From NCBI GenBank assembly GCA_947503885.1, contig CANNFD010000005.1, forward strand, positions 186,001 through 250,000: a stretch of 64,000 nt of DNA. The letters run 5' to 3'. This document shows, one piece after another, positions 1 through 64,000 of this stretch (the first letter of the stretch is position 1; the number at the start of each line of letters is the position of its first letter). A program made the position numbers and the translations under genes. The notes beneath the pieces are model-generated. The model had not been told where the DNA came from and searched no databases. It was given only the letters and a program-made list of their open reading frames with translations. The DNA is from an uncultured Olleya sp. (GTDB lineage Bacteria; Bacteroidota; Bacteroidia; Flavobacteriales; Flavobacteriaceae).

Positions 1-1209
1 TGCAATAACAATACCATCATCTACTAGAATACCAATTACAATAATCATCCCGAAAAGAGATAAAACATTTATAGTGACATCAAACTGTCCTGCAAAAATA
101 AACATCCCTAAAAAAGAAATTGGTAAACCAAAAGCCACCCAGAACGCTAATCTTGTGTTTAAAAACAGAGATAAAAAAAGTAGTACTAATAAAATCCCTG
201 CAGCTGCATTTTCTAACAATAACTGTGTACGCTGATTAAGTGTAATAGAAAGATCACGCACCACATCTAGTCTAACATTAGTGTTTTTTTGATTGTAAGT
301 TTCTATGTATGCTTTTACATTATCTGCAGAAGTAATTAAGTCTTCATTATTAGTACTTGTAATACTAATATCTAAAGATAAATCTTGATTAAAATAAGTT
401 GCATTTGGTGTTTCAGAAAAACGATCCTTTACTGTTGCGACGTCTTTTAATCTAACTACTTTACCATCCGTGGATGCTTTTATAATAATATTAGATAAGT
501 CATCTGCATAATACTCTCTGTTATTAGCCCTAATTAGATACTCTTCTGCATTTGTTTTAATGTTTCCTCCAGTAACTAATATGTTTGATGTGTTTACAGC
601 ATTAGCAACATCGTTAAAAGTCAAATTATAAGCTAATAAATCTACTTCGTCAATAGCAATTTCTATCTCTTCTTCTGGATAACCAGAAATTTGTATTTGC
701 GAAATACCTTCAATTGCACGTAAATCGTTTTCAACTTGTCTTCCTAATTGTTTTAATGTTGCTAACGGAATGTTTTTTCCGCTTAAAGCGAAAGAAATAG
801 TTTCTCGTACAACTTCTCTTTTAGAAACCACTAGAGGTTCCATTCCTGTTGGAAAACTGGGCACCCTATCTACTGCATTTTTAACTTCAAGCAGCATAAA
901 ATCTAGGTTTTCACCTTTTTCGATCTCTACTGTAATTGTACCACTATTTTCTCTAGAAACAGAAGTCACACGGTCTATCCCTTTTAAACCTTTTAAATTA
1001 TCTTCTATTTGAAGCACGATACCTTCCTCTATTTCTTGCGGAGATGCTCCAGGGTAAACAACGCTTACATTGATTATTTTAGATTCTGTTAGAGGAAAAA
1101 AGGAAGATTTAAGTGATCTAACCCCAACTATACCCAATAAAAAAAATGCAATGATAACGACATTAACCGCTACATGATACTTAATAAAATAACTAATTAT
1201 CTTTCTCAT
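1..1209 (-). CDS. RND-family efflux transporter, inner-membrane subunit (partial)
   Basis: The first about 403 codons of a resistance-nodulation-division (AcrB/HAE1-type) proton antiporter; the rest lies beyond the left edge. I translated it from the reverse strand: it opens MRKIISYFIKYHV, has one membrane helix at residues about 13-30 and then a long periplasmic porter region with typical family words such as YPGASPQEIEEG and LKDVATVKDRF. A second hydrophobic stretch with FLNTRLAFWVAFGLPISF and GILVDDGIVIA, the start of the membrane core, is reached near the edge. Its ATG shares one base with the stop codon of the upstream adaptor gene (TAATG), so the two are almost certainly co-translated. 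By family it exports drugs, metals or lipophilic compounds through an adaptor and an outer-membrane channel; the substrate cannot be read here. Confidence 0.9.
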   Translation of the reverse strand, partial: MRKIISYFIKYHVAVNVVIIAFFLLGIVGVRSLKSSFFPLTESKIINVSVVYPGASPQEIEEGIVLQIEDNLKGLKGIDRVTSVSRENSGTITVEIEKGENLDFMLLEVKNAVDRVPSFPTGMEPLVVSKREVVRETISFALSGKNIPLATLKQLGRQVENDLRAIEGISQIQISGYPEEEIEIAIDEVDLLAYNLTFNDVANAVNTSNILVTGGNIKTNAEEYLIRANNREYYADDLSNIIIKASTDGKVVRLKDVATVKDRFSETPNATYFNQDLSLDISITSTNNEDLITSADNVKAYIETYNQKNTNVRLDVVRDLSITLNQRTQLLLENAAAGILLVLLFLSLFLNTRLAFWVAFGLPISFLGMFIFAGQFDVTINVLSLFGMIIVIGILVDDGIVIA

Positions 1210-2345
1210 TAGTTACTGGTTTTAGCCTCAATCGCCTCTTCAACATAAGGCTTAATAAGTAAACCTGCATAAGCGCCCGGTACTGCACGTTTTAAAATAA
1301 TAGTACCATTTGGCACATCTTTTATAACCACTTTAGTATCAGAAAAATGTACTGCTTTTACTGGTAAAACATCTAGTAAACTGTCTTTAACTACATAAAT
1401 CTCTTGATTATCAGTTAACAAGTTTCTATCAATCTCTATAGCATTATCAATGCTTTTTGCGTTTAAGTTAGCCTCTAAAAACATTCCTTCTTTAAGGTTA
1501 TCATCTTTAACTTCAATAAATGCAGTTATAGTTTGTGTTGCTGCATCAATGCTTCCGTTAACTCTAGATATCACACCATTGTAAGTTTCGGTTTTATCTA
1601 AATTAGTTAAGCTAACGGTTTCTCCTGCTTTTAAAATATCGGCAAAGCTTTCGCTAATTGCTACTTCCATTTCATAAATCGAAGGATTTATAAACTCTCC
1701 TAATTTTTGTCCATTTCTAATTAAAGAACCTTCTGTAACTAAAGCTTGGGTTAAAATCCCTGAAAAAGGTGCAGATATATTGTATTTTGATAAGCGTTGC
1801 TCTAAGTTTTTTACATTATAATAGTTTGTAACAATACCACGACCTGTAATAAAATAGTTTTCTTTATCCGAAGTCATTTCTGGCAACTTTGGAGTTGTTT
1901 TATTTAAATCGAAACCACTTAAATAGGTTTGCCACTTTTGAAATACATCTGGAAAATCTAAACGTAAATCTGGCATTATTGCAGCTATAGAATTATATAA
2001 GTTGCTTTTTGCAGATTGCACACTTGCATAATACTCTGCTGCGTCAACACGGATTAAAGTTTGACCTTTACGGTAGGATTGACCTGGTTTAAACAAATAA
2101 CTTCCGTTACGAAACACACCTTGCACCTCTGAATACAACTCGACACGCTGCTTAGCTTTTAGACTGCCATTAGCAGGAATAATAATTGGAATTGTACTGT
2201 TTTGAACAGTATCAATAAACACCGTTTTTACAACTTTGGCTGCAATAGGTTTGGGTTTGTTTTTGTCGGCAATTAATTTTTTAGCAAACAAAAAAGAGGC
2301 AACAATAAATAATATACCTATAAGAGAGGCTATAATTTTACGCAT
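1209..2345 (-). CDS. RND efflux periplasmic adaptor (membrane fusion protein, HlyD type)
   Basis: Periplasmic adaptor that would join the RND pump encoded immediately downstream to an outer-membrane channel. The 378-residue protein has an N-terminal signal anchor (basic MRK, then a hydrophobic stretch to about residue 21). A lipoyl-like half (GQSYRKGQTLIRVD) follows, then a short helical hairpin region, the second lipoyl half (NISAPFSGILTQALVTEG) and beta-barrel and membrane-proximal domains. This order is typical of the family. There is no cysteine lipobox, so it is anchored by the helix and not by lipid. It overlaps the pump gene by one base and is the first gene of the operon; a promoter-like sequence lies 25-52 bases upstream. 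No TolC-like gene is seen in the window; it may lie beyond the left edge or elsewhere. Confidence 0.9.
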   Translation of the reverse strand: MRKIIASLIGILFIVASFLFAKKLIADKNKPKPIAAKVVKTVFIDTVQNSTIPIIIPANGSLKAKQRVELYSEVQGVFRNGSYLFKPGQSYRKGQTLIRVDAAEYYASVQSAKSNLYNSIAAIMPDLRLDFPDVFQKWQTYLSGFDLNKTTPKLPEMTSDKENYFITGRGIVTNYYNVKNLEQRLSKYNISAPFSGILTQALVTEGSLIRNGQKLGEFINPSIYEMEVAISESFADILKAGETVSLTNLDKTETYNGVISRVNGSIDAATQTITAFIEVKDDNLKEGMFLEANLNAKSIDNAIEIDRNLLTDNQEIYVVKDSLLDVLPVKAVHFSDTKVVIKDVPNGTIILKRAVPGAYAGLLIKPYVEEAIEAKTSN

Positions 2346-2369
2346 AAAATTGGTTTTGTAGTATGACTA

Positions 2370-2397
2370 CAAAATTAGCCTATTGTTAATTTGTCAA
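2370..2397 (-). promoter_or_regulatory. Predicted housekeeping promoter of the RND efflux operon
   Basis: Read on the minus strand, a TTG (2397-2395) is followed after 17 bases by TAATTTTG (2377-2370), matching the Bacteroidota TTG / TAnnTTTG pattern. The leader just downstream contains a small 5-bp hairpin (GTAGT/ACTAC, 2358-2370). Position and match are seen in the sequence; use is inferred. Confidence 0.5.
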
Positions 2398-2423
2398 ACG
2401 TTAAATAAAACTTAAAATACCTT

Positions 2424-4328
2424 TTAGAATTGCTCTAATTGAAGCGTAATATCTTCCCAATCTTGCATTAATTTTGTTAATTGCTCTTTTTTAGCTTGGT
2501 AGTTTTCGAAAAAATTAGGTTTAGAAACCGTCTCATCATAGTTAACCGCCATTGCAACATCTATCTCTTTAATTTCTTTTTCTAACTGACTTATCTTAGA
2601 CTCGCAGTTACTTAATTTATTATTTAAAGACTTCTGTTTTTTCTGATCTTCGTAGGTTTGTTTAGGTGTTTCTTTAGGTTGATTTTTTATAACTGTACGT
2701 TTTTCTACTTCACGTAAATTTTCAACATTACGCTGTTCTAAATAATAATCTACATCCCCTAGATATTTTTTAATATTTCCGTCTTTAAACTCGAAAACAG
2801 TATCTGTTAACCCTTTTAAAAAGTCCCTATCGTGAGAAACTAAAATTAATGTCCCTTCAAAACGTTGTAGTGCGTCTTTTAATACATTTTTAGATTTAAT
2901 GTCTAAGTGGTTTGTAGGCTCATCCATTATTAGGACATTAAATGGTTGAAGCATTAATTTTGCTAATGCCAATCGGTTACGCTCTCCTCCAGATAATACT
3001 CTAACATATTTTTCTGCCTCTTCACCTCTAAATAAAAATGATCCTAAAATATCACGGACTTTGCTTCTATTAGTTTCGTTAGCTGCATCAATCATTGTAT
3101 CTAAAACAGTTTTACTACCATCTAAATATTCTGCTTGATTTTGAGCAAAGTAGCCTATTTGTACATTGTGTCCTAATTTAAGATTTCCGTCATGCTTTAA
3201 GTCTCCAACTAATATTTTAGCTAAAGTTGATTTTCCTTGACCGTTTTGACCAACAAAAGCAGTTTTAACATCACGCTCTATTAATAAATCAACACCTGAC
3301 AGGACTTGGTTATCTCCATAATTTTTTGAAACATTATTAGCTTCTATAACCACTTTACCTGGTGTAATGGATACCGGAAAATTTAAAGTCATTACACTAT
3401 TATCATCTTCATCAACTTCTATACGGTCAATCTTATCTAATTTTTTCATTAAAGACTGCGCCATAGTTGCTTTACTAGCTTTGGCTCTAAACTTCTCGAT
3501 TAACTTTTCAGTTTGCTCAATTTGTTTTTGTTGATTTTTTTGAGAGGCTAATTGCTGTACTCTAATTTCTTCTCTTAAAACTAAATATTGCGTGTATGGT
3601 TTTGGATAGTCGTAAATACGTCCCAAAGAGATCTCGATTGTACGGTTTGTTACATTATCCAAAAACATTTTATCATGCGATACAATTGCAACTGCACCTG
3701 GATAATTTTTTAAGAATCCTTCTAACCAGATAATAGATTCTATATCCAAGTGGTTTGTTGGCTCATCAAGAAGTAACACATCATTATTTTGTAATAATAA
3801 TTTTGCTAACTCTATACGCATACGCCAACCTCCAGAAAAAGTATCTGTCAGCTTATTAAAATCTTCACGCTTAAAACCTAAACCTTGTAATATTTTTTCA
3901 GTTTCTCCTTGATAATTATAACCGCCCAATATTTCATATTGATGCTGAATATCGCTAAGCTCTACCATAAAATCATGATATGCTTCACTTTCATAATCAG
4001 TACGCTCTGCTAATTGTGTGTTAATATGTTCTATTTTTGCTTCTATTTCTTTAATTTCAGTAAAGGCCTGATAAGATTCTTCCAAAACCGTTCTTCCTAA
4101 AACAAAATCTATATCTTGTTTTAAAAATCCAATTTTAAGGGTTTTATCTGCTGCTATTTGCCCAGAATCTGGTTCTAACTCTTTCGACAAAATTTTAAGC
4201 ATCGTCGATTTTCCTGCACCATTCTTACCAATAAGACCGACTCTATCCCCATTTCCTAATTTGAATGTGATATCTTCAAAAAGATATTCTCCTTGAAATG
4301 AAATAGATAAATTATGAATATTTAGCAT
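2424..4328 (-). CDS. ABC-F family ATP-binding protein (ribosome-associated ATPase)
   Basis: A soluble protein of 634 residues with two fused ABC nucleotide-binding domains and no membrane segments, the hallmark of ABC-F proteins, which act on the ribosome. Domain 1 has Walker A GKNGAGKST at residues 34-42, signature FSGGW near 165 and a DEPTNHLD Walker B. Domain 2 repeats these as GQNGQGKST, LSGGERNRL and MDEPTNHLD. A charged interdomain linker lies around residues 245-310 and a C-terminal coiled coil covers about 560-634. Length and the C-terminal coil resemble the Uup/YdiF groups. It could be a housekeeping translation factor or give ribosome protection against antibiotics; the sequence alone does not decide. 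It stands alone, divergent from the DUF983 gene, with a palindromic leader. Confidence 0.9.
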   Translation of the reverse strand: MLNIHNLSISFQGEYLFEDITFKLGNGDRVGLIGKNGAGKSTMLKILSKELEPDSGQIAADKTLKIGFLKQDIDFVLGRTVLEESYQAFTEIKEIEAKIEHINTQLAERTDYESEAYHDFMVELSDIQHQYEILGGYNYQGETEKILQGLGFKREDFNKLTDTFSGGWRMRIELAKLLLQNNDVLLLDEPTNHLDIESIIWLEGFLKNYPGAVAIVSHDKMFLDNVTNRTIEISLGRIYDYPKPYTQYLVLREEIRVQQLASQKNQQKQIEQTEKLIEKFRAKASKATMAQSLMKKLDKIDRIEVDEDDNSVMTLNFPVSITPGKVVIEANNVSKNYGDNQVLSGVDLLIERDVKTAFVGQNGQGKSTLAKILVGDLKHDGNLKLGHNVQIGYFAQNQAEYLDGSKTVLDTMIDAANETNRSKVRDILGSFLFRGEEAEKYVRVLSGGERNRLALAKLMLQPFNVLIMDEPTNHLDIKSKNVLKDALQRFEGTLILVSHDRDFLKGLTDTVFEFKDGNIKKYLGDVDYYLEQRNVENLREVEKRTVIKNQPKETPKQTYEDQKKQKSLNNKLSNCESKISQLEKEIKEIDVAMAVNYDETVSKPNFFENYQAKKEQLTKLMQDWEDITLQLEQF

Positions 4329-4350
4329 TGAATTGTGACTTATGTTACGT

Positions 4351-4377
4351 TTGTTGAAAGAATAAAACTTAATTTTG
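4351..4377 (+). promoter_or_regulatory. Predicted promoter of the DUF983 gene
   Basis: TTG (4351-4353), a 16-base spacer, then TAATTTTG (4370-4377), a good match to the Bacteroidota housekeeping promoter, about 60 bases before the ATG at 4439. On the opposite strand a lone TACTTTTG (4428-4421) may serve the ABC-F gene. Confidence 0.45.
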
Positions 4378-4379
4378 TA

Positions 4380-4401
4380 ATTGAAGTTTTAAAGCTTCAA
4401 T
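4380..4401. promoter_or_regulatory. Inverted repeat in the shared leader of the ABC-F and DUF983 genes
   Basis: ATTGAAG (4380-4386) and CTTCAAT (4395-4401) form a 7-bp inverted repeat around an AT-rich 8-base centre. It sits between the divergent ABC-F and DUF983 genes, in the predicted leader of either transcript. It could be an operator or an RNA hairpin. Confidence 0.35.
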
Positions 4402-4438
4402 CTCATTTTTTTTTGAATTGCAAAAGTACACAATTATT

Positions 4439-4825
4439 ATGTTTAAAAAAGGCTCAAAACTATACTCAATTTTTACAGGTGTTTGCCCTAAGTGTCATGA
4501 AGAATCTATGTACACTAATCCAAACCCATATATACTAAATAATCTTTTTAGTATGAATGAAAAATGTAGTCATTGTAATACAAAATACAAGATAGAGCCC
4601 TCTTTTTTTTACGGCTCAATGTATGTTAGTTATGGTGTTGGTGTCGCATTTGCTGTTGCTGCCTTTATAGTTAGCTATTTGTTTTTAAATAGCACGTTAA
4701 CCGAAGCTTTTATTGCAATTGTAATAACATTAATTGTTTTTTACCCTGTAATTGCGCGGTTATCTAGAAATATATGGATTAACCTTTTTATGAGTTATGA
4801 TAAAAATTTAGCTTCAAAAAAATAA
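4439..4825 (+). CDS. DUF983 family membrane protein
   Basis: A 128-residue protein with a zinc-ribbon-like start (CPKC near residue 16 and CSHC near 45) followed by two hydrophobic helices (about 62-82 and 88-106). This is the layout of DUF983 proteins, small membrane proteins of unknown function that are common in Bacteroidota and Alphaproteobacteria. I chose the ATG at 4439 because the upstream in-frame extension starts with a TTG and adds only seven residues without homology-like features. It is divergent from the ABC-F gene and converges, 15 bases apart, with the FAD oxidoreductase gene. No function should be assumed. Confidence 0.8.
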   Translation: MFKKGSKLYSIFTGVCPKCHEESMYTNPNPYILNNLFSMNEKCSHCNTKYKIEPSFFYGSMYVSYGVGVAFAVAAFIVSYLFLNSTLTEAFIAIVITLIVFYPVIARLSRNIWINLFMSYDKNLASKK

Positions 4826-4840
4826 TCAACACTTTAAACC

Positions 4841-5881
4841 TTAATAAAACCTACTGCAATCAATTTCTTTATCAAGAGGATATCCACTTTCGATAAAATT
4901 AAAAAGTTGATTAGCAACATAGGGTGCAATCATAACTCCTCTAGAACCTAAACCATTAAACAAGTACACATTTTGTTGTGTCTGATGCCTGCCAACTAAT
5001 GGCTTTCTATCTTTTACTGTTGGTCTTATACCTGCGACTTGTGTTATTACTTCAAAATCACAATTTACAAAGCTTTTAAGCTTGTCTAACAGCATTTGTC
5101 TTGCTTCTTGTGTAATTGTATTGGTTTTATCCTTTTGTTCATACGTAGAGCCTACTCTGTACATATCGTTTCCTAAAGGAATTACAAATACACTAGACTT
5201 TAATACATAATCCAATTTTAAATCTGGAGCATGAATGGTTAATAGTTGCCCTTTAGTGCCTCCTAAAGGTAATTGGTTAAAAAATGGATTTTGTTTAATT
5301 CCAAAACCTTCAGCAAAAACAATTTGATTAGCGTTAATATGTTTGTAGTTAATCTGATCTTGTTGAAAGTTTAAAGCAGAGTAGTTAAACGCTTCATTAA
5401 TTAGCCAATCATTTTTAATTAGATAATTTTTATAACTTTTTACAAGCAACTTAGTATCAAGTCTACCCGTACTAAAGACTTCTCCTAATTTAAAAGGTGC
5501 ATCAATTTTAGAATTATTGTTTTCAATAAGCTCTGTGTTAATAAAAGGCTTTAACCCTTCTTTGTCAGATGCCTCAAACCAATTATTTTGTTCTTCTAAA
5601 GAAGTAAAACGTCTTTTAACAGGGATTTTAAAATCTAAATTAACTCCCAAGTTATTTGCAATATTATTATAAGTAGGCAATGCAATTGCTAATTGCTCTT
5701 CACTTTTCCAAACAGGTGTAAAACGTTTTAATGTAACAGGATTATATAATCCGCCTGCAACAATTGATGATTGTTGAGAATTATCATCAAATACTATAAA
5801 TGACTTATTATGCGCTTTAAGTTTTTCACAAAAAGAAATACCAGCAAGTCCACATCCTACAATTATATAATCTACTTTCAT
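4841..5881 (-). CDS. FAD-dependent oxidoreductase, DAO (D-amino-acid oxidase-like) family
   Basis: A 346-residue flavoprotein with an N-terminal Rossmann FAD motif (VGCGLAG, residues 8-14), a conserved AGGLYNP segment, and a C-terminal block (GIRPTVKDRKPLVG, then LFNGLGSRG) typical of the DAO/glycine-oxidase superfamily, as found also in the oxidase half of MnmC. Such enzymes oxidise amines or N-methyl amino acids with oxygen; this one's substrate is unknown. The ATG at 5881 is preferred over an upstream alternative start because the FAD motif then sits at the usual distance from the N terminus. A TATTTTTG element (5893-5886) lies only four bases before the start, so a leaderless or very short-leader transcript is possible. 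Confidence 0.85.
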   Translation of the reverse strand: MKVDYIIVGCGLAGISFCEKLKAHNKSFIVFDDNSQQSSIVAGGLYNPVTLKRFTPVWKSEEQLAIALPTYNNIANNLGVNLDFKIPVKRRFTSLEEQNNWFEASDKEGLKPFINTELIENNNSKIDAPFKLGEVFSTGRLDTKLLVKSYKNYLIKNDWLINEAFNYSALNFQQDQINYKHINANQIVFAEGFGIKQNPFFNQLPLGGTKGQLLTIHAPDLKLDYVLKSSVFVIPLGNDMYRVGSTYEQKDKTNTITQEARQMLLDKLKSFVNCDFEVITQVAGIRPTVKDRKPLVGRHQTQQNVYLFNGLGSRGVMIAPYVANQLFNFIESGYPLDKEIDCSRFY

Positions 5882-5930
5882 TATGCAAAAATAGGATAAG
5901 TATATGAATATATTAGGAAGTACTAATAAC

Positions 5931-5963
5931 AAAAAAAACGCTCACTTTACAGTGAGCGTTTTT
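5931..5963 (-). terminator. Rho-independent terminator of the gldKLMN operon
   Basis: A perfect 13-bp stem (AAAAACGCTCACT / AGTGAGCGTTTTT) with a 4-base loop, followed on the minus strand by a run of eight T. It lies 22 bases after the gldN stop. Confidence 0.85.
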
Positions 5964-5985
5964 AAAATATGTATTAAAAAATCTT

Positions 5986-6885
5986 TTAGTAAGACCACAT
6001 GTCTAACTCGAAGTTTCTAATTTTTTCTTTAATTCTTTCAGATTCTAATAATTGCATTAATGCATTTTCAGCAATATACTCTTCAACCTTACGGTCACCA
6101 AATACATTTTCTTCTTTAAAAATGATACCATTAAAACGTCTAGCGTTTAAAATATGGTCAAAAGTAAATGGCATTGCACTGTTTTTAGCATTAAACGCTT
6201 TAGCTTCATGTAAGATATCTCTTGCATCTGGATAAAAAATCCAGAATAAAGGAATAGGCTCTTTATTAGCTTCATCATTAGAGTTAACGTAGTTAACATC
6301 TGGTGCAGCTGGAGCTAAACCTAAAAGTCTATATTTTAATTCGCCTTGACGCTTATCAAAATACCACATTCCTTTAATTAGGTATGCTGAAACATCATAA
6401 GAAGAAATAGTAGTTGTAGTAATATACTCTGGATCTACATAACCATCAGCATTTAGCTGATCATATCCAATATCCATAGTATCTACAGCTGTTCTAATTT
6501 GTGCTAATTCTTTTTTAGTACGTTTTCCGGTAAAGTAAGAATCGTTATAAACGTTTTCTATTGCACCTTCATCAATTGCTTTAGTTAACACATCAAATAA
6601 TGAACGTCTGTCACTTCCAATATTGTTAGTATCCACAGGATAGTATAATGGAAAATTTACACGCTCGTCTAAAACAACTTTTTCCCAAGTCATCTTAGCA
6701 AACATAACATCTCTATCATCAACATAACCGTACTCTAGAGGCTTATCGTTATCTAATGCTTTTTGTTCATCTGTTCTAAAACCAATCTCTTTTGGAGATT
6801 TAGCATTAAGAATATTAGATTGCGCATTGATTTGTGCTATAAACGCTACACTAAATACGACTGCTAATAAAGATTTGTAATTCAT
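5986..6885 (-). CDS. gldN: Gliding motility / type IX secretion protein GldN
   Basis: Periplasmic core component of the T9SS. GldN (PorN) forms, with GldK, a ring attached to the inner face of the outer membrane, and is required for gliding and for secretion of surface adhesins. The 299-residue protein has a cleavable signal peptide (hydrophobic to about residue 19, then AQS) and family-typical content: the SLFDVLTKAIDEG region, the YLIKGMWYFDKRQGELKYRLLG strand pair (residues about 166-187) and the PLFWIFYPDARD segment. Length and position as last gene of gldK-L-M-N match the family. Only a 41-base gap separates it from gldM, and a strong terminator follows, so it ends the transcription unit. 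Confidence 0.96.
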   Translation of the reverse strand: MNYKSLLAVVFSVAFIAQINAQSNILNAKSPKEIGFRTDEQKALDNDKPLEYGYVDDRDVMFAKMTWEKVVLDERVNFPLYYPVDTNNIGSDRRSLFDVLTKAIDEGAIENVYNDSYFTGKRTKKELAQIRTAVDTMDIGYDQLNADGYVDPEYITTTTISSYDVSAYLIKGMWYFDKRQGELKYRLLGLAPAAPDVNYVNSNDEANKEPIPLFWIFYPDARDILHEAKAFNAKNSAMPFTFDHILNARRFNGIIFKEENVFGDRKVEEYIAENALMQLLESERIKEKIRNFELDMWSY

Positions 6886-6926
6886 CTGAAAATTGTTTTT
6901 TAATATTTATTAATCAAATAGTTTGA

Positions 6927-8465
6927 TTAGTTTGATAACTCAATAGCTATTGGGCTTGCTGGCTTAATTCTAACACCTGTATTAGATTTAGACTTAATAT
7001 CAAATATTTGAACTGCATCACCTCTTCTAGCTTTTCTTAATGCTGCTTTAGCTTGACCGTTAAGTTTACTTCCGTTAACATTAACTGTAGCTTGACCAGG
7101 CACTTTAAATTTAAATGATGTTACTGTTAAAGGTAAATCAAAGTCAAAATCTTCTAATACTGCTTTAATTGTTCCAATCTCAACATTATTTCTTGGTAAA
7201 CCTCCTTCAGACTTTCCAGCAATTGTACCAGAAGGCTTAGGAATATCTTTAATTCTAAACTTAGCATTATCAGACACTTTAGATCCATCAGGTAAAGTAC
7301 CAGTAACATTAATAGTTACTTCTTTTCCTGATCCAGGAGTCATAATGTATTTACCACCGCCTTTAGAAGATAATCCTGCTGCAGAAGCATTTACTTTATT
7401 ATCAGGTACACCTGCAAATGAAATAGTCATTGGGTTAGATACCCCTCTATAAACTACATTCATTTTATCTGCAGAAATAGTTGCAGCATTAGGTTTAGGA
7501 ATTACAGCATAAGAACTTTCAACTGGAATTGTAATAAGTGAATCTCCTTCTTTAAATTGGAACTCTCCACTAATTTTTTGTTCTCCAACTCTACCAGCAG
7601 GAAACTTTAACATAGTTTCACCAGCTTGCATAGCATCTTCATCTAATTCTTGACCATTAATAATTACCTTAAATGGTTTTAATGTAGCATCTTTCTTTCC
7701 TAAAATAATTCTTCCTGTAAATTGCTCTCCGTTGAAAAAAGCTGTTTTATCCGGAACAACAATAGCATCAAAATTTGTTAAAGATGCTTCTACTTTTAAC
7801 TTTCCAGCTAACATAGAAGATAACATCTCTGCTTCAGTTGTTTTAATATCAGATTGTAATTGAGTCATTTTAGTTAATGAAGCAACTAATGGGTATCCTT
7901 TAAAGTTATAATCTAACCACTCTAGTTTTTTACCTTCATTGTTTGTTACTTTATCTGTAGCAAATTTCTTTTCTACATCTGCAACAATATCTTTAAGATC
8001 AGGGTTATTAGCAAGTTCTGCTTTTACACCATTTCTATAAGTAGCAATTTGATCTAAAAATTCTTGACCATTTTTAGTGATTTTATCTCCACTAAAGAAG
8101 TATTGATCTAACCAATCTGTACCATCCATAGACTGGTAGTTAGTTGGATCATCTACCGTAGCAGTCATCTTACCTTTTAAATCTTCTAAGTAGTTACTTA
8201 AAGTGCTACCTAAATTAGTAATATTATCAGCTTCTGCCTTTAATGGTGCGTATTTTGCTGGTTGCTCAGACACCTTATCTGCTAAACCTTGCATAAACTG
8301 TGCATTACGTACATCTGCTGATTGGTTATTGTCTATTAACTTTGCATTCATTAATCCGAATGCTGATAATACTTCTTTAGACATATTCATTGCGATCATC
8401 GCGATGAATACTAAGTACATCAAGTTAATCATTTTTTGTCTTGCGGACTGTTTTCCTCCTGCCAT
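6927..8465 (-). CDS. gldM: Gliding motility / type IX secretion motor protein GldM
   Basis: GldM is the periplasm-spanning partner of GldL in the proton-driven T9SS rotary motor. It has one inner-membrane helix near the N terminus (about residues 15-35, LMYLVFIAMIAMNMS), a coiled-coil helical region, then a long rod of beta-sandwich domains reaching the outer-membrane ring. The 512 residues show exactly this: a short cytoplasmic Lys/Arg-rich start (MAGGKQSARQKM), the helix, a helical domain to about residue 225 and glycine/proline-rich beta domains to the end. It sits 48 bases after gldL and 41 before gldN. Length is normal for the family and no lesion is visible. Confidence 0.97.
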   Translation of the reverse strand: MAGGKQSARQKMINLMYLVFIAMIAMNMSKEVLSAFGLMNAKLIDNNQSADVRNAQFMQGLADKVSEQPAKYAPLKAEADNITNLGSTLSNYLEDLKGKMTATVDDPTNYQSMDGTDWLDQYFFSGDKITKNGQEFLDQIATYRNGVKAELANNPDLKDIVADVEKKFATDKVTNNEGKKLEWLDYNFKGYPLVASLTKMTQLQSDIKTTEAEMLSSMLAGKLKVEASLTNFDAIVVPDKTAFFNGEQFTGRIILGKKDATLKPFKVIINGQELDEDAMQAGETMLKFPAGRVGEQKISGEFQFKEGDSLITIPVESSYAVIPKPNAATISADKMNVVYRGVSNPMTISFAGVPDNKVNASAAGLSSKGGGKYIMTPGSGKEVTINVTGTLPDGSKVSDNAKFRIKDIPKPSGTIAGKSEGGLPRNNVEIGTIKAVLEDFDFDLPLTVTSFKFKVPGQATVNVNGSKLNGQAKAALRKARRGDAVQIFDIKSKSNTGVRIKPASPIAIELSN

Positions 8466-8513
8466 TTCTAATTAGTTTTTGAATTGTTAATATTAGTTGA
8501 TATTAATCACTAA

Positions 8514-9149
8514 TTAGTTTTTGTTCATTGCAGATAACATACCTCCATATACTCCGTTTAAAGAAGATAAGTTAGATGCTAAAGATTGCATTTGCTCTTT
8601 TAATTTAGTTGCATTTTCTACTGCTTCTTCATTAATTGATGCTTGACGACTAGCGCTATCCATTTGTACTTTGTAAAGACTATTTAAAGACTCCATTTGT
8701 GCAGCAGCTAATGACATTTCTTCACCATATTTTTTAGTAGCAGCGATAGAATCTACAGTTGGTGAGATTCCTTTTGCAGCTCCTTCAAAGTTTTTAATGC
8801 TTGTACCTAAGCTTGCCATTAATTCTGCATCAATTTTAGCTTCTTTTAATAAGCTGTCTAATTTTTTAGATAATAAACCTTCTGCATCTTTAGGATCTTC
8901 TTTCTTTGCACCTTTTTTGTTTGATGCTTGACCTCCTGCTAATTCTGGATAAACAAGTGACCAATCTAAATCACCACCTTGCTTTTCAAAAGCAGATAAT
9001 GTAAATACGATAGCTTCAACAATCATACCTATTGTTAAAATAAGTGATCCATAAGGCCAGTGTTGGATTTTAAATAAAGCTCCAATAATTACAATTGCTG
9101 CTCCAATTCCATAAACCATATTCATTGTTGAAAGTTTCTTTTGTGCCAT
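8514..9149 (-). CDS. gldL: Gliding motility / type IX secretion motor protein GldL
   Basis: Inner-membrane stator-like subunit of the T9SS motor, predicted by family knowledge to form a pentamer around two GldM chains and to be driven by the proton gradient. The 211-residue sequence has two N-terminal membrane helices (about 12-28 and 34-54), with a conserved glutamate (MIVEAIVF) in the second helix at the position implicated in proton coupling. A long cytoplasmic helical tail rich in Ala, Ser, Lys and Glu follows. It lies between gldK and gldM, with gaps of 67 and 48 bases. Confidence 0.97.
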   Translation of the reverse strand: MAQKKLSTMNMVYGIGAAIVIIGALFKIQHWPYGSLILTIGMIVEAIVFTLSAFEKQGGDLDWSLVYPELAGGQASNKKGAKKEDPKDAEGLLSKKLDSLLKEAKIDAELMASLGTSIKNFEGAAKGISPTVDSIAATKKYGEEMSLAAAQMESLNSLYKVQMDSASRQASINEEAVENATKLKEQMQSLASNLSSLNGVYGGMLSAMNKN

Positions 9150-9216
9150 AATTTCTAAGTTTTAGTTGTTAAGTTTTAGTTTAGTTTAATTACTTATGTT
9201 GGTTAATATTTATTAA

Positions 9217-10584
9217 TTATTGTCTTGCATTAGCTGTTATGTCTGTTCCCATATAATCTTGAACAGTTCTGAAACCGATATAACTTCTTGCAGAATCTGC
9301 ATACTCATAATCTCTTGAACTTACTTGTAAGTAGTAAGCAACGTCCTTCCATGATCCACCACGAACAACTTTACGTTTGTTTCTAGGGTCATTAACACTT
9401 GGATTAATTGTCGAAGCATATTCATATGAAGCTGGATCGTAAGATGAGTCTACCCATTCTGAAACATTTCCAGCCATGTTATACAAGTTAAAATCATTCG
9501 GCTCGTAAGCATCAGCTTCTACAGTATATAAAGATTGATCTGCAGCATAATCACCACGTAATGGCTTAAAGTTTGCCATAAAACAACCTCTGTCGTTTTT
9601 AGCATAAGGTCCTCCCCATGGAAAAGTAGCAGCTTGCAACCCACCTCTTGCAGCGTATTCCCATTGTGCTTCCGATGGTAATCTGTAACGTGCTACATTG
9701 TGTAGCTTTCTAGCTCTTCTTGCGTCATTATGATATTTTGTTCTCCACTCACAAAATGCTTTAGCTTGTTGCCAAGAGACACCTACTACAGGATAGTCAC
9801 TGTAAGCATCATGCCAAAAATAGTCATTGTGCATAGGCTCGTTATAAGAGTAAGCAAAGTCTCTAATCCAAGATGTAGTATCTGGATAAATTTCTACTTC
9901 TTCTCTAACAATTACGTCTTTACGACGTAAGTTTTTGTTTTTTGCTGCTTTAGCTATGTCCATATACGTGTATTGGAACTTAAATTTAGTTACGTCCCAA
10001 GTACGTTGTCCGTTATAAGATTCTTCTAAAGGTAAATACATAGTATCCATAACCTCTACATAATACTCGTCTGGATACTCTGAAGTATCGAATATTAAAT
10101 CAACATCATAATTAAGCTTTCTACCTTCATAACCTGTTTCTCCTAAACCGCTATAGTTATCAATCATGTATTGCTCATATGGCGTCAAATCACCTTCTTC
10201 TGCATCTTTAAATGCAAATTGGCCAATCCCCTCGTCAGATCCAGTCATTCCAACCTCATCAGCTAAAATTGCTAATTTAGTACGGATTGTAGAATCTCTT
10301 ACCCATTCTACGAATTGACGGTACTCACTATTTGTGATTTCCGTTTCATCCATATAGAAAGATGCAACAGTTACTGTTTTAGCAGGTGCGTCTTGGATTC
10401 CAGCTAAATCATCATCTGCTTTACCCATAATAAAAGCTCCACCAGGAACTAATGTCATACCGTAAGGTTTTTCTGGGTGCCATTTTTTTCCTTTGGCACC
10501 TACAAGCTGACCTTTATCTTTTGATCCACAACTTACTAATAGTGCGAAAACCGCTGTTAATAATACAAACTTCTTCATATTCAT
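9217..10584 (-). CDS. gldK: Gliding motility lipoprotein GldK (T9SS outer-membrane ring)
   Basis: Outer-membrane lipoprotein that forms the T9SS periplasmic ring with GldN. A lipoprotein signal (LLVSC, cysteine at about residue 19) is followed by a formylglycine-generating-enzyme-like (FGE/SUMF1) fold. Diagnostic pieces are GMTLVPGGAFIMG, YRLPSEAQWEYAARGG, YNMAGNVSEWVDS and KVVRGGSWKD; GldK is not thought to be enzymatic. Length (455) fits GldK and not the related GldJ. Two ATGs are possible, at 10584 and at 10578; the latter gives the more usual MKKF start. It is first in the gldKLMN group, with a promoter-like sequence 46-76 bases upstream, so the operon can be expressed apart from the upstream arginase-like gene. 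Confidence 0.96.
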   Translation of the reverse strand: MNMKKFVLLTAVFALLVSCGSKDKGQLVGAKGKKWHPEKPYGMTLVPGGAFIMGKADDDLAGIQDAPAKTVTVASFYMDETEITNSEYRQFVEWVRDSTIRTKLAILADEVGMTGSDEGIGQFAFKDAEEGDLTPYEQYMIDNYSGLGETGYEGRKLNYDVDLIFDTSEYPDEYYVEVMDTMYLPLEESYNGQRTWDVTKFKFQYTYMDIAKAAKNKNLRRKDVIVREEVEIYPDTTSWIRDFAYSYNEPMHNDYFWHDAYSDYPVVGVSWQQAKAFCEWRTKYHNDARRARKLHNVARYRLPSEAQWEYAARGGLQAATFPWGGPYAKNDRGCFMANFKPLRGDYAADQSLYTVEADAYEPNDFNLYNMAGNVSEWVDSSYDPASYEYASTINPSVNDPRNKRKVVRGGSWKDVAYYLQVSSRDYEYADSARSYIGFRTVQDYMGTDITANARQ

Positions 10585-10629
10585 TGAAAACTCGAGGTTA
10601 ATTTAAAACTCTTAATTTTTTTAAGAGCG

Positions 10630-10660
10630 TAAACATATTTATATATTTCTTAAAAAACAA
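10630..10660 (-). promoter_or_regulatory. Predicted promoter of the gldKLMN operon
   Basis: On the minus strand TTG (10660-10658), a 20-base spacer, then TATGTTTA (10637-10630), which differs from TAnnTTTG only in the last base. A small hairpin (CTCTTAA/TTAAGAG, 10609-10627) lies at the predicted transcript start. Confidence 0.45.
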
Positions 10661-10747
10661 CTTTTTTTACAAAAAAAAATACATTTCATCGTAAAAATTT
10701 AACATTTAAACGATATAAAATGTCGTTTATCTGTTCATCTATTTCGT

Positions 10748-11914
10748 TTATACGCTATTTTTATGATAAGCCTTATACCATCTCTCTGGTATTTTATCAT
10801 TGCAAGCATCTAGATAGTCTTGATGCGTGCATGGTAATAACGTATGTTTTTTTAATTTATTATTAACATTTGCTAAAAATGGTATTTCTATCCACCAGCG
10901 TCCAGTTTTTATACTCTTATAGAAAATTAATTCATGAGATTCTGCTAAAGTAATGAATTTTTGATGATTCTCACCATTAGAAAAGTCATCATCTTGAACT
11001 CTACAGTTAACTCCTTCTATAAAATACCATATCATTTGTGAAATTAACATTGATGTAATATCATCATATTGAGATGGTTTATACTCATAAATACCAAATG
11101 AAGATACTTTATTGCTAATACCTGCATATCTTGCTACTGTACAAATTTCTTTTCCGTCCAACCCGTTAGGTGACACCTTTTGTTTTAGACCAACCTCTGA
11201 AGCTTTTAATGCTCCTAAGTCAACACTTACAATGTTTGCATCCCTCATTACAGGTTCTACCAAAGTAAGGTCATTAGATATTTCTCCTAGTCGATATGGC
11301 TCAAAATATAATCGTTCCATTAGATCAATTTCTTCCTGACTATTAAAATAAGTTTGATAACCAATAATTGCGTAATTAAACAAATTGTACGGTTCGTCTA
11401 AAATTATTTTACCTACAAAGCTTGTGTTTTTAATAGGCTTAGAAGAATCTCCTAAATCAAAAGATTTATCAACGTTGACAATATTTACCATTGGCATCAA
11501 ATTGTCATAAGCCCTATAATTAGCATAAGACAAATCCTGACTACCTCCTATTATTACTGGGATAATCTTATTTTTAATTAAAGTAGTAAGGGTTTCTTTT
11601 AATGCAAAATAGGTATCTTCAACACGTTCTCCTTTTTCAATATCGCCAATATCTGCAATCGACGTACTCCAACTTCCGGGGTATAAAGTGTACAAAGATT
11701 TTCTAATTTCATTTAAATTAAAATCTTCACCTATATAATTAACATCGTTTCTGTTTTCTAGAACTCCAAGAATAACGATTTTAACATCGCTTAGGTCTGG
11801 AAGCCCATTTTGTGCAGAGTGAATCTTAATTTTTTGACCTAGACTTAATGGCGATAATAATTGATTATGCGCTAAAACAGCATCTGAAACTGGGGTAAGA
11901 AAATTAAAATTCAT
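10748..11914 (-). CDS. Arginase/formimidoylglutamase-fold protein with degenerate metal site
   Basis: A 388-residue member of the ureohydrolase (arginase, agmatinase, formimidoylglutamase) superfamily, probably not a normal enzyme of that group. The three metal-binding blocks can be aligned but are altered. GGxH reads GGSQD (residues 123-127), so the first histidine is Gln126. DAHxD reads DKSFD (149-153), keeping both Asp but with Ser in place of His. The DxD block reads SVDLGALK (230-237), keeping the first Asp but with Gly for the second. Three of six Mn ligands are thus missing while the frame stays open and flanking structure is kept, which suggests a conserved non-catalytic or repurposed role. 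It starts 8 bases after topA ends and lies just upstream of gldK. Automatic annotation would probably call it formimidoylglutamase. Confidence 0.8.
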   Translation of the reverse strand: MNFNFLTPVSDAVLAHNQLLSPLSLGQKIKIHSAQNGLPDLSDVKIVILGVLENRNDVNYIGEDFNLNEIRKSLYTLYPGSWSTSIADIGDIEKGERVEDTYFALKETLTTLIKNKIIPVIIGGSQDLSYANYRAYDNLMPMVNIVNVDKSFDLGDSSKPIKNTSFVGKIILDEPYNLFNYAIIGYQTYFNSQEEIDLMERLYFEPYRLGEISNDLTLVEPVMRDANIVSVDLGALKASEVGLKQKVSPNGLDGKEICTVARYAGISNKVSSFGIYEYKPSQYDDITSMLISQMIWYFIEGVNCRVQDDDFSNGENHQKFITLAESHELIFYKSIKTGRWWIEIPFLANVNNKLKKHTLLPCTHQDYLDACNDKIPERWYKAYHKNSV

Positions 11915-11922
11915 TTATAATA

Positions 11923-14466
11923 CTATTTCTTTTTTGCTGTAGTTTTTTTCTTAGCAGCTGTTTTTTTAGTTGCTGTTTTCTTTTTGGCAGGTGCTTTCTT
12001 TTTAGCTGCAGCCTTTTTCTTAGGCGCTTTCTTCTCTATCATATCCTTAACTTCTTCTAAAGTTAAAGCTGCTGCATCTACAGTTTTAGGTAATTCTATC
12101 TTTATTTTACCTTTTAGAATATTATGTCTTCCCCAACGTGCTTTTTCTACACGTATACCTTCTTCTTCCCAATTATGGACAACTTTATCTATTTCTTTCT
12201 GAATTTTAGCATCAATCAATTCTTCTAAATCAGCATTTGATAAATTATCCCAATCGTATTTTTTATTAACGTTAATAAACAAACCATTCCATTTAATGAA
12301 TGGTCCAAAACGTCCTTTACCTTTTGTTACTCCTTCTCCTTTATAGGTGTAAATAGGTGCATCTGCTATTTCTTTTTCTTTAATCAACTCAATTGCGTCT
12401 TCAATCTCAATATTTAATGGATCTTGACCTGGCGCTAAAGAGACAAACTTTTTACCATATTTAACATAAGGTCCAAAACGTCCGTTATTAACTTCTACGG
12501 TTTCGTCCTCATATTTACCTAAAGTTCTAGGTAATTTAAATAAATCCATTGCCTCTTCATAGGTAATACTTCCTAGTTGTTGGTCTGGACTTAAACTTGC
12601 AAATGTTGGTTTTTCTTCGTCATCAACAGTTCCCATTTGTACCATTGGTCCAAATTTACCTAGACGTACACTAACTTGTTTTCCTGTTTTTGGGTCTTTA
12701 CCTAATATACGCTCTCCTGACTCTCTGTCTGCATTTTCCTGAACATCAACGACTACTGGATGAAACTTTTTATAAAAAGCTTTCATCATCTTTTTCCAAT
12801 CTTCTTTACCTTCTGCAATATCATCAAATTGACTTTCAACCTTTGCTGTAAAGTTATAATCCAGAATACTTTCAAAATGATTTACCAAAAAGTCTGTTAC
12901 AATCATACCAATATCAGTTGGTACTAACTTACCTTTATCAGACCCTACTTTTTCTGAAAGCGTATTGTCTTTTACATTACCTTCTTCTAATACTAATTGT
13001 GTATATTCTCTTTCTACACCTTCAATAGTCCCTTTTTCTACATAGTTTCTGTTTTGAATAGTAGAAATTGTTGGGGCATAAGTTGACGGACGCCCAATAC
13101 CTAACTCTTCTAACTTCTTAACTAAAGAAGCTTCAGTATATCTATATGGTGCACGACTATAACGTTCGGTTGCTGTTATATACTTATTAAGTAACGTTTC
13201 GTTTTTCTTCATTGCAGGAAGCATTCCTTCTTGCTCTAAATCTTCATCATCTGTACCTTCTAAATAAACTTTTAAAAAGCCATCAAATTTTATCACCTCT
13301 CCATTAGCTGTAAAGGTTTGATTGTGTGTATTTGCTTCTATTTTAACATTAGTACGCTCTAATTGTGCGTCACTCATTTGAGATGCAATTGCACGCTTCC
13401 AAATTAAATCATACAAACGTGCTTGGTCGTAATCTATATCTACACTATGTGTTTTAAAATCTGTAGGTCTAATCGCTTCGTGAGCTTCTTGAGCCCCTTT
13501 AGATTTTCCTTTAAAATTACGCTCCTTACTATATTCTTTACCGTAGGCATCAATAATTTCTTTTTCTGCTCCTTTTCTAGCTTCATCAGATAAATTAACA
13601 CTATCTGTTCTCATGTAAGTAATCAAACCGGCTTCGTATAAACGTTGTGCCATGGTCATTGTTTTACTAACAGAGAAATATAACTTACGTGACGCTTCTT
13701 GTTGCAAGGTTGAAGTAGTAAATGGTGCTGCTGGAGATTTTTTAGCTGGTTTTTTAGTTAAATCTGCTACTTTAAAATCTGCGCTTGCATTGCTTTCTAA
13801 AAAGTCAAATGCTTCTTTTTTAGTTGAAAATGTCTTTGGAAGCTTCGCCTTAAAGGACTGTCCAGCTTCGTTTGAAAATTCTGCATCAATCCTATAAGAT
13901 GCTTCTGGTTTAAAATTTTGTATTTCGCGTTCACGCTCTACAATTAATCTAACCGAAACAGATTGCACACGACCTGCAGACAACCCTCCTTTAACTTTTC
14001 TCCATAAAACAGGAGACAACTCGTACCCTACTATTCTATCTAATACACGACGTGCTTGTTGTGCATCCACCAAATCGTAATCTATTTGTCTTGGGTTTTC
14101 AACTGCTTTTTGAATTGCAGATTTAGTAATCTCATGAAAAACGATACGTTTAGTTTTGTCTTTATCTAAATTTAAAGATTCTGCTAAGTGCCAGGCTATA
14201 GCCTCACCCTCTCTATCTTCATCACTTGCTAACCAAACCATTTCGGCTTTTTTAGCTAAATCCTTTAATTTTTTAACGACTGCCTTTTTATCTGAAGACA
14301 CCTCGTATTTTGGATCAAAATCTCCTTCAACATCTACTCCCAATTCCTTAGATGGTAAGTCAGCAATATGCCCAAAACTGGATTCGACTTTAAAGTCTTT
14401 ACCTAAAAATTTTTCAATTGTTTTTGCTTTTGCTGGTGACTCTACTATTACTAAATTCTTCGCCAT
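11923..14466 (-). CDS. topA: DNA topoisomerase I (type IA)
   Basis: Relaxes negative supercoils through a transient 5'-phosphotyrosine link. The 847-residue product begins at the ATG at 14466, which puts the Toprim motif VESPAKAKTIEKFLG right at the N terminus; an upstream alternative start adds 11 residues of no family character. Also visible are the acidic DEDREGEAIAWHL triad, the active-site region LITYMRTDSV, and the RPSTYAPTI block. The C-terminal part has three GRFGP-type repeats in place of classical four-cysteine zinc ribbons, and the chain ends in a Lys/Ala-rich tail of about 35 residues. It is divergent from miaB across a 154-base region holding promoter-like elements for both. Confidence 0.97.
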   Translation of the reverse strand: MAKNLVIVESPAKAKTIEKFLGKDFKVESSFGHIADLPSKELGVDVEGDFDPKYEVSSDKKAVVKKLKDLAKKAEMVWLASDEDREGEAIAWHLAESLNLDKDKTKRIVFHEITKSAIQKAVENPRQIDYDLVDAQQARRVLDRIVGYELSPVLWRKVKGGLSAGRVQSVSVRLIVEREREIQNFKPEASYRIDAEFSNEAGQSFKAKLPKTFSTKKEAFDFLESNASADFKVADLTKKPAKKSPAAPFTTSTLQQEASRKLYFSVSKTMTMAQRLYEAGLITYMRTDSVNLSDEARKGAEKEIIDAYGKEYSKERNFKGKSKGAQEAHEAIRPTDFKTHSVDIDYDQARLYDLIWKRAIASQMSDAQLERTNVKIEANTHNQTFTANGEVIKFDGFLKVYLEGTDDEDLEQEGMLPAMKKNETLLNKYITATERYSRAPYRYTEASLVKKLEELGIGRPSTYAPTISTIQNRNYVEKGTIEGVEREYTQLVLEEGNVKDNTLSEKVGSDKGKLVPTDIGMIVTDFLVNHFESILDYNFTAKVESQFDDIAEGKEDWKKMMKAFYKKFHPVVVDVQENADRESGERILGKDPKTGKQVSVRLGKFGPMVQMGTVDDEEKPTFASLSPDQQLGSITYEEAMDLFKLPRTLGKYEDETVEVNNGRFGPYVKYGKKFVSLAPGQDPLNIEIEDAIELIKEKEIADAPIYTYKGEGVTKGKGRFGPFIKWNGLFINVNKKYDWDNLSNADLEELIDAKIQKEIDKVVHNWEEEGIRVEKARWGRHNILKGKIKIELPKTVDAAALTLEEVKDMIEKKAPKKKAAAKKKAPAKKKTATKKTAAKKKTTAKKK

Positions 14467-14485
14467 TCTTCGATTTTTGTGAGTG

Positions 14486-14493
14486 CAAAGGTA
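14486..14493 (-). promoter_or_regulatory. Predicted -7 element of topA
   Basis: TACCTTTG on the minus strand matches TAnnTTTG, 20 bases before the topA ATG. I see no clear TTG at the right distance, so this is a partial match. Confidence 0.35.
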
Positions 14494-14555
14494 TATCAAA
14501 AAAAATTTATCATCCTAATTTTATAAGTTTTAGCTAAAATTTAAGGTCTGTCATA

Positions 14556-14586
14556 TTGTCATAAATTTAAAATAACCCTATCTTTG
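14556..14586 (+). promoter_or_regulatory. Predicted promoter of the miaB-secG gene run
   Basis: TTG (14556-14558), 20-base spacer, TATCTTTG (14579-14586): a full match to the Bacteroidota promoter consensus, giving a leader of about 30 bases. The -33 region is overlapped by a tandem repeat TGTCATAT TGTCATAA (14549-14564), a possible regulator site. Confidence 0.65.
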
Positions 14587-14620
14587 CGTGCTGACTGGAT
14601 AGTAGTGATTTCAATATATT

Positions 14621-16051
14621 ATGGATAAAACAATAGACGAAAATAAACAAGGTGAAACTTTAGTGATTTCTGAAAAAAAAGAAAACACAAAAAAACTTTT
14701 TATTGAAAGTTATGGCTGCGCCATGAACTTTAGTGACAGCGAAATTGTAGCGTCAATACTTCAAAACGAAGGGTTTAACACAACTCAAAAACTTGAAGAT
14801 GCCGACTTAGTTTTAGTAAACACCTGCTCTATCCGTGATAAGGCTGAGCAAACTGTACGCAAACGTTTACAAAAGTATAATGCTGTTAAAAGAGATATCA
14901 ACCCTAAAATGAAAGTTGGCGTTTTAGGCTGTATGGCTGAGCGTTTAAAAAGTAAATTTTTAGAAGAAGAAAAAATTGTAGACCTAGTAGTTGGTCCTGA
15001 CGCGTATAAGGATTTACCAAATCTAATTGCAGAAGTTGACGAAGGTCGTGATGCTATTAACGTTATTTTATCTAAAGAAGAAACTTACGGGGACATTAGC
15101 CCTGTCCGTTTAAACACTAATGGAGTTACTGCTTATGTATCTATAACAAGAGGTTGTGATAATATGTGTACATTTTGTGTGGTCCCTTTTACAAGAGGTA
15201 GAGAACGCAGTCGTGATCCACAAAGTATTATAGAAGAAGTTAATGACCTTTGGAACAGAGGTTATAAAGAAATTACCCTTTTAGGACAAAACGTAGACAG
15301 CTACCTTTGGTATGGTGGCGGTTTGAAAAAGGATTTTGATAAAGCATCAGATATTGAAAAGGCTACAGCTGTTGATTTTGCTAAATTATTAGAGTTATGC
15401 GCAAAAGCACAGCCTGTAATGCGTATTCGTTTTAGCACATCAAACCCACAAGACATGCATCTTGAGGTGATAAAAACTATGGCTAAATATGATAACATTT
15501 GTAATCACATCCATTTACCTGTACAAAGTGGTAGTAACAAAATATTAAAAGCGATGAATCGTTTACATACTCGTGAAGAGTATTTTACACTTATCGATAA
15601 TATAAAAAAAATAATACCTGGTTGTGCGATTAGTCAAGATATGATTGCTGGTTTTCCAACCGAAACTGAACAAGACCATCAAGACACATTAAGTTTAATG
15701 GAGTATGTAAAATATAATTTTGGTTATATGTTTACTTATTCTGAACGTCCTGGTACTTTAGCAGAACGCAAGTTTGAAGACGATGTTCCGGAAGAAACTA
15801 AAAGCAGAAGATTAAGCGAAATTATTGCGCTACAACTTAAACATAGTGAGTTTAGAACTAAACAATTTTTAAACACTACTGTTGAAGTCTTGATAGAAAG
15901 AGAATCTAAAAAATCTAACCAAGAATGGTCTGGGCGTACCCAACACAACATTGTTGTAGTATTTCCAAAAGGAAATCATAAAGTAGGAGATTTAGTAAAT
16001 GTTAAAATAACAGACTGTACTAAAGCAACACTTATTGGTGAAGCGATTTAG
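14621..16051 (+). CDS. miaB: tRNA-2-methylthio-N6-isopentenyladenosine37 methylthiotransferase MiaB
   Basis: Radical-SAM enzyme that adds a methylthio group to isopentenyl-A37 of tRNAs reading UNN codons. The order of parts is typical. The N-terminal UPF0004 domain carries three cysteines for the auxiliary iron-sulfur cluster (SYGCAMN at about residue 33, [12 protein letters not shown], and VLGCMAERL). The radical-SAM triplet CDNMCTFC lies within [20 protein letters not shown], and a C-terminal TRAM domain closes the chain. The DKAEQ stretch after the second cysteine is the MiaB-type form and not the RimO form. Length 476 is normal. It is the first gene of the run that continues with a lipoprotein, a sigma-54 activator, lptE and secG. 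Confidence 0.96.
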
Positions 16052-16099
16052 AAAAAAAAAGATTTACAAATAAATGCTTTAAAGCAAAACAAAAAAAAC

Positions 16100-17026
16100 A
16101 TGAAAAAAATAGTAGTTTTATTAGTATCCTTAGGTTTATTCTCTGCATGTCAAAATGAACCTTTAGAAGGTTTTACATTTGACCCAGAAACCGGCACAGA
16201 TAATGGAACAGATCCAGGTACTGAAAACAGTGACTTACAATTATCAAACTACACATTTGATGTAGATACTGAAGTTCCGTTTTTAGGCCCATTAACCATT
16301 AACACAGATTTTACGTTTAACACCAATAATAAAGTATCAAACTTAGATGTAGAGACTGTTGCTTTTGGATTTCCTGTTGTTGCAAGCGGTACGTTAACTA
16401 GAGATGCTAGTGGTAAAATAACAACTGTAAAAAACTTTGAAGGCGCTACACAGATCAACCAAACAGATATTAGCTACACTTCGGATAATAACATTTCTCA
16501 AATTTCATTTGATGACTTCCAAGACGACACAGAAGATTACACTTATAGTTTTACATCAACTGGTAACACTATAACTAAAACTGAAGTAGGCAACCCAATA
16601 GAAACGCTATACACAACAGATGCATCAGGTAGATTAATTGAAAAGTCTTCTTACGAAAACGGTATTAGTATACAACAAGAGTTTTTAACTTACGATGCTA
16701 ACGGTAATTGTATATCTGTAATTTCCTCTGGAGAAAATGACAACAATACAACCTATGGTTTTGACACCTTTACCAATCCTTTAAAAAATGGGTTTAGTGA
16801 CCAATATTGGTTAACAATTTTAGATGATGATTATGATGCTGAAGCTGGTCCTGCAATCGTACAATTTCATAGTACAAATAACTGGAATTCGGTTACAGCA
16901 GACGGAAGCACTGTTACTTTTATGATGAACTATAATTCTGCTAATAGAATAACTAGTAGAAGCGGAACATTTTCTTTAGACGGAGTCGATTTAGTGCAAG
17001 AAGAAACTTTTAATTACACTAACTAA
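16100..17026 (+). CDS. Hypothetical lipoprotein
   Basis: I do not recognise this 308-residue protein. It has a clear lipoprotein signal peptide (MKKIVVLLVSLGLFSAC, lipid cysteine at residue 17), then a low-complexity Gly/Thr/Asp/Glu segment (about 27-45). A beta-rich body follows with repeated TYxxNGxxxxxx-type strands (for example ITYTSDNNIS-like and LTYDANGNCISV), loosely reminiscent of YD/RHS-like strand repeats in Bacteroidota lipoproteins. It is acidic with few lysines. It lies between miaB and the sigma-54 activator with gaps of 48 and 9 bases, so it is probably cotranscribed; the close spacing to the activator makes it a candidate envelope-side partner, but that is only inference. Confidence 0.75.
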   Translation: MKKIVVLLVSLGLFSACQNEPLEGFTFDPETGTDNGTDPGTENSDLQLSNYTFDVDTEVPFLGPLTINTDFTFNTNNKVSNLDVETVAFGFPVVASGTLTRDASGKITTVKNFEGATQINQTDISYTSDNNISQISFDDFQDDTEDYTYSFTSTGNTITKTEVGNPIETLYTTDASGRLIEKSSYENGISIQQEFLTYDANGNCISVISSGENDNNTTYGFDTFTNPLKNGFSDQYWLTILDDDYDAEAGPAIVQFHSTNNWNSVTADGSTVTFMMNYNSANRITSRSGTFSLDGVDLVQEETFNYTN

Positions 17027-17035
17027 AAAGCTTAA

Positions 17036-18304
17036 ATGGAGTCAATACAATCTATAAAACAACGGTTTGGAATTATTGGAAATAGCCCGACATTAAATCG
17101 TGCTATAGAAAAGGCAATTCAAGTAGCACCAACAGACATATCTGTTTTGGTTACTGGAGAAAGTGGAGTTGGAAAAGAGAGTATGCCTAAAATAATCCAT
17201 CAACTTTCTCATAGAAAACATGGTAAATATATTGCAGTAAACTGTGGTGCAATCCCTGAAGGAACAATAGACAGCGAACTTTTTGGTCACGAAAAAGGGG
17301 CATTTACTGGAGCAACCGCAACCAGAAGTGGCTATTTTGAAGTCGCAGATGGTGGAACAATATTTTTAGATGAAGTTGGAGAACTTCCATTAACAACACA
17401 AGTACGCTTATTACGTGTACTAGAAAATGGAGAGTTTATTAAAGTAGGTTCTAGTAAAGTACAAAAAACTAATGTCCGTATTGTTGCAGCTACAAACGTA
17501 AATATGTTTGACGCAATTAAAAAAGGAAAATTTAGAGAAGACCTTTTTTACCGTTTAAGCACCGTAGATATTAATCTTCCTCCTTTAAGAGAGCGTCAAG
17601 AAGACATCCATATTTTATTCAGAAAATTTGCAAGCGACTTCGCTTTAAAATATAAAATGCCAACCATTAAATTGACTGATGACGCAGTTAGTTTATTACT
17701 TAAATATCGCTGGAGCGGAAACATAAGACAATTACGTAATGTTGCCGAGCAGGTCTCTGTTTTAGAACAAAACAGAACCATAACAGCCCAAGTTTTACAT
17801 AGCTATTTACCAACAGGAAACAACCTACCTGTAGTAGTAAACAACTCTAAATCCGAAAGTGATTTTGGAAATGAGCGCGAAATACTTTACAAAGTATTAT
17901 TTGACATGAAAGCCGATTTAAACGACTTAAAAAAGCTAACCATGGAATTAATGAAAACTGGAAATGCAAAGGATGTCAAGAAAAATAATGAAAATTTGAT
18001 TCAGAAAATCTATGGCGAAAACGAAAGTGAAGCAGAGTTTGATGAACATATAGAAGACATGCAAGTATTGTCAATCTCTCAAAACTCTGAGAACTCAAAA
18101 CCAGTAGTCACTGAAACAGAACAAGACAAATACCATTTTGCAGAAGAGATTGAGGAAGAAGAGACATTATCTTTACACGATAAAGAATTAGAATTAATAA
18201 AAAAATCTTTAGAGCGCCACAATGGAAAACGTAAGCTTGCTGCTGAAGAATTAGGTATTAGTGAGCGTACACTTTACAGAAAAATTAAACAATTTGATTT
18301 ATAA
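17036..18304 (+). CDS. Sigma-54-dependent transcriptional activator lacking a sensor domain
   Basis: A bacterial enhancer-binding protein that would open sigma-54 RNA polymerase promoters using ATP. The AAA+ domain starts almost at the N terminus: Walker A GESGVGKE at residues 41-48, the sigma-54-contacting GAFTGA loop at 88-93, Walker B GTIFLDEVGEL at about 107-117, and the arginine-finger region FREDLFYRLS. A C-terminal Fis-type helix-turn-helix (KLAAEELGISERTLYRKIK) binds DNA. Between them, about residues 270-375, is an acidic linker. There is no N-terminal response-regulator, GAF or PAS domain, so activity must be set by abundance, the linker or a partner protein. It sits 9 bases after the lipoprotein gene and 29 before lptE. 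A sigma-54-like promoter lies downstream before groES. Confidence 0.93.
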   Translation: MESIQSIKQRFGIIGNSPTLNRAIEKAIQVAPTDISVLVTGESGVGKESMPKIIHQLSHRKHGKYIAVNCGAIPEGTIDSELFGHEKGAFTGATATRSGYFEVADGGTIFLDEVGELPLTTQVRLLRVLENGEFIKVGSSKVQKTNVRIVAATNVNMFDAIKKGKFREDLFYRLSTVDINLPPLRERQEDIHILFRKFASDFALKYKMPTIKLTDDAVSLLLKYRWSGNIRQLRNVAEQVSVLEQNRTITAQVLHSYLPTGNNLPVVVNNSKSESDFGNEREILYKVLFDMKADLNDLKKLTMELMKTGNAKDVKKNNENLIQKIYGENESEAEFDEHIEDMQVLSISQNSENSKPVVTETEQDKYHFAEEIEEEETLSLHDKELELIKKSLERHNGKRKLAAEELGISERTLYRKIKQFDL

Positions 18305-18333
18305 ATCAACGTTGTAAAGCCAAATAAAATTAA

Positions 18334-18840
18334 ATGAAACATATTAAATACATTTTACTTTTAGTTACTTCAACAATCCTTTTAGGATGTGGTGCGTATT
18401 CATTTACAGGTGTACAAGATCTTGGGGACGCTAAAACTTTTCAAGTTAATTATTTCCAGAATAATGCGCCATTAATAGAGCCTGGATTAGAGAGAGATTT
18501 TACAATAGCATTACAAGATTTAATTCAAAATCAAACCAGTTTAAGCCTAGTAAACTCAAACGGGGATTTAGTATATGAAGGCGAAATAACAGAATATAGA
18601 ATCTCTCCTACTACTGCAACTGCCAATAGTACAGCTGCACAAAACAGATTAACAATAGGTGTTAATGTTAGATTTTACAATAAAAAAGATGACGAGAATG
18701 ATTTTGATAGAAAGTTCTCTTTTTATTATGATTATACTGGAAGTCAACTATTATCAGGAGCAATTAAAGCAACTGCTTTTGAAGAAATATTTGAACGTTT
18801 AACTCAAGATATTTTTAACGCATCACTAGCAAATTGGTAA
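18334..18840 (+). CDS. lptE: LptE family LPS-assembly lipoprotein
   Basis: LptE plugs the outer-membrane LptD barrel and helps deliver lipopolysaccharide to the cell surface. The 168-residue product has a lipoprotein signal ending LLGCGAYSFTG (cysteine at about residue 19). It is followed by the alpha/beta fold typical of Bacteroidota LptE: a strand pair with TFQVNYFQNNAP, a helix with RDFTIALQDLIQNQTSLSL, GDLVYEGEITEYRISP, and a C-terminal amphipathic helix. The same order of sigma-54 activator, lptE, TPR-like gene and secG is, to my knowledge, common in Flavobacteriaceae. It ends 4 bases before the next gene. Function is assigned by family resemblance and context; LptE proteins are poorly conserved in sequence. 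Confidence 0.85.
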   Translation: MKHIKYILLLVTSTILLGCGAYSFTGVQDLGDAKTFQVNYFQNNAPLIEPGLERDFTIALQDLIQNQTSLSLVNSNGDLVYEGEITEYRISPTTATANSTAAQNRLTIGVNVRFYNKKDDENDFDRKFSFYYDYTGSQLLSGAIKATAFEEIFERLTQDIFNASLANW

Positions 18841-18844
18841 ACAA

Positions 18845-19825
18845 ATGACTAGCCTAGAATTATCAACCTTACTCCAAAAACCAGAATTAATCAATGCTGA
18901 TCAAACAGATTTGCTAGATGGTATATTAAAGGAGTTTCCGTATTTTCAATCCGCTAGAGCTATACATCTTAAAGGATTAAAAAACAAAGATAGTTTTAAA
19001 TACAACCAAGCTTTAAAAACAAATGCAGCCTATACTACTGACAGAAGTATATTGTTTGACTTTATAACCTCAGATAGTTTTAATCAAAATGAAGTTTCAG
19101 AATACATAAAACACAACTCTGATTATATAAATGATTTAGATGTTTTTGTAGAAGACATATCACTAAGTCCTAATTTAAATTATGAAGAACGTTTAAAAAA
19201 GCAAATTCAGGAAGTTAATGATATATTAGACCCTGAACTGTTTCAGCCTAAAGTTGAAGAAAAAGAAATAGTAAAACAAACTACAGACACAAATAAATCA
19301 ACTAAAAACAGCGAAGAAGACGCAATAGACTCCGAAGCAGAAAAAGCAAAAGATATTTTAAAAGTTGGCACACCTTTAGACTTTGATAAAACTGAAACCC
19401 ATAGTTTTAATGAATGGTTAAACATTGCTAAGTTTAAGCCTATAAGCAGACAAGAGAACAATAAAGAAGAAGATATTGTTGTAGAAAAAAAAGAGGCTAC
19501 TAATCAAGACAAAAATGACAAAACCATTGATGAGAACAATCAAGACACTATTGAACGCGCTAAAAAGTTTGAATTAATAGATCAATTTATCACAAAAAAT
19601 CCGAAGCTAGAAGCTAAAAAAGCAAATGTTACTACCCATAATATTGCTAAGCAACAAATGATACAGCCAGAATCATTAATGACTGAAACTTTAGCACGTA
19701 TTTATGTCGAACAAAAGAACTACAAAAAAGCAATTCAATCTTATAAAATTTTAATTTTGAAATATCCAGAAAAAAGTGGTTTCTTTGCAGACCAAATTAA
19801 AGCAATAAAAAAATTACAAGAATAA
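18845..19825 (+). CDS. Hypothetical protein with C-terminal TPR-like helices
   Basis: A 326-residue protein without signal peptide or membrane segment. The first about 125 residues form a helical domain (begins MTSLELSTLLQKPELI, with FPYFQSARAIHLKGLKN). The middle (about 130-260) is highly charged and rich in Lys, Glu, Asp, Asn and Thr, probably disordered. The end carries a TPR-like helix pair (TLARIYVEQKNYKKAIQSY, then LILKYPEKS). It lies between lptE and secG with gaps of 4 and 13 bases, so it is almost certainly part of the same transcript and is probably cytoplasmic. I know of no tested function. Confidence 0.8.
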   Translation: MTSLELSTLLQKPELINADQTDLLDGILKEFPYFQSARAIHLKGLKNKDSFKYNQALKTNAAYTTDRSILFDFITSDSFNQNEVSEYIKHNSDYINDLDVFVEDISLSPNLNYEERLKKQIQEVNDILDPELFQPKVEEKEIVKQTTDTNKSTKNSEEDAIDSEAEKAKDILKVGTPLDFDKTETHSFNEWLNIAKFKPISRQENNKEEDIVVEKKEATNQDKNDKTIDENNQDTIERAKKFELIDQFITKNPKLEAKKANVTTHNIAKQQMIQPESLMTETLARIYVEQKNYKKAIQSYKILILKYPEKSGFFADQIKAIKKLQE

Positions 19826-19838
19826 ATAACATATTATA

Positions 19839-20198
19839 ATGAGCACATTTGCAATCTTTTTAGTCCTAATCGTAATAGTAGCATTTCTACTAGTAGTAGT
19901 TATCATGGTACAAAACCCTAAAGGCGGAGGATTATCTTCTTCTTTTGGAGGAGGTGGTACACAACAATTAGGTGGTGTTAAAAAAACTACAGACTTTTTA
20001 GATAAAAGTACTTGGACGTTAGCTACTATCCTATTAGCATTAATTTTAGCTTCTAGCTTAGGTATTGAAAGAAACGGTACAACTGGAGAATCTAAAATTT
20101 TAGAAAGTGATAATATAGAGCTTCCTACACCAGTAGAGACTACTACACCTTCTACAGATGAAGCAACTAAAGTAATAGAGCCGGAAACAGGAGAATAA
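19839..20198 (+). CDS. secG: Preprotein translocase subunit SecG
   Basis: Small membrane subunit that assists SecYEG-dependent export. Two helices are visible (about residues 3-24 and 57-75), joined by the conserved cytoplasmic VQNPKGGGLSSSFGGGGTQ loop. The C-terminal tail after the second helix is acidic and rich in Thr/Pro (119 residues in total), a common extension in Bacteroidota. It is the last gene before the terminator at 20221, so it closes the miaB-to-secG unit. Confidence 0.94.
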   Translation: MSTFAIFLVLIVIVAFLLVVVIMVQNPKGGGLSSSFGGGGTQQLGGVKKTTDFLDKSTWTLATILLALILASSLGIERNGTTGESKILESDNIELPTPVETTTPSTDEATKVIEPETGE

Positions 20199-20220
20199 TC
20201 CCGTTATAAAACATAATAAA

Positions 20221-20250
20221 AATGCCAACTTAATCAGTTGGCATTTTTTG
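20221..20250 (+). terminator. Rho-independent terminator after secG
   Basis: AATGCCAACT (20221-20230) pairs with AGTTGGCATT (20236-20245) around a 5-base loop, with T-rich sequence following. Confidence 0.8.
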
Positions 20251-20263
20251 TTTCTGCAAGTTT

Positions 20264-20295
20264 GTCAGTTGACTTCTATTGGCACATTTTTAGCT
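20264..20295 (+). promoter_or_regulatory. Sigma-54-type promoter upstream of groESL
   Basis: TTGGCAC (20279-20285) carries the -24 GG at 20281-20282. TTTAGCT carries the -12 GC at 20293-20294, with exactly 10 bases between the GG and GC pairs as in sigma-54 promoters. The predicted start is near 20306, about 33 bases before groES. A small palindrome GTCAGTTGAC (20264-20273) abuts it upstream. I see no CIRCE-type operator. Match and spacing are seen directly; use is inferred from the consensus and the nearby activator gene. Confidence 0.6.
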
Positions 20296-20338
20296 TATCA
20301 TTAAGCACTATTATTAAAATTAATAAAACATATATACA

Positions 20339-20617
20339 ATGAGTAAATTAAACATCAAGCCACTTGCAGATCGTGTACTTGTTGAGGCACTTCCTGCTGA
20401 AACACAAACAGCTTCTGGTTTATACATACCAGACACAGCTCAAGAAAAACAACATAAAGGTACTATCGTTGCTGTAGGTAATGGTAAAAAGGACGAACCT
20501 TTAACTGTTAAAGTTGGTGACACTGTACTTTACGGAAAGTATTCAGGTTCTGAAATCAAATTAGAAGGTAAAGCGTATTTAATGATGCGTGAAGAAGACA
20601 TAATGGCTATAATCTAA
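20339..20617 (+). CDS. groS: Co-chaperonin GroES
   Basis: The 92-residue lid of the GroEL chamber. It begins with the family pattern [11 protein letters not shown], has the mobile-loop region ([17 protein letters not shown], residues about 21-37) and the closing GEAYL-type strand ([18 protein letters not shown]). It starts about 33 bases after the predicted sigma-54 transcript start and is separated from groEL by 110 bases containing structured inverted repeats. Confidence 0.98.
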
Positions 20618-20621
20618 ATAG

Positions 20622-20711
20622 TTATTAGCTATTGGCATCTTGCCTTTAGCTGGATTCCAAATTTAAAATTCAACTAATATTTTTTAGCTACTCACAGAGT
20701 AATAGCTAAAA
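20622..20711 (+). repeat. Structured inverted-repeat element between groES and groEL
   Basis: The 110-base spacer starts and ends with TTAGCTATT (20625-20633) and its reverse complement AATAGCTAA (20701-20709). Inside are two hairpins: AGCTA..GGCA / TGCC..TAGCT (20627-20651), and TTTTAGCTACTC / GAGTA-bulge-GCTAAAA (20682-20711), the latter ending 16 bases before the groEL ATG. It may be a small mobile repeat or an RNA structure that sets the groES/groEL ratio. Confidence 0.55.
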
Positions 20712-20715
20712 GTAA

Positions 20716-22362
<1,647 letters not shown>

Positions 22363-22385
22363 AATACATTTCACAATTACATAAT

Positions 22386-22418
22386 AAAAAAGCCTCAACA
22401 AATGTTGAGGCTTTTTTT
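22386..22418. terminator. Bidirectional terminator between groEL and the T9SS cargo gene
   Basis: Stem AGCCTCAACA / TGTTGAGGCT with a 2-base loop, flanked by A-run and T-run, so it can stop transcripts from both sides. Confidence 0.85.
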
Positions 22419-22437
22419 ATACTTATAAAAGTAAGAC

Positions 22438-25400
22438 TTAATTAATAGTTACCTTTTTAGATAATACTCTACCATTTTTTAAAGTAACATCTACTACATA
22501 TACGCCTGTGCTTAGGTTATTAAGATTAACCCCAGAACTAACTTGACCTGAAGTTACACTTGATAAACGCATAACATTTTGACCTAACATATTAACTAAA
22601 TTTAAAGTCTTAACATCTTGATTTAACCCTTTAATAAATAATTGATTTTGATTATTGTTTACAAAAATTGAGACATCATTATTGGACTCAAACTCTTCAT
22701 TAGTTAAAGACTCTCCAGAAGTAAACACAATTTTAAAACGGTCTGCATCTTCACCAGCTACAGCACTAAAATTATAATCCCCCGATTTTAAATCGTGATA
22801 AACACCAGTTAAAGCATCATATAAATAAATATCTTGTGCAATATCAATGTTCTCTGTTTCAATCATTGCAATAGAAAATGTAACAGTTGCATCACTTATT
22901 AATTTTAAAGCTATTTCTTTATTTGGTTGAATAGGAGAATAAGCTTGGATTGCATAATTTTCGTTATTTAAAGTTGAAAGTAAATCATTAGCAAATGCTT
23001 CTTTTACTTTAGCATCGTATCCATAATCAAATCCTTCATCCGAAGTATTATTACCAAAAACTAATAATAGCTCTCTTTGTAAATTATTAGATGTTGTAAA
23101 TTCTAATCTTATTTTTTCTAAATCAGAGTTATTAGTTTCAGTGCTATTACTTGCAGAAGTTCTTATAAAAATTGAAGAACCGGATGCTTCTGTTTTAAAA
23201 GCTCTTTGATCATTTTCAAATTTAATATTTCCAGTTCCAACTATTTCTGTCATAAACCCTTGCCCTACCGGTATAAATCTTTCAGGTGTTTTTGTCCCAT
23301 CCTGAGATCCATTATCAGCACCATTTAATCCTGAAAATTGATAAGCTTTTACACCTCCCGATAAATTTAATGTCGCATAACCACCTTGATATTGGTTTAA
23401 AACATGACTATCTCCACCCCATTGCTCCCATAAATAAACTGCTCCGTTAATTAAGCCAGAGTTATCTACAATAAACTCGTTAATATCTAAAGCAGAAGGG
23501 TAAGGATTTCCTAATAAATATTCCGTCTTTGTAGATCCCCCTGTAGAACCTGGTCCTCCAACATCATTAACACTAATTAAAATTTGACCATTATTAGGCT
23601 TTCCTTCATATATATATTCAAAATCAGTAGCACCCACTCCTGTCCCTTTTTGAGTATAACCTACTCCTGCTTCTATCGCAGAGTTTTCATTTAATGGAGC
23701 CCATTGGTAGTAATTTACACCATTTTTAAAGGTATATAACCAACTTGAACTTAAAGTTGCTGGTGTAGTTGTTGGCGGTGTATAACTAGAAGTAAATTGA
23801 ATATCACCATTTACATCATTAAGCATATTTAAAGAAAAGTCTGTATTGTTAGCTGTTGTGCTTTGCCCCCCTACTGGAGAACTCCAATAATTATACCTGT
23901 AAACATTATTTGTCCCTTGTTGACGTCTTAAAATTTTACCAGAGCTAGTCACTTCTAATTCACTCCAATTTGTTTGTAATAATTGCGATTCGCCTTTTAA
24001 ATCTAAAGTTCCGTCAAGTTCTAAATACCAACTATTTTCTACTTTATTATCACCATTAACTATTAATGTTTTGTTAGCGTCAATTATCAATCCTAGGTTG
24101 GTATGGCTGTCATTAGTAGTTACATTGTTTTTGACATGCACTATTGACCAATCTTTATTTGGTAAGTTTTCGATATCCCAAACATCTCCATGTAACCATG
24201 TGCTTTCTGCTGTCCAAACTCCGTCATTAGCTGTCTGATATGGCATAGGCGCTGTTTGATCTTGAATAGTTGAAATGTTATTCAACCTTAAATTATGTGT
24301 AGAATTTGATTGGTCATATGTAATACCATTAACAACATTTGTCATAGGGTAATAAGCCTCTAAAGCTGACCATTGCACACGATTTGTAGAAGTAAAATCA
24401 ATAATATCTTTATTTATAATAGCTCCATTTACAAACCCTGCATTGTTATCGATTTCTTGATAAACAATACTTTGAAGCTGATTAGAAGTTAAAGCCTTTT
24501 TAAAAACCCTAACCTCGTCAATATTTCCATTTAAATGTCCAAAACCAGCAGTACTTGTGTTTGTAGGATATCTACCAATAGTAAACTCTCTAGTAGAATA
24601 GACATGAGGTGTCCCCCAAAAGTTTTTAGTAAGTAAATCAGAATTTAATAAAGGATCTGTTTTAGTACCAACCAGTTCTCCATTAACATATAACTTAATA
24701 GAAGACGTTGAAGCATCAAATACACCTGCAATGTGATACCATAGGTCACTTTCTATAGTTAAATTTAAAGACGTATCTGGAGCAACTGTAAAACTAGCAC
24801 TTGGATAATCACTCGAAATTGTAACTTGATCCTGTGTATACACCACAAAGTTTGGAACTCTACCTGTGCTTATATATAATCTTAAGTTTTCTTGACCTGC
24901 AATACTATATAGGTTAGGTAATGTTGTATTATTACCGTCAATTTTCACCCATCCCATAATTGTTGCCTCAGTCCAATCTGCTATAAAATTAGGAGTATCA
25001 AGGTAATCATCAGTCCCATCAAAATCGATGGTATTAGAGCCTATTACAGCAGTATAATCATCTCTATAATCTAAGTCTCCACCGGTTGAAGCATCTGCAT
25101 CAAAATCTCCAAAAGAAGTAGTTAAGTCTGCAACATTTCCCGTAGTAACCTCATCATTACAATCATATATTGAAGTTTGACTATCAAAATTATTATCTAA
25201 TCCATCTTTGTCAATATCATTGTTAGAAACTGTTCCAGCATGACCATTTTCATCAATATCTAAAATACCATCATTGTCAGTATCTGTATCTAAATAATCA
25301 GGTAAGTCAGTCCCATCTGTGTTGACAGGTAAAAAACCTCCTCCATAATTAGTATATAAACCACTATTAATTCCTGATGTTACTACAACTCCACTTGGCG

Positions 25401-26391
25401 CTAAATAACCTGCTGTAGTTTGTGCTTCTACATTATCTGGGATTCCATCATTATCAACATCAATATCTAATTGTGGTTGACACAAAAAACTATAAGACAA
25501 ACTATCTAAACCATGAGGATCATGTGTTGACGCCCCTAATGCACCAGAAATTAAAATATGTCTAATCGCTACATGACTAACAGGGTCACTTGTTACAAAA
25601 CCTATAGTATTTTCTCTATTCTGACCTGCTTGTACAGTTCCTTTAAAAACTCCATTTGCATCATATAAATTAATATTTCCTACAACATCATTACCAATAT
25701 AGTTATTACTAAAATACGCAACCAAATTACCATCAGCATACACTTCATAATTCATTACTGCAGAATTAGAATTTGTATCATAAATATCTACAAAATCAAA
25801 ACTAAACGAAGCGACTGACTCAGTAAAATTAATATTTACTGTATAATAATCTCCTGCTTGATTACCTACTTCTGGATAAACATACAATCCATTTGATGGT
25901 CCGCTTCCTGAAGTAAATCCACCAGAAGTAGTTGTTCTAAATTGATGTATAGGGGTAGCTCTATAAATATAGTTATGTTCAAAATCCAAAGTCCCATTAG
26001 CAAATGTACCTAAAGTAGTTGTTGCTGTTCCTGGTGTAACTTGAGTGAAAGAGTAATCTAATGCTCCATTAAGTACTGTTAAAGGTTGACCTCTATCATA
26101 TACTTCTTTCTGAAAACCAGACTCTTGATATCCAAGTCCATTGGTATTAGCACCAATTGTAAAAACTTTAAATTGACCAAGCTCCCATGTAATCTTGTCT
26201 GATTTAGCAACAGCTGCACCAGAAATAGCTGGACACTCAATAGTATCAATAATTCCATCGTTATCATCATCGACATCAAGTCTATCGATAACACCATCAT
26301 TATCAAAATCTGATTCTTGTGCTTGTATTGTAAAAGACAAACATAACATCGCGCTAAAAAGCACACTGAAAAACAAAGTAGTTTTCTTCAT
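22438..26391 (-). CDS. Large secreted T9SS cargo protein with LamG domain and calcium-type repeats
   Basis: A 1317-residue exported protein. It has a signal peptide (MKKTTLFFSVLFSAML, cut near AQE at residue about 25). A thrombospondin type-3-like calcium repeat follows (DNDGVIDRLDVDDDNDGIID, about 29-48), and more of these lie around residues 305-395. A LamG/concanavalin-like lectin domain comes next (DFDGTDDYLDTPNF; KLYVNGELVGTK, about 455-650), then a long beta-rich region. A type A T9SS sorting domain (SSGVNLNNLSTGVYVVDV to the KKVTIN end) forms the last about 80 residues. By family it would be exported by Sec, then by the T9SS, and retained at or released from the surface, possibly binding glycans. 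It stands alone with its own -7 element upstream. Confidence 0.9.
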   Translation of the reverse strand: MKKTTLFFSVLFSAMLCLSFTIQAQESDFDNDGVIDRLDVDDDNDGIIDTIECPAISGAAVAKSDKITWELGQFKVFTIGANTNGLGYQESGFQKEVYDRGQPLTVLNGALDYSFTQVTPGTATTTLGTFANGTLDFEHNYIYRATPIHQFRTTTSGGFTSGSGPSNGLYVYPEVGNQAGDYYTVNINFTESVASFSFDFVDIYDTNSNSAVMNYEVYADGNLVAYFSNNYIGNDVVGNINLYDANGVFKGTVQAGQNRENTIGFVTSDPVSHVAIRHILISGALGASTHDPHGLDSLSYSFLCQPQLDIDVDNDGIPDNVEAQTTAGYLAPSGVVVTSGINSGLYTNYGGGFLPVNTDGTDLPDYLDTDTDNDGILDIDENGHAGTVSNNDIDKDGLDNNFDSQTSIYDCNDEVTTGNVADLTTSFGDFDADASTGGDLDYRDDYTAVIGSNTIDFDGTDDYLDTPNFIADWTEATIMGWVKIDGNNTTLPNLYSIAGQENLRLYISTGRVPNFVVYTQDQVTISSDYPSASFTVAPDTSLNLTIESDLWYHIAGVFDASTSSIKLYVNGELVGTKTDPLLNSDLLTKNFWGTPHVYSTREFTIGRYPTNTSTAGFGHLNGNIDEVRVFKKALTSNQLQSIVYQEIDNNAGFVNGAIINKDIIDFTSTNRVQWSALEAYYPMTNVVNGITYDQSNSTHNLRLNNISTIQDQTAPMPYQTANDGVWTAESTWLHGDVWDIENLPNKDWSIVHVKNNVTTNDSHTNLGLIIDANKTLIVNGDNKVENSWYLELDGTLDLKGESQLLQTNWSELEVTSSGKILRRQQGTNNVYRYNYWSSPVGGQSTTANNTDFSLNMLNDVNGDIQFTSSYTPPTTTPATLSSSWLYTFKNGVNYYQWAPLNENSAIEAGVGYTQKGTGVGATDFEYIYEGKPNNGQILISVNDVGGPGSTGGSTKTEYLLGNPYPSALDINEFIVDNSGLINGAVYLWEQWGGDSHVLNQYQGGYATLNLSGGVKAYQFSGLNGADNGSQDGTKTPERFIPVGQGFMTEIVGTGNIKFENDQRAFKTEASGSSIFIRTSASNSTETNNSDLEKIRLEFTTSNNLQRELLLVFGNNTSDEGFDYGYDAKVKEAFANDLLSTLNNENYAIQAYSPIQPNKEIALKLISDATVTFSIAMIETENIDIAQDIYLYDALTGVYHDLKSGDYNFSAVAGEDADRFKIVFTSGESLTNEEFESNNDVSIFVNNNQNQLFIKGLNQDVKTLNLVNMLGQNVMRLSSVTSGQVSSGVNLNNLSTGVYVVDVTLKNGRVLSKKVTIN

Positions 26392-26453
26392 AGGTTAAGA
26401 TTTTAAATAGAGGGATAAATTAGTCTCCTTGGGCAAAGAAAACAACTATGAGC

Positions 26454-26461
26454 CAAAAGTA
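26454..26461 (-). promoter_or_regulatory. Predicted -7 element of the T9SS cargo gene
   Basis: TACTTTTG on the minus strand matches TAnnTTTG, about 63 bases before the ATG. No convincing TTG is present at the standard distance. Confidence 0.35.
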
Positions 26462-26595
26462 ACTTTTAACAATACTTTATAATAATTTTTCCGACAAAAG
26501 GTAATTTAATCAGTTTAAAGGTAAGAAATCGCTTATAAATCAGCTGTAATACACTAAATAACAATATTTTATAAAAACTATTTATTTGTTTTTTA

Positions 26596-27024
26596 CTATT
26601 TATTTAATCGATTATAGTAAAAAGCAGGTAACAAAAGAAGTAGTAAAATAGGCTGAATCAAAAATCTACGAATATTAAAAAAGAGGTAATAATTTTCTTG
26701 ATTAGGATCTAAAACAAAATATAAAAAGCAGAGGATTAAAACAAAAAATGAAAGAATATAAATTATAACAGAAAATTTAACCACACTAATATCTTTAAAA
26801 AAGAGATATAAGATACTTAATGACAGAATTGTATTTATTAAAAATCTTAAGCTAGTAAAAGCAACTAATTTTAAGACTTCTTGCCTAGGAGAATCCATAT
26901 ATAAATAGTCATTCTGAAAAAACAATAAGTAAGGATCATAAAACAACTCGTTTTCAAACCACCTTACTAAGGCTAATAAAACAAACAAAAAACTAATCCA
27001 AATATATTTTGAAAACTGTTCCAT
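26596..27024 (-). CDS. Exosortase F system-associated membrane protein
   Basis: A 142-residue, very hydrophobic protein with about four membrane helices (roughly 7-22, 48-70, 78-98 and 115-137). It begins on the base after the xrtF stop codon, so the two are surely co-translated. A small multi-spanning partner at this place is the pattern described for the exosortase F system of Flavobacteriaceae; the residues LFYDPYLLFFQND near the N terminus look family-typical. Its biochemical role is not known to me. Assignment rests on position, size and topology more than on a motif. Confidence 0.75.
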   Translation of the reverse strand: MEQFSKYIWISFLFVLLALVRWFENELFYDPYLLFFQNDYLYMDSPRQEVLKLVAFTSLRFLINTILSLSILYLFFKDISVVKFSVIIYILSFFVLILCFLYFVLDPNQENYYLFFNIRRFLIQPILLLLLLPAFYYNRLNK

Positions 27025-27606
27025 TTACTTATTAATTTTTGAAAAGCGATTCACCCAAATCATCCATAATAAAAATACCATTCCGTAAATTAAAGCGGGA
27101 AAAATAACGGTGTGCAATTCTTCTTTTCTCCATGGGTAATGATATAGCCCTATTGCCAAAACAACAATCCTTATAAGGTTTACACTATAAATTAAGACAC
27201 TACCGGACAACATGTAAAACAATGTAGTTTTAAACTTTCCAGAAAAGGCGACTATAAAAGATATAAATAAAATAATTATACTAGCACTATTACACCCCTC
27301 AATAACTCTTGCTAGATATTTACCGTTTACTATTAACTTCATGGAAGGCTCATCAGGATGCGGTACGACACTTGCAGTATATCCAAAGTTTTCAAGTAAG
27401 TTTTTAGATTGATTAGCGACTATGTTTGTTATATAATCTGGGTAATATTTTCCGCCTTTTGAAGCCTCTAAATAAAAATTATATGCAAGGGTTAATAATC
27501 CATAGACTATTAAAAAGGTAAGGATAAATTTTATAACTGGTTTGTATTTTATTATTAATGATTTCAATAAAAAAAGAATAAATTTTAAGATTTTTAAAGG
27601 GATCAA
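27025..27606 (-). CDS. xrtF: Exosortase family protein XrtF
   Basis: Membrane transpeptidase-like protein of the exosortase/archaeosortase superfamily, which sorts proteins with short C-terminal signals to the cell surface. Five to six hydrophobic helices are present. The predicted catalytic residues are all kept: Cys105 in VIEGCNSASI, Arg146 in VNLIRIVV and His165 in ELHTVIFPA. No ATG exists in frame before residue 89; the start must be a TTG, either at 27606 or, more like the family's usual length, at 27567 (then begins with KSLIIKYKPV). It is divergent from the GAF/fRMsr gene (41 bases apart) and coupled to its associated membrane protein. No substrate with an evident exosortase C-terminal signal is seen in the window. 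Confidence 0.85.
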   Translation of the reverse strand: MIPLKILKFILFLLKSLIIKYKPVIKFILTFLIVYGLLTLAYNFYLEASKGGKYYPDYITNIVANQSKNLLENFGYTASVVPHPDEPSMKLIVNGKYLARVIEGCNSASIIILFISFIVAFSGKFKTTLFYMLSGSVLIYSVNLIRIVVLAIGLYHYPWRKEELHTVIFPALIYGMVFLLWMIWVNRFSKINK

Positions 27607-27647
27607 ATTACGTCTTTTTAAATACTTTTACCAAAATTTTTAAACAA

Positions 27648-28103
27648 ATGACTTTCGAAGCTTTAAAACCACAAGTTGAAACTATAATTTCTAGCACAAT
27701 CATAACTAGAGATGAAAAACTATTACAAATTTGTCAATTACTAGAAAAAAATATAGCACATTATAATTGGGTTGGTTTTTATTTTAAAAACGGAGATAAA
27801 GACGAACTTAAACTAGGACCTTACGTTGGTGCTCCTACAGATCATACAATTATACCTTTTGGAAAAGGGATTTGTGGACAAGTTGCAGTTAGTAATCAAA
27901 ATTTTGTAGTGCCTGATGTGGCAGCACAAGACAATTATATAGCGTGTAGTATTACTGTTAAAGCAGAAATTGTAATCCCAATTTTTGTTAATGGTGAAAA
28001 TATTGGACAAATAGACATCGATTCTAACACTCCCGACCCTTTTACTCAAGCAGACGAGCGCTTTTTAGAGTTTGTATGTAATAAGGTTTCAGAATTGCTA
28101 TAG
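27648..28103 (+). CDS. GAF-domain free methionine-(R)-sulfoxide reductase-like protein
   Basis: A 151-residue single GAF domain of the fRMsr (YebR-like) family, which reduces free methionine-R-sulfoxide with thioredoxin. The family core is clear: YNWVGFYF near residue 39, the IPFGKGICGQVA block with Cys76, and IACSITVKAEIVIPI with Cys100. A third cysteine used for resolution in the enterobacterial enzyme, expected near residue 64-66, is replaced by TDH, so a two-cysteine mechanism would be needed. It is divergent from xrtF and followed by a long perfect inverted repeat before purH. Enzymatic activity is probable but not proven. Confidence 0.85.
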   Translation: MTFEALKPQVETIISSTIITRDEKLLQICQLLEKNIAHYNWVGFYFKNGDKDELKLGPYVGAPTDHTIIPFGKGICGQVAVSNQNFVVPDVAAQDNYIACSITVKAEIVIPIFVNGENIGQIDIDSNTPDPFTQADERFLEFVCNKVSELL

Positions 28104-28119
28104 ATGTTAATAACTACTT

Positions 28120-28158
28120 GTTTTAGTTGAAAAACCAATAAAATTTTTCAACTAAAAC
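28120..28158. repeat. 15-bp perfect inverted repeat between the GAF gene and purH
   Basis: GTTTTAGTTGAAAAA (28120-28134) and TTTTTCAACTAAAAC (28144-28158) flank a 9-base loop. No T-run follows, so it is a weak terminator at best; it lies just upstream of the purH promoter element and could also be an operator. Confidence 0.55.
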
Positions 28159-28172
28159 AAATTAGTTTTGTT

Positions 28173-28180
28173 TAAATTTG
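28173..28180 (+). promoter_or_regulatory. Predicted -7 element of purH
   Basis: TAAATTTG matches TAnnTTTG. A transcript would start near 28186, which rules out the ATG at 28182 and supports translation from 28203. Confidence 0.4.
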
Positions 28181-28202
28181 CATGCTTATTAACACAACTA
28201 TA

Positions 28203-29732
28203 ATGAGCAACAAAACAATTAAATCTGCATTAATTTCTGTATTTAGCAAAGATGGCTTAGAGCCTATCGTTAAAGAGCTAAACAATCAGGGTGTTACCAT
28301 TTACTCTACTGGTGGAACCGAAACATTTATTAAAAACTTAGGTATAAACGTGGTTCCTGTAGAGGATGTCACTTCCTATCCTTCTATTTTAGGCGGTCGT
28401 GTAAAAACGTTACACCCAAAAGTTTTTGGAGGTATTTTAAATAGACAAAACCATGAGGGCGACGTTAAAGAGATGAAAGACTTTGACATCCCACAAATTG
28501 ACGTGGTAATTGTAGATTTATATCCTTTTGAAAAAACAGTAGCTTCTGGTGCTTCAAACCAAGATATTATCGAAAAGATTGACATTGGAGGGATTTCTTT
28601 AATACGTGCTGCTGCTAAAAACTATGCAGACGTTATTTGTGTTTCTTCTGTTGATGATTATGCTGAGTTTTTAGAATTAATCACCGACAAAAAAGGAGAT
28701 TTATCTGAAGATGATCGTAAACGTTTTGCTGCCAAAGCTTTTAATGTATCATCGCATTATGATTCGGCAATATTTAATTACTTTAATGCAAATCATGATA
28801 TCGCTGCATTAAAAATTAGCGAAACCAATGGTAAGGTATTACGATACGGAGAAAACCCACACCAAAAAGGTTTTTTCTTCGGCAACTTTGATGCACTGTT
28901 TACTAAATTACATGGTAAAGAACTAAGTTACAACAATTTACTTGATGTTGACGCTGCAGTTAATTTAATTCAAGAGTTTAAAGGCGAAAAACCAACATTT
29001 GCTATCTTAAAACACAACAATGCTTGCGGTTTCGCACAACGCGACACTGTACTTCAGGCATATTTAGACGCATTAGCAGGTGATCCAGTATCTGCTTTTG
29101 GAGGAGTTTTAATTAGTAATACGGAAATTGATGAAGCAAGTGCTAAAGAAATTCATAATTTATTTTGTGAAGTGGTAATTGCACCTTCTTTTTCTGCTGA
29201 AGCTGAAACAATTTTAAAGGGTAAGAAAAACAGAATATTACTTGTATTAAAAGATACAGACTTTGCTCCTACAACAGTTAGAACTTGTTTAAACGGTATT
29301 TTAGTTCAGGATAAAAATAACAAAACAGATAGCATTGAAGATTTAACATACGCCACTAATACAAAACCAACAGATAACGAAATAGAAGATTTAATTTTTG
29401 CTTCAAAAATATGTAAGCATACTAAATCTAATACTATTGTTTTAGTTAAAAACAAACAGCTTTGTGCAAGTGGTACTGGACAAACAAGTCGCGTTGATGC
29501 TTTAAACCAAGCAATACATAAAGCACAATCTTTTAAATTTGATTTAAAAGGAAGCGTAATGGCAAGTGATGCTTTTTTTCCTTTTCCTGACTGTGTAGAA
29601 ATCGCAGGAAATGCTGGTATAACTAGTGTAATCCAACCAGGAGGATCTATAAAAGACCAATTAAGTATAGACTATTGTAATGATAATAACATCTCAATGG
29701 TTATGACGGGAACACGTCATTTTAAACATTAA
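28203..29732 (+). CDS. purH: Bifunctional AICAR transformylase / IMP cyclohydrolase
   Basis: Last two steps of purine synthesis: formyl transfer to AICAR from 10-formyl-THF, then ring closure to IMP. The 509-residue protein shows the MGS-like cyclohydrolase domain at the N terminus (SALISVFSKDGL, YSTGGT, GGRVKTLHPKVFGGIL). The transformylase domain follows with KYGENPHQ-type LRYGENPHQKG, AILKHNNACGFA, SAFGGVL, FFPFPD and the GGSIKD end. The ATG at 28203 is chosen over one seven codons upstream because of the promoter position and the usual MSNKTIKSALISV-type start. It is followed by a strong terminator, so it is monocistronic. Confidence 0.97.
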   Translation: MSNKTIKSALISVFSKDGLEPIVKELNNQGVTIYSTGGTETFIKNLGINVVPVEDVTSYPSILGGRVKTLHPKVFGGILNRQNHEGDVKEMKDFDIPQIDVVIVDLYPFEKTVASGASNQDIIEKIDIGGISLIRAAAKNYADVICVSSVDDYAEFLELITDKKGDLSEDDRKRFAAKAFNVSSHYDSAIFNYFNANHDIAALKISETNGKVLRYGENPHQKGFFFGNFDALFTKLHGKELSYNNLLDVDAAVNLIQEFKGEKPTFAILKHNNACGFAQRDTVLQAYLDALAGDPVSAFGGVLISNTEIDEASAKEIHNLFCEVVIAPSFSAEAETILKGKKNRILLVLKDTDFAPTTVRTCLNGILVQDKNNKTDSIEDLTYATNTKPTDNEIEDLIFASKICKHTKSNTIVLVKNKQLCASGTGQTSRVDALNQAIHKAQSFKFDLKGSVMASDAFFPFPDCVEIAGNAGITSVIQPGGSIKDQLSIDYCNDNNISMVMTGTRHFKH

Positions 29733-29773
29733 ATAAAAATTTCTTACTAAAAGAAAACATAAAATTTAAAGCT

Positions 29774-29806
29774 AAAAGCTTCGGTAATTAAACCGAAGCT
29801 TTTTTA
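29774..29806 (+). terminator. Rho-independent terminator after purH
   Basis: AAAAGCTTCGGT (29774-29785) pairs with ACCGAAGCTTTT (29792-29803), then a T-run. The remaining stretch to mreB at 29980 is AT-rich; I see no gene in it. Confidence 0.85.
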
Positions 29807-29979
29807 TTATAAAATGGCTTTATTTCCGCAATAGCGAAAACATCTAAAACTCATTTTTTTTCGTATCTATTATTTGTATGGTGATTAAATAAATTTGTAA
29901 GATTTTAAATCCTTATATTACCATACTTTTATTACTTTTACGAGATATTGTTAACAACTCCAAATAATTACACACAAAC

Positions 29980-31008
29980 ATGGGATTTTTTGATTTCCTG
30001 ACAGAAGAAATCGCTATAGATTTAGGTACTGCCAACACTTTAATTATTCATAACGACAAGGTCGTTGTAGATGCACCTTCGATAGTTGCACGTGACCGTA
30101 TTAGCGGTAAAATCATTGCTGTTGGACAAGAAGCCAATATGATGCAAGGGAAAACTCATGAAAACATTAAAACTATTAGACCTTTAAAAGATGGTGTAAT
30201 TGCAGATTTTGATGCTTCTGAGCAAATGATTAGTCTGTTTATCAAAAATATTCCAGCGTTAAAAAAGAAATTATTTACACCTGCTTTACGTATGGTTATT
30301 TGTATTCCGTCTGGTATTACAGAAGTGGAGATGCGAGCTGTAAAAGAAAGTGCTGAGCGTGTAAACGGTAAAGAAGTGTACTTAATACATGAGCCTATGG
30401 CAGCTGCTATTGGTATTGGTGTGGATATTATGCAACCTAAAGGAAACATGATTGTGGATATAGGTGGTGGTACTACTGAAATTGCAGTTATCGCACTTGG
30501 TGGTATTGTTTGTGACAAGTCTGTTAAAATTGCAGGTGATGTGTTTACAAATGATATTATTTATTACATGCGTACTCAACATAACTTATATGTTGGAGAG
30601 CGTACTGCTGAAAAAATTAAGATACAAATTGGTGCTGCTACTGAGGATTTAGACCTTCCGCCAGAAGATATGAGCGTTCAAGGACGTGATTTACTTACCG
30701 GAAAACCTAAACAAGTACAAATTAGTTATAGAGAGATTGCTAAAGCTTTAGACAAATCTATATTACGTATTGAAGATGCTGTTATGGAAACTTTATCGCA
30801 AACCCCTCCAGAATTAGCTGCAGATATATACAACACTGGTATTTATCTAGCTGGTGGTGGATCTATGTTACGTGGTCTTGACAAGCGTCTGTCGCAAAAA
30901 ACAGATTTACCAGTTTACATTGCAGAGGATCCATTACGTGCTGTAGTTAGAGGGACAGGTATCACACTTAAAAATATAGCGAAATACAAAAGTGTATTGA
31001 TAAAGTAG
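29980..31008 (+). CDS. mreB: Rod shape-determining protein MreB
   Basis: Actin-like ATPase that forms membrane-bound filaments guiding lateral wall synthesis. The 342-residue chain has the actin-fold phosphate and adenosine motifs IDLGTANTL (residues about 13-21), MIVDIGGGTTEIAVIALGG and YLAGGGSMLRGLD, plus the conserved HEPMAAAIGIG. The N terminus MGFFDFL is the amphipathic membrane-binding start. It opens the mreB-mreC-mreD-mrdA-rodA operon; mreC begins 13 bases later. Confidence 0.98.
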   Translation: MGFFDFLTEEIAIDLGTANTLIIHNDKVVVDAPSIVARDRISGKIIAVGQEANMMQGKTHENIKTIRPLKDGVIADFDASEQMISLFIKNIPALKKKLFTPALRMVICIPSGITEVEMRAVKESAERVNGKEVYLIHEPMAAAIGIGVDIMQPKGNMIVDIGGGTTEIAVIALGGIVCDKSVKIAGDVFTNDIIYYMRTQHNLYVGERTAEKIKIQIGAATEDLDLPPEDMSVQGRDLLTGKPKQVQISYREIAKALDKSILRIEDAVMETLSQTPPELAADIYNTGIYLAGGGSMLRGLDKRLSQKTDLPVYIAEDPLRAVVRGTGITLKNIAKYKSVLIK

Positions 31009-31021
31009 TAACAACAACTAA

Positions 31022-31837
31022 ATGCAACAAATTGTAAATTTTATAATTAGAAACAAATCGTTTTTGTTTTTCTTGTTGTTGCTTAGTGTTTCTGTTGGGC
31101 TAACTATACAATCCCATTCTTATCATAAAAGTAAATTTATTAACTCGGCTAACTCAGTTACTGGTGGCGTCTACAACCTTAGTAATTCCGTAAGCAGTTA
31201 TTTTAATTTAAAAGAAGAAAATGATAAGCTACACGAAGAAAACGCGCGGTTAAGAGCAATACTTAACAATCAACCTAGTACCACTAATACTTATATTGAC
31301 ACTACTACGTTTGGTGCAAAATATAAATTCACTACTGGTAAAATTATTAAAAACAGCTACTCGCTTCAAAATAACTATTTAACAATCAATAAAGGTCGCA
31401 GAGATAGTGTAAAACAAGACTTAGGTGTCATTTCTTCTAAAGGAATAATAGGGATTATTGACAACACAAATAGCAAGTATGCAACAGTTATTTCTGTTTT
31501 AAACACTACTAATAAAATTAGTGGACAATTAAAAAAGACTAATCATTTTGGAACATTAAGTTGGAATGGTAAATCACCACGATTTATACAACTAACAGAT
31601 ATCCAAAAAAATGCAAAGCTTACTAAGGGTGATACAATTATAACATCTGGTCGATCTGCTATTTTCCCTAAAGGTATTTTGGTTGGACAAATCGAAGGTT
31701 ATAAATTAGATTTTACTAAAAATTATTACGAGATAGAGGTTAAGTTATTTAATGACATGACTAATCTAGAACATATAACTATTATAGAAAATAAGGACAA
31801 AAAACTAATTGACAACTTATTAAAAACAAATGAATAA
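31022..31837 (+). CDS. mreC: Rod shape-determining protein MreC
   Basis: Periplasmic scaffold of the elongasome that contacts PBP2. The 271-residue protein has one N-terminal membrane helix (about 14-29), a coiled coil (LKEENDKLHEENARLRAIL, residues about 67-85) and the C-terminal double beta-barrel domain with KGIIGIIDNTNSKYATVISV and GDTIITSGRSAIFPKGILVG. It overlaps mreD by 8 bases, so the two are translationally coupled. Confidence 0.95.
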   Translation: MQQIVNFIIRNKSFLFFLLLLSVSVGLTIQSHSYHKSKFINSANSVTGGVYNLSNSVSSYFNLKEENDKLHEENARLRAILNNQPSTTNTYIDTTTFGAKYKFTTGKIIKNSYSLQNNYLTINKGRRDSVKQDLGVISSKGIIGIIDNTNSKYATVISVLNTTNKISGQLKKTNHFGTLSWNGKSPRFIQLTDIQKNAKLTKGDTIITSGRSAIFPKGILVGQIEGYKLDFTKNYYEIEVKLFNDMTNLEHITIIENKDKKLIDNLLKTNE

Positions 31838-32336
31838 CCTTATTTCCATACATACAGTAAGGTTTATCTTCCTTATTTTACTACAAGTATTATTGTTTAG
31901 TAAGATTAATTTTTTAGGCTATATTAATCCTTATATCTATATCCTATTTATTGTATTATATCCCGTTAAAAACAATAGGATATCATTTATGTTTGTAAGT
32001 TTTTTACTAGGCTTAATTATAGATGTTTTTATGGATTCTGGCGGAATAAATGCAACTGCAGCTTTAGTTACAGCATTTATTAGACCTGCAGTTTTAAAAT
32101 TTAGTTTTGGTGCAGTTTATGAGCACCAAGCCCTTAAGTTTAGTAATATAGATTTTGGTCAAAAATTAATTTATATAACTATATTAACTATTATACATCA
32201 TTTTACATATTTCCTATTTGAAATATTTAACATTTCAAAAATAATTTTTGTACTACAAAATACGTTATTTTCAAGCTTATTTACCATTACACTTTGTATA
32301 TTGATAATGACAATATTTAGCACAAAATCTAAATGA
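31830..32336 (+). CDS. mreD: Rod shape-determining protein MreD
   Basis: Membrane component of the elongasome. The 168 residues hold about five helices and match MreD in size, hydropathy and place (overlapping mreC by 8 bases and mrdA by 4). LLGLIIDVFMDSGGINATAALV (residues about 59-80) is the recognisable MreD segment. Sequence conservation in this family is low, so context carries much of the call. Confidence 0.92.
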   Translation: MNNLISIHTVRFIFLILLQVLLFSKINFLGYINPYIYILFIVLYPVKNNRISFMFVSFLLGLIIDVFMDSGGINATAALVTAFIRPAVLKFSFGAVYEHQALKFSNIDFGQKLIYITILTIIHHFTYFLFEIFNISKIIFVLQNTLFSSLFTITLCILIMTIFSTKSK

Positions 32337-34237
32337 GAAAACTTTTACTCCTCTTATCGGTTATAATTGTAGGGATTGTTTTTACAGGACGTTTATTTTA
32401 TCTTCAAGTATACAAAGCAACCTCAACAGATTTATACGCGGACAATGCTATTAGAAAAGTATTTGATTACCCAAAACGTGGATTTGTCTATGACAGAAAC
32501 GGTAAACTTTTGGTATCTAACCAACCGTCTTACGACGTCATGGTTATACCTAGAGAAGTAAAACCATTAGACACATTAGAGTTTTGTAGCTTATTAAAAA
32601 TCACAAAACAAACCTTTAAAGACAAATATGAAAAAGCATACAGGTACTCTCCAAGACTACCTTATGTATTTGTATCGCACTTGTCCAAAGAAGACTACGC
32701 AGTTTTACAAGAAAAAATGCGTAAATACGAAGGGTTTTATATCCAAAAACGTAGTTTAAGAAAATACGAAACAACCATTGGGGCGAATGTTTTAGGAGAT
32801 ATTGGAGAAGTAAATAACAGAAACATCCAAAATGACAGTTATTATCAATCGGGAGATTTAATTGGAAAGCAAGGTGTTGAAGCTTCTTACGAGAAAACTT
32901 TACGTGGTCAAAAAGGGATTAAGTTTATTCAAAAAGATAGATTTAACAGAAATCTAGGCCCATATCAAAACGGAATTAATGACACATTACCAGAAGCAGG
33001 AAAAGATATAAAAATAACTATTGATGCGACGCTTCAAGGTTATGGCGAATTATTAATGACTAATAAACGAGGCGGAATTATAGCTATAGACCCTAAAACA
33101 GGAGAAATCTTAGCGCTAGTATCTGCCCCTAGTTACGACCCTAATATTTTGGTAGGTAGAGATCGGTCTAAAAACTTTACCAAACTATATAACGACTCTA
33201 TCGCTAACCCAACTTTTGACAGAAGTTTACAAGCACAATATCCTCCTGGATCTCCATTTAAAGTTTTAAATGCATTAATTGGATTGCAAGAAGGCGTAGT
33301 AAACACAACCGAACAGTTTACTTGTAGATTAGGGTATTATTATAACGGTAGAAAATTACATGGCTGTCATAGCCACAGAAGTCCTGTAAACATGAATTTA
33401 GGTATTTACGAATCTTGTAATGCCTATTTTGTAAATGTCTATAGACGAATTTTAGAAAAATATCCAACCTCTGCAGAAGGGATGGATAATTGGAGTAAAC
33501 ATGTTAAAAGTTTTGGCTTAGGTGATTATCTAGGCTATGATTTAGTGGTTGGTAGAAAAGGACGTATTCCAGATAGTAAATTTTACGATAAATGGTATGG
33601 TAAAAACCGTTGGAGCTCTACTTTTATGACATCTAATGCTATTGGACAAGGAGAAGTAGAAACTACGCCAATACAGCTAGCAAATATGGTTGCAGCTATT
33701 GCTAACAGAGGGTATTTTATAACTCCACATATTATAAAAGAAATTGAAGGAGAAGCAATTGACGAAAAATACACAACACCTAGATACACAACAATAGACA
33801 GGCAACATTTTGAGCCTATTGTAGAAGGAATGTTTGATGTTTATGAAAAAGGTACTGCAAAAAACCTACAAGTAAAAGGAATTGAAATTTGCGGAAAGAC
33901 TGGTACTGCAGAAAATTTTGCAAAAATTGATGGTGTTAAAACACAACTAACAGATCATTCCATTTTTGTTGCTTTTGCACCAAAAGACAATCCTAAAATA
34001 GCTATTGCTGTATTTGTAGAAAACGGATATTGGGGAAGCCGATTTGCTGGAAGAATAGCAAGTCTTATGATTGAAAAATACTTAAAAGGAACCATTAGTC
34101 GCACAGATTTAGAAAACTGGATTTTAACCCATAGTTTAGAAAACGAATATGCCAAACCACACTCTGGGGAGCCTTTTAAAATAAACCGAGAAACACAATT
34201 ACAAGTCGTACCTAAACCTAATTATGAGGCAAACTGA
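32333..34237 (+). CDS. mrdA: Penicillin-binding protein 2 (elongasome transpeptidase)
   Basis: Class B PBP that cross-links peptidoglycan during elongation. The 634-residue chain has an N-terminal membrane anchor (about 4-25), a pedestal region with FVYDRNGKLLVSN and the transpeptidase domain. The domain has the three active-site motifs: S307-P-F-K310 within YPPGSPFK, S361-C-N363, and K522-T-G in CGKTGTAEN. The start overlaps the mreD stop (ATGA) and the end overlaps rodA by 14 bases, a tight operon that fits a fixed PBP2:RodA ratio. Confidence 0.97.
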   Translation: MRKLLLLLSVIIVGIVFTGRLFYLQVYKATSTDLYADNAIRKVFDYPKRGFVYDRNGKLLVSNQPSYDVMVIPREVKPLDTLEFCSLLKITKQTFKDKYEKAYRYSPRLPYVFVSHLSKEDYAVLQEKMRKYEGFYIQKRSLRKYETTIGANVLGDIGEVNNRNIQNDSYYQSGDLIGKQGVEASYEKTLRGQKGIKFIQKDRFNRNLGPYQNGINDTLPEAGKDIKITIDATLQGYGELLMTNKRGGIIAIDPKTGEILALVSAPSYDPNILVGRDRSKNFTKLYNDSIANPTFDRSLQAQYPPGSPFKVLNALIGLQEGVVNTTEQFTCRLGYYYNGRKLHGCHSHRSPVNMNLGIYESCNAYFVNVYRRILEKYPTSAEGMDNWSKHVKSFGLGDYLGYDLVVGRKGRIPDSKFYDKWYGKNRWSSTFMTSNAIGQGEVETTPIQLANMVAAIANRGYFITPHIIKEIEGEAIDEKYTTPRYTTIDRQHFEPIVEGMFDVYEKGTAKNLQVKGIEICGKTGTAENFAKIDGVKTQLTDHSIFVAFAPKDNPKIAIAVFVENGYWGSRFAGRIASLMIEKYLKGTISRTDLENWILTHSLENEYAKPHSGEPFKINRETQLQVVPKPNYEAN

Positions 34238-35498
34238 TAGACATTATAAATTTGATTGGTTAACCATAATCCTATTTTTTATTTTAGTGATGTTTGGTTG
34301 GGTTAATATTATATCTGCTTCACATTCTGGAGAAACATTAAACTTTACCGACTTTTCTCATTATTACAGTAAACAACTAGTCTTTATCGGACTTTCAATA
34401 ATCTTAATTATACTAGTATTATCGATAGAGTCAAAGTTTTACGAGCGGTTTTCAAGCGTCATTTATCTTGTAGCCTTACTATCTTTAGCAGGTTTATTTG
34501 TTTTCGGAAAAAACATAAACGGAGCTACTTCGTGGTATCCAATTGGCTCTTTTACTTTTCAACCCGGAGAGTTTGCTAAAGTAGCAACTGCTTTAGCTGT
34601 AGCTAAATATGTAAGTGATTTAAATACTGATATCAGAAAATTTAGCGACCAATTAAAAACTTTTGCAATTATAGTTGTTCCTGCTTTATTAGTCCTATTA
34701 CAACCTGATGCAGGAAGTGCAATTGTATATGGTGCCTTTTTCTTTGTTTTGTATAGAGAGGGCTTGCCTCACATTTATTTAATTGTTGGGGTATTATTAA
34801 TATTACTTTCTGTTTTTGCTTTAAAGTTTGGAGTTATAAGCACATTATTAATTACAGCAATAGTAGTCCTTACTTATTATTTTACAAGAAAAAAAAGACC
34901 TTCAATAGTACAACCAATTACAGTAATAATTTTATGTACTTCTTTAGCTTTTAGTGTTCGTTTTTTTTACGAAAATATATTACCTGCCCACCAAAAAGAC
35001 AGAATTACAGTTTGGTTAAGCTTAGAAAAAGATCCTGAGAAATTAGAACGAATGAAAAAGACCGTTGCCTATAATCTTAACGAGTCTGAAAAAGCAATTA
35101 GCAGTGGTGGCTTTAAAGGTAAAGGCTTTTTAGAAGGCACACGTACCACAGGAAACTTTGTGCCAGAACAGCACACAGATTATATTTTTAGTACCGTTGG
35201 CGAAGAATGGGGGTTTGTAGGTAGTTTTTTAACTGTTCTTGTGTTTTTACTTTTAATTATAAGAATATTAATACTTGCTGAACGACAAAAAAACCAATTT
35301 AGCAGAATGTATGGCTACGCAGTAGGATCGATACTATTTTTACATTTTTTAATAAACATAGGTATGGTAATGGGATTAATTCCAACCATTGGTATACCAC
35401 TACCCTTTTTTAGTTATGGTGGCTCTGGATTATGGGGTTTTACTATACTAGTATTTATCTTTATTAAATTAGATTCTAACCGAATTAATCAGTGGTAA
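34224..35498 (+). CDS. rodA: Rod shape-determining protein RodA (SEDS glycosyltransferase)
   Basis: SEDS-family peptidoglycan polymerase working with PBP2. The 424-residue membrane protein has about ten helices and the family signatures: INGATSWYPIGSFTFQPGEFAK (residues about 93-114), the catalytic-region aspartate in LLQPDAGSA, the large loop with FVPEQHTDYIFSTVGEEWGF, and the C-terminal PFFSYGGSGL. It overlaps mrdA by 14 bases and ends the operon, with a bidirectional terminator downstream. Confidence 0.97.
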   Translation: MRQTDRHYKFDWLTIILFFILVMFGWVNIISASHSGETLNFTDFSHYYSKQLVFIGLSIILIILVLSIESKFYERFSSVIYLVALLSLAGLFVFGKNINGATSWYPIGSFTFQPGEFAKVATALAVAKYVSDLNTDIRKFSDQLKTFAIIVVPALLVLLQPDAGSAIVYGAFFFVLYREGLPHIYLIVGVLLILLSVFALKFGVISTLLITAIVVLTYYFTRKKRPSIVQPITVIILCTSLAFSVRFFYENILPAHQKDRITVWLSLEKDPEKLERMKKTVAYNLNESEKAISSGGFKGKGFLEGTRTTGNFVPEQHTDYIFSTVGEEWGFVGSFLTVLVFLLLIIRILILAERQKNQFSRMYGYAVGSILFLHFLINIGMVMGLIPTIGIPLPFFSYGGSGLWGFTILVFIFIKLDSNRINQW

Positions 35499-35598
35499 TA
35501 GTTTGCTGCTAGCAAAACTAAAATAGAGATTAATTGAAACATGATGCTTCATTACATTTTATATAAAACCAAAGTTTCGGTATAACTATATTAAAATA

Positions 35599-35633
35599 AA
35601 AAACCCTTTTAGCTTGTCGTTAAAAGGGTTTTT
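35599..35633. terminator. Bidirectional terminator between rodA and the outer-membrane barrel gene
   Basis: Perfect 13-bp stem AAAAACCCTTTTA / TAAAAGGGTTTTT with a 9-base loop, A- and T-rich on both sides, between convergent genes. Confidence 0.85.
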
Positions 35634-35652
35634 AAATTTTAATTATTTCATC

Positions 35653-38397
35653 TTAAAGATTATAAATAAATCTTGCAGTTAAAAATCTTGGTTGTATATA
35701 ATACTCGCTTGTACTTACTGAAAAAGCACTATTACTATTTTGAACTCTAGAAGCTGTATCTAGTAAATTAGTTGCTTTTAATTCATACTCCCATTTACTA
35801 TCACTAGATTTTCTGTAAGCTAAATTAGCATTCCATAATCCAAAACTATTACTGTTTCCGTCAATAGTTTGACGACTATAGGTGTAATCTGTTTTAAATG
35901 TAAATGCTTTAAATATTAAGGCATCAAACTCTACTGCTGGTGCGTTAGTGTAGATTTTAGTCCTTCTAGTACCTTGGTCATTATCATTTATCCCATAAGT
36001 ATATCTTAATTCAAAGTTAGGTGCTTCTCTAAAGTTAGATCTTAATTCTGTTGTATAGCTTTGACTATAATTTTGGTTAACAGAAATTTGAGTATTAATA
36101 AATTGATTAAATTTAGAGTAGTTAAATGTCCCTCTAACGCTAGCTTGTAGTTTTCCAAAACGTCTTTGAAAACGACCACTAGCACTTAAACTTTCATCTT
36201 CTAAACCAGAATTATATGGTGTACTACTTCTAATTACAGAACCAGGTTGAAACAGAGAGACGTTTCTAATATTGTCAATATTTTTAGAATAGTTAATAAA
36301 TGCAAATACATTAGTGTAGTTAAACATATTAAAACTAAAATAACTTAAATTAACATTATGTGACAAAGCACTTTCTAAGTCTGGATTACCAATAAATGTT
36401 GAGTTATAGTTGTTTAATACTAAACCTTGAGCAAACTGATTTACATCTGTAAATTGGGTTTGCATTTTGTAGGACAGGTTTAAAGTTTCAGTACCTTTTA
36501 ATTGTACACGTACATTTAAATCTGGCAATAGTCTAAAAAAGTTGTCTTTAGTCTCTGTATTAAACTGATCATTAACTGCACTATAAGCATGTGCAGAAAC
36601 CCCTGGGCTAATTGTAAACTTACCAGTCTTAAAACGGTAATGCATACCTAAATAAATATCGCTAAACGTATATTTAATATCATTAACATCTGACACACCT
36701 GGTATTGTTGTATTAGTCTCTAAGTCGCTACCATCATCTAAGGTTTGGAATATATTAGAGTCAAACTGTTGGTTACTATATATTGTACCAACAGTAAAAT
36801 TGATATCACTTTTTTTATTTAAAATATTCCAATAGTCAACCTTAGCATCTAATTGATTTGTTTTAACACGTTTTTGCTGGTTTACATCATATGTAACTTG
36901 TGTACCATCTAAACCTAAACCTTGTGCAGTATCATCAAATGGATCTCTGTTATTAGGATCAGAATCTGTATTATTTGTTGGGTCATTTTGCAATAAGGCA
37001 TTATAAAATGGATCTTCATCTTGTAATAAATGTTGAACCGATAAAGCAAAAATGTTATCCTCATCCATAGTATAATAATAATTCAAGTTTTGATTTATTT
37101 TATACGGATTAGTGTCTTCAAATTGATCAATTGGTCCAACGACATTTGAGAAAGTCCCATTTAATTGTTGGTCTTTTGACGTACGACCAAGTATATCATA
37201 ATCTAATTGATTATTAGCATTTGGTTTATATTTTGCACTAAACTTAACTAATCCAAGGTCACTTTTTTGACGCGTGTTACTTGATGTGCTCTCATCAGGA
37301 ATACCTAAGGTTTGATCAGTATAAAATACTTTACTGTTTTCTTGCAACTCTATCCTACTACTTGCAAAAATGGCAAACCCACTAAGGTCTAAAGTGCTTT
37401 TTGGAGAAAAGCTAAAGTTAGCTGCTCCAAACTTTGTATTTAAACTTTTGGCTTGATTGTTTTGAAGTTGTCTAAACCCTAAGTCATTACTTCCTAAACT
37501 AATATTTGTACCACTTTGTTGGCTTGGTGATTGGAAACCTCCAGAAAAATTAAAAATATCACGACGTGATAAAGCTAACTCTCCTATATTATTAAGGTCA
37601 CCAATAAAGTTGATACTTTTTTTAGGGCTATAGTAAAACAATTTAGGCTGAGCTAAATATAACTCGCCAGTCTTAGAGTCTCCTGCTCCTGCAGTAATGG
37701 TACCAAACCAGAAGTTTTTCTTACCTTCTTTAAGTTTAATATTAATAGCAATATTATCTTGGTTATTTGTAACACCACTTAATTGTCCAACTTCAGAGTA
37801 GTTTTTTAAGACTTGTACTTTATCGATAGCATTTGCAGGGATGTTTTTTGTGGCTAATTTGGTGTCGCCATCAAAAAACTCTTTACCATCAATCATCACT
37901 TTACCAACCTTCTTACCTTCTACTTCAACTTCTCCATCATCATTAACCTCAACACCCGGTAGTTTTTCTAGGACATCACCTAGTTTTCTTTCGGTACCAT
38001 TTTTAAAAGAATCTGCGTTATAAGTAATTGTGTCACCACTTATTGTTACTGGCATTTCATAAGTTAGTTCAATTTCGTCTAAACTATTATCTAAGGACAT
38101 TATAAAGTCCTTATTAATAGTAGCTTCTTTAGTTTCTACCATTTCAGAGATTTGCTTCATCCCAATATAACTTACTTGAATACTGTAAGTCGAGTTAACC
38201 TCTAAACTTAGTTTATAGCGACCTTTGTCATTGGTTATTGCATAAGCTTCTAAAAGTTTAGTGTCTTGATTTATAGCAACCACATTTGCTAATTCTAAGC
38301 CTAAACCTGTGCTATCTTTAACTACACCTTCAAATTTAACTTGCGCAAAAGAGGTGCTAACTACTAATAATAATAGTCCTGTAAATATATGTTTCAT
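35653..38397 (-). CDS. Outer-membrane beta-barrel protein, TonB-receptor-like, with N-terminal regulatory domain
   Basis: A 914-residue outer-membrane protein. It has a signal peptide (to about residue 18, TSFAQ), a carboxypeptidase-regulatory-like beta-sandwich (VKFEGVVKDSTGLGLELANV, about 20-110) and a plug domain (RKLGDVLEKLPGVEVNDDGEVEVEG; KKVGKVMIDGKEFFDGD; ATKNIPANAIDKVQVLKNYSEVG). A long barrel with aromatic strand ends follows. This is the CarboxypepD_reg/plug/barrel layout of Bacteroidota OMP_b-brl proteins, related to but distinct from SusC. No obvious TonB box or SusD partner is present. It is followed upstream in the transcript by a GLPGLI protein 29 bases away, a pairing known in this phylum. 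The ligand is unknown; peptides or metals are possible. Confidence 0.88.
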   Translation of the reverse strand: MKHIFTGLLLLVVSTSFAQVKFEGVVKDSTGLGLELANVVAINQDTKLLEAYAITNDKGRYKLSLEVNSTYSIQVSYIGMKQISEMVETKEATINKDFIMSLDNSLDEIELTYEMPVTISGDTITYNADSFKNGTERKLGDVLEKLPGVEVNDDGEVEVEGKKVGKVMIDGKEFFDGDTKLATKNIPANAIDKVQVLKNYSEVGQLSGVTNNQDNIAINIKLKEGKKNFWFGTITAGAGDSKTGELYLAQPKLFYYSPKKSINFIGDLNNIGELALSRRDIFNFSGGFQSPSQQSGTNISLGSNDLGFRQLQNNQAKSLNTKFGAANFSFSPKSTLDLSGFAIFASSRIELQENSKVFYTDQTLGIPDESTSSNTRQKSDLGLVKFSAKYKPNANNQLDYDILGRTSKDQQLNGTFSNVVGPIDQFEDTNPYKINQNLNYYYTMDEDNIFALSVQHLLQDEDPFYNALLQNDPTNNTDSDPNNRDPFDDTAQGLGLDGTQVTYDVNQQKRVKTNQLDAKVDYWNILNKKSDINFTVGTIYSNQQFDSNIFQTLDDGSDLETNTTIPGVSDVNDIKYTFSDIYLGMHYRFKTGKFTISPGVSAHAYSAVNDQFNTETKDNFFRLLPDLNVRVQLKGTETLNLSYKMQTQFTDVNQFAQGLVLNNYNSTFIGNPDLESALSHNVNLSYFSFNMFNYTNVFAFINYSKNIDNIRNVSLFQPGSVIRSSTPYNSGLEDESLSASGRFQRRFGKLQASVRGTFNYSKFNQFINTQISVNQNYSQSYTTELRSNFREAPNFELRYTYGINDNDQGTRRTKIYTNAPAVEFDALIFKAFTFKTDYTYSRQTIDGNSNSFGLWNANLAYRKSSDSKWEYELKATNLLDTASRVQNSNSAFSVSTSEYYIQPRFLTARFIYNL

Positions 38398-38426
38398 CTG
38401 TTTTTTTGGTTGGTTTTTTAATAAAA

Positions 38427-39335
38427 TTAACGACGACCTCCGCCTCTTCCACCACGTGATCTAAACATTTCACGCATCTCTTCCATTTTTTTCTTTACAG
38501 TCTCTTGGTATTCTTCCATAGTGACTTCTTTACCTTTACTAGGTTTTTTAATTTCATTTTTATCAGAAGGATTCATAACTATTTTAGTACATAAAATGGT
38601 TGTTCTTCCAGAGTTAACTTCAAGGATTAAACCCGGTAACCCCCAATATTCACCTGGACCACTATTTACTGGTATATCCATTGTATACCAAGCAGTAACT
38701 TCTACTTCTTCTGGGATTTCAATATCTTCAAAAGGATCTTTAGGTGCATCAGTAGTTGTACTGTCCTTTTCTACTTCAGCAGTTTCCTTTTTATCGTCCT
38801 CTTTATTATCTTTATCTCTATTTTTTCTTCGCATATTAGTCCAATCTGCAGCATCTACTTTTTTAGTTGCAGTTGCTTTAAAACAAGTGTATTTACCAAT
38901 TTGCTTAGACTCACCACTCATTTTCCAATCTAATTTTGTTAAACTGTCTTTAATTAAAAACTGCTTTCCAAAAAACTCTTGGTCTTGTAATAATTGATTG
39001 TCTTTTACATTTTTATAAATTGTACCTGCAGACATAGACCCCATTCCAAAACCACCACGACTACCTGGAGCATCTAGAGCCTCGTCTTCTTTATACATAG
39101 ACTCTGTTTTATTAAAATCTAAAATAAATGTTTTTTCAAGCATAGATTTCATACGTTGCATAATCATTTTTTTACGTTCAGGACTCAGTTCTCGACCACC
39201 AAAATTATCCATATCTAGAGTAGTTTTAGACATATATACTGCTTGACCTTGGAAGTTAGCTTGAGCAAAAACATTTGAGGACACAATCATCACTAAAACA
39301 ATAGCTAGATTTTTAAAAGTAGATTTTAATTTCAT
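38427..39335 (-). CDS. GLPGLI family periplasmic protein
   Basis: A 302-residue exported protein with signal peptide (to about residue 24, NVFAQ). It carries the family-naming motif GLPGLI at residues 232-237, inside a conserved context (YWGLPGLILEV). Other family features are an early tyrosine/methionine-rich strand region, IKDSLTKLDWK and a TCFKATA segment with cysteine. The middle has an acidic insert (about 170-200) and the C terminus is Arg/Gly-rich (RSRGGRGGGRR). It is transcribed just before the barrel protein. GLPGLI proteins have no established function; partnership with the barrel protein is inferred from adjacency. Confidence 0.9.
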   Translation of the reverse strand: MKLKSTFKNLAIVLVMIVSSNVFAQANFQGQAVYMSKTTLDMDNFGGRELSPERKKMIMQRMKSMLEKTFILDFNKTESMYKEDEALDAPGSRGGFGMGSMSAGTIYKNVKDNQLLQDQEFFGKQFLIKDSLTKLDWKMSGESKQIGKYTCFKATATKKVDAADWTNMRRKNRDKDNKEDDKKETAEVEKDSTTTDAPKDPFEDIEIPEEVEVTAWYTMDIPVNSGPGEYWGLPGLILEVNSGRTTILCTKIVMNPSDKNEIKKPSKGKEVTMEEYQETVKKKMEEMREMFRSRGGRGGGRR

Positions 39336-39463
39336 TTTATTTTTTGTTTAATTCTTTAATACTTAGTTAAGACTGTTGTATTAGACAAAAGTTTAATTTA
39401 AAAACTGATAAAAGTTATCTAATAAAAATATTAGTCTACTTAATATTTATTATGTTACACATT

Positions 39464-39471
39464 TAGTTTTG
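39464..39471 (+). promoter_or_regulatory. Predicted -7 element of the hypothetical-kinase operon
   Basis: TAGTTTTG matches TAnnTTTG, 20 bases before the ATG at 39492; no clear TTG at the usual distance. Confidence 0.35.
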
Positions 39472-39491
39472 TTTTTGTACATTGTTGAGCA

Positions 39492-40271
39492 ATGAGACTT
39501 ATACAAATTTTCTTTTTCCTATTCTCTTTTTCGTTATTAGCTCAAGACGAAATCATGACTACTTTAATTAAAAAAGATAGCCTTAATGCAGATGTATTTA
39601 TAGCTAAAAACAATTTTGAAAATTTATATTTTTTAAAGGACAATACTTTATTTAAAAAAACCGACAAACAAACAGCCAACTACAGTAATATACAGTTGGG
39701 AAAAATTACTAGTATACACACCTTTAACCCATTAAAAATAAATGTGTTTTATGCCGATTTAAACACTGTAATTATATTAGATAACAGGTTGTCAGAAGTC
39801 TCAAAAATAGACTTTAACACTTTGCAACCATACAAAAATGTTTCTCATGTAACTACTGGTTTTGACAACACCCTATGGTTGTTTAATCAAGATTTCCAGT
39901 ATTTAGAGTTGTACGATTACAAAACGCAAACTACTAGAAATAAAACAATCCCTGTAGTTTCAAAAGTATTAGACATGACTAGTAACTACAACTATTGCTG
40001 GTTATTAACCGAAAACAATTTGTATTGCTATAATTATTTTGGAAGCATGGTTTATAAGCTAAAAAACGAAGGCTATTCAAACATTAAAGCTATTGACCAA
40101 AATTTAATTATTAATAAAGAAAACACTTTACTTTTTTATGATAATAAATTAAAAAAAATATCTACCATTAATTTACCAAAGATGTTAATAAGTCAGTTTT
40201 TTGTAACCAATCAAATCCTGTATATTTACACTCACAAATTACTTTATCAATACCAACTTAAAACAGACTAA
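39492..40271 (+). CDS. Hypothetical exported protein, possibly beta-propeller
   Basis: Not recognised as a named family. The 259-residue protein has a short signal peptide (MRLIQIFFFLFSFSLLAQ). The body has repeated short strands with pattern aromatic-strand-turn, such as NLYFLKDNTLFKK, NTLWLFNQDFQYLELYDYK, NYCWLLTENNLYCYNYFG and NTLLFYDNKLKKIS. This looks like blades of a small beta-propeller or a WD/YVTN-like fold. It ends 2 bases before the deoxynucleoside kinase start, so the two are coupled in expression. I infer a periplasmic or outer-membrane-attached location only from the signal peptide. Confidence 0.75.
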   Translation: MRLIQIFFFLFSFSLLAQDEIMTTLIKKDSLNADVFIAKNNFENLYFLKDNTLFKKTDKQTANYSNIQLGKITSIHTFNPLKINVFYADLNTVIILDNRLSEVSKIDFNTLQPYKNVSHVTTGFDNTLWLFNQDFQYLELYDYKTQTTRNKTIPVVSKVLDMTSNYNYCWLLTENNLYCYNYFGSMVYKLKNEGYSNIKAIDQNLIINKENTLLFYDNKLKKISTINLPKMLISQFFVTNQILYIYTHKLLYQYQLKTD

Positions 40272-40273
40272 CT

Positions 40274-40888
40274 ATGCATGTTGCCATAGCAGGAAATATA
40301 GGCGCAGGAAAAACGACGCTTACTAAATTATTAGCTAAACATTTTAATTGGGAGGCTCAATTAGAAGACGTTGTAGACAACCCTTACCTAGACGATTTTT
40401 ATAATCAAATGGAACGTTGGAGTTTTAACTTACAAGTTTACTTTTTAAATAGTCGTTTTAGACAAGTGTCACAAATTCGCGAAAGCGGAAAAGATATTAT
40501 TCAGGACAGAACAATTTATGAGGATGCACACATTTTTGCACCTAATTTACATGCAATGGGCTTAATGACTAATCGTGATTTTGAAAACTACAAATCTCTT
40601 TTTGACTTAATGGAAAGCTTTGTTGCTGGTCCCGATTTACTAATTTATTTACGTAGCTCTATCCCAAATTTGGTGTCACAAATACACAAGCGTGGACGTG
40701 ATTACGAAAACTCTATTAGTATTGATTACTTAAGCAGACTTAATGAGCGTTACGAAGCTTGGATAAGCGGATACACTAAAGGTAACTTACTAATTATTGA
40801 CGTAGATAACATGGATTTTGTTGCTAACCCAGAGGATTTAGGTACAATTATTAATAAAATTGATGCAGAGATAAACGGATTATTTTAA
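40274..40888 (+). CDS. Deoxynucleoside kinase (dNK family)
   Basis: Phosphorylates deoxynucleosides for salvage into dNTPs. The 204-residue protein has the P-loop GNIGAGKTT (residues about 7-15), the substrate-site glutamate in LEDVVDNPYL, the ERWSFNLQ region and the DRT motif in IIQDRTIYEDAHIFA. The LID-region arginines are in IHKRGRDYE. This is the layout of the deoxyadenosine/deoxyguanosine kinase group; base preference is not readable. It follows the hypothetical exported protein by 2 bases and ends before a strong terminator. Functionally it fits with the nucleoside transporter and thyA in the same window. Confidence 0.92.
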   Translation: MHVAIAGNIGAGKTTLTKLLAKHFNWEAQLEDVVDNPYLDDFYNQMERWSFNLQVYFLNSRFRQVSQIRESGKDIIQDRTIYEDAHIFAPNLHAMGLMTNRDFENYKSLFDLMESFVAGPDLLIYLRSSIPNLVSQIHKRGRDYENSISIDYLSRLNERYEAWISGYTKGNLLIIDVDNMDFVANPEDLGTIINKIDAEINGLF

Positions 40889-40924
40889 CTCCATCATTAA
40901 GCGTTACTTTAACTAACGCAATAC

Positions 40925-40970
40925 AAAAAAAACAGCGCCTTACTTAAACCAAGTTAGGCGCTGTTTTTAT
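40925..40970 (+). terminator. Rho-independent terminator after the deoxynucleoside kinase
   Basis: AACAGCGCCTTACTT (40931-40945) pairs with AAGTTAGGCGCTGTT (40951-40965), 14 of 15 positions, then a T-run. Confidence 0.85.
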
Positions 40971-41083
40971 TTAATTATATATCTGATACATCTTGTTGAA
41001 CAAGTGTTGTTACTTTTGTTTTGCTAACCTATATTATTAATAAAATCTACATAATAGCTTTTCTTACACATTATATAATTTTG

Positions 41084-42088
41084 CTACTTTATAAGGTCAT
41101 TTTTTTTAGCATGAACAATAGCTTCTTTACTAGAGTTAATTAGTAAAACAGGCGTCTCGTTATAATCTTTAAGTAAGTTTTTTACTCGTTTTATTTTCTT
41201 ATTATCATTTACAGTTCTTAAGTAAACTGCTTTAATCCTATTAGGATACGTATTTACTAATTCTAGATAAATATCTGGATCATGCTCTGCACTATCACCA
41301 ATTAATATAAAAGGTAAATCAGGATAAGTTTTTAAAATATTTTCAATTTCCTTTTGTTTTGCTGGTTTACTGGTAGCACTTTTCTTTTTAAAAATAGCTC
41401 TAAAACTTCTTAATAAAATAGGGCCTTTAGGAAAATTATTAGTTCTTAAAAAAAACTCTAAGTAGCGATACAGGTTCCATGGACTATGACTAACATAAAA
41501 AATTGGATTAGCTTTTGTTCCGGTTGGTCCTTTGTGTAATTGGTGGTAAAAATCTGCAGCTCCCTCTAATGGAATCCTATTTTGCGCATGCTTTAAAAAG
41601 GTATTATAAAGTACTCGCCATTTTAGGATTGACACAACCCCTGTATGCAAAATAGTATCGTCAATATCGCTAATTACGCCAAAATCTGAAGCCTTACTAG
41701 GTATCAGCATTTCGGCAGGAAACCTGTTTTCATTTTGAATCGTTCTTTTTAAAGTAGGGTCATCATAAGCCACTTCAAAATTTAACCATCCTTCAGGGTT
41801 TATTAAATGATCCAAACCTGTTATGTTTTTTTCTAACTTATAGTATCCATCTTTATCCGTTTCGGTATAAAAAACCTTATTGTTAGGTAATGTAATTTTT
41901 AGCTTGGTATGTTTTATTTCATCTGTTTCAAAACGTTTCCACGTGTTTAGAATAAGATTAAACAGACTTTTTTGGTCTAAATCAATAGTTTCATCCTCTA
42001 ACGCACGTCCACGATGATAAAAGTGACTAGACGTACCATAACTTAAAAACGAAATTATTTGTAAAGGATCTTTTTTAAACCAACTCAT
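41084..42088 (-). CDS. App1-like (DUF2183) phosphatase-domain protein
   Basis: A 334-residue cytoplasmic protein whose C-terminal half is a HAD-like phosphatase domain of the App1/LNS2 type. The nucleophile motif is D141-I-D143-D-T in VISDIDDTILHTG, with a later acidic motif GDSAEHDPDIY (about residue 272), and YVSHSPWNLY between. The N-terminal half (about 55-110) is a beta-sandwich-like segment. Relatives in yeast dephosphorylate phosphatidate; in bacteria the substrate is not known to me. It lies 73 bases beyond the hppA stop with a terminator between, so it is probably a separate unit. Confidence 0.88.
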   Translation of the reverse strand: MSWFKKDPLQIISFLSYGTSSHFYHRGRALEDETIDLDQKSLFNLILNTWKRFETDEIKHTKLKITLPNNKVFYTETDKDGYYKLEKNITGLDHLINPEGWLNFEVAYDDPTLKRTIQNENRFPAEMLIPSKASDFGVISDIDDTILHTGVVSILKWRVLYNTFLKHAQNRIPLEGAADFYHQLHKGPTGTKANPIFYVSHSPWNLYRYLEFFLRTNNFPKGPILLRSFRAIFKKKSATSKPAKQKEIENILKTYPDLPFILIGDSAEHDPDIYLELVNTYPNRIKAVYLRTVNDNKKIKRVKNLLKDYNETPVLLINSSKEAIVHAKKNDLIK

Positions 42089-42103
42089 TACTTCAAATAT
42101 AAT

Positions 42104-42138
42104 ATAAAAAAAACCTGCTAAAAGTGATTAGCAGGTTT
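42104..42138 (-). terminator. Rho-independent terminator after hppA
   Basis: AAACCTGCTA (42111-42120) / TAGCAGGTTT (42129-42138) with an 8-base loop; on the minus strand it ends in a run of T. Confidence 0.8.
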
Positions 42139-42161
42139 AAATTTATAACATTAATAAATGT

Positions 42162-44579
42162 CTAACCTTTTTTAACATCTATTTTTTTTATAATCTTTTT
42201 ATTGCCTTCAGTTGCCATTTTATTTGCAGCTTCAAATTCTCTAAGTTTAGTATCAACGTCTTCTTTGTTTCCTTTAAACGTTTCTTCTTTTACAACCTCT
42301 TCCCCGTCAACAATCATTGTGTAAGTAATTGTAGCTACAGCAATATTGTCTTCAACAACCATTTCTTTTTCAATAGTAACTTCTTCAACATTTGCTACAT
42401 CAGTTTCTGCATGACCACCTAAAATAGGTGCTATTACTAAACCAATAAGACATGTTAATTTAATTAAAATATTCATTGATGGTCCAGATGTATCTTTAAA
42501 TGGATCTCCAACGGTATCTCCGGTAACCGCAGCTTTGTGCGCATCACTACCTTTATAAGTCATTTCTCCATTTATTTCTACCCCCGCTTCAAAAGATTTT
42601 TTAGCATTATCCCAAGCACCACCAGCATTATTTTGGAAGATTGCCCAAAGCACTCCACTTACTGTAACCCCTGCCATATAACCTCCTAACATTTCAGCAA
42701 TAGCTAAATTATCCATTCCAAAAATCATAGGTACAAAAGCAATTACTAAAGGAAATCCGATAGTTAATAAACCTGGTAACATCATTTCTTTTAAAGAAGC
42801 TTTAGTAGAAATAGCCACACATTTATCGTATTCTGGCTTACCAGTACCTTCCATAATTCCAGGAATATCTCTAAACTGTCGTCTAACTTCTTCAACCATT
42901 TCCATAGCTGCTTTACCTACTGCATTCATTGCTAAAGCAGAAAACACAACTGGCACCATCCCTCCAACAAATAGCATCGCTAAAACAGGAGCTTTAAAGA
43001 TGTTAATTCCGTCAATACCTGTAAAGGTTACATATGCTGCAAATAAAGCTAAAGATGTTAATGCTGCAGACGCAATTGCAAAACCTTTACCTGTTGCTGC
43101 AGTTGTGTTACCAACCGAGTCTAATATGTCTGTACGTTCTCTTACAATTGGCTCTTGCTCACTCATTTCGGCAATACCACCTGCATTATCCGATATAGGT
43201 CCAAAAGCATCAATTGCTAATTGCATTGCTGTTGTTGCCATCATAGCAGAAGCTGCTAAAGACACACCATAAAAACCTGCTAATGCATAAGATGCCCAAA
43301 TGGCTCCAGCAAACAATAATACAGAAGGAAATGTGGATATCATACCTGTCGCTAAACCTGCAATAATGTTTGTTCCTGCACCTGTACTTGATTGTTGTAC
43401 AATTTTTAAGATTGGTTTTTTACCTAATCCAGTATAATATTCGGTTACTGAAGATATCACAGCACCTACAAATAATCCAACTAAAGTAGCATAGAATACA
43501 CGCATACTAGAAATATCCTGTAAACCTTCTCCGAAAAAATTCATTTGCATTGTTTCTGGCAACATCCAAGTTACTAAACCATAACAAGCAGCAGCTACTA
43601 GACCTATAGACACCCAGTTACCCAAGTTTAAAGCTCCCATAACTTGATCCTCTTTAGCATCGTTACTTTTTATTTTAACTAACATGGTTCCGATAATAGA
43701 AATTATTATTCCTACACCTGCAATTGACATTGGTAATAAGATTGGTCCAATACCACCAAAAGCGTCATTAATTGCGCCACCCATATCTTTAATCACATAG
43801 TTACCTAAAACCATTGCAGCTAATACTGTTGCTACGTAAGACCCAAATAAATCGGCTCCCATACCAGCAACATCACCTACATTATCCCCAACGTTGTCTG
43901 CAATTGTAGCAGGGTTACGTGGGTCGTCTTCTGGGATACCCGCTTCTACTTTACCTACTAAATCTGCACCTACATCGGCAGCTTTAGTATAAATACCACC
44001 ACCAACTCTTGCAAATAAAGCAATAGACTCTGCTCCTAAAGAAAACCCTGCTAGGGTTTCTAAGACAATTGTCATATCCATTGTATTGGTCCATTCTCCA
44101 CCCATAAACATTTGGAAGAATATTATAAAAAACATTGTTAAACCTAATACCGCTAAACCAGCAACACCCAGCCCCATTACAGTACCACCTCCAAAAGATA
44201 TTTTTAAAGCATTTGGTAAGCTAGATTTTGCAGCTTGAGTTGTTCTAACGTTAGTTTTTGTTGCTATTTTCATACCTATGTTTCCAGCAAAAGCAGAAAA
44301 TATAGCACCACATATAAATGCGATTACAATTAAATAACTAGTAGTTGGTACAAAATAGGCGACTATAGTAAGTAAAACACTTACTATTACTACAAAAATG
44401 GATAGTAGTCTATATTCTGCATTTAAAAAAGCAAGAGCACCTTCGTAGATGTGGTCTGAAATTTCTTTCATTTTACCATCTCCAGCATCTTGTTTCATTA
44501 CCCAAGATTGTTTAATAGCCATGTAAATTAAGCCTAAAATTGCCATAGCAATAGGCATATAAATCATCATTGATTCCAT
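42162..44579 (-). CDS. hppA: Membrane-bound ion-translocating pyrophosphatase
   Basis: Integral membrane enzyme that couples pyrophosphate hydrolysis to H+ or Na+ export. The 805-residue protein has about 16 helices and the conserved catalytic loops: [20 protein letters not shown] (about 190-210), [35 protein letters not shown] and [15 protein letters not shown]. The [10 protein letters not shown] segment has Ala at the site where K+-independent enzymes carry Lys, which points to the K+-dependent group; whether it moves Na+ or H+ is not decided here. After the last helix (about residue 728) the protein continues for about 75 charged residues. The soluble pyrophosphatase gene lies upstream on the same strand, 259 bases away, behind its own terminator. 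Confidence 0.96.
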
Positions 44580-44782
44580 AAAAGTTTATTTGATTAGTTT
44601 TTATTAATCGCTAAAGTAACAAAATCAAACAGAAGATAAAATATTAAATTTGCAATTTTTTAACAATTAAACCGAATAAATTTTAATTTATTGAGCTTGT
44701 AAAAAAGATTTTATTACTTATTATTAATAATAGCAAACAAACTAAAAAGGTGCAACATATGTTATTGTAATGATTAAAATCA

Positions 44783-44816
44783 AAAAGCCCTTTCATTTAA
44801 AAATGAAAGGGCTTTT
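44783..44816 (-). terminator. Rho-independent terminator after ppa
   Basis: AAAAGCCCTTTCATTT (44783-44798) pairs with AAATGAAAGGGCTTTT (44801-44816), a 16-bp perfect stem with a 2-base gap. It lies between ppa and hppA; the remainder of the spacer is AT-rich with no gene seen. Confidence 0.85.
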
Positions 44817-44838
44817 AATATTATAAAAGAGCTACTAA

Positions 44839-45366
44839 TTAGATAGTAAAATCACCTTTAGTTTTATGCTCACTGTTTTCGTAACGTTCTACACATTTGT
44901 TTAAAATGTCATATGCTTCTGTAGCATCTCCCCATCCACCAACATCTACTTTCTTTTTCTCTAAGTCTTTATATACTTGAAAAAAGTGAGTAATTTCTTT
45001 TATTCTGTGTGGGTTTAAATCTTCAATATCATTACAACTATTCCAAATTGGATCTGTAACTGGAACACAAATTATTTTTTCATCTGGACCTTTTTCATCA
45101 GCCATATGGAAAACACCAATTGGTTTAACTTCCATTACACACATTGGAAATGTTGGCTCTGTACCCATTACTAAAACATCTAATGGATCACCATCTAATG
45201 CTAAAGTTTCTGGAATAAAACCGTAATCTCCAGGATACATCATTGAAGAAAACAACATACGGTCAAAACGGATTTTGTTTAATTCAAAATCATATTCGTA
45301 CTTGTTTCTACTTCCTTTAGGGATCTCAATTAAAACGTCAAATGTTTTTTTTCCTGATGGGCTCAT
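44839..45366 (-). CDS. ppa: Inorganic pyrophosphatase, soluble family I
   Basis: Cytoplasmic Mg2+-dependent hydrolysis of pyrophosphate. With the ATG at 45366 the protein has 175 residues, the usual family size; the upstream TTG adds eight residues with no support. Family motifs are clear: IEIPKGSRNKYEY near the N terminus, GDYGFIPETLALDGDPLDVLVM with the metal-binding aspartates (about residues 47-68), and DEKIICVPVTDP. A strong promoter lies 60-90 bases upstream. Together with hppA the cell has both a soluble and an energy-conserving route for pyrophosphate. Confidence 0.96.
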   Translation of the reverse strand: MSPSGKKTFDVLIEIPKGSRNKYEYDFELNKIRFDRMLFSSMMYPGDYGFIPETLALDGDPLDVLVMGTEPTFPMCVMEVKPIGVFHMADEKGPDEKIICVPVTDPIWNSCNDIEDLNPHRIKEITHFFQVYKDLEKKKVDVGGWGDATEAYDILNKCVERYENSEHKTKGDFTI

Positions 45367-45425
45367 AATTTTATTTTTAGTTTCCGTCAAGCGGAATTTA
45401 AATTTTGCTTTACTTTTTCGGCTTG

Positions 45426-45456
45426 CAAAAGTACGAGATTATTTAGGTTTTGGCAA
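45426..45456 (-). promoter_or_regulatory. Predicted promoter of ppa
   Basis: On the minus strand TTG (45456-45454), a 20-base spacer and TACTTTTG (45433-45426): a full match to the Bacteroidota consensus. Transcription would start near 45420, about 54 bases before the ATG. Confidence 0.65.
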
Positions 45457-45597
45457 GAGAAACATGTTGATTTTTACTACTTTCGAAATATCGGACTTGA
45501 CATTATAATATAAACCTCAAACTTTATTAGTCTTCAAGTCTAAATCAATAAAACAATATCGTTTAATTTAATATTAAACAACCACATTTATTTTGTC

Positions 45598-46692
45598 TTA
45601 AGCATGTGTCAACACCCATAATTCTACTTCTTCCTTATCACGCCAATGTTGATCTCTTTTGGTTTTATCAGAAGCGATTTTTACTTTTCTTTTTAAACAT
45701 TTTTCTAATACAAAACGTCCACCTTCTGCAAGTTCTGCTTCAATAGGATGCTGTTTTGTAACTTCTGTAATTTGTGCTAGATTAGAAAACACGACTACCA
45801 ACTTACCTTCTGGCAATAGTAATTGTTTAGCAGATTCAAAAAATTGAGGAAACAAGTTTTTGTTATAATAGATAGCTTCGTCTAGTCTGTCTAAATCATG
45901 AGATTTTGGTAACCAAGGTGGATTAAATACAATCAACTCGGTTGCTTTTGAAGCATTAGCAAATAGATGTCCAAAATCTAAAGTTATTTTTCTAGACAAT
46001 TTAGTGTCCTTCATATAATCAGTCAATCCTACAATAGCATTTGGGTTAGTATCTGTACCATATACTGTTTGAAAGCCATGTTTAACCATCTGAAAAGACA
46101 ATACACCACTACCAATACCTACATCGATTGCCGATTTTTTTGCTCCTTCATAACGGTTTAACCAATTATCAAAAAGTATTAAATGATCAAATCGTGTTGG
46201 AAAATAAGTCCCATAATAAGGGTGTATTTTATTACGTAATACAGGAATAGAAATTCCGTTTTCATACCATTGCCAAGCACTATTAAGTCCTTGTATTTTA
46301 ACAAATGGCAATAAAAAGTCGCTAGTTTCTGGATATAATTTTTCAAGCCATCCAATAAATGGTGCTTTTTTAACTGCTAATTTATGATCTATAACTTCTA
46401 TTAAAATTAATTTTGAAAGCTTATTATATTGAGATCTATACTCGCGTTGCTCTTTAAAAGTTTTGTTTGGCAACTTTTTTTGAAGATGAGTTTTTAATGC
46501 TTTTAACAAGTTTAAACCATTACTATAAAATGCTGTAATTAAAACAGGATGACCTGCCTCTAGCGTTTTTATTGTTAGTTTAATATCTGTAGCAACGCTA
46601 AACAACATTAATTGCTTATCAGAAACTATTATTTCTGGTCTATTTAATTTTAAGTTTGGAGTACTACTATCTTCTGCTTTAGGTAAAGCCAT
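45598..46692 (-). CDS. SAM-dependent methyltransferase (MTS/HemK-like fold)
   Basis: A 364-residue protein. The C-terminal half is a class I methyltransferase: the SAM loop AIDVGIGSG at about residues 188-196, the acidic ribose-binding TDTN at 213-216, and the catalytic NPPW at 257-260. An NPPW/NPPY motif marks enzymes that methylate amide or exocyclic amino nitrogens (for example Gln of release factors or adenine/guanine in RNA). The N-terminal about 160 residues form a separate helical domain of unknown role, probably substrate binding. It is not next to prfA or rRNA genes, so the substrate is unassigned. The 205-base spacer beyond its start holds no gene I can support. Confidence 0.85.
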   Translation of the reverse strand: MALPKAEDSSTPNLKLNRPEIIVSDKQLMLFSVATDIKLTIKTLEAGHPVLITAFYSNGLNLLKALKTHLQKKLPNKTFKEQREYRSQYNKLSKLILIEVIDHKLAVKKAPFIGWLEKLYPETSDFLLPFVKIQGLNSAWQWYENGISIPVLRNKIHPYYGTYFPTRFDHLILFDNWLNRYEGAKKSAIDVGIGSGVLSFQMVKHGFQTVYGTDTNPNAIVGLTDYMKDTKLSRKITLDFGHLFANASKATELIVFNPPWLPKSHDLDRLDEAIYYNKNLFPQFFESAKQLLLPEGKLVVVFSNLAQITEVTKQHPIEAELAEGGRFVLEKCLKRKVKIASDKTKRDQHWRDKEEVELWVLTHA

Positions 46693-46897
46693 ACATTTTG
46701 TATTGAAACGATTTGCAGAGTAATGAGTTGCGCAAGGCGTAGGATTAAAATCACTAGTTAGTAATCATATTCCAGCACTCAGGCATTAAGTTGACTGCTA
46801 GTGTTTCATTAATCAAAAAGATAAAGGCTTTATAAAAAAGACTTTGCTACTCATTTAAACAATAGGAGTAGCTAATTGTTATTATGTTATTTAAGTT

Positions 46898-49399
46898 TTA
46901 AAAATGAAAACCAAAACTTCCGGTTACACCAAATTTTCTAGCGTCTGGATTTGTTATTGGGTTTAAATAATTACCTCTAAAATTAAAGTCTATTCTAAAC
47001 ACTTTAAAGATATTTCCAACACCAACACTATACTCGTAATACGCTTCTTTACTTGGCGCTTTATATAGTAACCCTGATGCATTAATATCTTTATTGTCTT
47101 GAGATACATTTCCAACAATACCTCTTGCCCCAACGATAGTTCTTAAATTGTATTTTTTAAGAAATGGGATACGAGAAAATAAACGTCCATTAAAGTTATG
47201 CTCAATATGTAATGCAGCATACTCATCCGTCACAAACTCGTAATAATCTAAGTTTGAAAAGGTATTATAGATAGAAAAATAACTTTGGTTTCCTGGCACG
47301 ACACTTAGTAACCCTAATGGTACTTCTCCAAAGGTTTTACCAGTTTCTACAGTAGTATATAAACGTCCAAAAGCACCTAAAGCCCATGGTTGAGTATAAG
47401 AAAACTGTAATTTTGTGTAATCAAAATCACTATTTAATACACTTTTATCTCCAACAGTAATTTGTGCAAATAGCCTTGCAAAATCATCATTTTTTGTTCG
47501 GCGCTCTACCCCATAACCTGTCATTTCTCTATTAGGAAAAAATGAAAATGAAAAAGCTGTTTCGTATTGTTTAATTTCTGATTTTGTAGCGGTTTGTGTC
47601 GCGTCTGTATAATAATCTAAGCTAAAGGTTGGAGATGCAGACTCTAACGTTCTGTAACTTCCGCTTAAGCGTGTTACTAGGTTACGGAATGGCTCAGCCT
47701 CGATTGATAATGTACTTAAATTAATGTTTGTTAGCTTATCATTTGTGCCTGTTCCAATTACTGCGCTACTGGCTAAACTTCGACCTAAAACATCTGTACT
47801 TGTGGTTAAACTAGCACCTATTTGCTCGACATCACGTCGATTACCACCGGAAATAATCAACCTACTACGCTTGTCTAATAACCATTTTCCTGAAAGCCCG
47901 TATTTAAATTTATCGTCGTTAAAACCATAGGCTGTAAACCCTTCGATACGCCATAAATCATTTTGGCCAAAATAGGTACGTCCACCTGCCCTAAGTCGGA
48001 CACCTTCAACTTCGTTATATCCAAAAGTTGAAAAGATTGGACCGTAATCTAGATTAAGCTCTGAAAACTCGATATAACCTGAAGCCAAAATACTTCCTAA
48101 GTTATATAAGCGTTTAAATTTTTGGGTGTTTTTTAAAGAGTCCAGCATGACATACACGCCTTTTTCATCTTTACTTAGGGTTTCCATACGGTTTTGGTCC
48201 CAAAAACTATCATCTTGATTATAGATGTCTTGGTCAAAACTATAGACTTTTTCTTTATAAAATTTTGGATCTTTTTCTTTATCAAACTGATAGTTGTCAT
48301 ATAAAGTGGTACGTTTTCCGTAAATACCTTTTGATTTTTCTTTTTTATTTAAAGCAAAATCACTCATAAAATAATCCCGCTTTATTAAAAATACAGAGTC
48401 GTTAAGTACTTCAAATTCTTGCTCTATGTAGATTTCTTTTACCCAGTTAATATTTGCACTTTTTGAGGCTTGCAGATTAATATCTTTAATTGCAAAAGTA
48501 GTATCAGCCACCCAAAAATCACCTTTAAATGTCAACTCGTTTTTTCGTCTTGGGTAGTATATAATATTGTAACACCATTTATTATCTATAAAACTACTGT
48601 CCGCTAATACATAGTTATAAGTTTGGATTCCGGTTCTGGATAATGGACTGGTAAAACTTTTATCAAAAAACTTTAGATAGTTTTCATAGACGTCATAGTC
48701 TGAATATAAGTCATCCACAAAATCGATAATAATCTGGTTATTACTAAATCCTGAGTTTTTGTTACCTTTAAGTATTTCTCGTTTTTCTTTAATAATATTA
48801 TCCCCGTAAACTTCGCTTGAAGATTCATTAATAAAAATAGGTAAATAGGTTTTACCTGTCACTCTTGAAGTATCTACTTGCTCAAAAACAAATTCCATCC
48901 CTTTAAATAACTTGCTTTGCATTAAAGAACTGTCAATAGTATTAAGGTCAAATTCTACTTTTTCGTACTTATCGTATTGGTATTGTTTATACTGTTTAAG
49001 TCCGTTGCTGCGTTTATTTGCCCAAATTTTTCTAAGAATATCAATTGCTGGATTATTCTTTTTTGGTTGTTTACCAGAGACAATTACCACCTCATCAAGG
49101 GTTGCTATTTCTTCTTTTAAAACAATTTTAAGGTCGTAGTTTACTTTTTTGGTTAGCTTAATATCCTGTGTTTCAAAACTCATAAATGATATTGAAAGTA
49201 TATCCCAGGTATTATCATCCTCTAGGTAAAAACGCCCTTCTTCATTAGTAATTACTCCAACTGACGATCCTTTAAAAATAACACTTGCAAATGATATAGG
49301 TTGCTCATACTGGTCAAACACATAACCACTAACTTTAGTTTGTGCTATTGTATAAAGACTACCGAAGAAAAAAAGAAGACAAAAAAGTTTACTATTCAT
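46898..49399 (-). CDS. DUF5686 outer-membrane protein with carboxypeptidase-like regulatory domain
   Basis: An 833-residue envelope protein starting at the ATG at 49399, which gives a clean signal peptide (MNSKLFCLLFFFGSLYTIAQ). A regulatory-like beta-sandwich follows (VSGYVFDQYEQPISFASV, about 22-100; VKDEEIATLDEVVIVSG-type junction). The DUF5686 region then runs to the C terminus and ends with aromatic residues (FGFHF), typical of a beta barrel. The upstream extension lacks a signal peptide. Proteins of this type are frequent in Bacteroidota, single-gene units, of unknown function. Its gene is followed upstream by pdhB, 77 bases away, a biologically unrelated neighbour. Confidence 0.88.
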   Translation of the reverse strand: MNSKLFCLLFFFGSLYTIAQTKVSGYVFDQYEQPISFASVIFKGSSVGVITNEEGRFYLEDDNTWDILSISFMSFETQDIKLTKKVNYDLKIVLKEEIATLDEVVIVSGKQPKKNNPAIDILRKIWANKRSNGLKQYKQYQYDKYEKVEFDLNTIDSSLMQSKLFKGMEFVFEQVDTSRVTGKTYLPIFINESSSEVYGDNIIKEKREILKGNKNSGFSNNQIIIDFVDDLYSDYDVYENYLKFFDKSFTSPLSRTGIQTYNYVLADSSFIDNKWCYNIIYYPRRKNELTFKGDFWVADTTFAIKDINLQASKSANINWVKEIYIEQEFEVLNDSVFLIKRDYFMSDFALNKKEKSKGIYGKRTTLYDNYQFDKEKDPKFYKEKVYSFDQDIYNQDDSFWDQNRMETLSKDEKGVYVMLDSLKNTQKFKRLYNLGSILASGYIEFSELNLDYGPIFSTFGYNEVEGVRLRAGGRTYFGQNDLWRIEGFTAYGFNDDKFKYGLSGKWLLDKRSRLIISGGNRRDVEQIGASLTTSTDVLGRSLASSAVIGTGTNDKLTNINLSTLSIEAEPFRNLVTRLSGSYRTLESASPTFSLDYYTDATQTATKSEIKQYETAFSFSFFPNREMTGYGVERRTKNDDFARLFAQITVGDKSVLNSDFDYTKLQFSYTQPWALGAFGRLYTTVETGKTFGEVPLGLLSVVPGNQSYFSIYNTFSNLDYYEFVTDEYAALHIEHNFNGRLFSRIPFLKKYNLRTIVGARGIVGNVSQDNKDINASGLLYKAPSKEAYYEYSVGVGNIFKVFRIDFNFRGNYLNPITNPDARKFGVTGSFGFHF

Positions 49400-49476
49400 A
49401 TTTGGGTATTTAAAACAAAAAGCTTCATCAACAATCATGCTAATGAAGCTTTAGATAAATCTAAAGTACTAATTTT

Positions 49477-50454
49477 TTATTTATACATTACTTTTTTAAC
49501 AGCTGCTATTACATCTTTATGGTCTGGTAACCACTCTGCTAATAACACTGGAGAGTAAGGTGCAGGTGTATCTGCAGTATTTATTTTTATGATTGGAGCA
49601 TCTAAATAATCAAATGCTTCACTTTGTACTAAATAAGTTATTTCCGTCGCTACGTTACCAAATGGCCAAGCTTCTTCTAAAATAATTAGACGGTTGGTTT
49701 TTTTAACAGATTGCAAAATTGCTTTTCTGTCCATTGGTCGTACAGTACGTAAATCTATAATTTCGCAAGAGATGTTTTCTTTTGCTAATTCTTCTGCAGC
49801 GATATAAGCTTCTTTAATAATCTTACCAAAAGATACGATTGTTACATCTGTACCTTCTCTTTTAATCTCTGCAACTCCTAATGGAATTGTATACTCACCT
49901 TCAGGCACTTCTCCTTTATCACCATACATTTGCTCGCTTTCCATAAAAATCACAGGATCGTTATCACGAATAGCAGATTTTAATAATCCTTTAGCATCGT
50001 ATGGGTTTGAAGGCACCACCACTTTAAGACCTGGTGTGTTTGCAAACCAGTTTTCAAAAGCTTGCGAGTGTGTTGCTGCTAATTGTCCTGCACTTCCGGT
50101 AGGACCTCTAAACACTATTGGGCAATTAAATTGTCCACCAGACATTTGTCTAATTTTAGCTGCATTATTTATAATTTGGTCAATTCCAACTAACGAGAAG
50201 TTAAAAGTCATATACTCTACAATTGGTCTATTACCAGTCATTGTTGAGCCAATAGCTATTCCTGCAAAACCAAGCTCAGCAATTGGTGTGTCAATTACAC
50301 GTTTAGCACCAAACTCGTCTAACATCCCTTTAGATGCTTTATAAGCACCATTATATTCTGCTACTTCCTCACCCATTAAGTAAACGCTCTCATCTCTGCG
50401 CATTTCTTCACTCATGGCTTCACATATAGCTTCTCTAAATTGAATCGTCTTCAT
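49477..50454 (-). CDS. pdhB: Pyruvate dehydrogenase E1 component, beta subunit
   Basis: Beta half of the thiamine-diphosphate E1 enzyme that decarboxylates pyruvate for acetyl-CoA synthesis. The 325-residue sequence has the typical start (TIQFREAICEAMSEEM), the catalytic-domain block (VIDTPIAELGFAGIAIG), the RGPTGSAGQLAATHSQAFE histidine loop and the C-terminal IDLRTVRPMD and PYSPVLLAEWLP. Alpha-subunit and E2 genes are not adjacent; in many Flavobacteriia they lie elsewhere. A branched-chain oxo-acid E1 beta is the main alternative, but overall pattern and length favour the pyruvate enzyme. Confidence 0.9.
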   Translation of the reverse strand: MKTIQFREAICEAMSEEMRRDESVYLMGEEVAEYNGAYKASKGMLDEFGAKRVIDTPIAELGFAGIAIGSTMTGNRPIVEYMTFNFSLVGIDQIINNAAKIRQMSGGQFNCPIVFRGPTGSAGQLAATHSQAFENWFANTPGLKVVVPSNPYDAKGLLKSAIRDNDPVIFMESEQMYGDKGEVPEGEYTIPLGVAEIKREGTDVTIVSFGKIIKEAYIAAEELAKENISCEIIDLRTVRPMDRKAILQSVKKTNRLIILEEAWPFGNVATEITYLVQSEAFDYLDAPIIKINTADTPAPYSPVLLAEWLPDHKDVIAAVKKVMYK

Positions 50455-50474
50455 CTAAATTATAATTTGAAAAG

Positions 50475-50482
50475 CAAAAATA
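50475..50482 (-). promoter_or_regulatory. Predicted -7 element of pdhB
   Basis: TATTTTTG on the minus strand matches TAnnTTTG, 20 bases before the ATG. The 242-base divergent region to etfB holds no other feature I can support. Confidence 0.35.
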
Positions 50483-50696
50483 ACAATAAAAGAAAAACTT
50501 TAGACTAAAGAATTATTTAAAATTTACTATGCATGCATAGTATTTTTCAAAATAAAATATTTATCTTCGTCTCCGTAAGATTTAAGCAGAATTATAAAAC
50601 TTAAATTTGATCAAAAAAAATAATATAAAGTTAGACCAATTATATAGTATTTGTTGATTGTATCTAACGTAATAGAACTCATAAAAACAAAATAAT

Positions 50697-51443
50697 ATGA
50701 AAATTTTAGTGTGTATTAGTCATGTGCCAGATACGACATCAAAAATTAATTTTACAGATGGAGATTCAAAATTTGACACAACCGGTGTACAATTTGTAAT
50801 TAATCCAAATGACGAATTTGGTTTAACCCGTGCTATGTGGTTTAAAGAAAAGCAAGGTGCATCTGTTGATGTTGTTAATGTTGGTGGTCCTGAAACAGAA
50901 CCTACTTTACGTAAAGCCTTAGCTATAGGAGCAGACAATGCTATTAGAGTTAATACAGAAGCTAAAGATGGCTATCAAGTTGCTAAAGAAATAGCTAATG
51001 TGGTTAAAGATGGTGGTTATGATTTAGTTATTGCTGGAAGAGAATCTATTGATTATAATGGAGGAATGGTACCAGGTATGATTGCAGAAATGATTGACGC
51101 TAATTTTGTAACTAACTGTATTAATTTAGAATTAGATGGTACTAATGCTAAAGCAGTTAGAGAAATTGACGGTGGTAAAGAAACAGTATCCACATCATTA
51201 CCTTTAGTAATTGGTGGTCAAAAAGGATTAGTTGAAGAGAGTGATTTACGTATTCCAAACATGAGAGGAATTATGATGGCACGTAAAAAACCTTTAACTG
51301 TTGTAGAACCTATTGGCGCTTCTGTAGAAACAACTACTGTTAAGTTTGAAAAACCTGCTCCAAAAGGTGCAGTTACATTAGTATCTCCTGATAATTTAGA
51401 CGAATTAGTAAACTTACTTCATAACGAAGCTAAGGTGATATAA
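50697..51443 (+). CDS. etfB: Electron transfer flavoprotein, beta subunit
   Basis: Small subunit of the ETF heterodimer that accepts electrons from acyl-CoA dehydrogenases and passes them to the quinone pool. The 248-residue sequence matches the family along its length: KILVCISHVPDTTSKI at the start, NPNDEFGLTRAMWFKE, the AMP-binding IAGRESIDYNGGMVPGMIAE (about 106-125) and LPLVIGGQKGLVEESDLRIPNMRGIMMARKKPL. It is followed after 88 bases by etfA; the spacer contains a palindromic repeat, so expression of the two halves may be affected by it. Confidence 0.97.
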   Translation: MKILVCISHVPDTTSKINFTDGDSKFDTTGVQFVINPNDEFGLTRAMWFKEKQGASVDVVNVGGPETEPTLRKALAIGADNAIRVNTEAKDGYQVAKEIANVVKDGGYDLVIAGRESIDYNGGMVPGMIAEMIDANFVTNCINLELDGTNAKAVREIDGGKETVSTSLPLVIGGQKGLVEESDLRIPNMRGIMMARKKPLTVVEPIGASVETTTVKFEKPAPKGAVTLVSPDNLDELVNLLHNEAKVI

Positions 51444-51446
51444 ACC

Positions 51447-51515
51447 TGTCATTCCTGCGTAAGTAGGAATCCATAAATTAATTAAAAATAGATTCCTGCC
51501 TAGGTGGGAATGACA
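51447..51515 (+). repeat. REP/BIME-like palindromic repeat between etfB and etfA
   Basis: Two arms in opposite orientation: TGTCATTCC...AGGAATC (51447-51471) and GATTCC...GGAATGACA (51491-51515), joined by an AT-rich 19-base spacer. Each arm can fold alone (ATTCC/GGAAT) and the whole is a long palindrome. Words like GTCATTCCTGCG are typical of widespread bacterial extragenic repeats. Confidence 0.7.
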
Positions 51516-51531
51516 AACAAAAACAAAAAAT

Positions 51532-52494
51532 ATGTCAGTTTTAGTATATACAGAATCAGAAAACGGAACCTTCAAAAAAACAGCTTTTGAAGTAGCATCT
51601 TATGCAAAAGCAGTTGCAACCCAAATGGGAACAACAGTTACTGCTTTTGCAGTAAATGCAAATGATGTTTCAGAATTAGGAAAATATGGAGTAGACAAGG
51701 TATTAAAAATATCAGACGACTCCTTAAAAAACTTTAATGCAAAATCATACGCTTCTGCAATTGCACAAGCAACAAAAAATGAAGATGCTAAAGTGGTTAT
51801 TGTTAGCCAAAGTGCAGACAGTAAATATCTAGCACCAATTTTATCTGTTGGTTTAGAAGCAGGATACGCATCTAATGTTATGGAGGCACCAACATCGACT
51901 TCGCCATTTACAGTTAAACGTACTGCTTTTACAAACAAAGCTTTTAATTTAACAACTATAGATACAGATATCAAAATTGTAGGTGTATCAAATAACTCAT
52001 TTGGATTAGTAGAAGCTAATGGTAGTGCTACAGCAGAAGATTTTTCTCCTAGCTTACCTGCTAAGGGTGTAACTGTAGAGTCGGTTGATAGAGTAACAGA
52101 CAAAGTAACTATTGCAGATGCAGAAATAGTAGTATCTGCTGGTCGCGGTATGAAAGGACCAGAAAACTGGGGGATGATTGAAGAGTTAGCAGAAGTTTTA
52201 GGTGCTGCTACAGCATGTTCTAAACCTGTTTCTGACTTAGGATGGAGACCACACAGTGAACACGTAGGGCAAACTGGAAAACCTGTAGCGTCTAACTTGT
52301 ACATTGCAATTGGTATCTCTGGAGCAATCCAACATTTAGCAGGTATTAACGCCTCTAAAGTAAAAGTTGTAATTAACACAGATCCAGAAGCACCTTTCTT
52401 TAAAGCTGCTGATTATGGTGTTGTTGGTGATGCTTTTGAAGTTGTACCACAATTAATAGAAAAATTAAAAGCGTTTAAGGCTTCAAACGCTTAA
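51532..52494 (+). CDS. etfA: Electron transfer flavoprotein, alpha subunit
   Basis: FAD-carrying subunit of ETF. The 320-residue chain has an N-terminal ETF domain (SVLVYTESENGTFKK) and the C-terminal FAD domain with GRGMKGPENWGMIEELAEVLGAA (about 204-226), KPVSDLGWRPHSEHVGQTGKPV and ISGAIQHLAGI. These include the Arg and Ser/Thr contacts to FAD and the closing INTDPEAPFFKAADYGVVGD. A 259-residue open frame on the opposite strand inside it is a shadow. It is probably cotranscribed with etfB, and its end is marked by a large structured terminator. Confidence 0.97.
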   Translation: MSVLVYTESENGTFKKTAFEVASYAKAVATQMGTTVTAFAVNANDVSELGKYGVDKVLKISDDSLKNFNAKSYASAIAQATKNEDAKVVIVSQSADSKYLAPILSVGLEAGYASNVMEAPTSTSPFTVKRTAFTNKAFNLTTIDTDIKIVGVSNNSFGLVEANGSATAEDFSPSLPAKGVTVESVDRVTDKVTIADAEIVVSAGRGMKGPENWGMIEELAEVLGAATACSKPVSDLGWRPHSEHVGQTGKPVASNLYIAIGISGAIQHLAGINASKVKVVINTDPEAPFFKAADYGVVGDAFEVVPQLIEKLKAFKASNA

Positions 52495-52520
52495 TTTTTT
52501 ATAAATTTAAGTTCTAATAA

Positions 52521-52600
52521 CAAGGGACTGTTTAAATTATGTACAAAAACTACTTATTGTAGTTTGGTAAAGTCCTAATTTAAGCAGTTCTTTGTTTTTT
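52521..52600 (+). terminator. Large structured terminator or attenuator between etfA and the nuclease gene
   Basis: CAAGGGACTGTTTAAATTA (52521-52539) pairs with TAATTTAAGCAGTTCTTTG (52576-52594) as a 19-pair RNA stem including three G-U pairs, followed by TTTTTT. Nested inside is AAACTAC/GTAGTTT (52547-52565). A competing pair GGACT (52525-52529) / AGTCC (52571-52575) would break the outer stem. The T-run ends 7 bases before the next ATG. Confidence 0.65.
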
Positions 52601-52607
52601 AAATACT

Positions 52608-53216
52608 ATGAGTTTAGTCCGATTAAATATAAAAGGTATTTCTTACAGCCAAACCCAAAATGGTGCTTATGCACTAATTTTAAACGAGTTAGACGGCGAT
52701 CGCAAATTACCAATTGTCATTGGTGCTTTTGAAGCACAATCTATTGCTATAGCATTAGAAAAGGAAATTAGACCTCCAAGACCATTAACACACGATTTAT
52801 TTAAAAACTTTGCAGACCGTTTTGATATTGTGGTCAAACAAGTAATTATACACAAGTTAGTAGATGGCGTTTTTTACTCTTCTTTAATCTGCGAGCGTGA
52901 TAAAATAGAAGAAATCATTGATGCTAGAACTAGCGATGCTATTGCTTTAGCCCTTCGTTTTCAAGCTCCAATTTTTACATACAAAAACATATTAGATAAA
53001 GCAGGTATCTATCTTAAAGTTGACCCAACTAAGGAGGAAGACCCAGATAATATACTTATTGAAGATATTATTAATGAAGAGCTAGAATTAGAACCTGTTC
53101 AAGATAATTATGCTTCTAAGACATTAGAAGAACTTCACAACCTACTAGACGAAGCTGTTACCAATGAAGATTATGAAAAAGCAGCAAAGATCAGAGACGA
53201 AATCTCAAAACGATAA
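52608..53216 (+). CDS. Bifunctional nuclease (BFN) family protein with C-terminal UVR motif
   Basis: A 202-residue protein. Residues about 1-135 form the BFN (DUF151) domain: NELDGDRKLPIVIGAFEAQSIA near residue 26 and RTSDAIALALRFQAPIF (about 107-123), both diagnostic. A UvrB/UvrC-type motif fills the end (LEELHNLLDEAVTNEDYEKAAKIRDEI, about 171-198). Bacterial relatives include a thermophilic single-domain fold of unknown role, and plant BFNs have nuclease activity; activity here is not shown. It begins just after the etfA terminator, with the transporter gene 10 bases downstream. Confidence 0.88.
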   Translation: MSLVRLNIKGISYSQTQNGAYALILNELDGDRKLPIVIGAFEAQSIAIALEKEIRPPRPLTHDLFKNFADRFDIVVKQVIIHKLVDGVFYSSLICERDKIEEIIDARTSDAIALALRFQAPIFTYKNILDKAGIYLKVDPTKEEDPDNILIEDIINEELELEPVQDNYASKTLEELHNLLDEAVTNEDYEKAAKIRDEISKR

Positions 53217-53226
53217 CCCCCTTACA

Positions 53227-54915
53227 ATGAAATACTTTACACTTGCTATTGTAGCTACATTAATGAGTTTGACATCTAGTTTTGCTCAAGATATTGAAAA
53301 AGAATGGCAACTTGATGCAAGTCAAACTAAATTAGATTCTACCAGTCTAAACCTATCACACAAAGATATTTTAAGTCTTAAAGACGGTTCATTTTCTCAC
53401 AATGATTTAACTGGAGACTACCTGTTTCAAAATAATGTTTTATTTTTTTATTACAACTCCCCTTCAGATTTATCTAAGCGTTTAAAAGTAGAATCACTTA
53501 CAGATTCCACTTTAGTGTTTAAAGAAAAACAAAATATTTATTCATTTAAAATTAAAGAAAAAACTGCTGCCCAAATTGCAGTATCAGAAGCTAATAAAAT
53601 CATACCAAGTGAAGGATTTTCTATAACTAGTTTATGGAGAGGCGCTGTAGGTATGCTTGCACTAATTTTTATCTCATTCCTTTTTAGTAGTAACAGAAAA
53701 GCAATTGATTGGAAAATTGTAGGTATTGGTTTAGTCTTTCAACTTTTAATAGCAATTGGTGTACTAAAAGTAGAATTTATAAAAACTGCATTCGAGTTTG
53801 TTGGTGGACTATTTATTAGTGTACTTGATTATACAAGAGCAGGAAGCAAATTTTTATTTGAAGGGCTAGTTGTAGACATGGATACTTTTGGTTTTATATT
53901 TGCTTTTCAGGTATTACCAACTATTATATTCTTCTCTGCATTAACATCGGTATTATTTTACTTAGGTATTATTCAAAGAGTAGTTAAAGCTATGGCTTGG
54001 CTACTATCTAAAGCTCTTAAAATATCTGGAGCGGAAAGTTTAAGTGTTGCAGGAAATATTTTTCTTGGTCAAACAGAGGCACCATTACTAATTAAAGCTT
54101 ACTTAGAAAAAATGACTAAGTCAGAAATGCTTTTAGTTATGATTGGTGGTATGGCTACTGTTGCAGGTGCTGTTTTAGCAGCTTATATTGGGTTTTTAGG
54201 TGGTGATGACGAAGTGTTACGCTTATTTTATGCAAAACATTTATTAGCAGCTTCAGTAATGGCAGCTCCAGGTGCAATTGTAATTTCAAAAATATTGTTT
54301 CCTCAAACGGAAAAAGTTAATACAGACGTTGAAGTCTCTCAGGATAAAATAGGATCTAACATTTTAGATGCTATTGCAAATGGTACGACTGAAGGATTAA
54401 AATTAGCAGTTAATGTTGGTGCTATGCTTTTAGTATTTGTAGCTTTTATCGCAATGGTAAATGGTATACTAGGATGGGTTGGAGATGTTACCAATCTTAA
54501 CGATTGGATTGGATTAAATACTAGTTATACTGCATTATCATTAGAATTAATCTTAGGATATATCTTTGCTCCTTTAATGTGGCTAATTGGTGTTGCGCAA
54601 TCAGACATGGCACTAATGGGTCAATTATTAGGTATAAAATTAGTAGCAAGTGAGTTTGTTGGATATATACAACTAGCAGAGCTAAAAAATGTTGCTAACG
54701 TTACACACTTAACTTACGAAAAATCTATAATAATGGCAACTTATATGCTTTGCGGGTTTGCAAACTTTGCATCAATAGGTATACAAATAGGCGGTATCGG
54801 ATCTTTAGCACCAGGACAACGTAAAACATTATCAAAGTTTGGGATGAAAGCCTTACTTGGAGGTACAATTGCCTCATTAATATCTGCTACTATTGCAGGT
54901 ATGATTATTGGTTAA
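53227..54915 (+). CDS. Concentrative nucleoside transporter (NupC/CNT) with N-terminal periplasmic domain
   Basis: Na+- or H+-driven nucleoside importer of the inner membrane. The 562-residue product begins with a signal-like segment (MKYFTLAIVATLMSLTSSFAQ) and about 110 soluble, beta-rich residues (22-130) resembling a small lipocalin-type domain. The CNT body starts at about residue 137. CNT features include QTEAPLLIKAYL, TVAGAVLAAYIGFLG and the C-terminal GFANFASIGIQIGG. The ATG at 53227 is chosen because it creates the export signal; an upstream alternative overlaps the nuclease gene. The extra domain is unlike the short E. coli NupC. Nucleosides taken up could feed the deoxynucleoside kinase encoded at 40274. 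Confidence 0.9.
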   Translation: MKYFTLAIVATLMSLTSSFAQDIEKEWQLDASQTKLDSTSLNLSHKDILSLKDGSFSHNDLTGDYLFQNNVLFFYYNSPSDLSKRLKVESLTDSTLVFKEKQNIYSFKIKEKTAAQIAVSEANKIIPSEGFSITSLWRGAVGMLALIFISFLFSSNRKAIDWKIVGIGLVFQLLIAIGVLKVEFIKTAFEFVGGLFISVLDYTRAGSKFLFEGLVVDMDTFGFIFAFQVLPTIIFFSALTSVLFYLGIIQRVVKAMAWLLSKALKISGAESLSVAGNIFLGQTEAPLLIKAYLEKMTKSEMLLVMIGGMATVAGAVLAAYIGFLGGDDEVLRLFYAKHLLAASVMAAPGAIVISKILFPQTEKVNTDVEVSQDKIGSNILDAIANGTTEGLKLAVNVGAMLLVFVAFIAMVNGILGWVGDVTNLNDWIGLNTSYTALSLELILGYIFAPLMWLIGVAQSDMALMGQLLGIKLVASEFVGYIQLAELKNVANVTHLTYEKSIIMATYMLCGFANFASIGIQIGGIGSLAPGQRKTLSKFGMKALLGGTIASLISATIAGMIIG

Positions 54916-54962
54916 AATAAGTAAGATGTAAAACTATTACCTACAAAATATACTTACACTAT

Positions 54963-54996
54963 AAAAGCTCATTTCTACAATTGAAATGAGCTTTTT
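54963..54996 (+). terminator. Rho-independent terminator after the nucleoside transporter
   Basis: AAAAGCTCATTTC (54963-54975) pairs with GAAATGAGCTTTT (54983-54995) around a 7-base loop. The rest of the 249-base gap before thyA is AT-rich with no supported feature. Confidence 0.85.
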
Positions 54997-55164
54997 AAGT
55001 ACAACACTACTAATTACATAACCGTTAATAACTTTTAATATATAAAAGAAACATTATTAATAAAAAAGGCTGCTTTTAATTAAATTCGTTGTCATAAATA
55101 CGTCCATTAATTGGTTTAAAGTAATCAAAAATCTTAAAGATTTTTCCTTATCAGAAATAGAATC

Positions 55165-55989
55165 ATGAAACAATATCACGACTTAGTTAAACATATATTA
55201 GAACACGGAAACACAAAGCAAGACAGAACAGGAACAGGAACTAAAAGTGTTTTTGGTTACCAAATGCGTTTTGATTTAAGTAAAGGTTTCCCGATGGTGA
55301 CAACTAAAAAATTACACTTAAAATCTATAATTTACGAGCTACTTTGGTTTTTAAATGGGGATACTAACATCAAATACCTAACAGAAAACGGAGTTAGAAT
55401 ATGGAACGACTGGGCTGACGAAAATGGTGATTTAGGACCTGTCTACGGACACCAATGGAGAAATTGGAATAGTGATGAAATTGACCAAATTAAAGACGTT
55501 ATTCATAGCTTAAAAAACAATCCTGACAGTAGACGTATGTTAGTCTCTGCTTGGAACCCTTCAGTATTACCAGATAATTCAAAAAGTTTTTCAGAAAATG
55601 TCGCTAATGGCAAAGCAGCATTACCCCCTTGTCATGCCTTTTTTCAGTTTTATGTGGCTGATGGTAAATTATCATGTCAACTATACCAACGTAGCGCAGA
55701 CACATTTTTAGGTGTACCATTTAATATTGCATCTTATGCTTTATTTACAATGATGATGGCTCAAGTTTGCGGTTACGAAGCTGGAGATTTTATCCATACT
55801 TTTGGAGATGCTCACATTTACAGTAATCATATCGAGCAATTAGAATTACAACTTTCTAGAGACATCAGACCGTTACCAACGATGAAGATTAATCCTGAAG
55901 TTAAAGATATATTTGATTTTAAATTTGAAGATTTCACATTAGAAAACTACAATCCTCACCCACATATAAAAGGCGCTGTAGCAGTTTAA
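55165..55989 (+). CDS. thyA: Thymidylate synthase (ThyA)
   Basis: Makes dTMP from dUMP using methylene-tetrahydrofolate, producing dihydrofolate. The 274-residue sequence shows the folate enzyme's standard blocks: the phosphate-binding Arg in [40 protein letters not shown], the catalytic Cys in [12 protein letters not shown], and [21 protein letters not shown]. The chain ends in the usual KGAVAV. It needs dihydrofolate reductase to recycle folate, and the fused DHFR gene follows after a small TonB-C protein. Confidence 0.98.
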
Positions 55990-55999
55990 TACTTATAGC

Positions 56000-56416
56000 A
56001 TGAAAAAATTACTTTTTATAGTTCTAATAACAGTTAAGTTTAGCTTTGCTCAAGAAACAGTACCCTTTAATATAATTGAAGATGTACCCATATTTCCTGG
56101 CTGCGAAAAACTAGATGCGATTGGAAAAAAGGATTGTATGAATATTGGTATTAATGAAATAATAAAAAGAAATTTTAACTTAAAAAAAGCCACCAGAGGT
56201 ATCACTCTTGATAAAGGACTAATAAAAATATTTGTCTCATTTAAAATTGACGAAAACGGAATTGTCGATGACATAAAAATAAAGGCTCCTCATCCAAAAA
56301 TAGAAAAGGAAACCGCAAGAGTTATTAATCTAATACCTAAAATGAGACCAGGTTTACATCTAGGGAAGCCTGTCAAAGTAGCGTATACCTTACCTATTAA
56401 GTTTAGAATTAATTGA
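56000..56416 (+). CDS. Small exported protein with TonB C-terminal-like domain
   Basis: A 138-residue protein with signal peptide (MKKLLFIVLITVKFSFAQ) followed by a domain like the C terminus of Bacteroidota TonB proteins. It has VPIFPGCEKLDAIG with a cysteine pair (Cys at about 34 and 45), LIKIFVSFKIDENGIVDDIKIK (about 73-94) and LPIKFRIN at the end. There is no membrane anchor with a proline-rich linker, so it is not a complete TonB; it may bind outer-membrane or peptidoglycan partners from the periplasm. It lies 10 bases after thyA, an unrelated neighbour. Confidence 0.82.
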   Translation: MKKLLFIVLITVKFSFAQETVPFNIIEDVPIFPGCEKLDAIGKKDCMNIGINEIIKRNFNLKKATRGITLDKGLIKIFVSFKIDENGIVDDIKIKAPHPKIEKETARVINLIPKMRPGLHLGKPVKVAYTLPIKFRIN

Positions 56417-56473
56417 TACGTTTTATTTATTCATCAATTTAAACAAACAGCTAATTTTATACTTTATCACAGT

Positions 56474-56497
56474 CACTTTTTATTAAAATAAAAAGTG
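56474..56497. terminator. Possible terminator hairpin after the TonB-C gene
   Basis: CACTTTTTATT (56474-56484) / AATAAAAAGTG (56487-56497): an 11-bp AT-rich perfect inverted repeat with a 2-base gap; no T-run follows, so it is weak. Confidence 0.4.
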
Positions 56498-56520
56498 AAA
56501 AATAACACTTATAAAAACGC

Positions 56521-56528
56521 TAACTTTG
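56521..56528 (+). promoter_or_regulatory. Predicted -7 element of the 2TM-DHFR gene
   Basis: TAACTTTG matches TAnnTTTG, 19 bases before the ATG at 56548. No convincing TTG upstream. Confidence 0.4.
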
Positions 56529-56547
56529 CAATATAAATACTACACAT

Positions 56548-57459
56548 ATGTTTGGATTAAAGAAAAAAGACAAGCCTCAAATAGATAAAGAGCAACTAGA
56601 ATTAATTAAAAATGCACAACGCAGAATCAAACAAAAAAAGCGTTTATACATACACTTTGTAATATTTTTAATTGGTGCAGTCTTTTTAATTATTGCCAAC
56701 ACGGTTTTAGGCATCGGAAAAAACACTATGTTTTTTGGCATCAATTGGTTTGTATACGCGATATTAGCATGGTTATTTTTATTTTTATACCACTTTGTAA
56801 ATGTATTTATCACCTCTAAATTTATGGGTAAAGCGTGGGAAGAACAACAATTAGCCAAACTAGTTAACCAACAAAAAATAAGAATTGAAAAGCTTAAACA
56901 ACAAATAGAAAAAGAAGATCTACCAATTGCTAAAAGTGAAGTTTTTAAACAACAAAACAGTAAAGTAGTTAACAATTTAACCATTATTGTAGCTGCTGGA
57001 GAAAACAACGAAATTGGAAAAGACAATGGTCTAATTTGGCATTTAAGCGATGACTTAAAACGTTTTAAAGCATTAACTTCTGGCCACCATATTATTATGG
57101 GTCGTAAAACATTTGAAAGCTTCCCAAAACCGTTACCTAATCGCACACATATTGTTATATCTAGACAAGCTAACTACAAAGCTCCAGAGGGTGTTATTGT
57201 TGTAAACAGCTTAGAAGATGCTATTTTAAAAGCAAAAAAAGACACGCAACCTTTTATTATTGGTGGAGGCGAAATTTACAAACAAGCATTACCTTTTGCA
57301 TCAAAAATCGAGCTAACTCGTGTACATTCTAATTTTGACGCAGATACTTTCTTTCCTGAAATTGATAAGACCCTTTGGAAAGAAACTGCAAATATATTTC
57401 ATACAAAAGATGCCAATCATGAATTTGAATTTTCGTTTTTAACCTTCGAAAGAAAGTAA
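56548..57459 (+). CDS. Membrane-anchored dihydrofolate reductase (2TM domain fused to DHFR)
   Basis: A 303-residue fusion. Residues about 1-110 are a 2TM domain: charged start, two helices (about 33-53 and 64-88) with a short loop, so both ends should face the cytoplasm. A Lys/Gln-rich helical linker (about 95-142) follows, then a complete DHFR from about residue 144: TIIVAAGENNEIGKDNG, the substrate acid in WHLSDDLKRF (Asp168 or 169 region), HHIIMGRKTFESF for NADPH, and FIIGGGEIYK. No ATG, GTG or TTG lies in frame between residues 95 and 143, so DHFR appears to be made only in the tethered form. It reduces dihydrofolate from ThyA, encoded just upstream. DHFR function is firm; the value of the anchor is unknown. 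Confidence 0.93.
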   Translation: MFGLKKKDKPQIDKEQLELIKNAQRRIKQKKRLYIHFVIFLIGAVFLIIANTVLGIGKNTMFFGINWFVYAILAWLFLFLYHFVNVFITSKFMGKAWEEQQLAKLVNQQKIRIEKLKQQIEKEDLPIAKSEVFKQQNSKVVNNLTIIVAAGENNEIGKDNGLIWHLSDDLKRFKALTSGHHIIMGRKTFESFPKPLPNRTHIVISRQANYKAPEGVIVVNSLEDAILKAKKDTQPFIIGGGEIYKQALPFASKIELTRVHSNFDADTFFPEIDKTLWKETANIFHTKDANHEFEFSFLTFERK

Positions 57460-57486
57460 ATAAACAATTTTGTCTAATTTCGCAGT

Positions 57487-59043
57487 ATGGTAAAAGATAT
57501 TCAACTTCGTGTTTCTTTAAAAGAAGAAGAAATTCCAGATATTTTAATAAAAAAATCTGCGGAGTTTTTATCTATGTCTAGAAATGATATAACTGGCATT
57601 AAAGTACTACGCAAGTCAATTGACGCTAGAAAGCCAAAGATTATATTAAATTATAAAGTATCCGTTTATATAAAAGAGCCGGTTCCGGAAACCTCAGATT
57701 ATACTTTTGATTATAAAGACGTCTCAAAAGCAAAACCTATCCATATTATAGGATTTGGACCTGCAGGTATGTGGGCTGCTTTACGATGTATAGAACTTGG
57801 ATTTAAACCTATAGTTATAGAACGCGGTGCGAATGTAAAAGACAGACGTCGTGATTTAAAAGCCATAAACCAAGATCATTTTGTTAATGAAGATTCTAAC
57901 TATTGTTTTGGAGAAGGTGGTGCTGGAACTTATAGTGACGGAAAATTATACACACGTAGTTTAAAGCGTGGTGATGTCCGTCGAATTTTTGAAAACTTAG
58001 TATATCATGGTGCAACAGATCAAATTTTGGTCGACGCACATCCACACATTGGAACCAACAAACTTCCAAAAGTAGTCCAAAACATTCGTGAAAACATTAT
58101 AAAATATGGGGGCGAAGTACATTTTAATACTCGCGTTACAGATTTTGTAATTAAGAATAATAAAATACAAGCAATCCAACTTCAAAATGGTGAAGAGCTA
58201 ATTACTGAAAAAGTAATATTAGCAACAGGTCATTCTGCTAGAGATATTTTTCAATTATTACATGACAAAAACATTGCAATAGAAGCTAAATCCTTTGCAA
58301 TGGGTGTTAGAGCAGAGCATCCACAACACATTATAGATTCTATCCAATACCATTGCGAAGGTCCAAGACCTGAGTTATTACCTGCAGCATCTTACAGTTT
58401 AGTACAACAAGTTAATGGACGTGGCGTGTATAGTTTTTGTATGTGTCCAGGAGGTTTTATAGTCCCTGCAGCTACTGCCAATGGAGAAGTTGTTGTAAAC
58501 GGAATGTCACCTTCAAGGCGAAATAATAAATTTGCTAATTCAGGGATAGTTGTAGAAATTAATGCTGAACGTGATTTAAAAAAATACGAACATTTTGGTG
58601 CTTTAAAAGCTTTAGAATTTCAGAAAGATTTAGAAAAGTTAGCCTTTACAGCTGGTGGTCGTAGTCAAGTTGCACCTGCACAGCGAATGACGGATTTTGT
58701 AGAAGGAAAGTTATCAAATAGCTTAAACGAAACCTCTTATCAACCAGGTTTAAACAGCGCACCTTTACATAGTTTATTCCCTAAATTAATTGGCAGTTCT
58801 TTAAGAAAAGGTTTTAAGGCTTTTGGCGATAAAATGAAAGGTTATTATACTGAAGAAGCTAATATTATTGGGGTAGAATCCAGAACCTCATCACCTGTAA
58901 GTATTCCAAGAAATGAAAATTTAGCACATCCAGAAATTACAAATTTATTTCCTTGTGGTGAAGGCGGTGGTTATGCTGGTGGAATTATAAGTGCTGCAAT
59001 GGATGGCGAACGTTGTGCAGAAGCTGCTACAGCCACACTTTAA
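57487..59043 (+). CDS. FAD-dependent oxidoreductase, uncharacterised COG2509-like family
   Basis: A 518-residue flavoprotein with an N-terminal about 80-residue alpha/beta domain and then a Rossmann FAD motif GFGPAG (residues 89-94). YCFGEGGAGTYSDGKLYTR, a second dinucleotide-type ILATGHSARD, GVRAEHPQHIID, CPGGFIVPAA and a C-terminal PCGEGGGYAGGIISAAMDG follow. This pattern matches a widely conserved but untested group of FAD-dependent dehydrogenases. There is no signal peptide. It starts 27 bases after the DHFR gene; a link to folate metabolism is only a possibility raised by adjacency. Confidence 0.88.
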   Translation: MVKDIQLRVSLKEEEIPDILIKKSAEFLSMSRNDITGIKVLRKSIDARKPKIILNYKVSVYIKEPVPETSDYTFDYKDVSKAKPIHIIGFGPAGMWAALRCIELGFKPIVIERGANVKDRRRDLKAINQDHFVNEDSNYCFGEGGAGTYSDGKLYTRSLKRGDVRRIFENLVYHGATDQILVDAHPHIGTNKLPKVVQNIRENIIKYGGEVHFNTRVTDFVIKNNKIQAIQLQNGEELITEKVILATGHSARDIFQLLHDKNIAIEAKSFAMGVRAEHPQHIIDSIQYHCEGPRPELLPAASYSLVQQVNGRGVYSFCMCPGGFIVPAATANGEVVVNGMSPSRRNNKFANSGIVVEINAERDLKKYEHFGALKALEFQKDLEKLAFTAGGRSQVAPAQRMTDFVEGKLSNSLNETSYQPGLNSAPLHSLFPKLIGSSLRKGFKAFGDKMKGYYTEEANIIGVESRTSSPVSIPRNENLAHPEITNLFPCGEGGGYAGGIISAAMDGERCAEAATATL

Positions 59044-59102
59044 AGCTTCAATTGGATAACCTTTACAATCTTAAAGCATTTTATATTTTGATAATAACAG
59101 TC

Positions 59103-59135
59103 TTGATTCCTTTTAAGATTTTATTCCTATTTTTG
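59103..59135 (+). promoter_or_regulatory. Predicted promoter of fabD-lspA
   Basis: TTG (59103-59105), a 22-base spacer, TATTTTTG (59128-59135), then the ATG 19 bases on. Good match at the long end of the usual spacing. Confidence 0.5.
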
Positions 59136-59154
59136 TCACTTAAATAAGAAAACA

Positions 59155-60054
59155 ATGAAAGCATATATATTCCCTGGTCAAGGTGCCCAATTTACAGGAA
59201 TGGGTCTTGATTTATACGAAAACTCACCAGAAGCACAACATTTATTTGAAGATGCTAATGCCATATTAGGCTTTAACATCACAGATATTATGTTTGAAGG
59301 TACTGCGGAACAATTAAAAGAAACAAAGGTTACACAACCTGCTATCTTTTTACACTCTGTTATTTTAGCAAAAACTTTAGGTGATAGTTTTAAACCAGAA
59401 ATGGTTGCAGGACATAGTTTAGGCGAATTTTCGGCATTAGTAGCAGCAGGAGCTTTAAGCTTTAAAGATGGTCTAAAATTAGTATCACAACGTGCCCAAG
59501 CTATGCAAAAAGCATGCGAAATGCATCCAAGTACTATGGCAGCAGTATTAGGCTTAGAAGATCAAGTTGTTGAAGATATCTGTGCTAAAATAGATGGTGT
59601 TGTTGTAGCAGCAAACTACAATTGTCCCGGACAGCTAGTAATATCAGGAGAGGTTGAAGCAGTTGAACGTGCTTGTGAAGCTATGAAAGAAGCTGGTGCA
59701 AGACGTGCATTAATGTTACCTGTTGGAGGCGCTTTTCACTCGCCAATGATGGAGCCTGCAAGAGAAGAGTTAGCAGCAGCTATTGAAAACACAACCTTTA
59801 GCAAACCTAATTGCCCAATTTATCAAAATGTAACTGCTACTGCGATTACAGATGAAAATGAAATAAAAGCAAATTTAATATCGCAATTAACTGCTCCTGT
59901 ACGTTGGACACAATCTGTACAACAAATGATTGAAGATGGTGCTACTTTATTTACTGAAGTTGGACCAGGAAAAGTACTTCAAGGTTTAGTTAAGAAAATA
60001 AATAGAGAAGCTCAGACTGAATCTGCAATACTTGAAACAAAAGCTGATGAGTAG
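59155..60054 (+). CDS. fabD: Malonyl-CoA:acyl-carrier-protein transacylase
   Basis: Loads malonyl groups on ACP for fatty acid synthesis. The 299-residue sequence starts with the typical IFPGQGAQFTGMG, has the nucleophile elbow GHSLGEFSAL (serine at about residue 91), the QRAQAMQ region with the malonate-binding Arg, the catalytic-region His in GGAFHSPMM and the closing EVGPGKVLQGLVKKI. It overlaps lspA by 8 bases, coupling lipid precursor supply to lipoprotein processing at the level of translation. Confidence 0.97.
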   Translation: MKAYIFPGQGAQFTGMGLDLYENSPEAQHLFEDANAILGFNITDIMFEGTAEQLKETKVTQPAIFLHSVILAKTLGDSFKPEMVAGHSLGEFSALVAAGALSFKDGLKLVSQRAQAMQKACEMHPSTMAAVLGLEDQVVEDICAKIDGVVVAANYNCPGQLVISGEVEAVERACEAMKEAGARRALMLPVGGAFHSPMMEPAREELAAAIENTTFSKPNCPIYQNVTATAITDENEIKANLISQLTAPVRWTQSVQQMIEDGATLFTEVGPGKVLQGLVKKINREAQTESAILETKADE

Positions 60055-60529
60055 CAGAAACATTTTTATAATAGGTCTAATTGTATTTAATATAATTATA
60101 GATCAAGTCTCAAAATTTATAGTAAGAGCAGACGTAGTTGCTAGAACTGAAACCGAAATATTTGGTCAATATTTTACACTTCATAATGTAGAAAATAAAG
60201 GCGCTTTTTTAGGAATGGGAAGTGATTTTAGCCCTACATTAAGAATTGCGTTACTATTAGTTTTACCTATAATTGTTTTAGCCTTAGTGCTAAGACATAT
60301 TATTAAAGACAAAACAATAGATACCATGAGCCTTGTTGGGTTTTGTTGTATTATTGGTGGAGGTATAGCAAATGTATATGACAGGGTTGTTTATGGGTCC
60401 GTTACTGACTTTTTACATATTGACTTAGGCGGTGTCTTTAGGACAGGAATATTTAACATAGCAGATGTTTCTGTTATGGTTGGAATGGGGAGCTTAATTG
60501 TTGGCAGTTTTAAAAAGAAGAAAGCATAA
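60047..60529 (+). CDS. lspA: Lipoprotein signal peptidase (signal peptidase II)
   Basis: Aspartyl protease of the inner membrane that cuts the signal peptide of lipidated prolipoproteins, needed for GldK, LptE and other lipoproteins in this window. From the ATG at 60047 it has 160 residues with four helices. Both catalytic aspartates are present: the first in GGGIANVYDRVVYGSVTDFLHI and the second in FNIADVSVMVG; IIIDQVSKFIV near the N terminus is also conserved. An upstream TTG would add five residues but is less likely. The ATG overlaps the end of fabD. A strong bidirectional terminator follows. Confidence 0.96.
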   Translation: MSSRNIFIIGLIVFNIIIDQVSKFIVRADVVARTETEIFGQYFTLHNVENKGAFLGMGSDFSPTLRIALLLVLPIIVLALVLRHIIKDKTIDTMSLVGFCCIIGGGIANVYDRVVYGSVTDFLHIDLGGVFRTGIFNIADVSVMVGMGSLIVGSFKKKKA

Positions 60530-60560
60530 AAAAAGCCTCGAATAATTCGAGGCTTTTTTT
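60528..60560. terminator. Bidirectional terminator between lspA and the small hypothetical gene
   Basis: AAAAAGCCTCGAA / TTCGAGGCTTTTT with a 3-base loop, A-run and T-run on either side. Confidence 0.85.
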
Positions 60561-60562
60561 AT

Positions 60563-60754
60563 TTATCTAGCTAAGTTACAATCACTGCAATCTTTTACTT
60601 CTCCGTAGTATGTTTCACGATATTTATGAAGCGTTTTAACCGGTATACCTAGAACTTGTTTTTTAATATAAGTTACTTTGGCATTTAACCTCCCCATCTT
60701 GGGAGCAAATCTGTTTTCTTGTCTTGTCTGACGTTTTACTGTAATCAATTTCAT
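60563..60754 (-). CDS. Small conserved-looking hypothetical protein (63 aa)
   Basis: A 63-residue basic protein of unknown function. The first half is Lys/Arg-rich (MKLITVKRQTRQENRF), with no signal peptide or membrane helix. The second half has a compact pattern KTLHKYRETYYGEVKDC and a CSDC pair (about residues 56-59), which may bind metal with a partner. It is convergent with lspA, separated by a shared terminator. Reasons to believe it: an ATG start, sensible codon use and a proper terminator. I have a vague sense of similar small proteins in this family but cannot verify it. The 169-base gap to galE is AT-rich and holds nothing I can support. Confidence 0.6.
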   Translation of the reverse strand: MKLITVKRQTRQENRFAPKMGRLNAKVTYIKKQVLGIPVKTLHKYRETYYGEVKDCSDCNLAR

Positions 60755-60923
60755 TGTTTTATCATTTGCATTAGCTACAAAGTAAACAAAAATTTGATAT
60801 AATAACGAATTTAATTAACTAAAATATTGTTAATCAACATATTAATACAAATACAATAATAAGTTGTTATAATAATTATGAGATTGTTAATTATAAGGTA
60901 GTACAAGTCAAGATATAATAATG

Positions 60924-61937
60924 TTAATTTATAACCTTTTGCCACTTCCAAGCTGACAACATAGCCTGCTCTAAAGTGGACTGTGCTTTCCAACCTAATA
61001 CAGTATTAGCTTTAGTAGTATCTGCATAAGCGGATATTACGTCACCAGGACGCCTATCCACTATTTTATAATTTAGTTTTGTGTTAGACACTTTTTCAAA
61101 CGCTTTAATAACTTCAAGAACTGTACTTCCTTTACCTGTCCCTAAATTAAAGACTTCAAAATTTGTCGCATTTTTACTTTCTAATAAGCGTTGTAATGCT
61201 ATTACATGGGCTTTAGCCAAATCTACAACATGAATATAATCCCTTACACAAGTACCATCTGAGGTTGGATAATCGTCTCCAAATACAGACAATTGTTCTC
61301 TTTTACCTATTGCTGTTTGGGTTATGTATGGTATTAAATTTTGTGGAACGCCTATTGGCAACTCTCCTATTTTAGCGGATTGATGCGCACCAATTGGATT
61401 AAAATATCTTAAAGCGATACTATTTAGTTGTGCATTTACTTTACAGGTGTCTTTAATAATCTCCTCTCCTATTTGTTTTGTATTTCCGTATGGTGATTCT
61501 GCTGGTTTAATAGGTGCTGTTTCTGCAATTGGCATTGTGTCTGCCTGACCATATACAGTACATGAGGAACTAAATATAAAATTAGAAACTTTTAATTTTA
61601 TTAATTCCTGCAATACATACACTAGGGTGTTAATATTATTTTCGTAGTACATCAAAGGATTATCTACGCTTTCTCCAACTGCTTTACTTGCAGCAAAATG
61701 TATTACGCCTTGAATGTCTTGATGCGCCTTGAAAAAAGCTTGAACTGCTGATTTATTTTTTAAATCTAACTTTTCAAAAATTGGACTTTTACCTGTTATA
61801 GCAACAATACCTTTCAAAACCTCTAACGAGGCATTTGAAAGGTTATCTATTATCACTACTTGGTATCCTTTATTTTGAAGCTCTACAACTGTGTGTGAGC
61901 CTATAAAGCCTAAACCTCCGGTTACTAATATTTTCAT
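60924..61937 (-). CDS. galE: UDP-glucose 4-epimerase
   Basis: Interconverts UDP-glucose and UDP-galactose (or the N-acetyl forms), supplying surface polysaccharide or LPS sugars. The 337-residue short-chain dehydrogenase-type protein has the NAD loop GGLGFIGSHT (7-16), IDNLSNAS, the catalytic serine/threonine region FSSSCTVYG, the YxxxK pair in SPYGNTKQIGEE and the SDGTCVRDYIHVVDLA block characteristic of GalE. It is transcribed after the DegT aminotransferase; a palindromic repeat lies in the 101-base spacer between them. Confidence 0.96.
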   Translation of the reverse strand: MKILVTGGLGFIGSHTVVELQNKGYQVVIIDNLSNASLEVLKGIVAITGKSPIFEKLDLKNKSAVQAFFKAHQDIQGVIHFAASKAVGESVDNPLMYYENNINTLVYVLQELIKLKVSNFIFSSSCTVYGQADTMPIAETAPIKPAESPYGNTKQIGEEIIKDTCKVNAQLNSIALRYFNPIGAHQSAKIGELPIGVPQNLIPYITQTAIGKREQLSVFGDDYPTSDGTCVRDYIHVVDLAKAHVIALQRLLESKNATNFEVFNLGTGKGSTVLEVIKAFEKVSNTKLNYKIVDRRPGDVISAYADTTKANTVLGWKAQSTLEQAMLSAWKWQKVIN

Positions 61938-61949
61938 TGGCTAAGATGT

Positions 61950-62042
61950 GCGTTAGGGATAGTAGCGTTATCCTTTTTTTGCTGCCATATATGGCAAAAA
62001 AAGATTCTAGCGGATAGCCCGACCTTTATGGTAACGCCCTAA
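61950..62042 (-). repeat. Palindromic intergenic repeat between the DegT gene and galE
   Basis: Outer pieces TTAGGG...GCGTTATCC (61953-61972) and GGTAACGCCCTAA (62030-62042) are imperfect inverted repeats. The centre is a long palindrome, TTTTTTTGC-tgccatatatgg-CAAAAAAA (61974-62002). Words such as TTAGGGATAG, TAGCGGATAGCCCGACC recur, as far as I recall, in many Flavobacteriaceae spacers. It overlaps the stop codon of the DegT gene. Confidence 0.6.
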
Positions 62043-63196
62043 TTATTGTTTACAAATTTTATTACAGTATCTGTTATAAATTTGATTTGATCTGCTTCAA
62101 GCTCGGTATGCATTGGTAAGGATATAACCTCTTTTATTAATTGATTTGTGACAGGAAAATCTGCTTCGTTATAACGGTCGTCTTTATATGCTTTTTGAGA
62201 GTGTAAAGGGATTGGATAATAGACTCCGCATGGGATTCCGTTATCGTTTAAATGTTTTACTAATGCGTCTCTGTCTACGTTTTTAACTTTTAAAGTGTAT
62301 TGATGAAACACGTGACAGTCACAAGTATCGCAAATACCATCACATCCATTAACTGTTTTTGGTGTTATTACATTATTAACATCTTTGAATGCTGCGTTAT
62401 ATTGTCTTGCTGCATCACGTCTTGCATTATTATAGCTATCTAATTTTGGTAGTTTTGCGTCTAAAACTGCTGCTTGAATTGAGTCTAAACGAGAGTTTAC
62501 ACCTACTACATCGTGATGATAACGTTGGTACATACCATGATTAACTATACCTCTTAAGGTATGTGCTAGGTCGTCGTCGTTTGTAAAAATTGCGCCTCCA
62601 TCACCATAACATCCTAAGTTTTTAGATGGAAAAAATGAAGTGGAAGCCACGTGACCAATGGTTCCTGATTTTGCTTTTGTACCGTCAGAATAAGTATAAT
62701 TTGCACCTATACCTTGGGCATTATCTTCTATAACATATAGATTATGTTCTTTTGCAATTTGCATAATCGCCTCCATATTTGCACATTGACCAAATAAATG
62801 TACGGGTACTATTGCTTTTGTTTTTGGTGTGATCGCTTTTTTTATAGCTTCTATACTAATATTAAAATCATCTGGATTTACATCTACTAAAACTGGTGTC
62901 AATTTTAATAATGCAATAACCTCTACAGTTGCAGCAAAAGTAAAGTCTGCAGTAATAACCTCGTCGCCTTGTTCTAATCCTAATCCCATCATTGCTATTT
63001 GCAATGCATCTGTACCATTTGCACAAGGTATGACGTGTTTTACACCCAAATAGTCTTCTAGGTTTTTCTGAAACTCTTTAACCTTTGGTCCATTAATAAA
63101 AGTAGTATTGTCAATAATTTCTTGAATTGAAGCATCTACTTCATTTTTTATTGCTGCGTATTGACCTTTAAGGTCGACCATTTGTATATCTTTCAT
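62039..63196 (-). CDS. DegT/DnrJ/EryC1 family sugar aminotransferase
   Basis: PLP-dependent enzyme that aminates a keto-sugar nucleotide, probably for LPS O-antigen or other surface glycans. The 385-residue chain has the family blocks FINGPKVKEFQ, CANGTDALQIAM, the PLP-pocket DNAQGIGA (158-165) and the Schiff-base lysine Lys192 in SFFPSKNLGCYGDGGA. GVNSRLDSIQAAVL and the C-terminal PIPLHSQKAY follow. An unusual insertion at residues 283-296 carries four cysteines and a histidine (C285, C289, C292, C294, H295) in a row that looks like a metal-binding knuckle. It is first in the unit with galE and divergent from waaA. Confidence 0.92.
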   Translation of the reverse strand: MKDIQMVDLKGQYAAIKNEVDASIQEIIDNTTFINGPKVKEFQKNLEDYLGVKHVIPCANGTDALQIAMMGLGLEQGDEVITADFTFAATVEVIALLKLTPVLVDVNPDDFNISIEAIKKAITPKTKAIVPVHLFGQCANMEAIMQIAKEHNLYVIEDNAQGIGANYTYSDGTKAKSGTIGHVASTSFFPSKNLGCYGDGGAIFTNDDDLAHTLRGIVNHGMYQRYHHDVVGVNSRLDSIQAAVLDAKLPKLDSYNNARRDAARQYNAAFKDVNNVITPKTVNGCDGICDTCDCHVFHQYTLKVKNVDRDALVKHLNDNGIPCGVYYPIPLHSQKAYKDDRYNEADFPVTNQLIKEVISLPMHTELEADQIKFITDTVIKFVNNN

Positions 63197-63275
63197 GTAT
63201 AATAGTATAATATGCTATTTAAAGAATTAGCTTTAAATTTTAAATTTATAATTACCGAATTTACAAAAATACCAA

Positions 63276-64000
63276 ATGCTAAGCAATGAATTGTTTATTT
63301 TAGCAAAAATAGTATTAGTGAACTTATTATATAACATAACCATACAATTAGCCTCTTGGGTTTTAAAAATTTTAAGCTTATTTAACAACAAGCTTAAATT
63401 GGGCGTCATTGGTCGTGCCGAAACTTTTAACAAATTAAAGCAATCTTTAAAAAAAGGAGATAAAACTTTATGGTTTCATTGTGCGTCTTTAGGAGAATAC
63501 GAACAAGGTTTACCTATTTTTACAGAATTAAGAAAAGACTATCCTAACCATAAAATTGTACTTTCTTTTTTCTCGCCCTCCGGTTATGAAATTAGAAAAA
63601 ATGCACCTATAGCAGATGTTATTGTCTATTTACCTTTAGACACAAAAAGCAATGCTAAACAGTTTGTTAAACTTATCAATCCGGAGTTAACAGTTTTTGT
63701 TAAGTATGAAATTTGGCCAAATTACTTGAACCAAATCAAAGCCAATGGTTTGAAAGCTATTTTAATTTCGGCAGTTTTTAGAAAAGACCAAACTTTTTTT
63801 AAATGGTATGGAAGACAAACAAAAAAAGCTTTATTTGCTTTTAAACATATTTTTACACAAGACGAAACTTCAAAACAGCTTATTGAAACTATTGGCTATA
63901 ACAATGTAACTGTATCAGGCGACACTAGATTTGATCGTGTATTAAACCAATTAAAAATTAATAATAATTTAGCGTTTATTGAAAAGTTTATAGATAATAA
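63276..64000 (+). CDS. waaA: 3-deoxy-D-manno-octulosonic acid (Kdo) transferase, partial
   Basis: Adds Kdo to lipid A precursor on the inner face of the inner membrane, a key step of LPS synthesis. Only the first about 241 codons are in the window; the gene runs off the right edge. I translated it from the ATG at 63276: an N-terminal membrane-association helix (LLYNITIQLASWVLKILSLF), IGRAETF, then the Kdo-transferase signature block LWFHCASLGEYEQGLPI, the KIVLSFFSPSGYE segment, and VKYEIWPNYL. A later ATG at 63286 is out of frame and stops at once. It is divergent from the sugar aminotransferase gene, consistent with a surface-glycan locus. Confidence 0.9.
   Translation, partial: MLSNELFILAKIVLVNLLYNITIQLASWVLKILSLFNNKLKLGVIGRAETFNKLKQSLKKGDKTLWFHCASLGEYEQGLPIFTELRKDYPNHKIVLSFFSPSGYEIRKNAPIADVIVYLPLDTKSNAKQFVKLINPELTVFVKYEIWPNYLNQIKANGLKAILISAVFRKDQTFFKWYGRQTKKALFAFKHIFTQDETSKQLIETIGYNNVTVSGDTRFDRVLNQLKINNNLAFIEKFIDN

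Follow-up and report, generated by a model that had tools for sequence, protein, structure and literature searches.

Ureohydrolase chemistry uses a binuclear metal cluster. In rat arginase I, we take the ligands of the first metal (Mn A) to be His101, Asp124, Asp128, and Asp232, and those of the second (Mn B) to be His126, Asp124, Asp232, and Asp234. The protein described here, referred to below as pseudo-ureohydrolase, resembles formimidoylglutamases (HutG; PDB 3m1r and 4mxr) in sequence and, over residues ~15–307, in fold (Z 32–34); it differs from them in the loss of the site B ligands, in an additional C-terminal extension, in its genomic context, and in a score below the HutG cut-off. Arginase-fold pseudoenzymes are already on record in the accessible parts of two sources, namely MetCb/MfmB of metformin hydrolase (PMC11271267; PDB 8x3g, 8snf, and 8ryi) and the arginase-like protein of Trypanosoma brucei (PMC10820115; PDB 4rhm and others). 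According to the accessible part of PMC11271267, MetCb has lost five of the six ligands, is paired with the adjacent active subunit MetCa, and is required for the activity of the latter, and MetCa variants with a ligand replaced by Ala are inactive. The T. brucei protein has lost its Mn cluster, as the accessible part of PMC10820115 describes; it belongs to another lineage, and its loss pattern is different (S149, R151, S153, and S226, according to a PDB title). Pseudo-ureohydrolase shares the arginase fold with both, but, unlike MetCb, no partner gene was found for it in 5 of 25 genomes and its site A is spared. We know of no secretion-system context for the T. brucei protein, whereas the pseudo-ureohydrolase gene lies, in many families, in the same cluster as porP-porK-porL-porM-porN (gldK–gldN) of the type IX secretion system (T9SS). 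Much of the phylum relies on this system for protein export and gliding, and, to our knowledge, pseudo-ureohydrolase is not among its known components.

The gene was found in a window of 64,000 nucleotides of an uncultured Olleya sp. (contig CANNFD010000005.1, positions 186,001 to 250,000). The genus belongs to the Flavobacteriaceae, whose class is named Flavobacteriia in NCBI and, as we assume for this genome in GTDB, Bacteroidia. The nearest named relative is Olleya marilimosa, with 94% protein identity. The ORF is intact from its ATG to its TAA, and all five neighbours, topA and gldK–gldN, pass the NCBIfam equivalog cut-off of their own family (Table 1). The NG86 dN/dS of 0.04–0.09 in four of six gene pairs, at a dS of 0.9–2.3, which is near saturation, indicates purifying selection; dS was not computable in the other two pairs. 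No signal peptide is apparent by eye, and none of the NCBIfam T9SS models matches the protein.

Table 1. Coordinates of the pseudo-ureohydrolase gene, its conserved parts, and its neighbours in the window.
Feature	Position	Strand	Basis
Pseudo-ureohydrolase gene, 388 aa	10748..11914	minus	ORF list, PF00491, AlphaFold2 model
Arginase/formiminoglutamase-fold domain, residues ~44–306	10997..11785	minus	PF00491 match over 46–298; VIA-align to formiminoglutamases and arginases
Conserved C-terminal extension, residues 305–388	10751..11002	minus	Orthologue alignment
Q126 codon, site A His position	11537..11539	minus	Orthologue alignment
D149-K150-S151-F152-D153	11456..11470	minus	Orthologue alignment
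D232-L233-G234	11213..11221	minus	Orthologue alignment
topA, DNA topoisomerase I	11923..14499	minus	8 bp upstream of the pseudo-ureohydrolase gene, same strand
gldK (PorK)	9217..10584	minus	TIGR03525, 591 bits; 163 bp downstream of the pseudo-ureohydrolase gene
gldL (PorL)	8514..9149	minus	TIGR03513
gldM (PorM)	6927..8465	minus	TIGR03517
gldN (PorN)	5986..6885	minus	TIGR03523

Several other features of the locus can be noted. The AT-rich gap at 10585–10747, between the pseudo-ureohydrolase gene and gldK, contains TATGTTTA, which we take to be close to the Bacteroidetes -7 motif; given this resemblance, gldK may have its own promoter there. After gldN, positions 4841–5932 encode an FAD-dependent oxidoreductase (PF01266), which is below the cut-off of all nine NCBIfam models matched and is present in 31 of the 39 Flavobacteriaceae loci examined. 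Beyond topA, a divergent lptE-ntrC-miaB set (14621–18840) is retained in many families of the class (for example, at loci L094, L223, and L235; LptE and NtrC were labelled by eye), so the T9SS cluster is part of a larger old gene neighbourhood. A phage or mobile origin was rejected, since one scan of viral contigs yielded 12 pattern matches and no relative.

The window protein matches PF00491 with 48.4 bits (gathering cut-off 22), which places it in the ureohydrolase superfamily, and all 35 members of the profile set A1 match this model as well (E < 0.01). No match to PF00491 or any other Pfam model was found in the three short f5 copies scanned. A structure prediction, as the original prediction had proposed, was obtained with AlphaFold2 from 63 sequences (the window protein and 62 relatives from one scan of named genomes), with a mean pLDDT of 90.8 and a pTM of 0.92. 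Residues 21–306 of the model superimpose on Trypanosoma cruzi formiminoglutamase (4mxr) with a Z of 33.6 and an rmsd of 2.2 Å over 275 residues, and the Z for rat arginase I (1rla) is 25.8. AlphaFold2, Foldseek, and VIA-align together indicate the three-layer arginase fold, and phmmer aligns the protein to the Bacillus formimidoylglutamase 3m1r. The ligands of binuclear catalysis are lost while the gene is under selection, as in a pseudoenzyme, and pseudo-ureohydrolase is most likely an arginase-fold protein repurposed from a formiminoglutamase-like ancestor.

It had been claimed from the window alone that half of the metal ligands (Q126, S151, and G234) are lost in a frame intact for 388 residues. 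This is confirmed, with the alignment supported by PF00491, phmmer, and AlphaFold2. The protein carries GGSQD with Q126, DKSFD at 149–153, and S230-V231-D232-L233-G234-A235-L236-K237-A238; thus, the canonical H-D-H-D-D-D reads Q-D-S-D-D-G, three of the six ligands are missing, and the set is not that of an active enzyme. The positions that serve Mn B only, mapped from rat arginase I, are 151 and 234, and position 126 is presumably equivalent to N114 of T. cruzi formiminoglutamase. Two HutG-like proteins (L129 and L131, family f27) have Asn for the first ligand His with the other five ligands intact, perhaps at this same N114 position.

The proposed alignment of orthologues gave the same result across the family. 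Among 239 orthologues (234 distinct sequences, five rows repeating an identical one), position 151 is His in 5 and position 234 is Asp in 3, whereas Asp149 and Asp232 are each found in 237 and Asp153 in 220, the remaining 19 having Asn. Position 126 is occupied by Gln (212), His (23), Asn (3), or Ser (1); 143 sequences have Lys or Arg at 151, and Glu277 is found in 188. Seven HutG-like loci (L128–L134) and the paralogues were left out of these counts as non-members, as were the f5 loci L119–L121, L123, and L124, whose first half is either absent or cannot be aligned, and the seven f2 loci were counted apart. Among the 388 columns of the 239 sequences, D149, D232, and D153 rank 20, 22, and 53 in conservation, and positions 151 and 234 rank 314 and 323; with a better-balanced selection of 94 sequences, the three Asp residues rank 20–24. 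The full HDHDDD set occurs in none of the 246 orthologues, f2 included. Since the same positions are lost in orthologues, the loss is not a sequencing accident.

Judged by the ligand columns, metal site B is deleted and site A is kept across the family apart from f2, because the losses are confined to 151 and 234 while D149, D153, and D232 are near-invariant. With these three residues and Gln, His, or Asn at 126, one metal could be bound at site A in most members. In f2, all seven loci (L115–L118 and L125–L127) show N-S-I/V-S-N-D, i.e., five of the six ligands are lost, which indicates that the function of pseudo-ureohydrolase does not require a metal everywhere. The initial description as a pseudoenzyme or a repurposed, metal-free protein therefore holds as regards a repurposed protein under selection, but a metal-free state as the general rule is rejected by the column counts and fits f2 only.

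A tree was built from 44 chosen members of the 246, together with seven HutG-like proteins and two paralogues. All 44 members are on one side of a branch with a support of 97/98; of the non-members placed in the tree, the HutG-like sequences come closest, and the two paralogues have very long branches. The f2 orthologues, two of which were included, also form a long branch. The deepest split among the members sets off families f8, f9, and f79. The f8 and f79 members have His126, whereas f9 has Gln or His; as f8 and f79 still carry the His, positions 151 and 234 were most likely lost before His126 changed to Gln. The genes of f8 and f79 are not linked to T9SS genes; the linkage may be ancestral or may have been acquired after the f8/f9/f79 split.

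Past the arginase fold, the protein has a C-terminal extension of ~85 residues with near-invariant F331, W340, W341, C362, and Y367, and many of the best conserved residues fall in this part. It is common to the orthologues: the alignment covers residue 331 in all 246 and residue 362 in 245 of them, the single miss being a contig end. In none of the 35 members does Pfam match the extension. Predicted alone, it gave a pLDDT of 80.5 and a pTM of 0.69, and no fold match was found in the PDB (best Foldseek E 0.83, best VIA-align Z 3.6), although the lack of a match is no proof of a new fold. In the f5 family, whose copies match the family profile, the short copies L120 (277 aa) and L121 (278 aa) align mainly over the second half and the extension. 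In L120, L121, and L124, which lie beside murF and gldJ-like genes, the C-terminal part can be recognised, whereas the arginase domain lacks its first half or cannot be aligned over it.

The order topA–pseudo-ureohydrolase–gldK, which the original prediction had suggested comparing among Flavobacteriaceae, is kept on the same strand in 36 of 39 loci and in 77 of 80 loci from named genomes. Taken separately, gldK is directly downstream on the same strand in 38/39 and 78/80, and topA is upstream in 36/39 and 79/80. Of the three misses for gldK and four for topA, contig ends account for two each (the exceptions are the contig ends at L073, L170, L201, and L208, L078 without topA, and L089 without both). 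In 36 other GTDB families, represented by 40 loci taken from the better-scoring rows of the profile search, porP is directly downstream in 31 loci and is followed by gldK in 30 (L226 ends there), and topA is upstream in 32. Overall, 31 of the 44 families with examined loci have the gene directly ahead of gldK or porP-gldK, i.e., the linkage is conserved. The unlinked families are f2, f3, f4, f8, f9, f67, f71, f79, f90, f94 (contig end), and f100. The less favourable cases came from the draw across the phylum, in which f6 and f7 are linked, f2 is near topA only, and f3, f4, f8, and f9 are unlinked; the gldK clusters of these last four families (one genome each) lack the pseudo-ureohydrolase gene.

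In three of five f5 loci and the single f98 locus, the gene is found at a gldJ-like/porP/porU locus. Conversely, porP-gldK without the pseudo-ureohydrolase gene was observed at seven loci (L262–L265 and L267–L269), in genomes with no or only a weak profile match. The labels porP, gldJ-like, murF, and porU were assigned by eye and then checked with profiles: representatives of PorP/SprF, MurF, and PorU score above their cut-offs, while the gldJ-like protein matches GldJ best, with 410 of the 458 bits of its cut-off. The PorP proteins directly downstream at L094 and L099 are above the PorP/SprF cut-off. Two gldN-like genes each are present at L222, L234, L236, L241, L244, L257, and L259.

The presence of the gene was compared with that of the T9SS protein SprA, whose search matched none of 14 control genomes. 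A single-sequence search detected pseudo-ureohydrolase in every one of 149 Flavobacteriaceae genomes, which represent 148 genera and include sizes as small as 1.6 Mb; as all 149 also have SprA, that sample carries no information on co-occurrence. In the class sample of 247 genomes, 235 match the 35-member profile (232 at E < 1e-30) and 239 have SprA; 232 genomes have both, 3 have pseudo-ureohydrolase only, 7 have SprA only, and 5 have neither. The three keepers without SprA are G150, G484, and G576, the first two being of one genus; no GldK above the cut-off was found in G484 and G576, and in G150 the gldK/L/M/N-like genes are unusually oriented (L275).

In the order of genome G368, probably Bacteroidales, 106 of 148 genomes match the profile (101 strictly) and 139 have SprA. 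All 106 matching genomes are SprA-positive, and none of the nine SprA-negative genomes has the gene; on the other hand, 33 of the 139 SprA-positive genomes lack it (38 with strict matches), so it is not present in all T9SS genomes. Fisher's test, which ignores kinship, gives p ~6e-6 for each sample and 2e-5 with strict matches in the order; the two samples share at least seven genomes. Weak profile matches (1e-4 to 1e-20; five in the order and three in the class), which are probably HutG or other paralogues, were excluded from the strict counts. In a wider draw across the phylum, a single-sequence search matched 180 of 392 genomes, many weakly, and the matches outside the class that were examined in detail were HutG-like (L128–L134).

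We consider it somewhat better than an even bet that pseudo-ureohydrolase is a repurposed cytoplasmic pseudoenzyme that serves type IX secretion or gliding. This is favoured by the linkage in many families and by the absence of the gene from the SprA-less genomes of the G368 order. The 33 genomes of that order and 7 of the 239 SprA-positive genomes of the class without the gene show that T9SS can exist without it; the former, together with the three SprA-less genomes that keep the gene, point to an accessory part and not a core one. Site B would have been deleted before the members studied here diverged, and the C-terminal extension is common to all of them. The protein probably stays in the cytoplasm and, as is common among its fold relatives, may self-associate. 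It would act as an assembly or regulatory partner of the T9SS/gliding apparatus, possibly with its C-terminal part contacting GldL/GldM on their cytoplasmic side. The pocket that is left at site A may bind a single metal ion or small ligand in a structural or regulatory capacity, rather than for urea-type hydrolysis, and the frequent Lys/Arg at 151 may make up for the charge lost with the second metal. More tentatively, and as a possibility that we hold with low confidence, it may be an unrecognised cytoplasmic component of the T9SS/gliding machinery, a one-metal pseudo-arginase that controls the assembly or running of the GldL–GldM motor by sensing a metal or a guanidino compound; the extension would then be a new domain, and the protein would date back far in the class and have disappeared from a few T9SS lineages.

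A different and, in our view, unlikely explanation is that the protein has remained an enzyme. Through site A and Glu277, it would hydrolyse with a single metal, or else bind, a guanidino, amidine, or imino substrate of a new kind. The conservation of D149, D153, and D232 and the frequency of Glu277 agree with it, and so does the occurrence of His126 in 12 of the 16 f4/f8/f9 loci, where all four site A ligands are thus present. According to PDB titles, the structure of T. cruzi formiminoglutamase contains two Mn and an N114H variant of this enzyme has been engineered, which implies that a residue other than His is tolerated at the equivalent position. However, ureohydrolases use the binuclear cluster, the Ala variants of MetCa described above are inactive, the f2 proteins keep the rest of the sequence after losing five ligands, and many of the best-conserved residues lie outside the arginase domain, in the extension.

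The original prediction had suggested a link with topA or with the T9SS genes. Gene order supports the latter, and the TopA link looks weaker. It is quite improbable that pseudo-ureohydrolase is a housekeeping protein co-translated with topA and serving chromosome topology or topA expression, with the gld genes as bystanders. In its favour, the gap to topA is 8 bp in the window and, between frame ends in Flavobacteriaceae, mostly -25 to +20. As porP/gldK usually lies farther from the gene than topA does, co-transcription with the latter may dominate. In f2, topA is 0.1–3.6 kb upstream in six of seven loci and T9SS genes are not near; L233 and L261 have an adjoining topA and no porP/gldK, as does L248, where the contig ends 1.6 kb downstream. 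The opposite arrangement, porP/gldK kept and no adjoining topA, occurs at L078, L099, L232, and L250, and some f5 copies and the f98 copy lie at the gldJ-like locus without topA. Moreover, topA is expected in all these genomes, but the pseudo-ureohydrolase gene is absent from all nine SprA-negative genomes of the G368 order.

By analogy with MetCb, the protein might be the inactive partner subunit of an active ureohydrolase, and the window genome does have two other arginase-family genes. These paralogues are on other contigs, however, and in 5 of the 25 genomes checked (G003, G040, G041, G058, and G112) no PF00491 match besides pseudo-ureohydrolase was found, which contradicts MetCaCb-type pairing as a general mechanism and leaves this explanation very improbable. 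That the protein is a genuine but diverged HutG is barely credible: TIGR01227 (hutG) is its closest NCBIfam model, and is matched by all 35 A1 members, and formiminoglutamases are among the nearest folds, but the score is 69.2 bits against a cut-off of 229.15, no hut gene is among the seven neighbours scanned, the ligands are lost, and the window genome has a separate paralogue, L002 (C1:292378-293172), with GGGH, DAHTD, and DCD intact. From this best match, far below the cut-off, mis-annotation as formimidoylglutamase is plausible.

A literature search, whose coverage left out most subscription journals, found no paper describing this gene beside gldK, no mutant, and no experiment linking pseudo-ureohydrolase to secretion or gliding. 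In the accessible part of PMC12147357, the mentions of gldK and topA are reference-list entries. As far as the searched literature shows, the T9SS context, the retention of site A with deletion of site B, and the C-terminal extension are new. A gene that lies beside porP/gldK in ~30 families is easily missed when it bears the name of a metabolic enzyme and is absent from some T9SS lineages. Its ligand series, with site A containing His, Gln, or Asn or being lost, the last in a family that we guess to be Weeksellaceae (f2), provides a natural set in which to follow the conversion of an enzyme fold into a non-enzyme.
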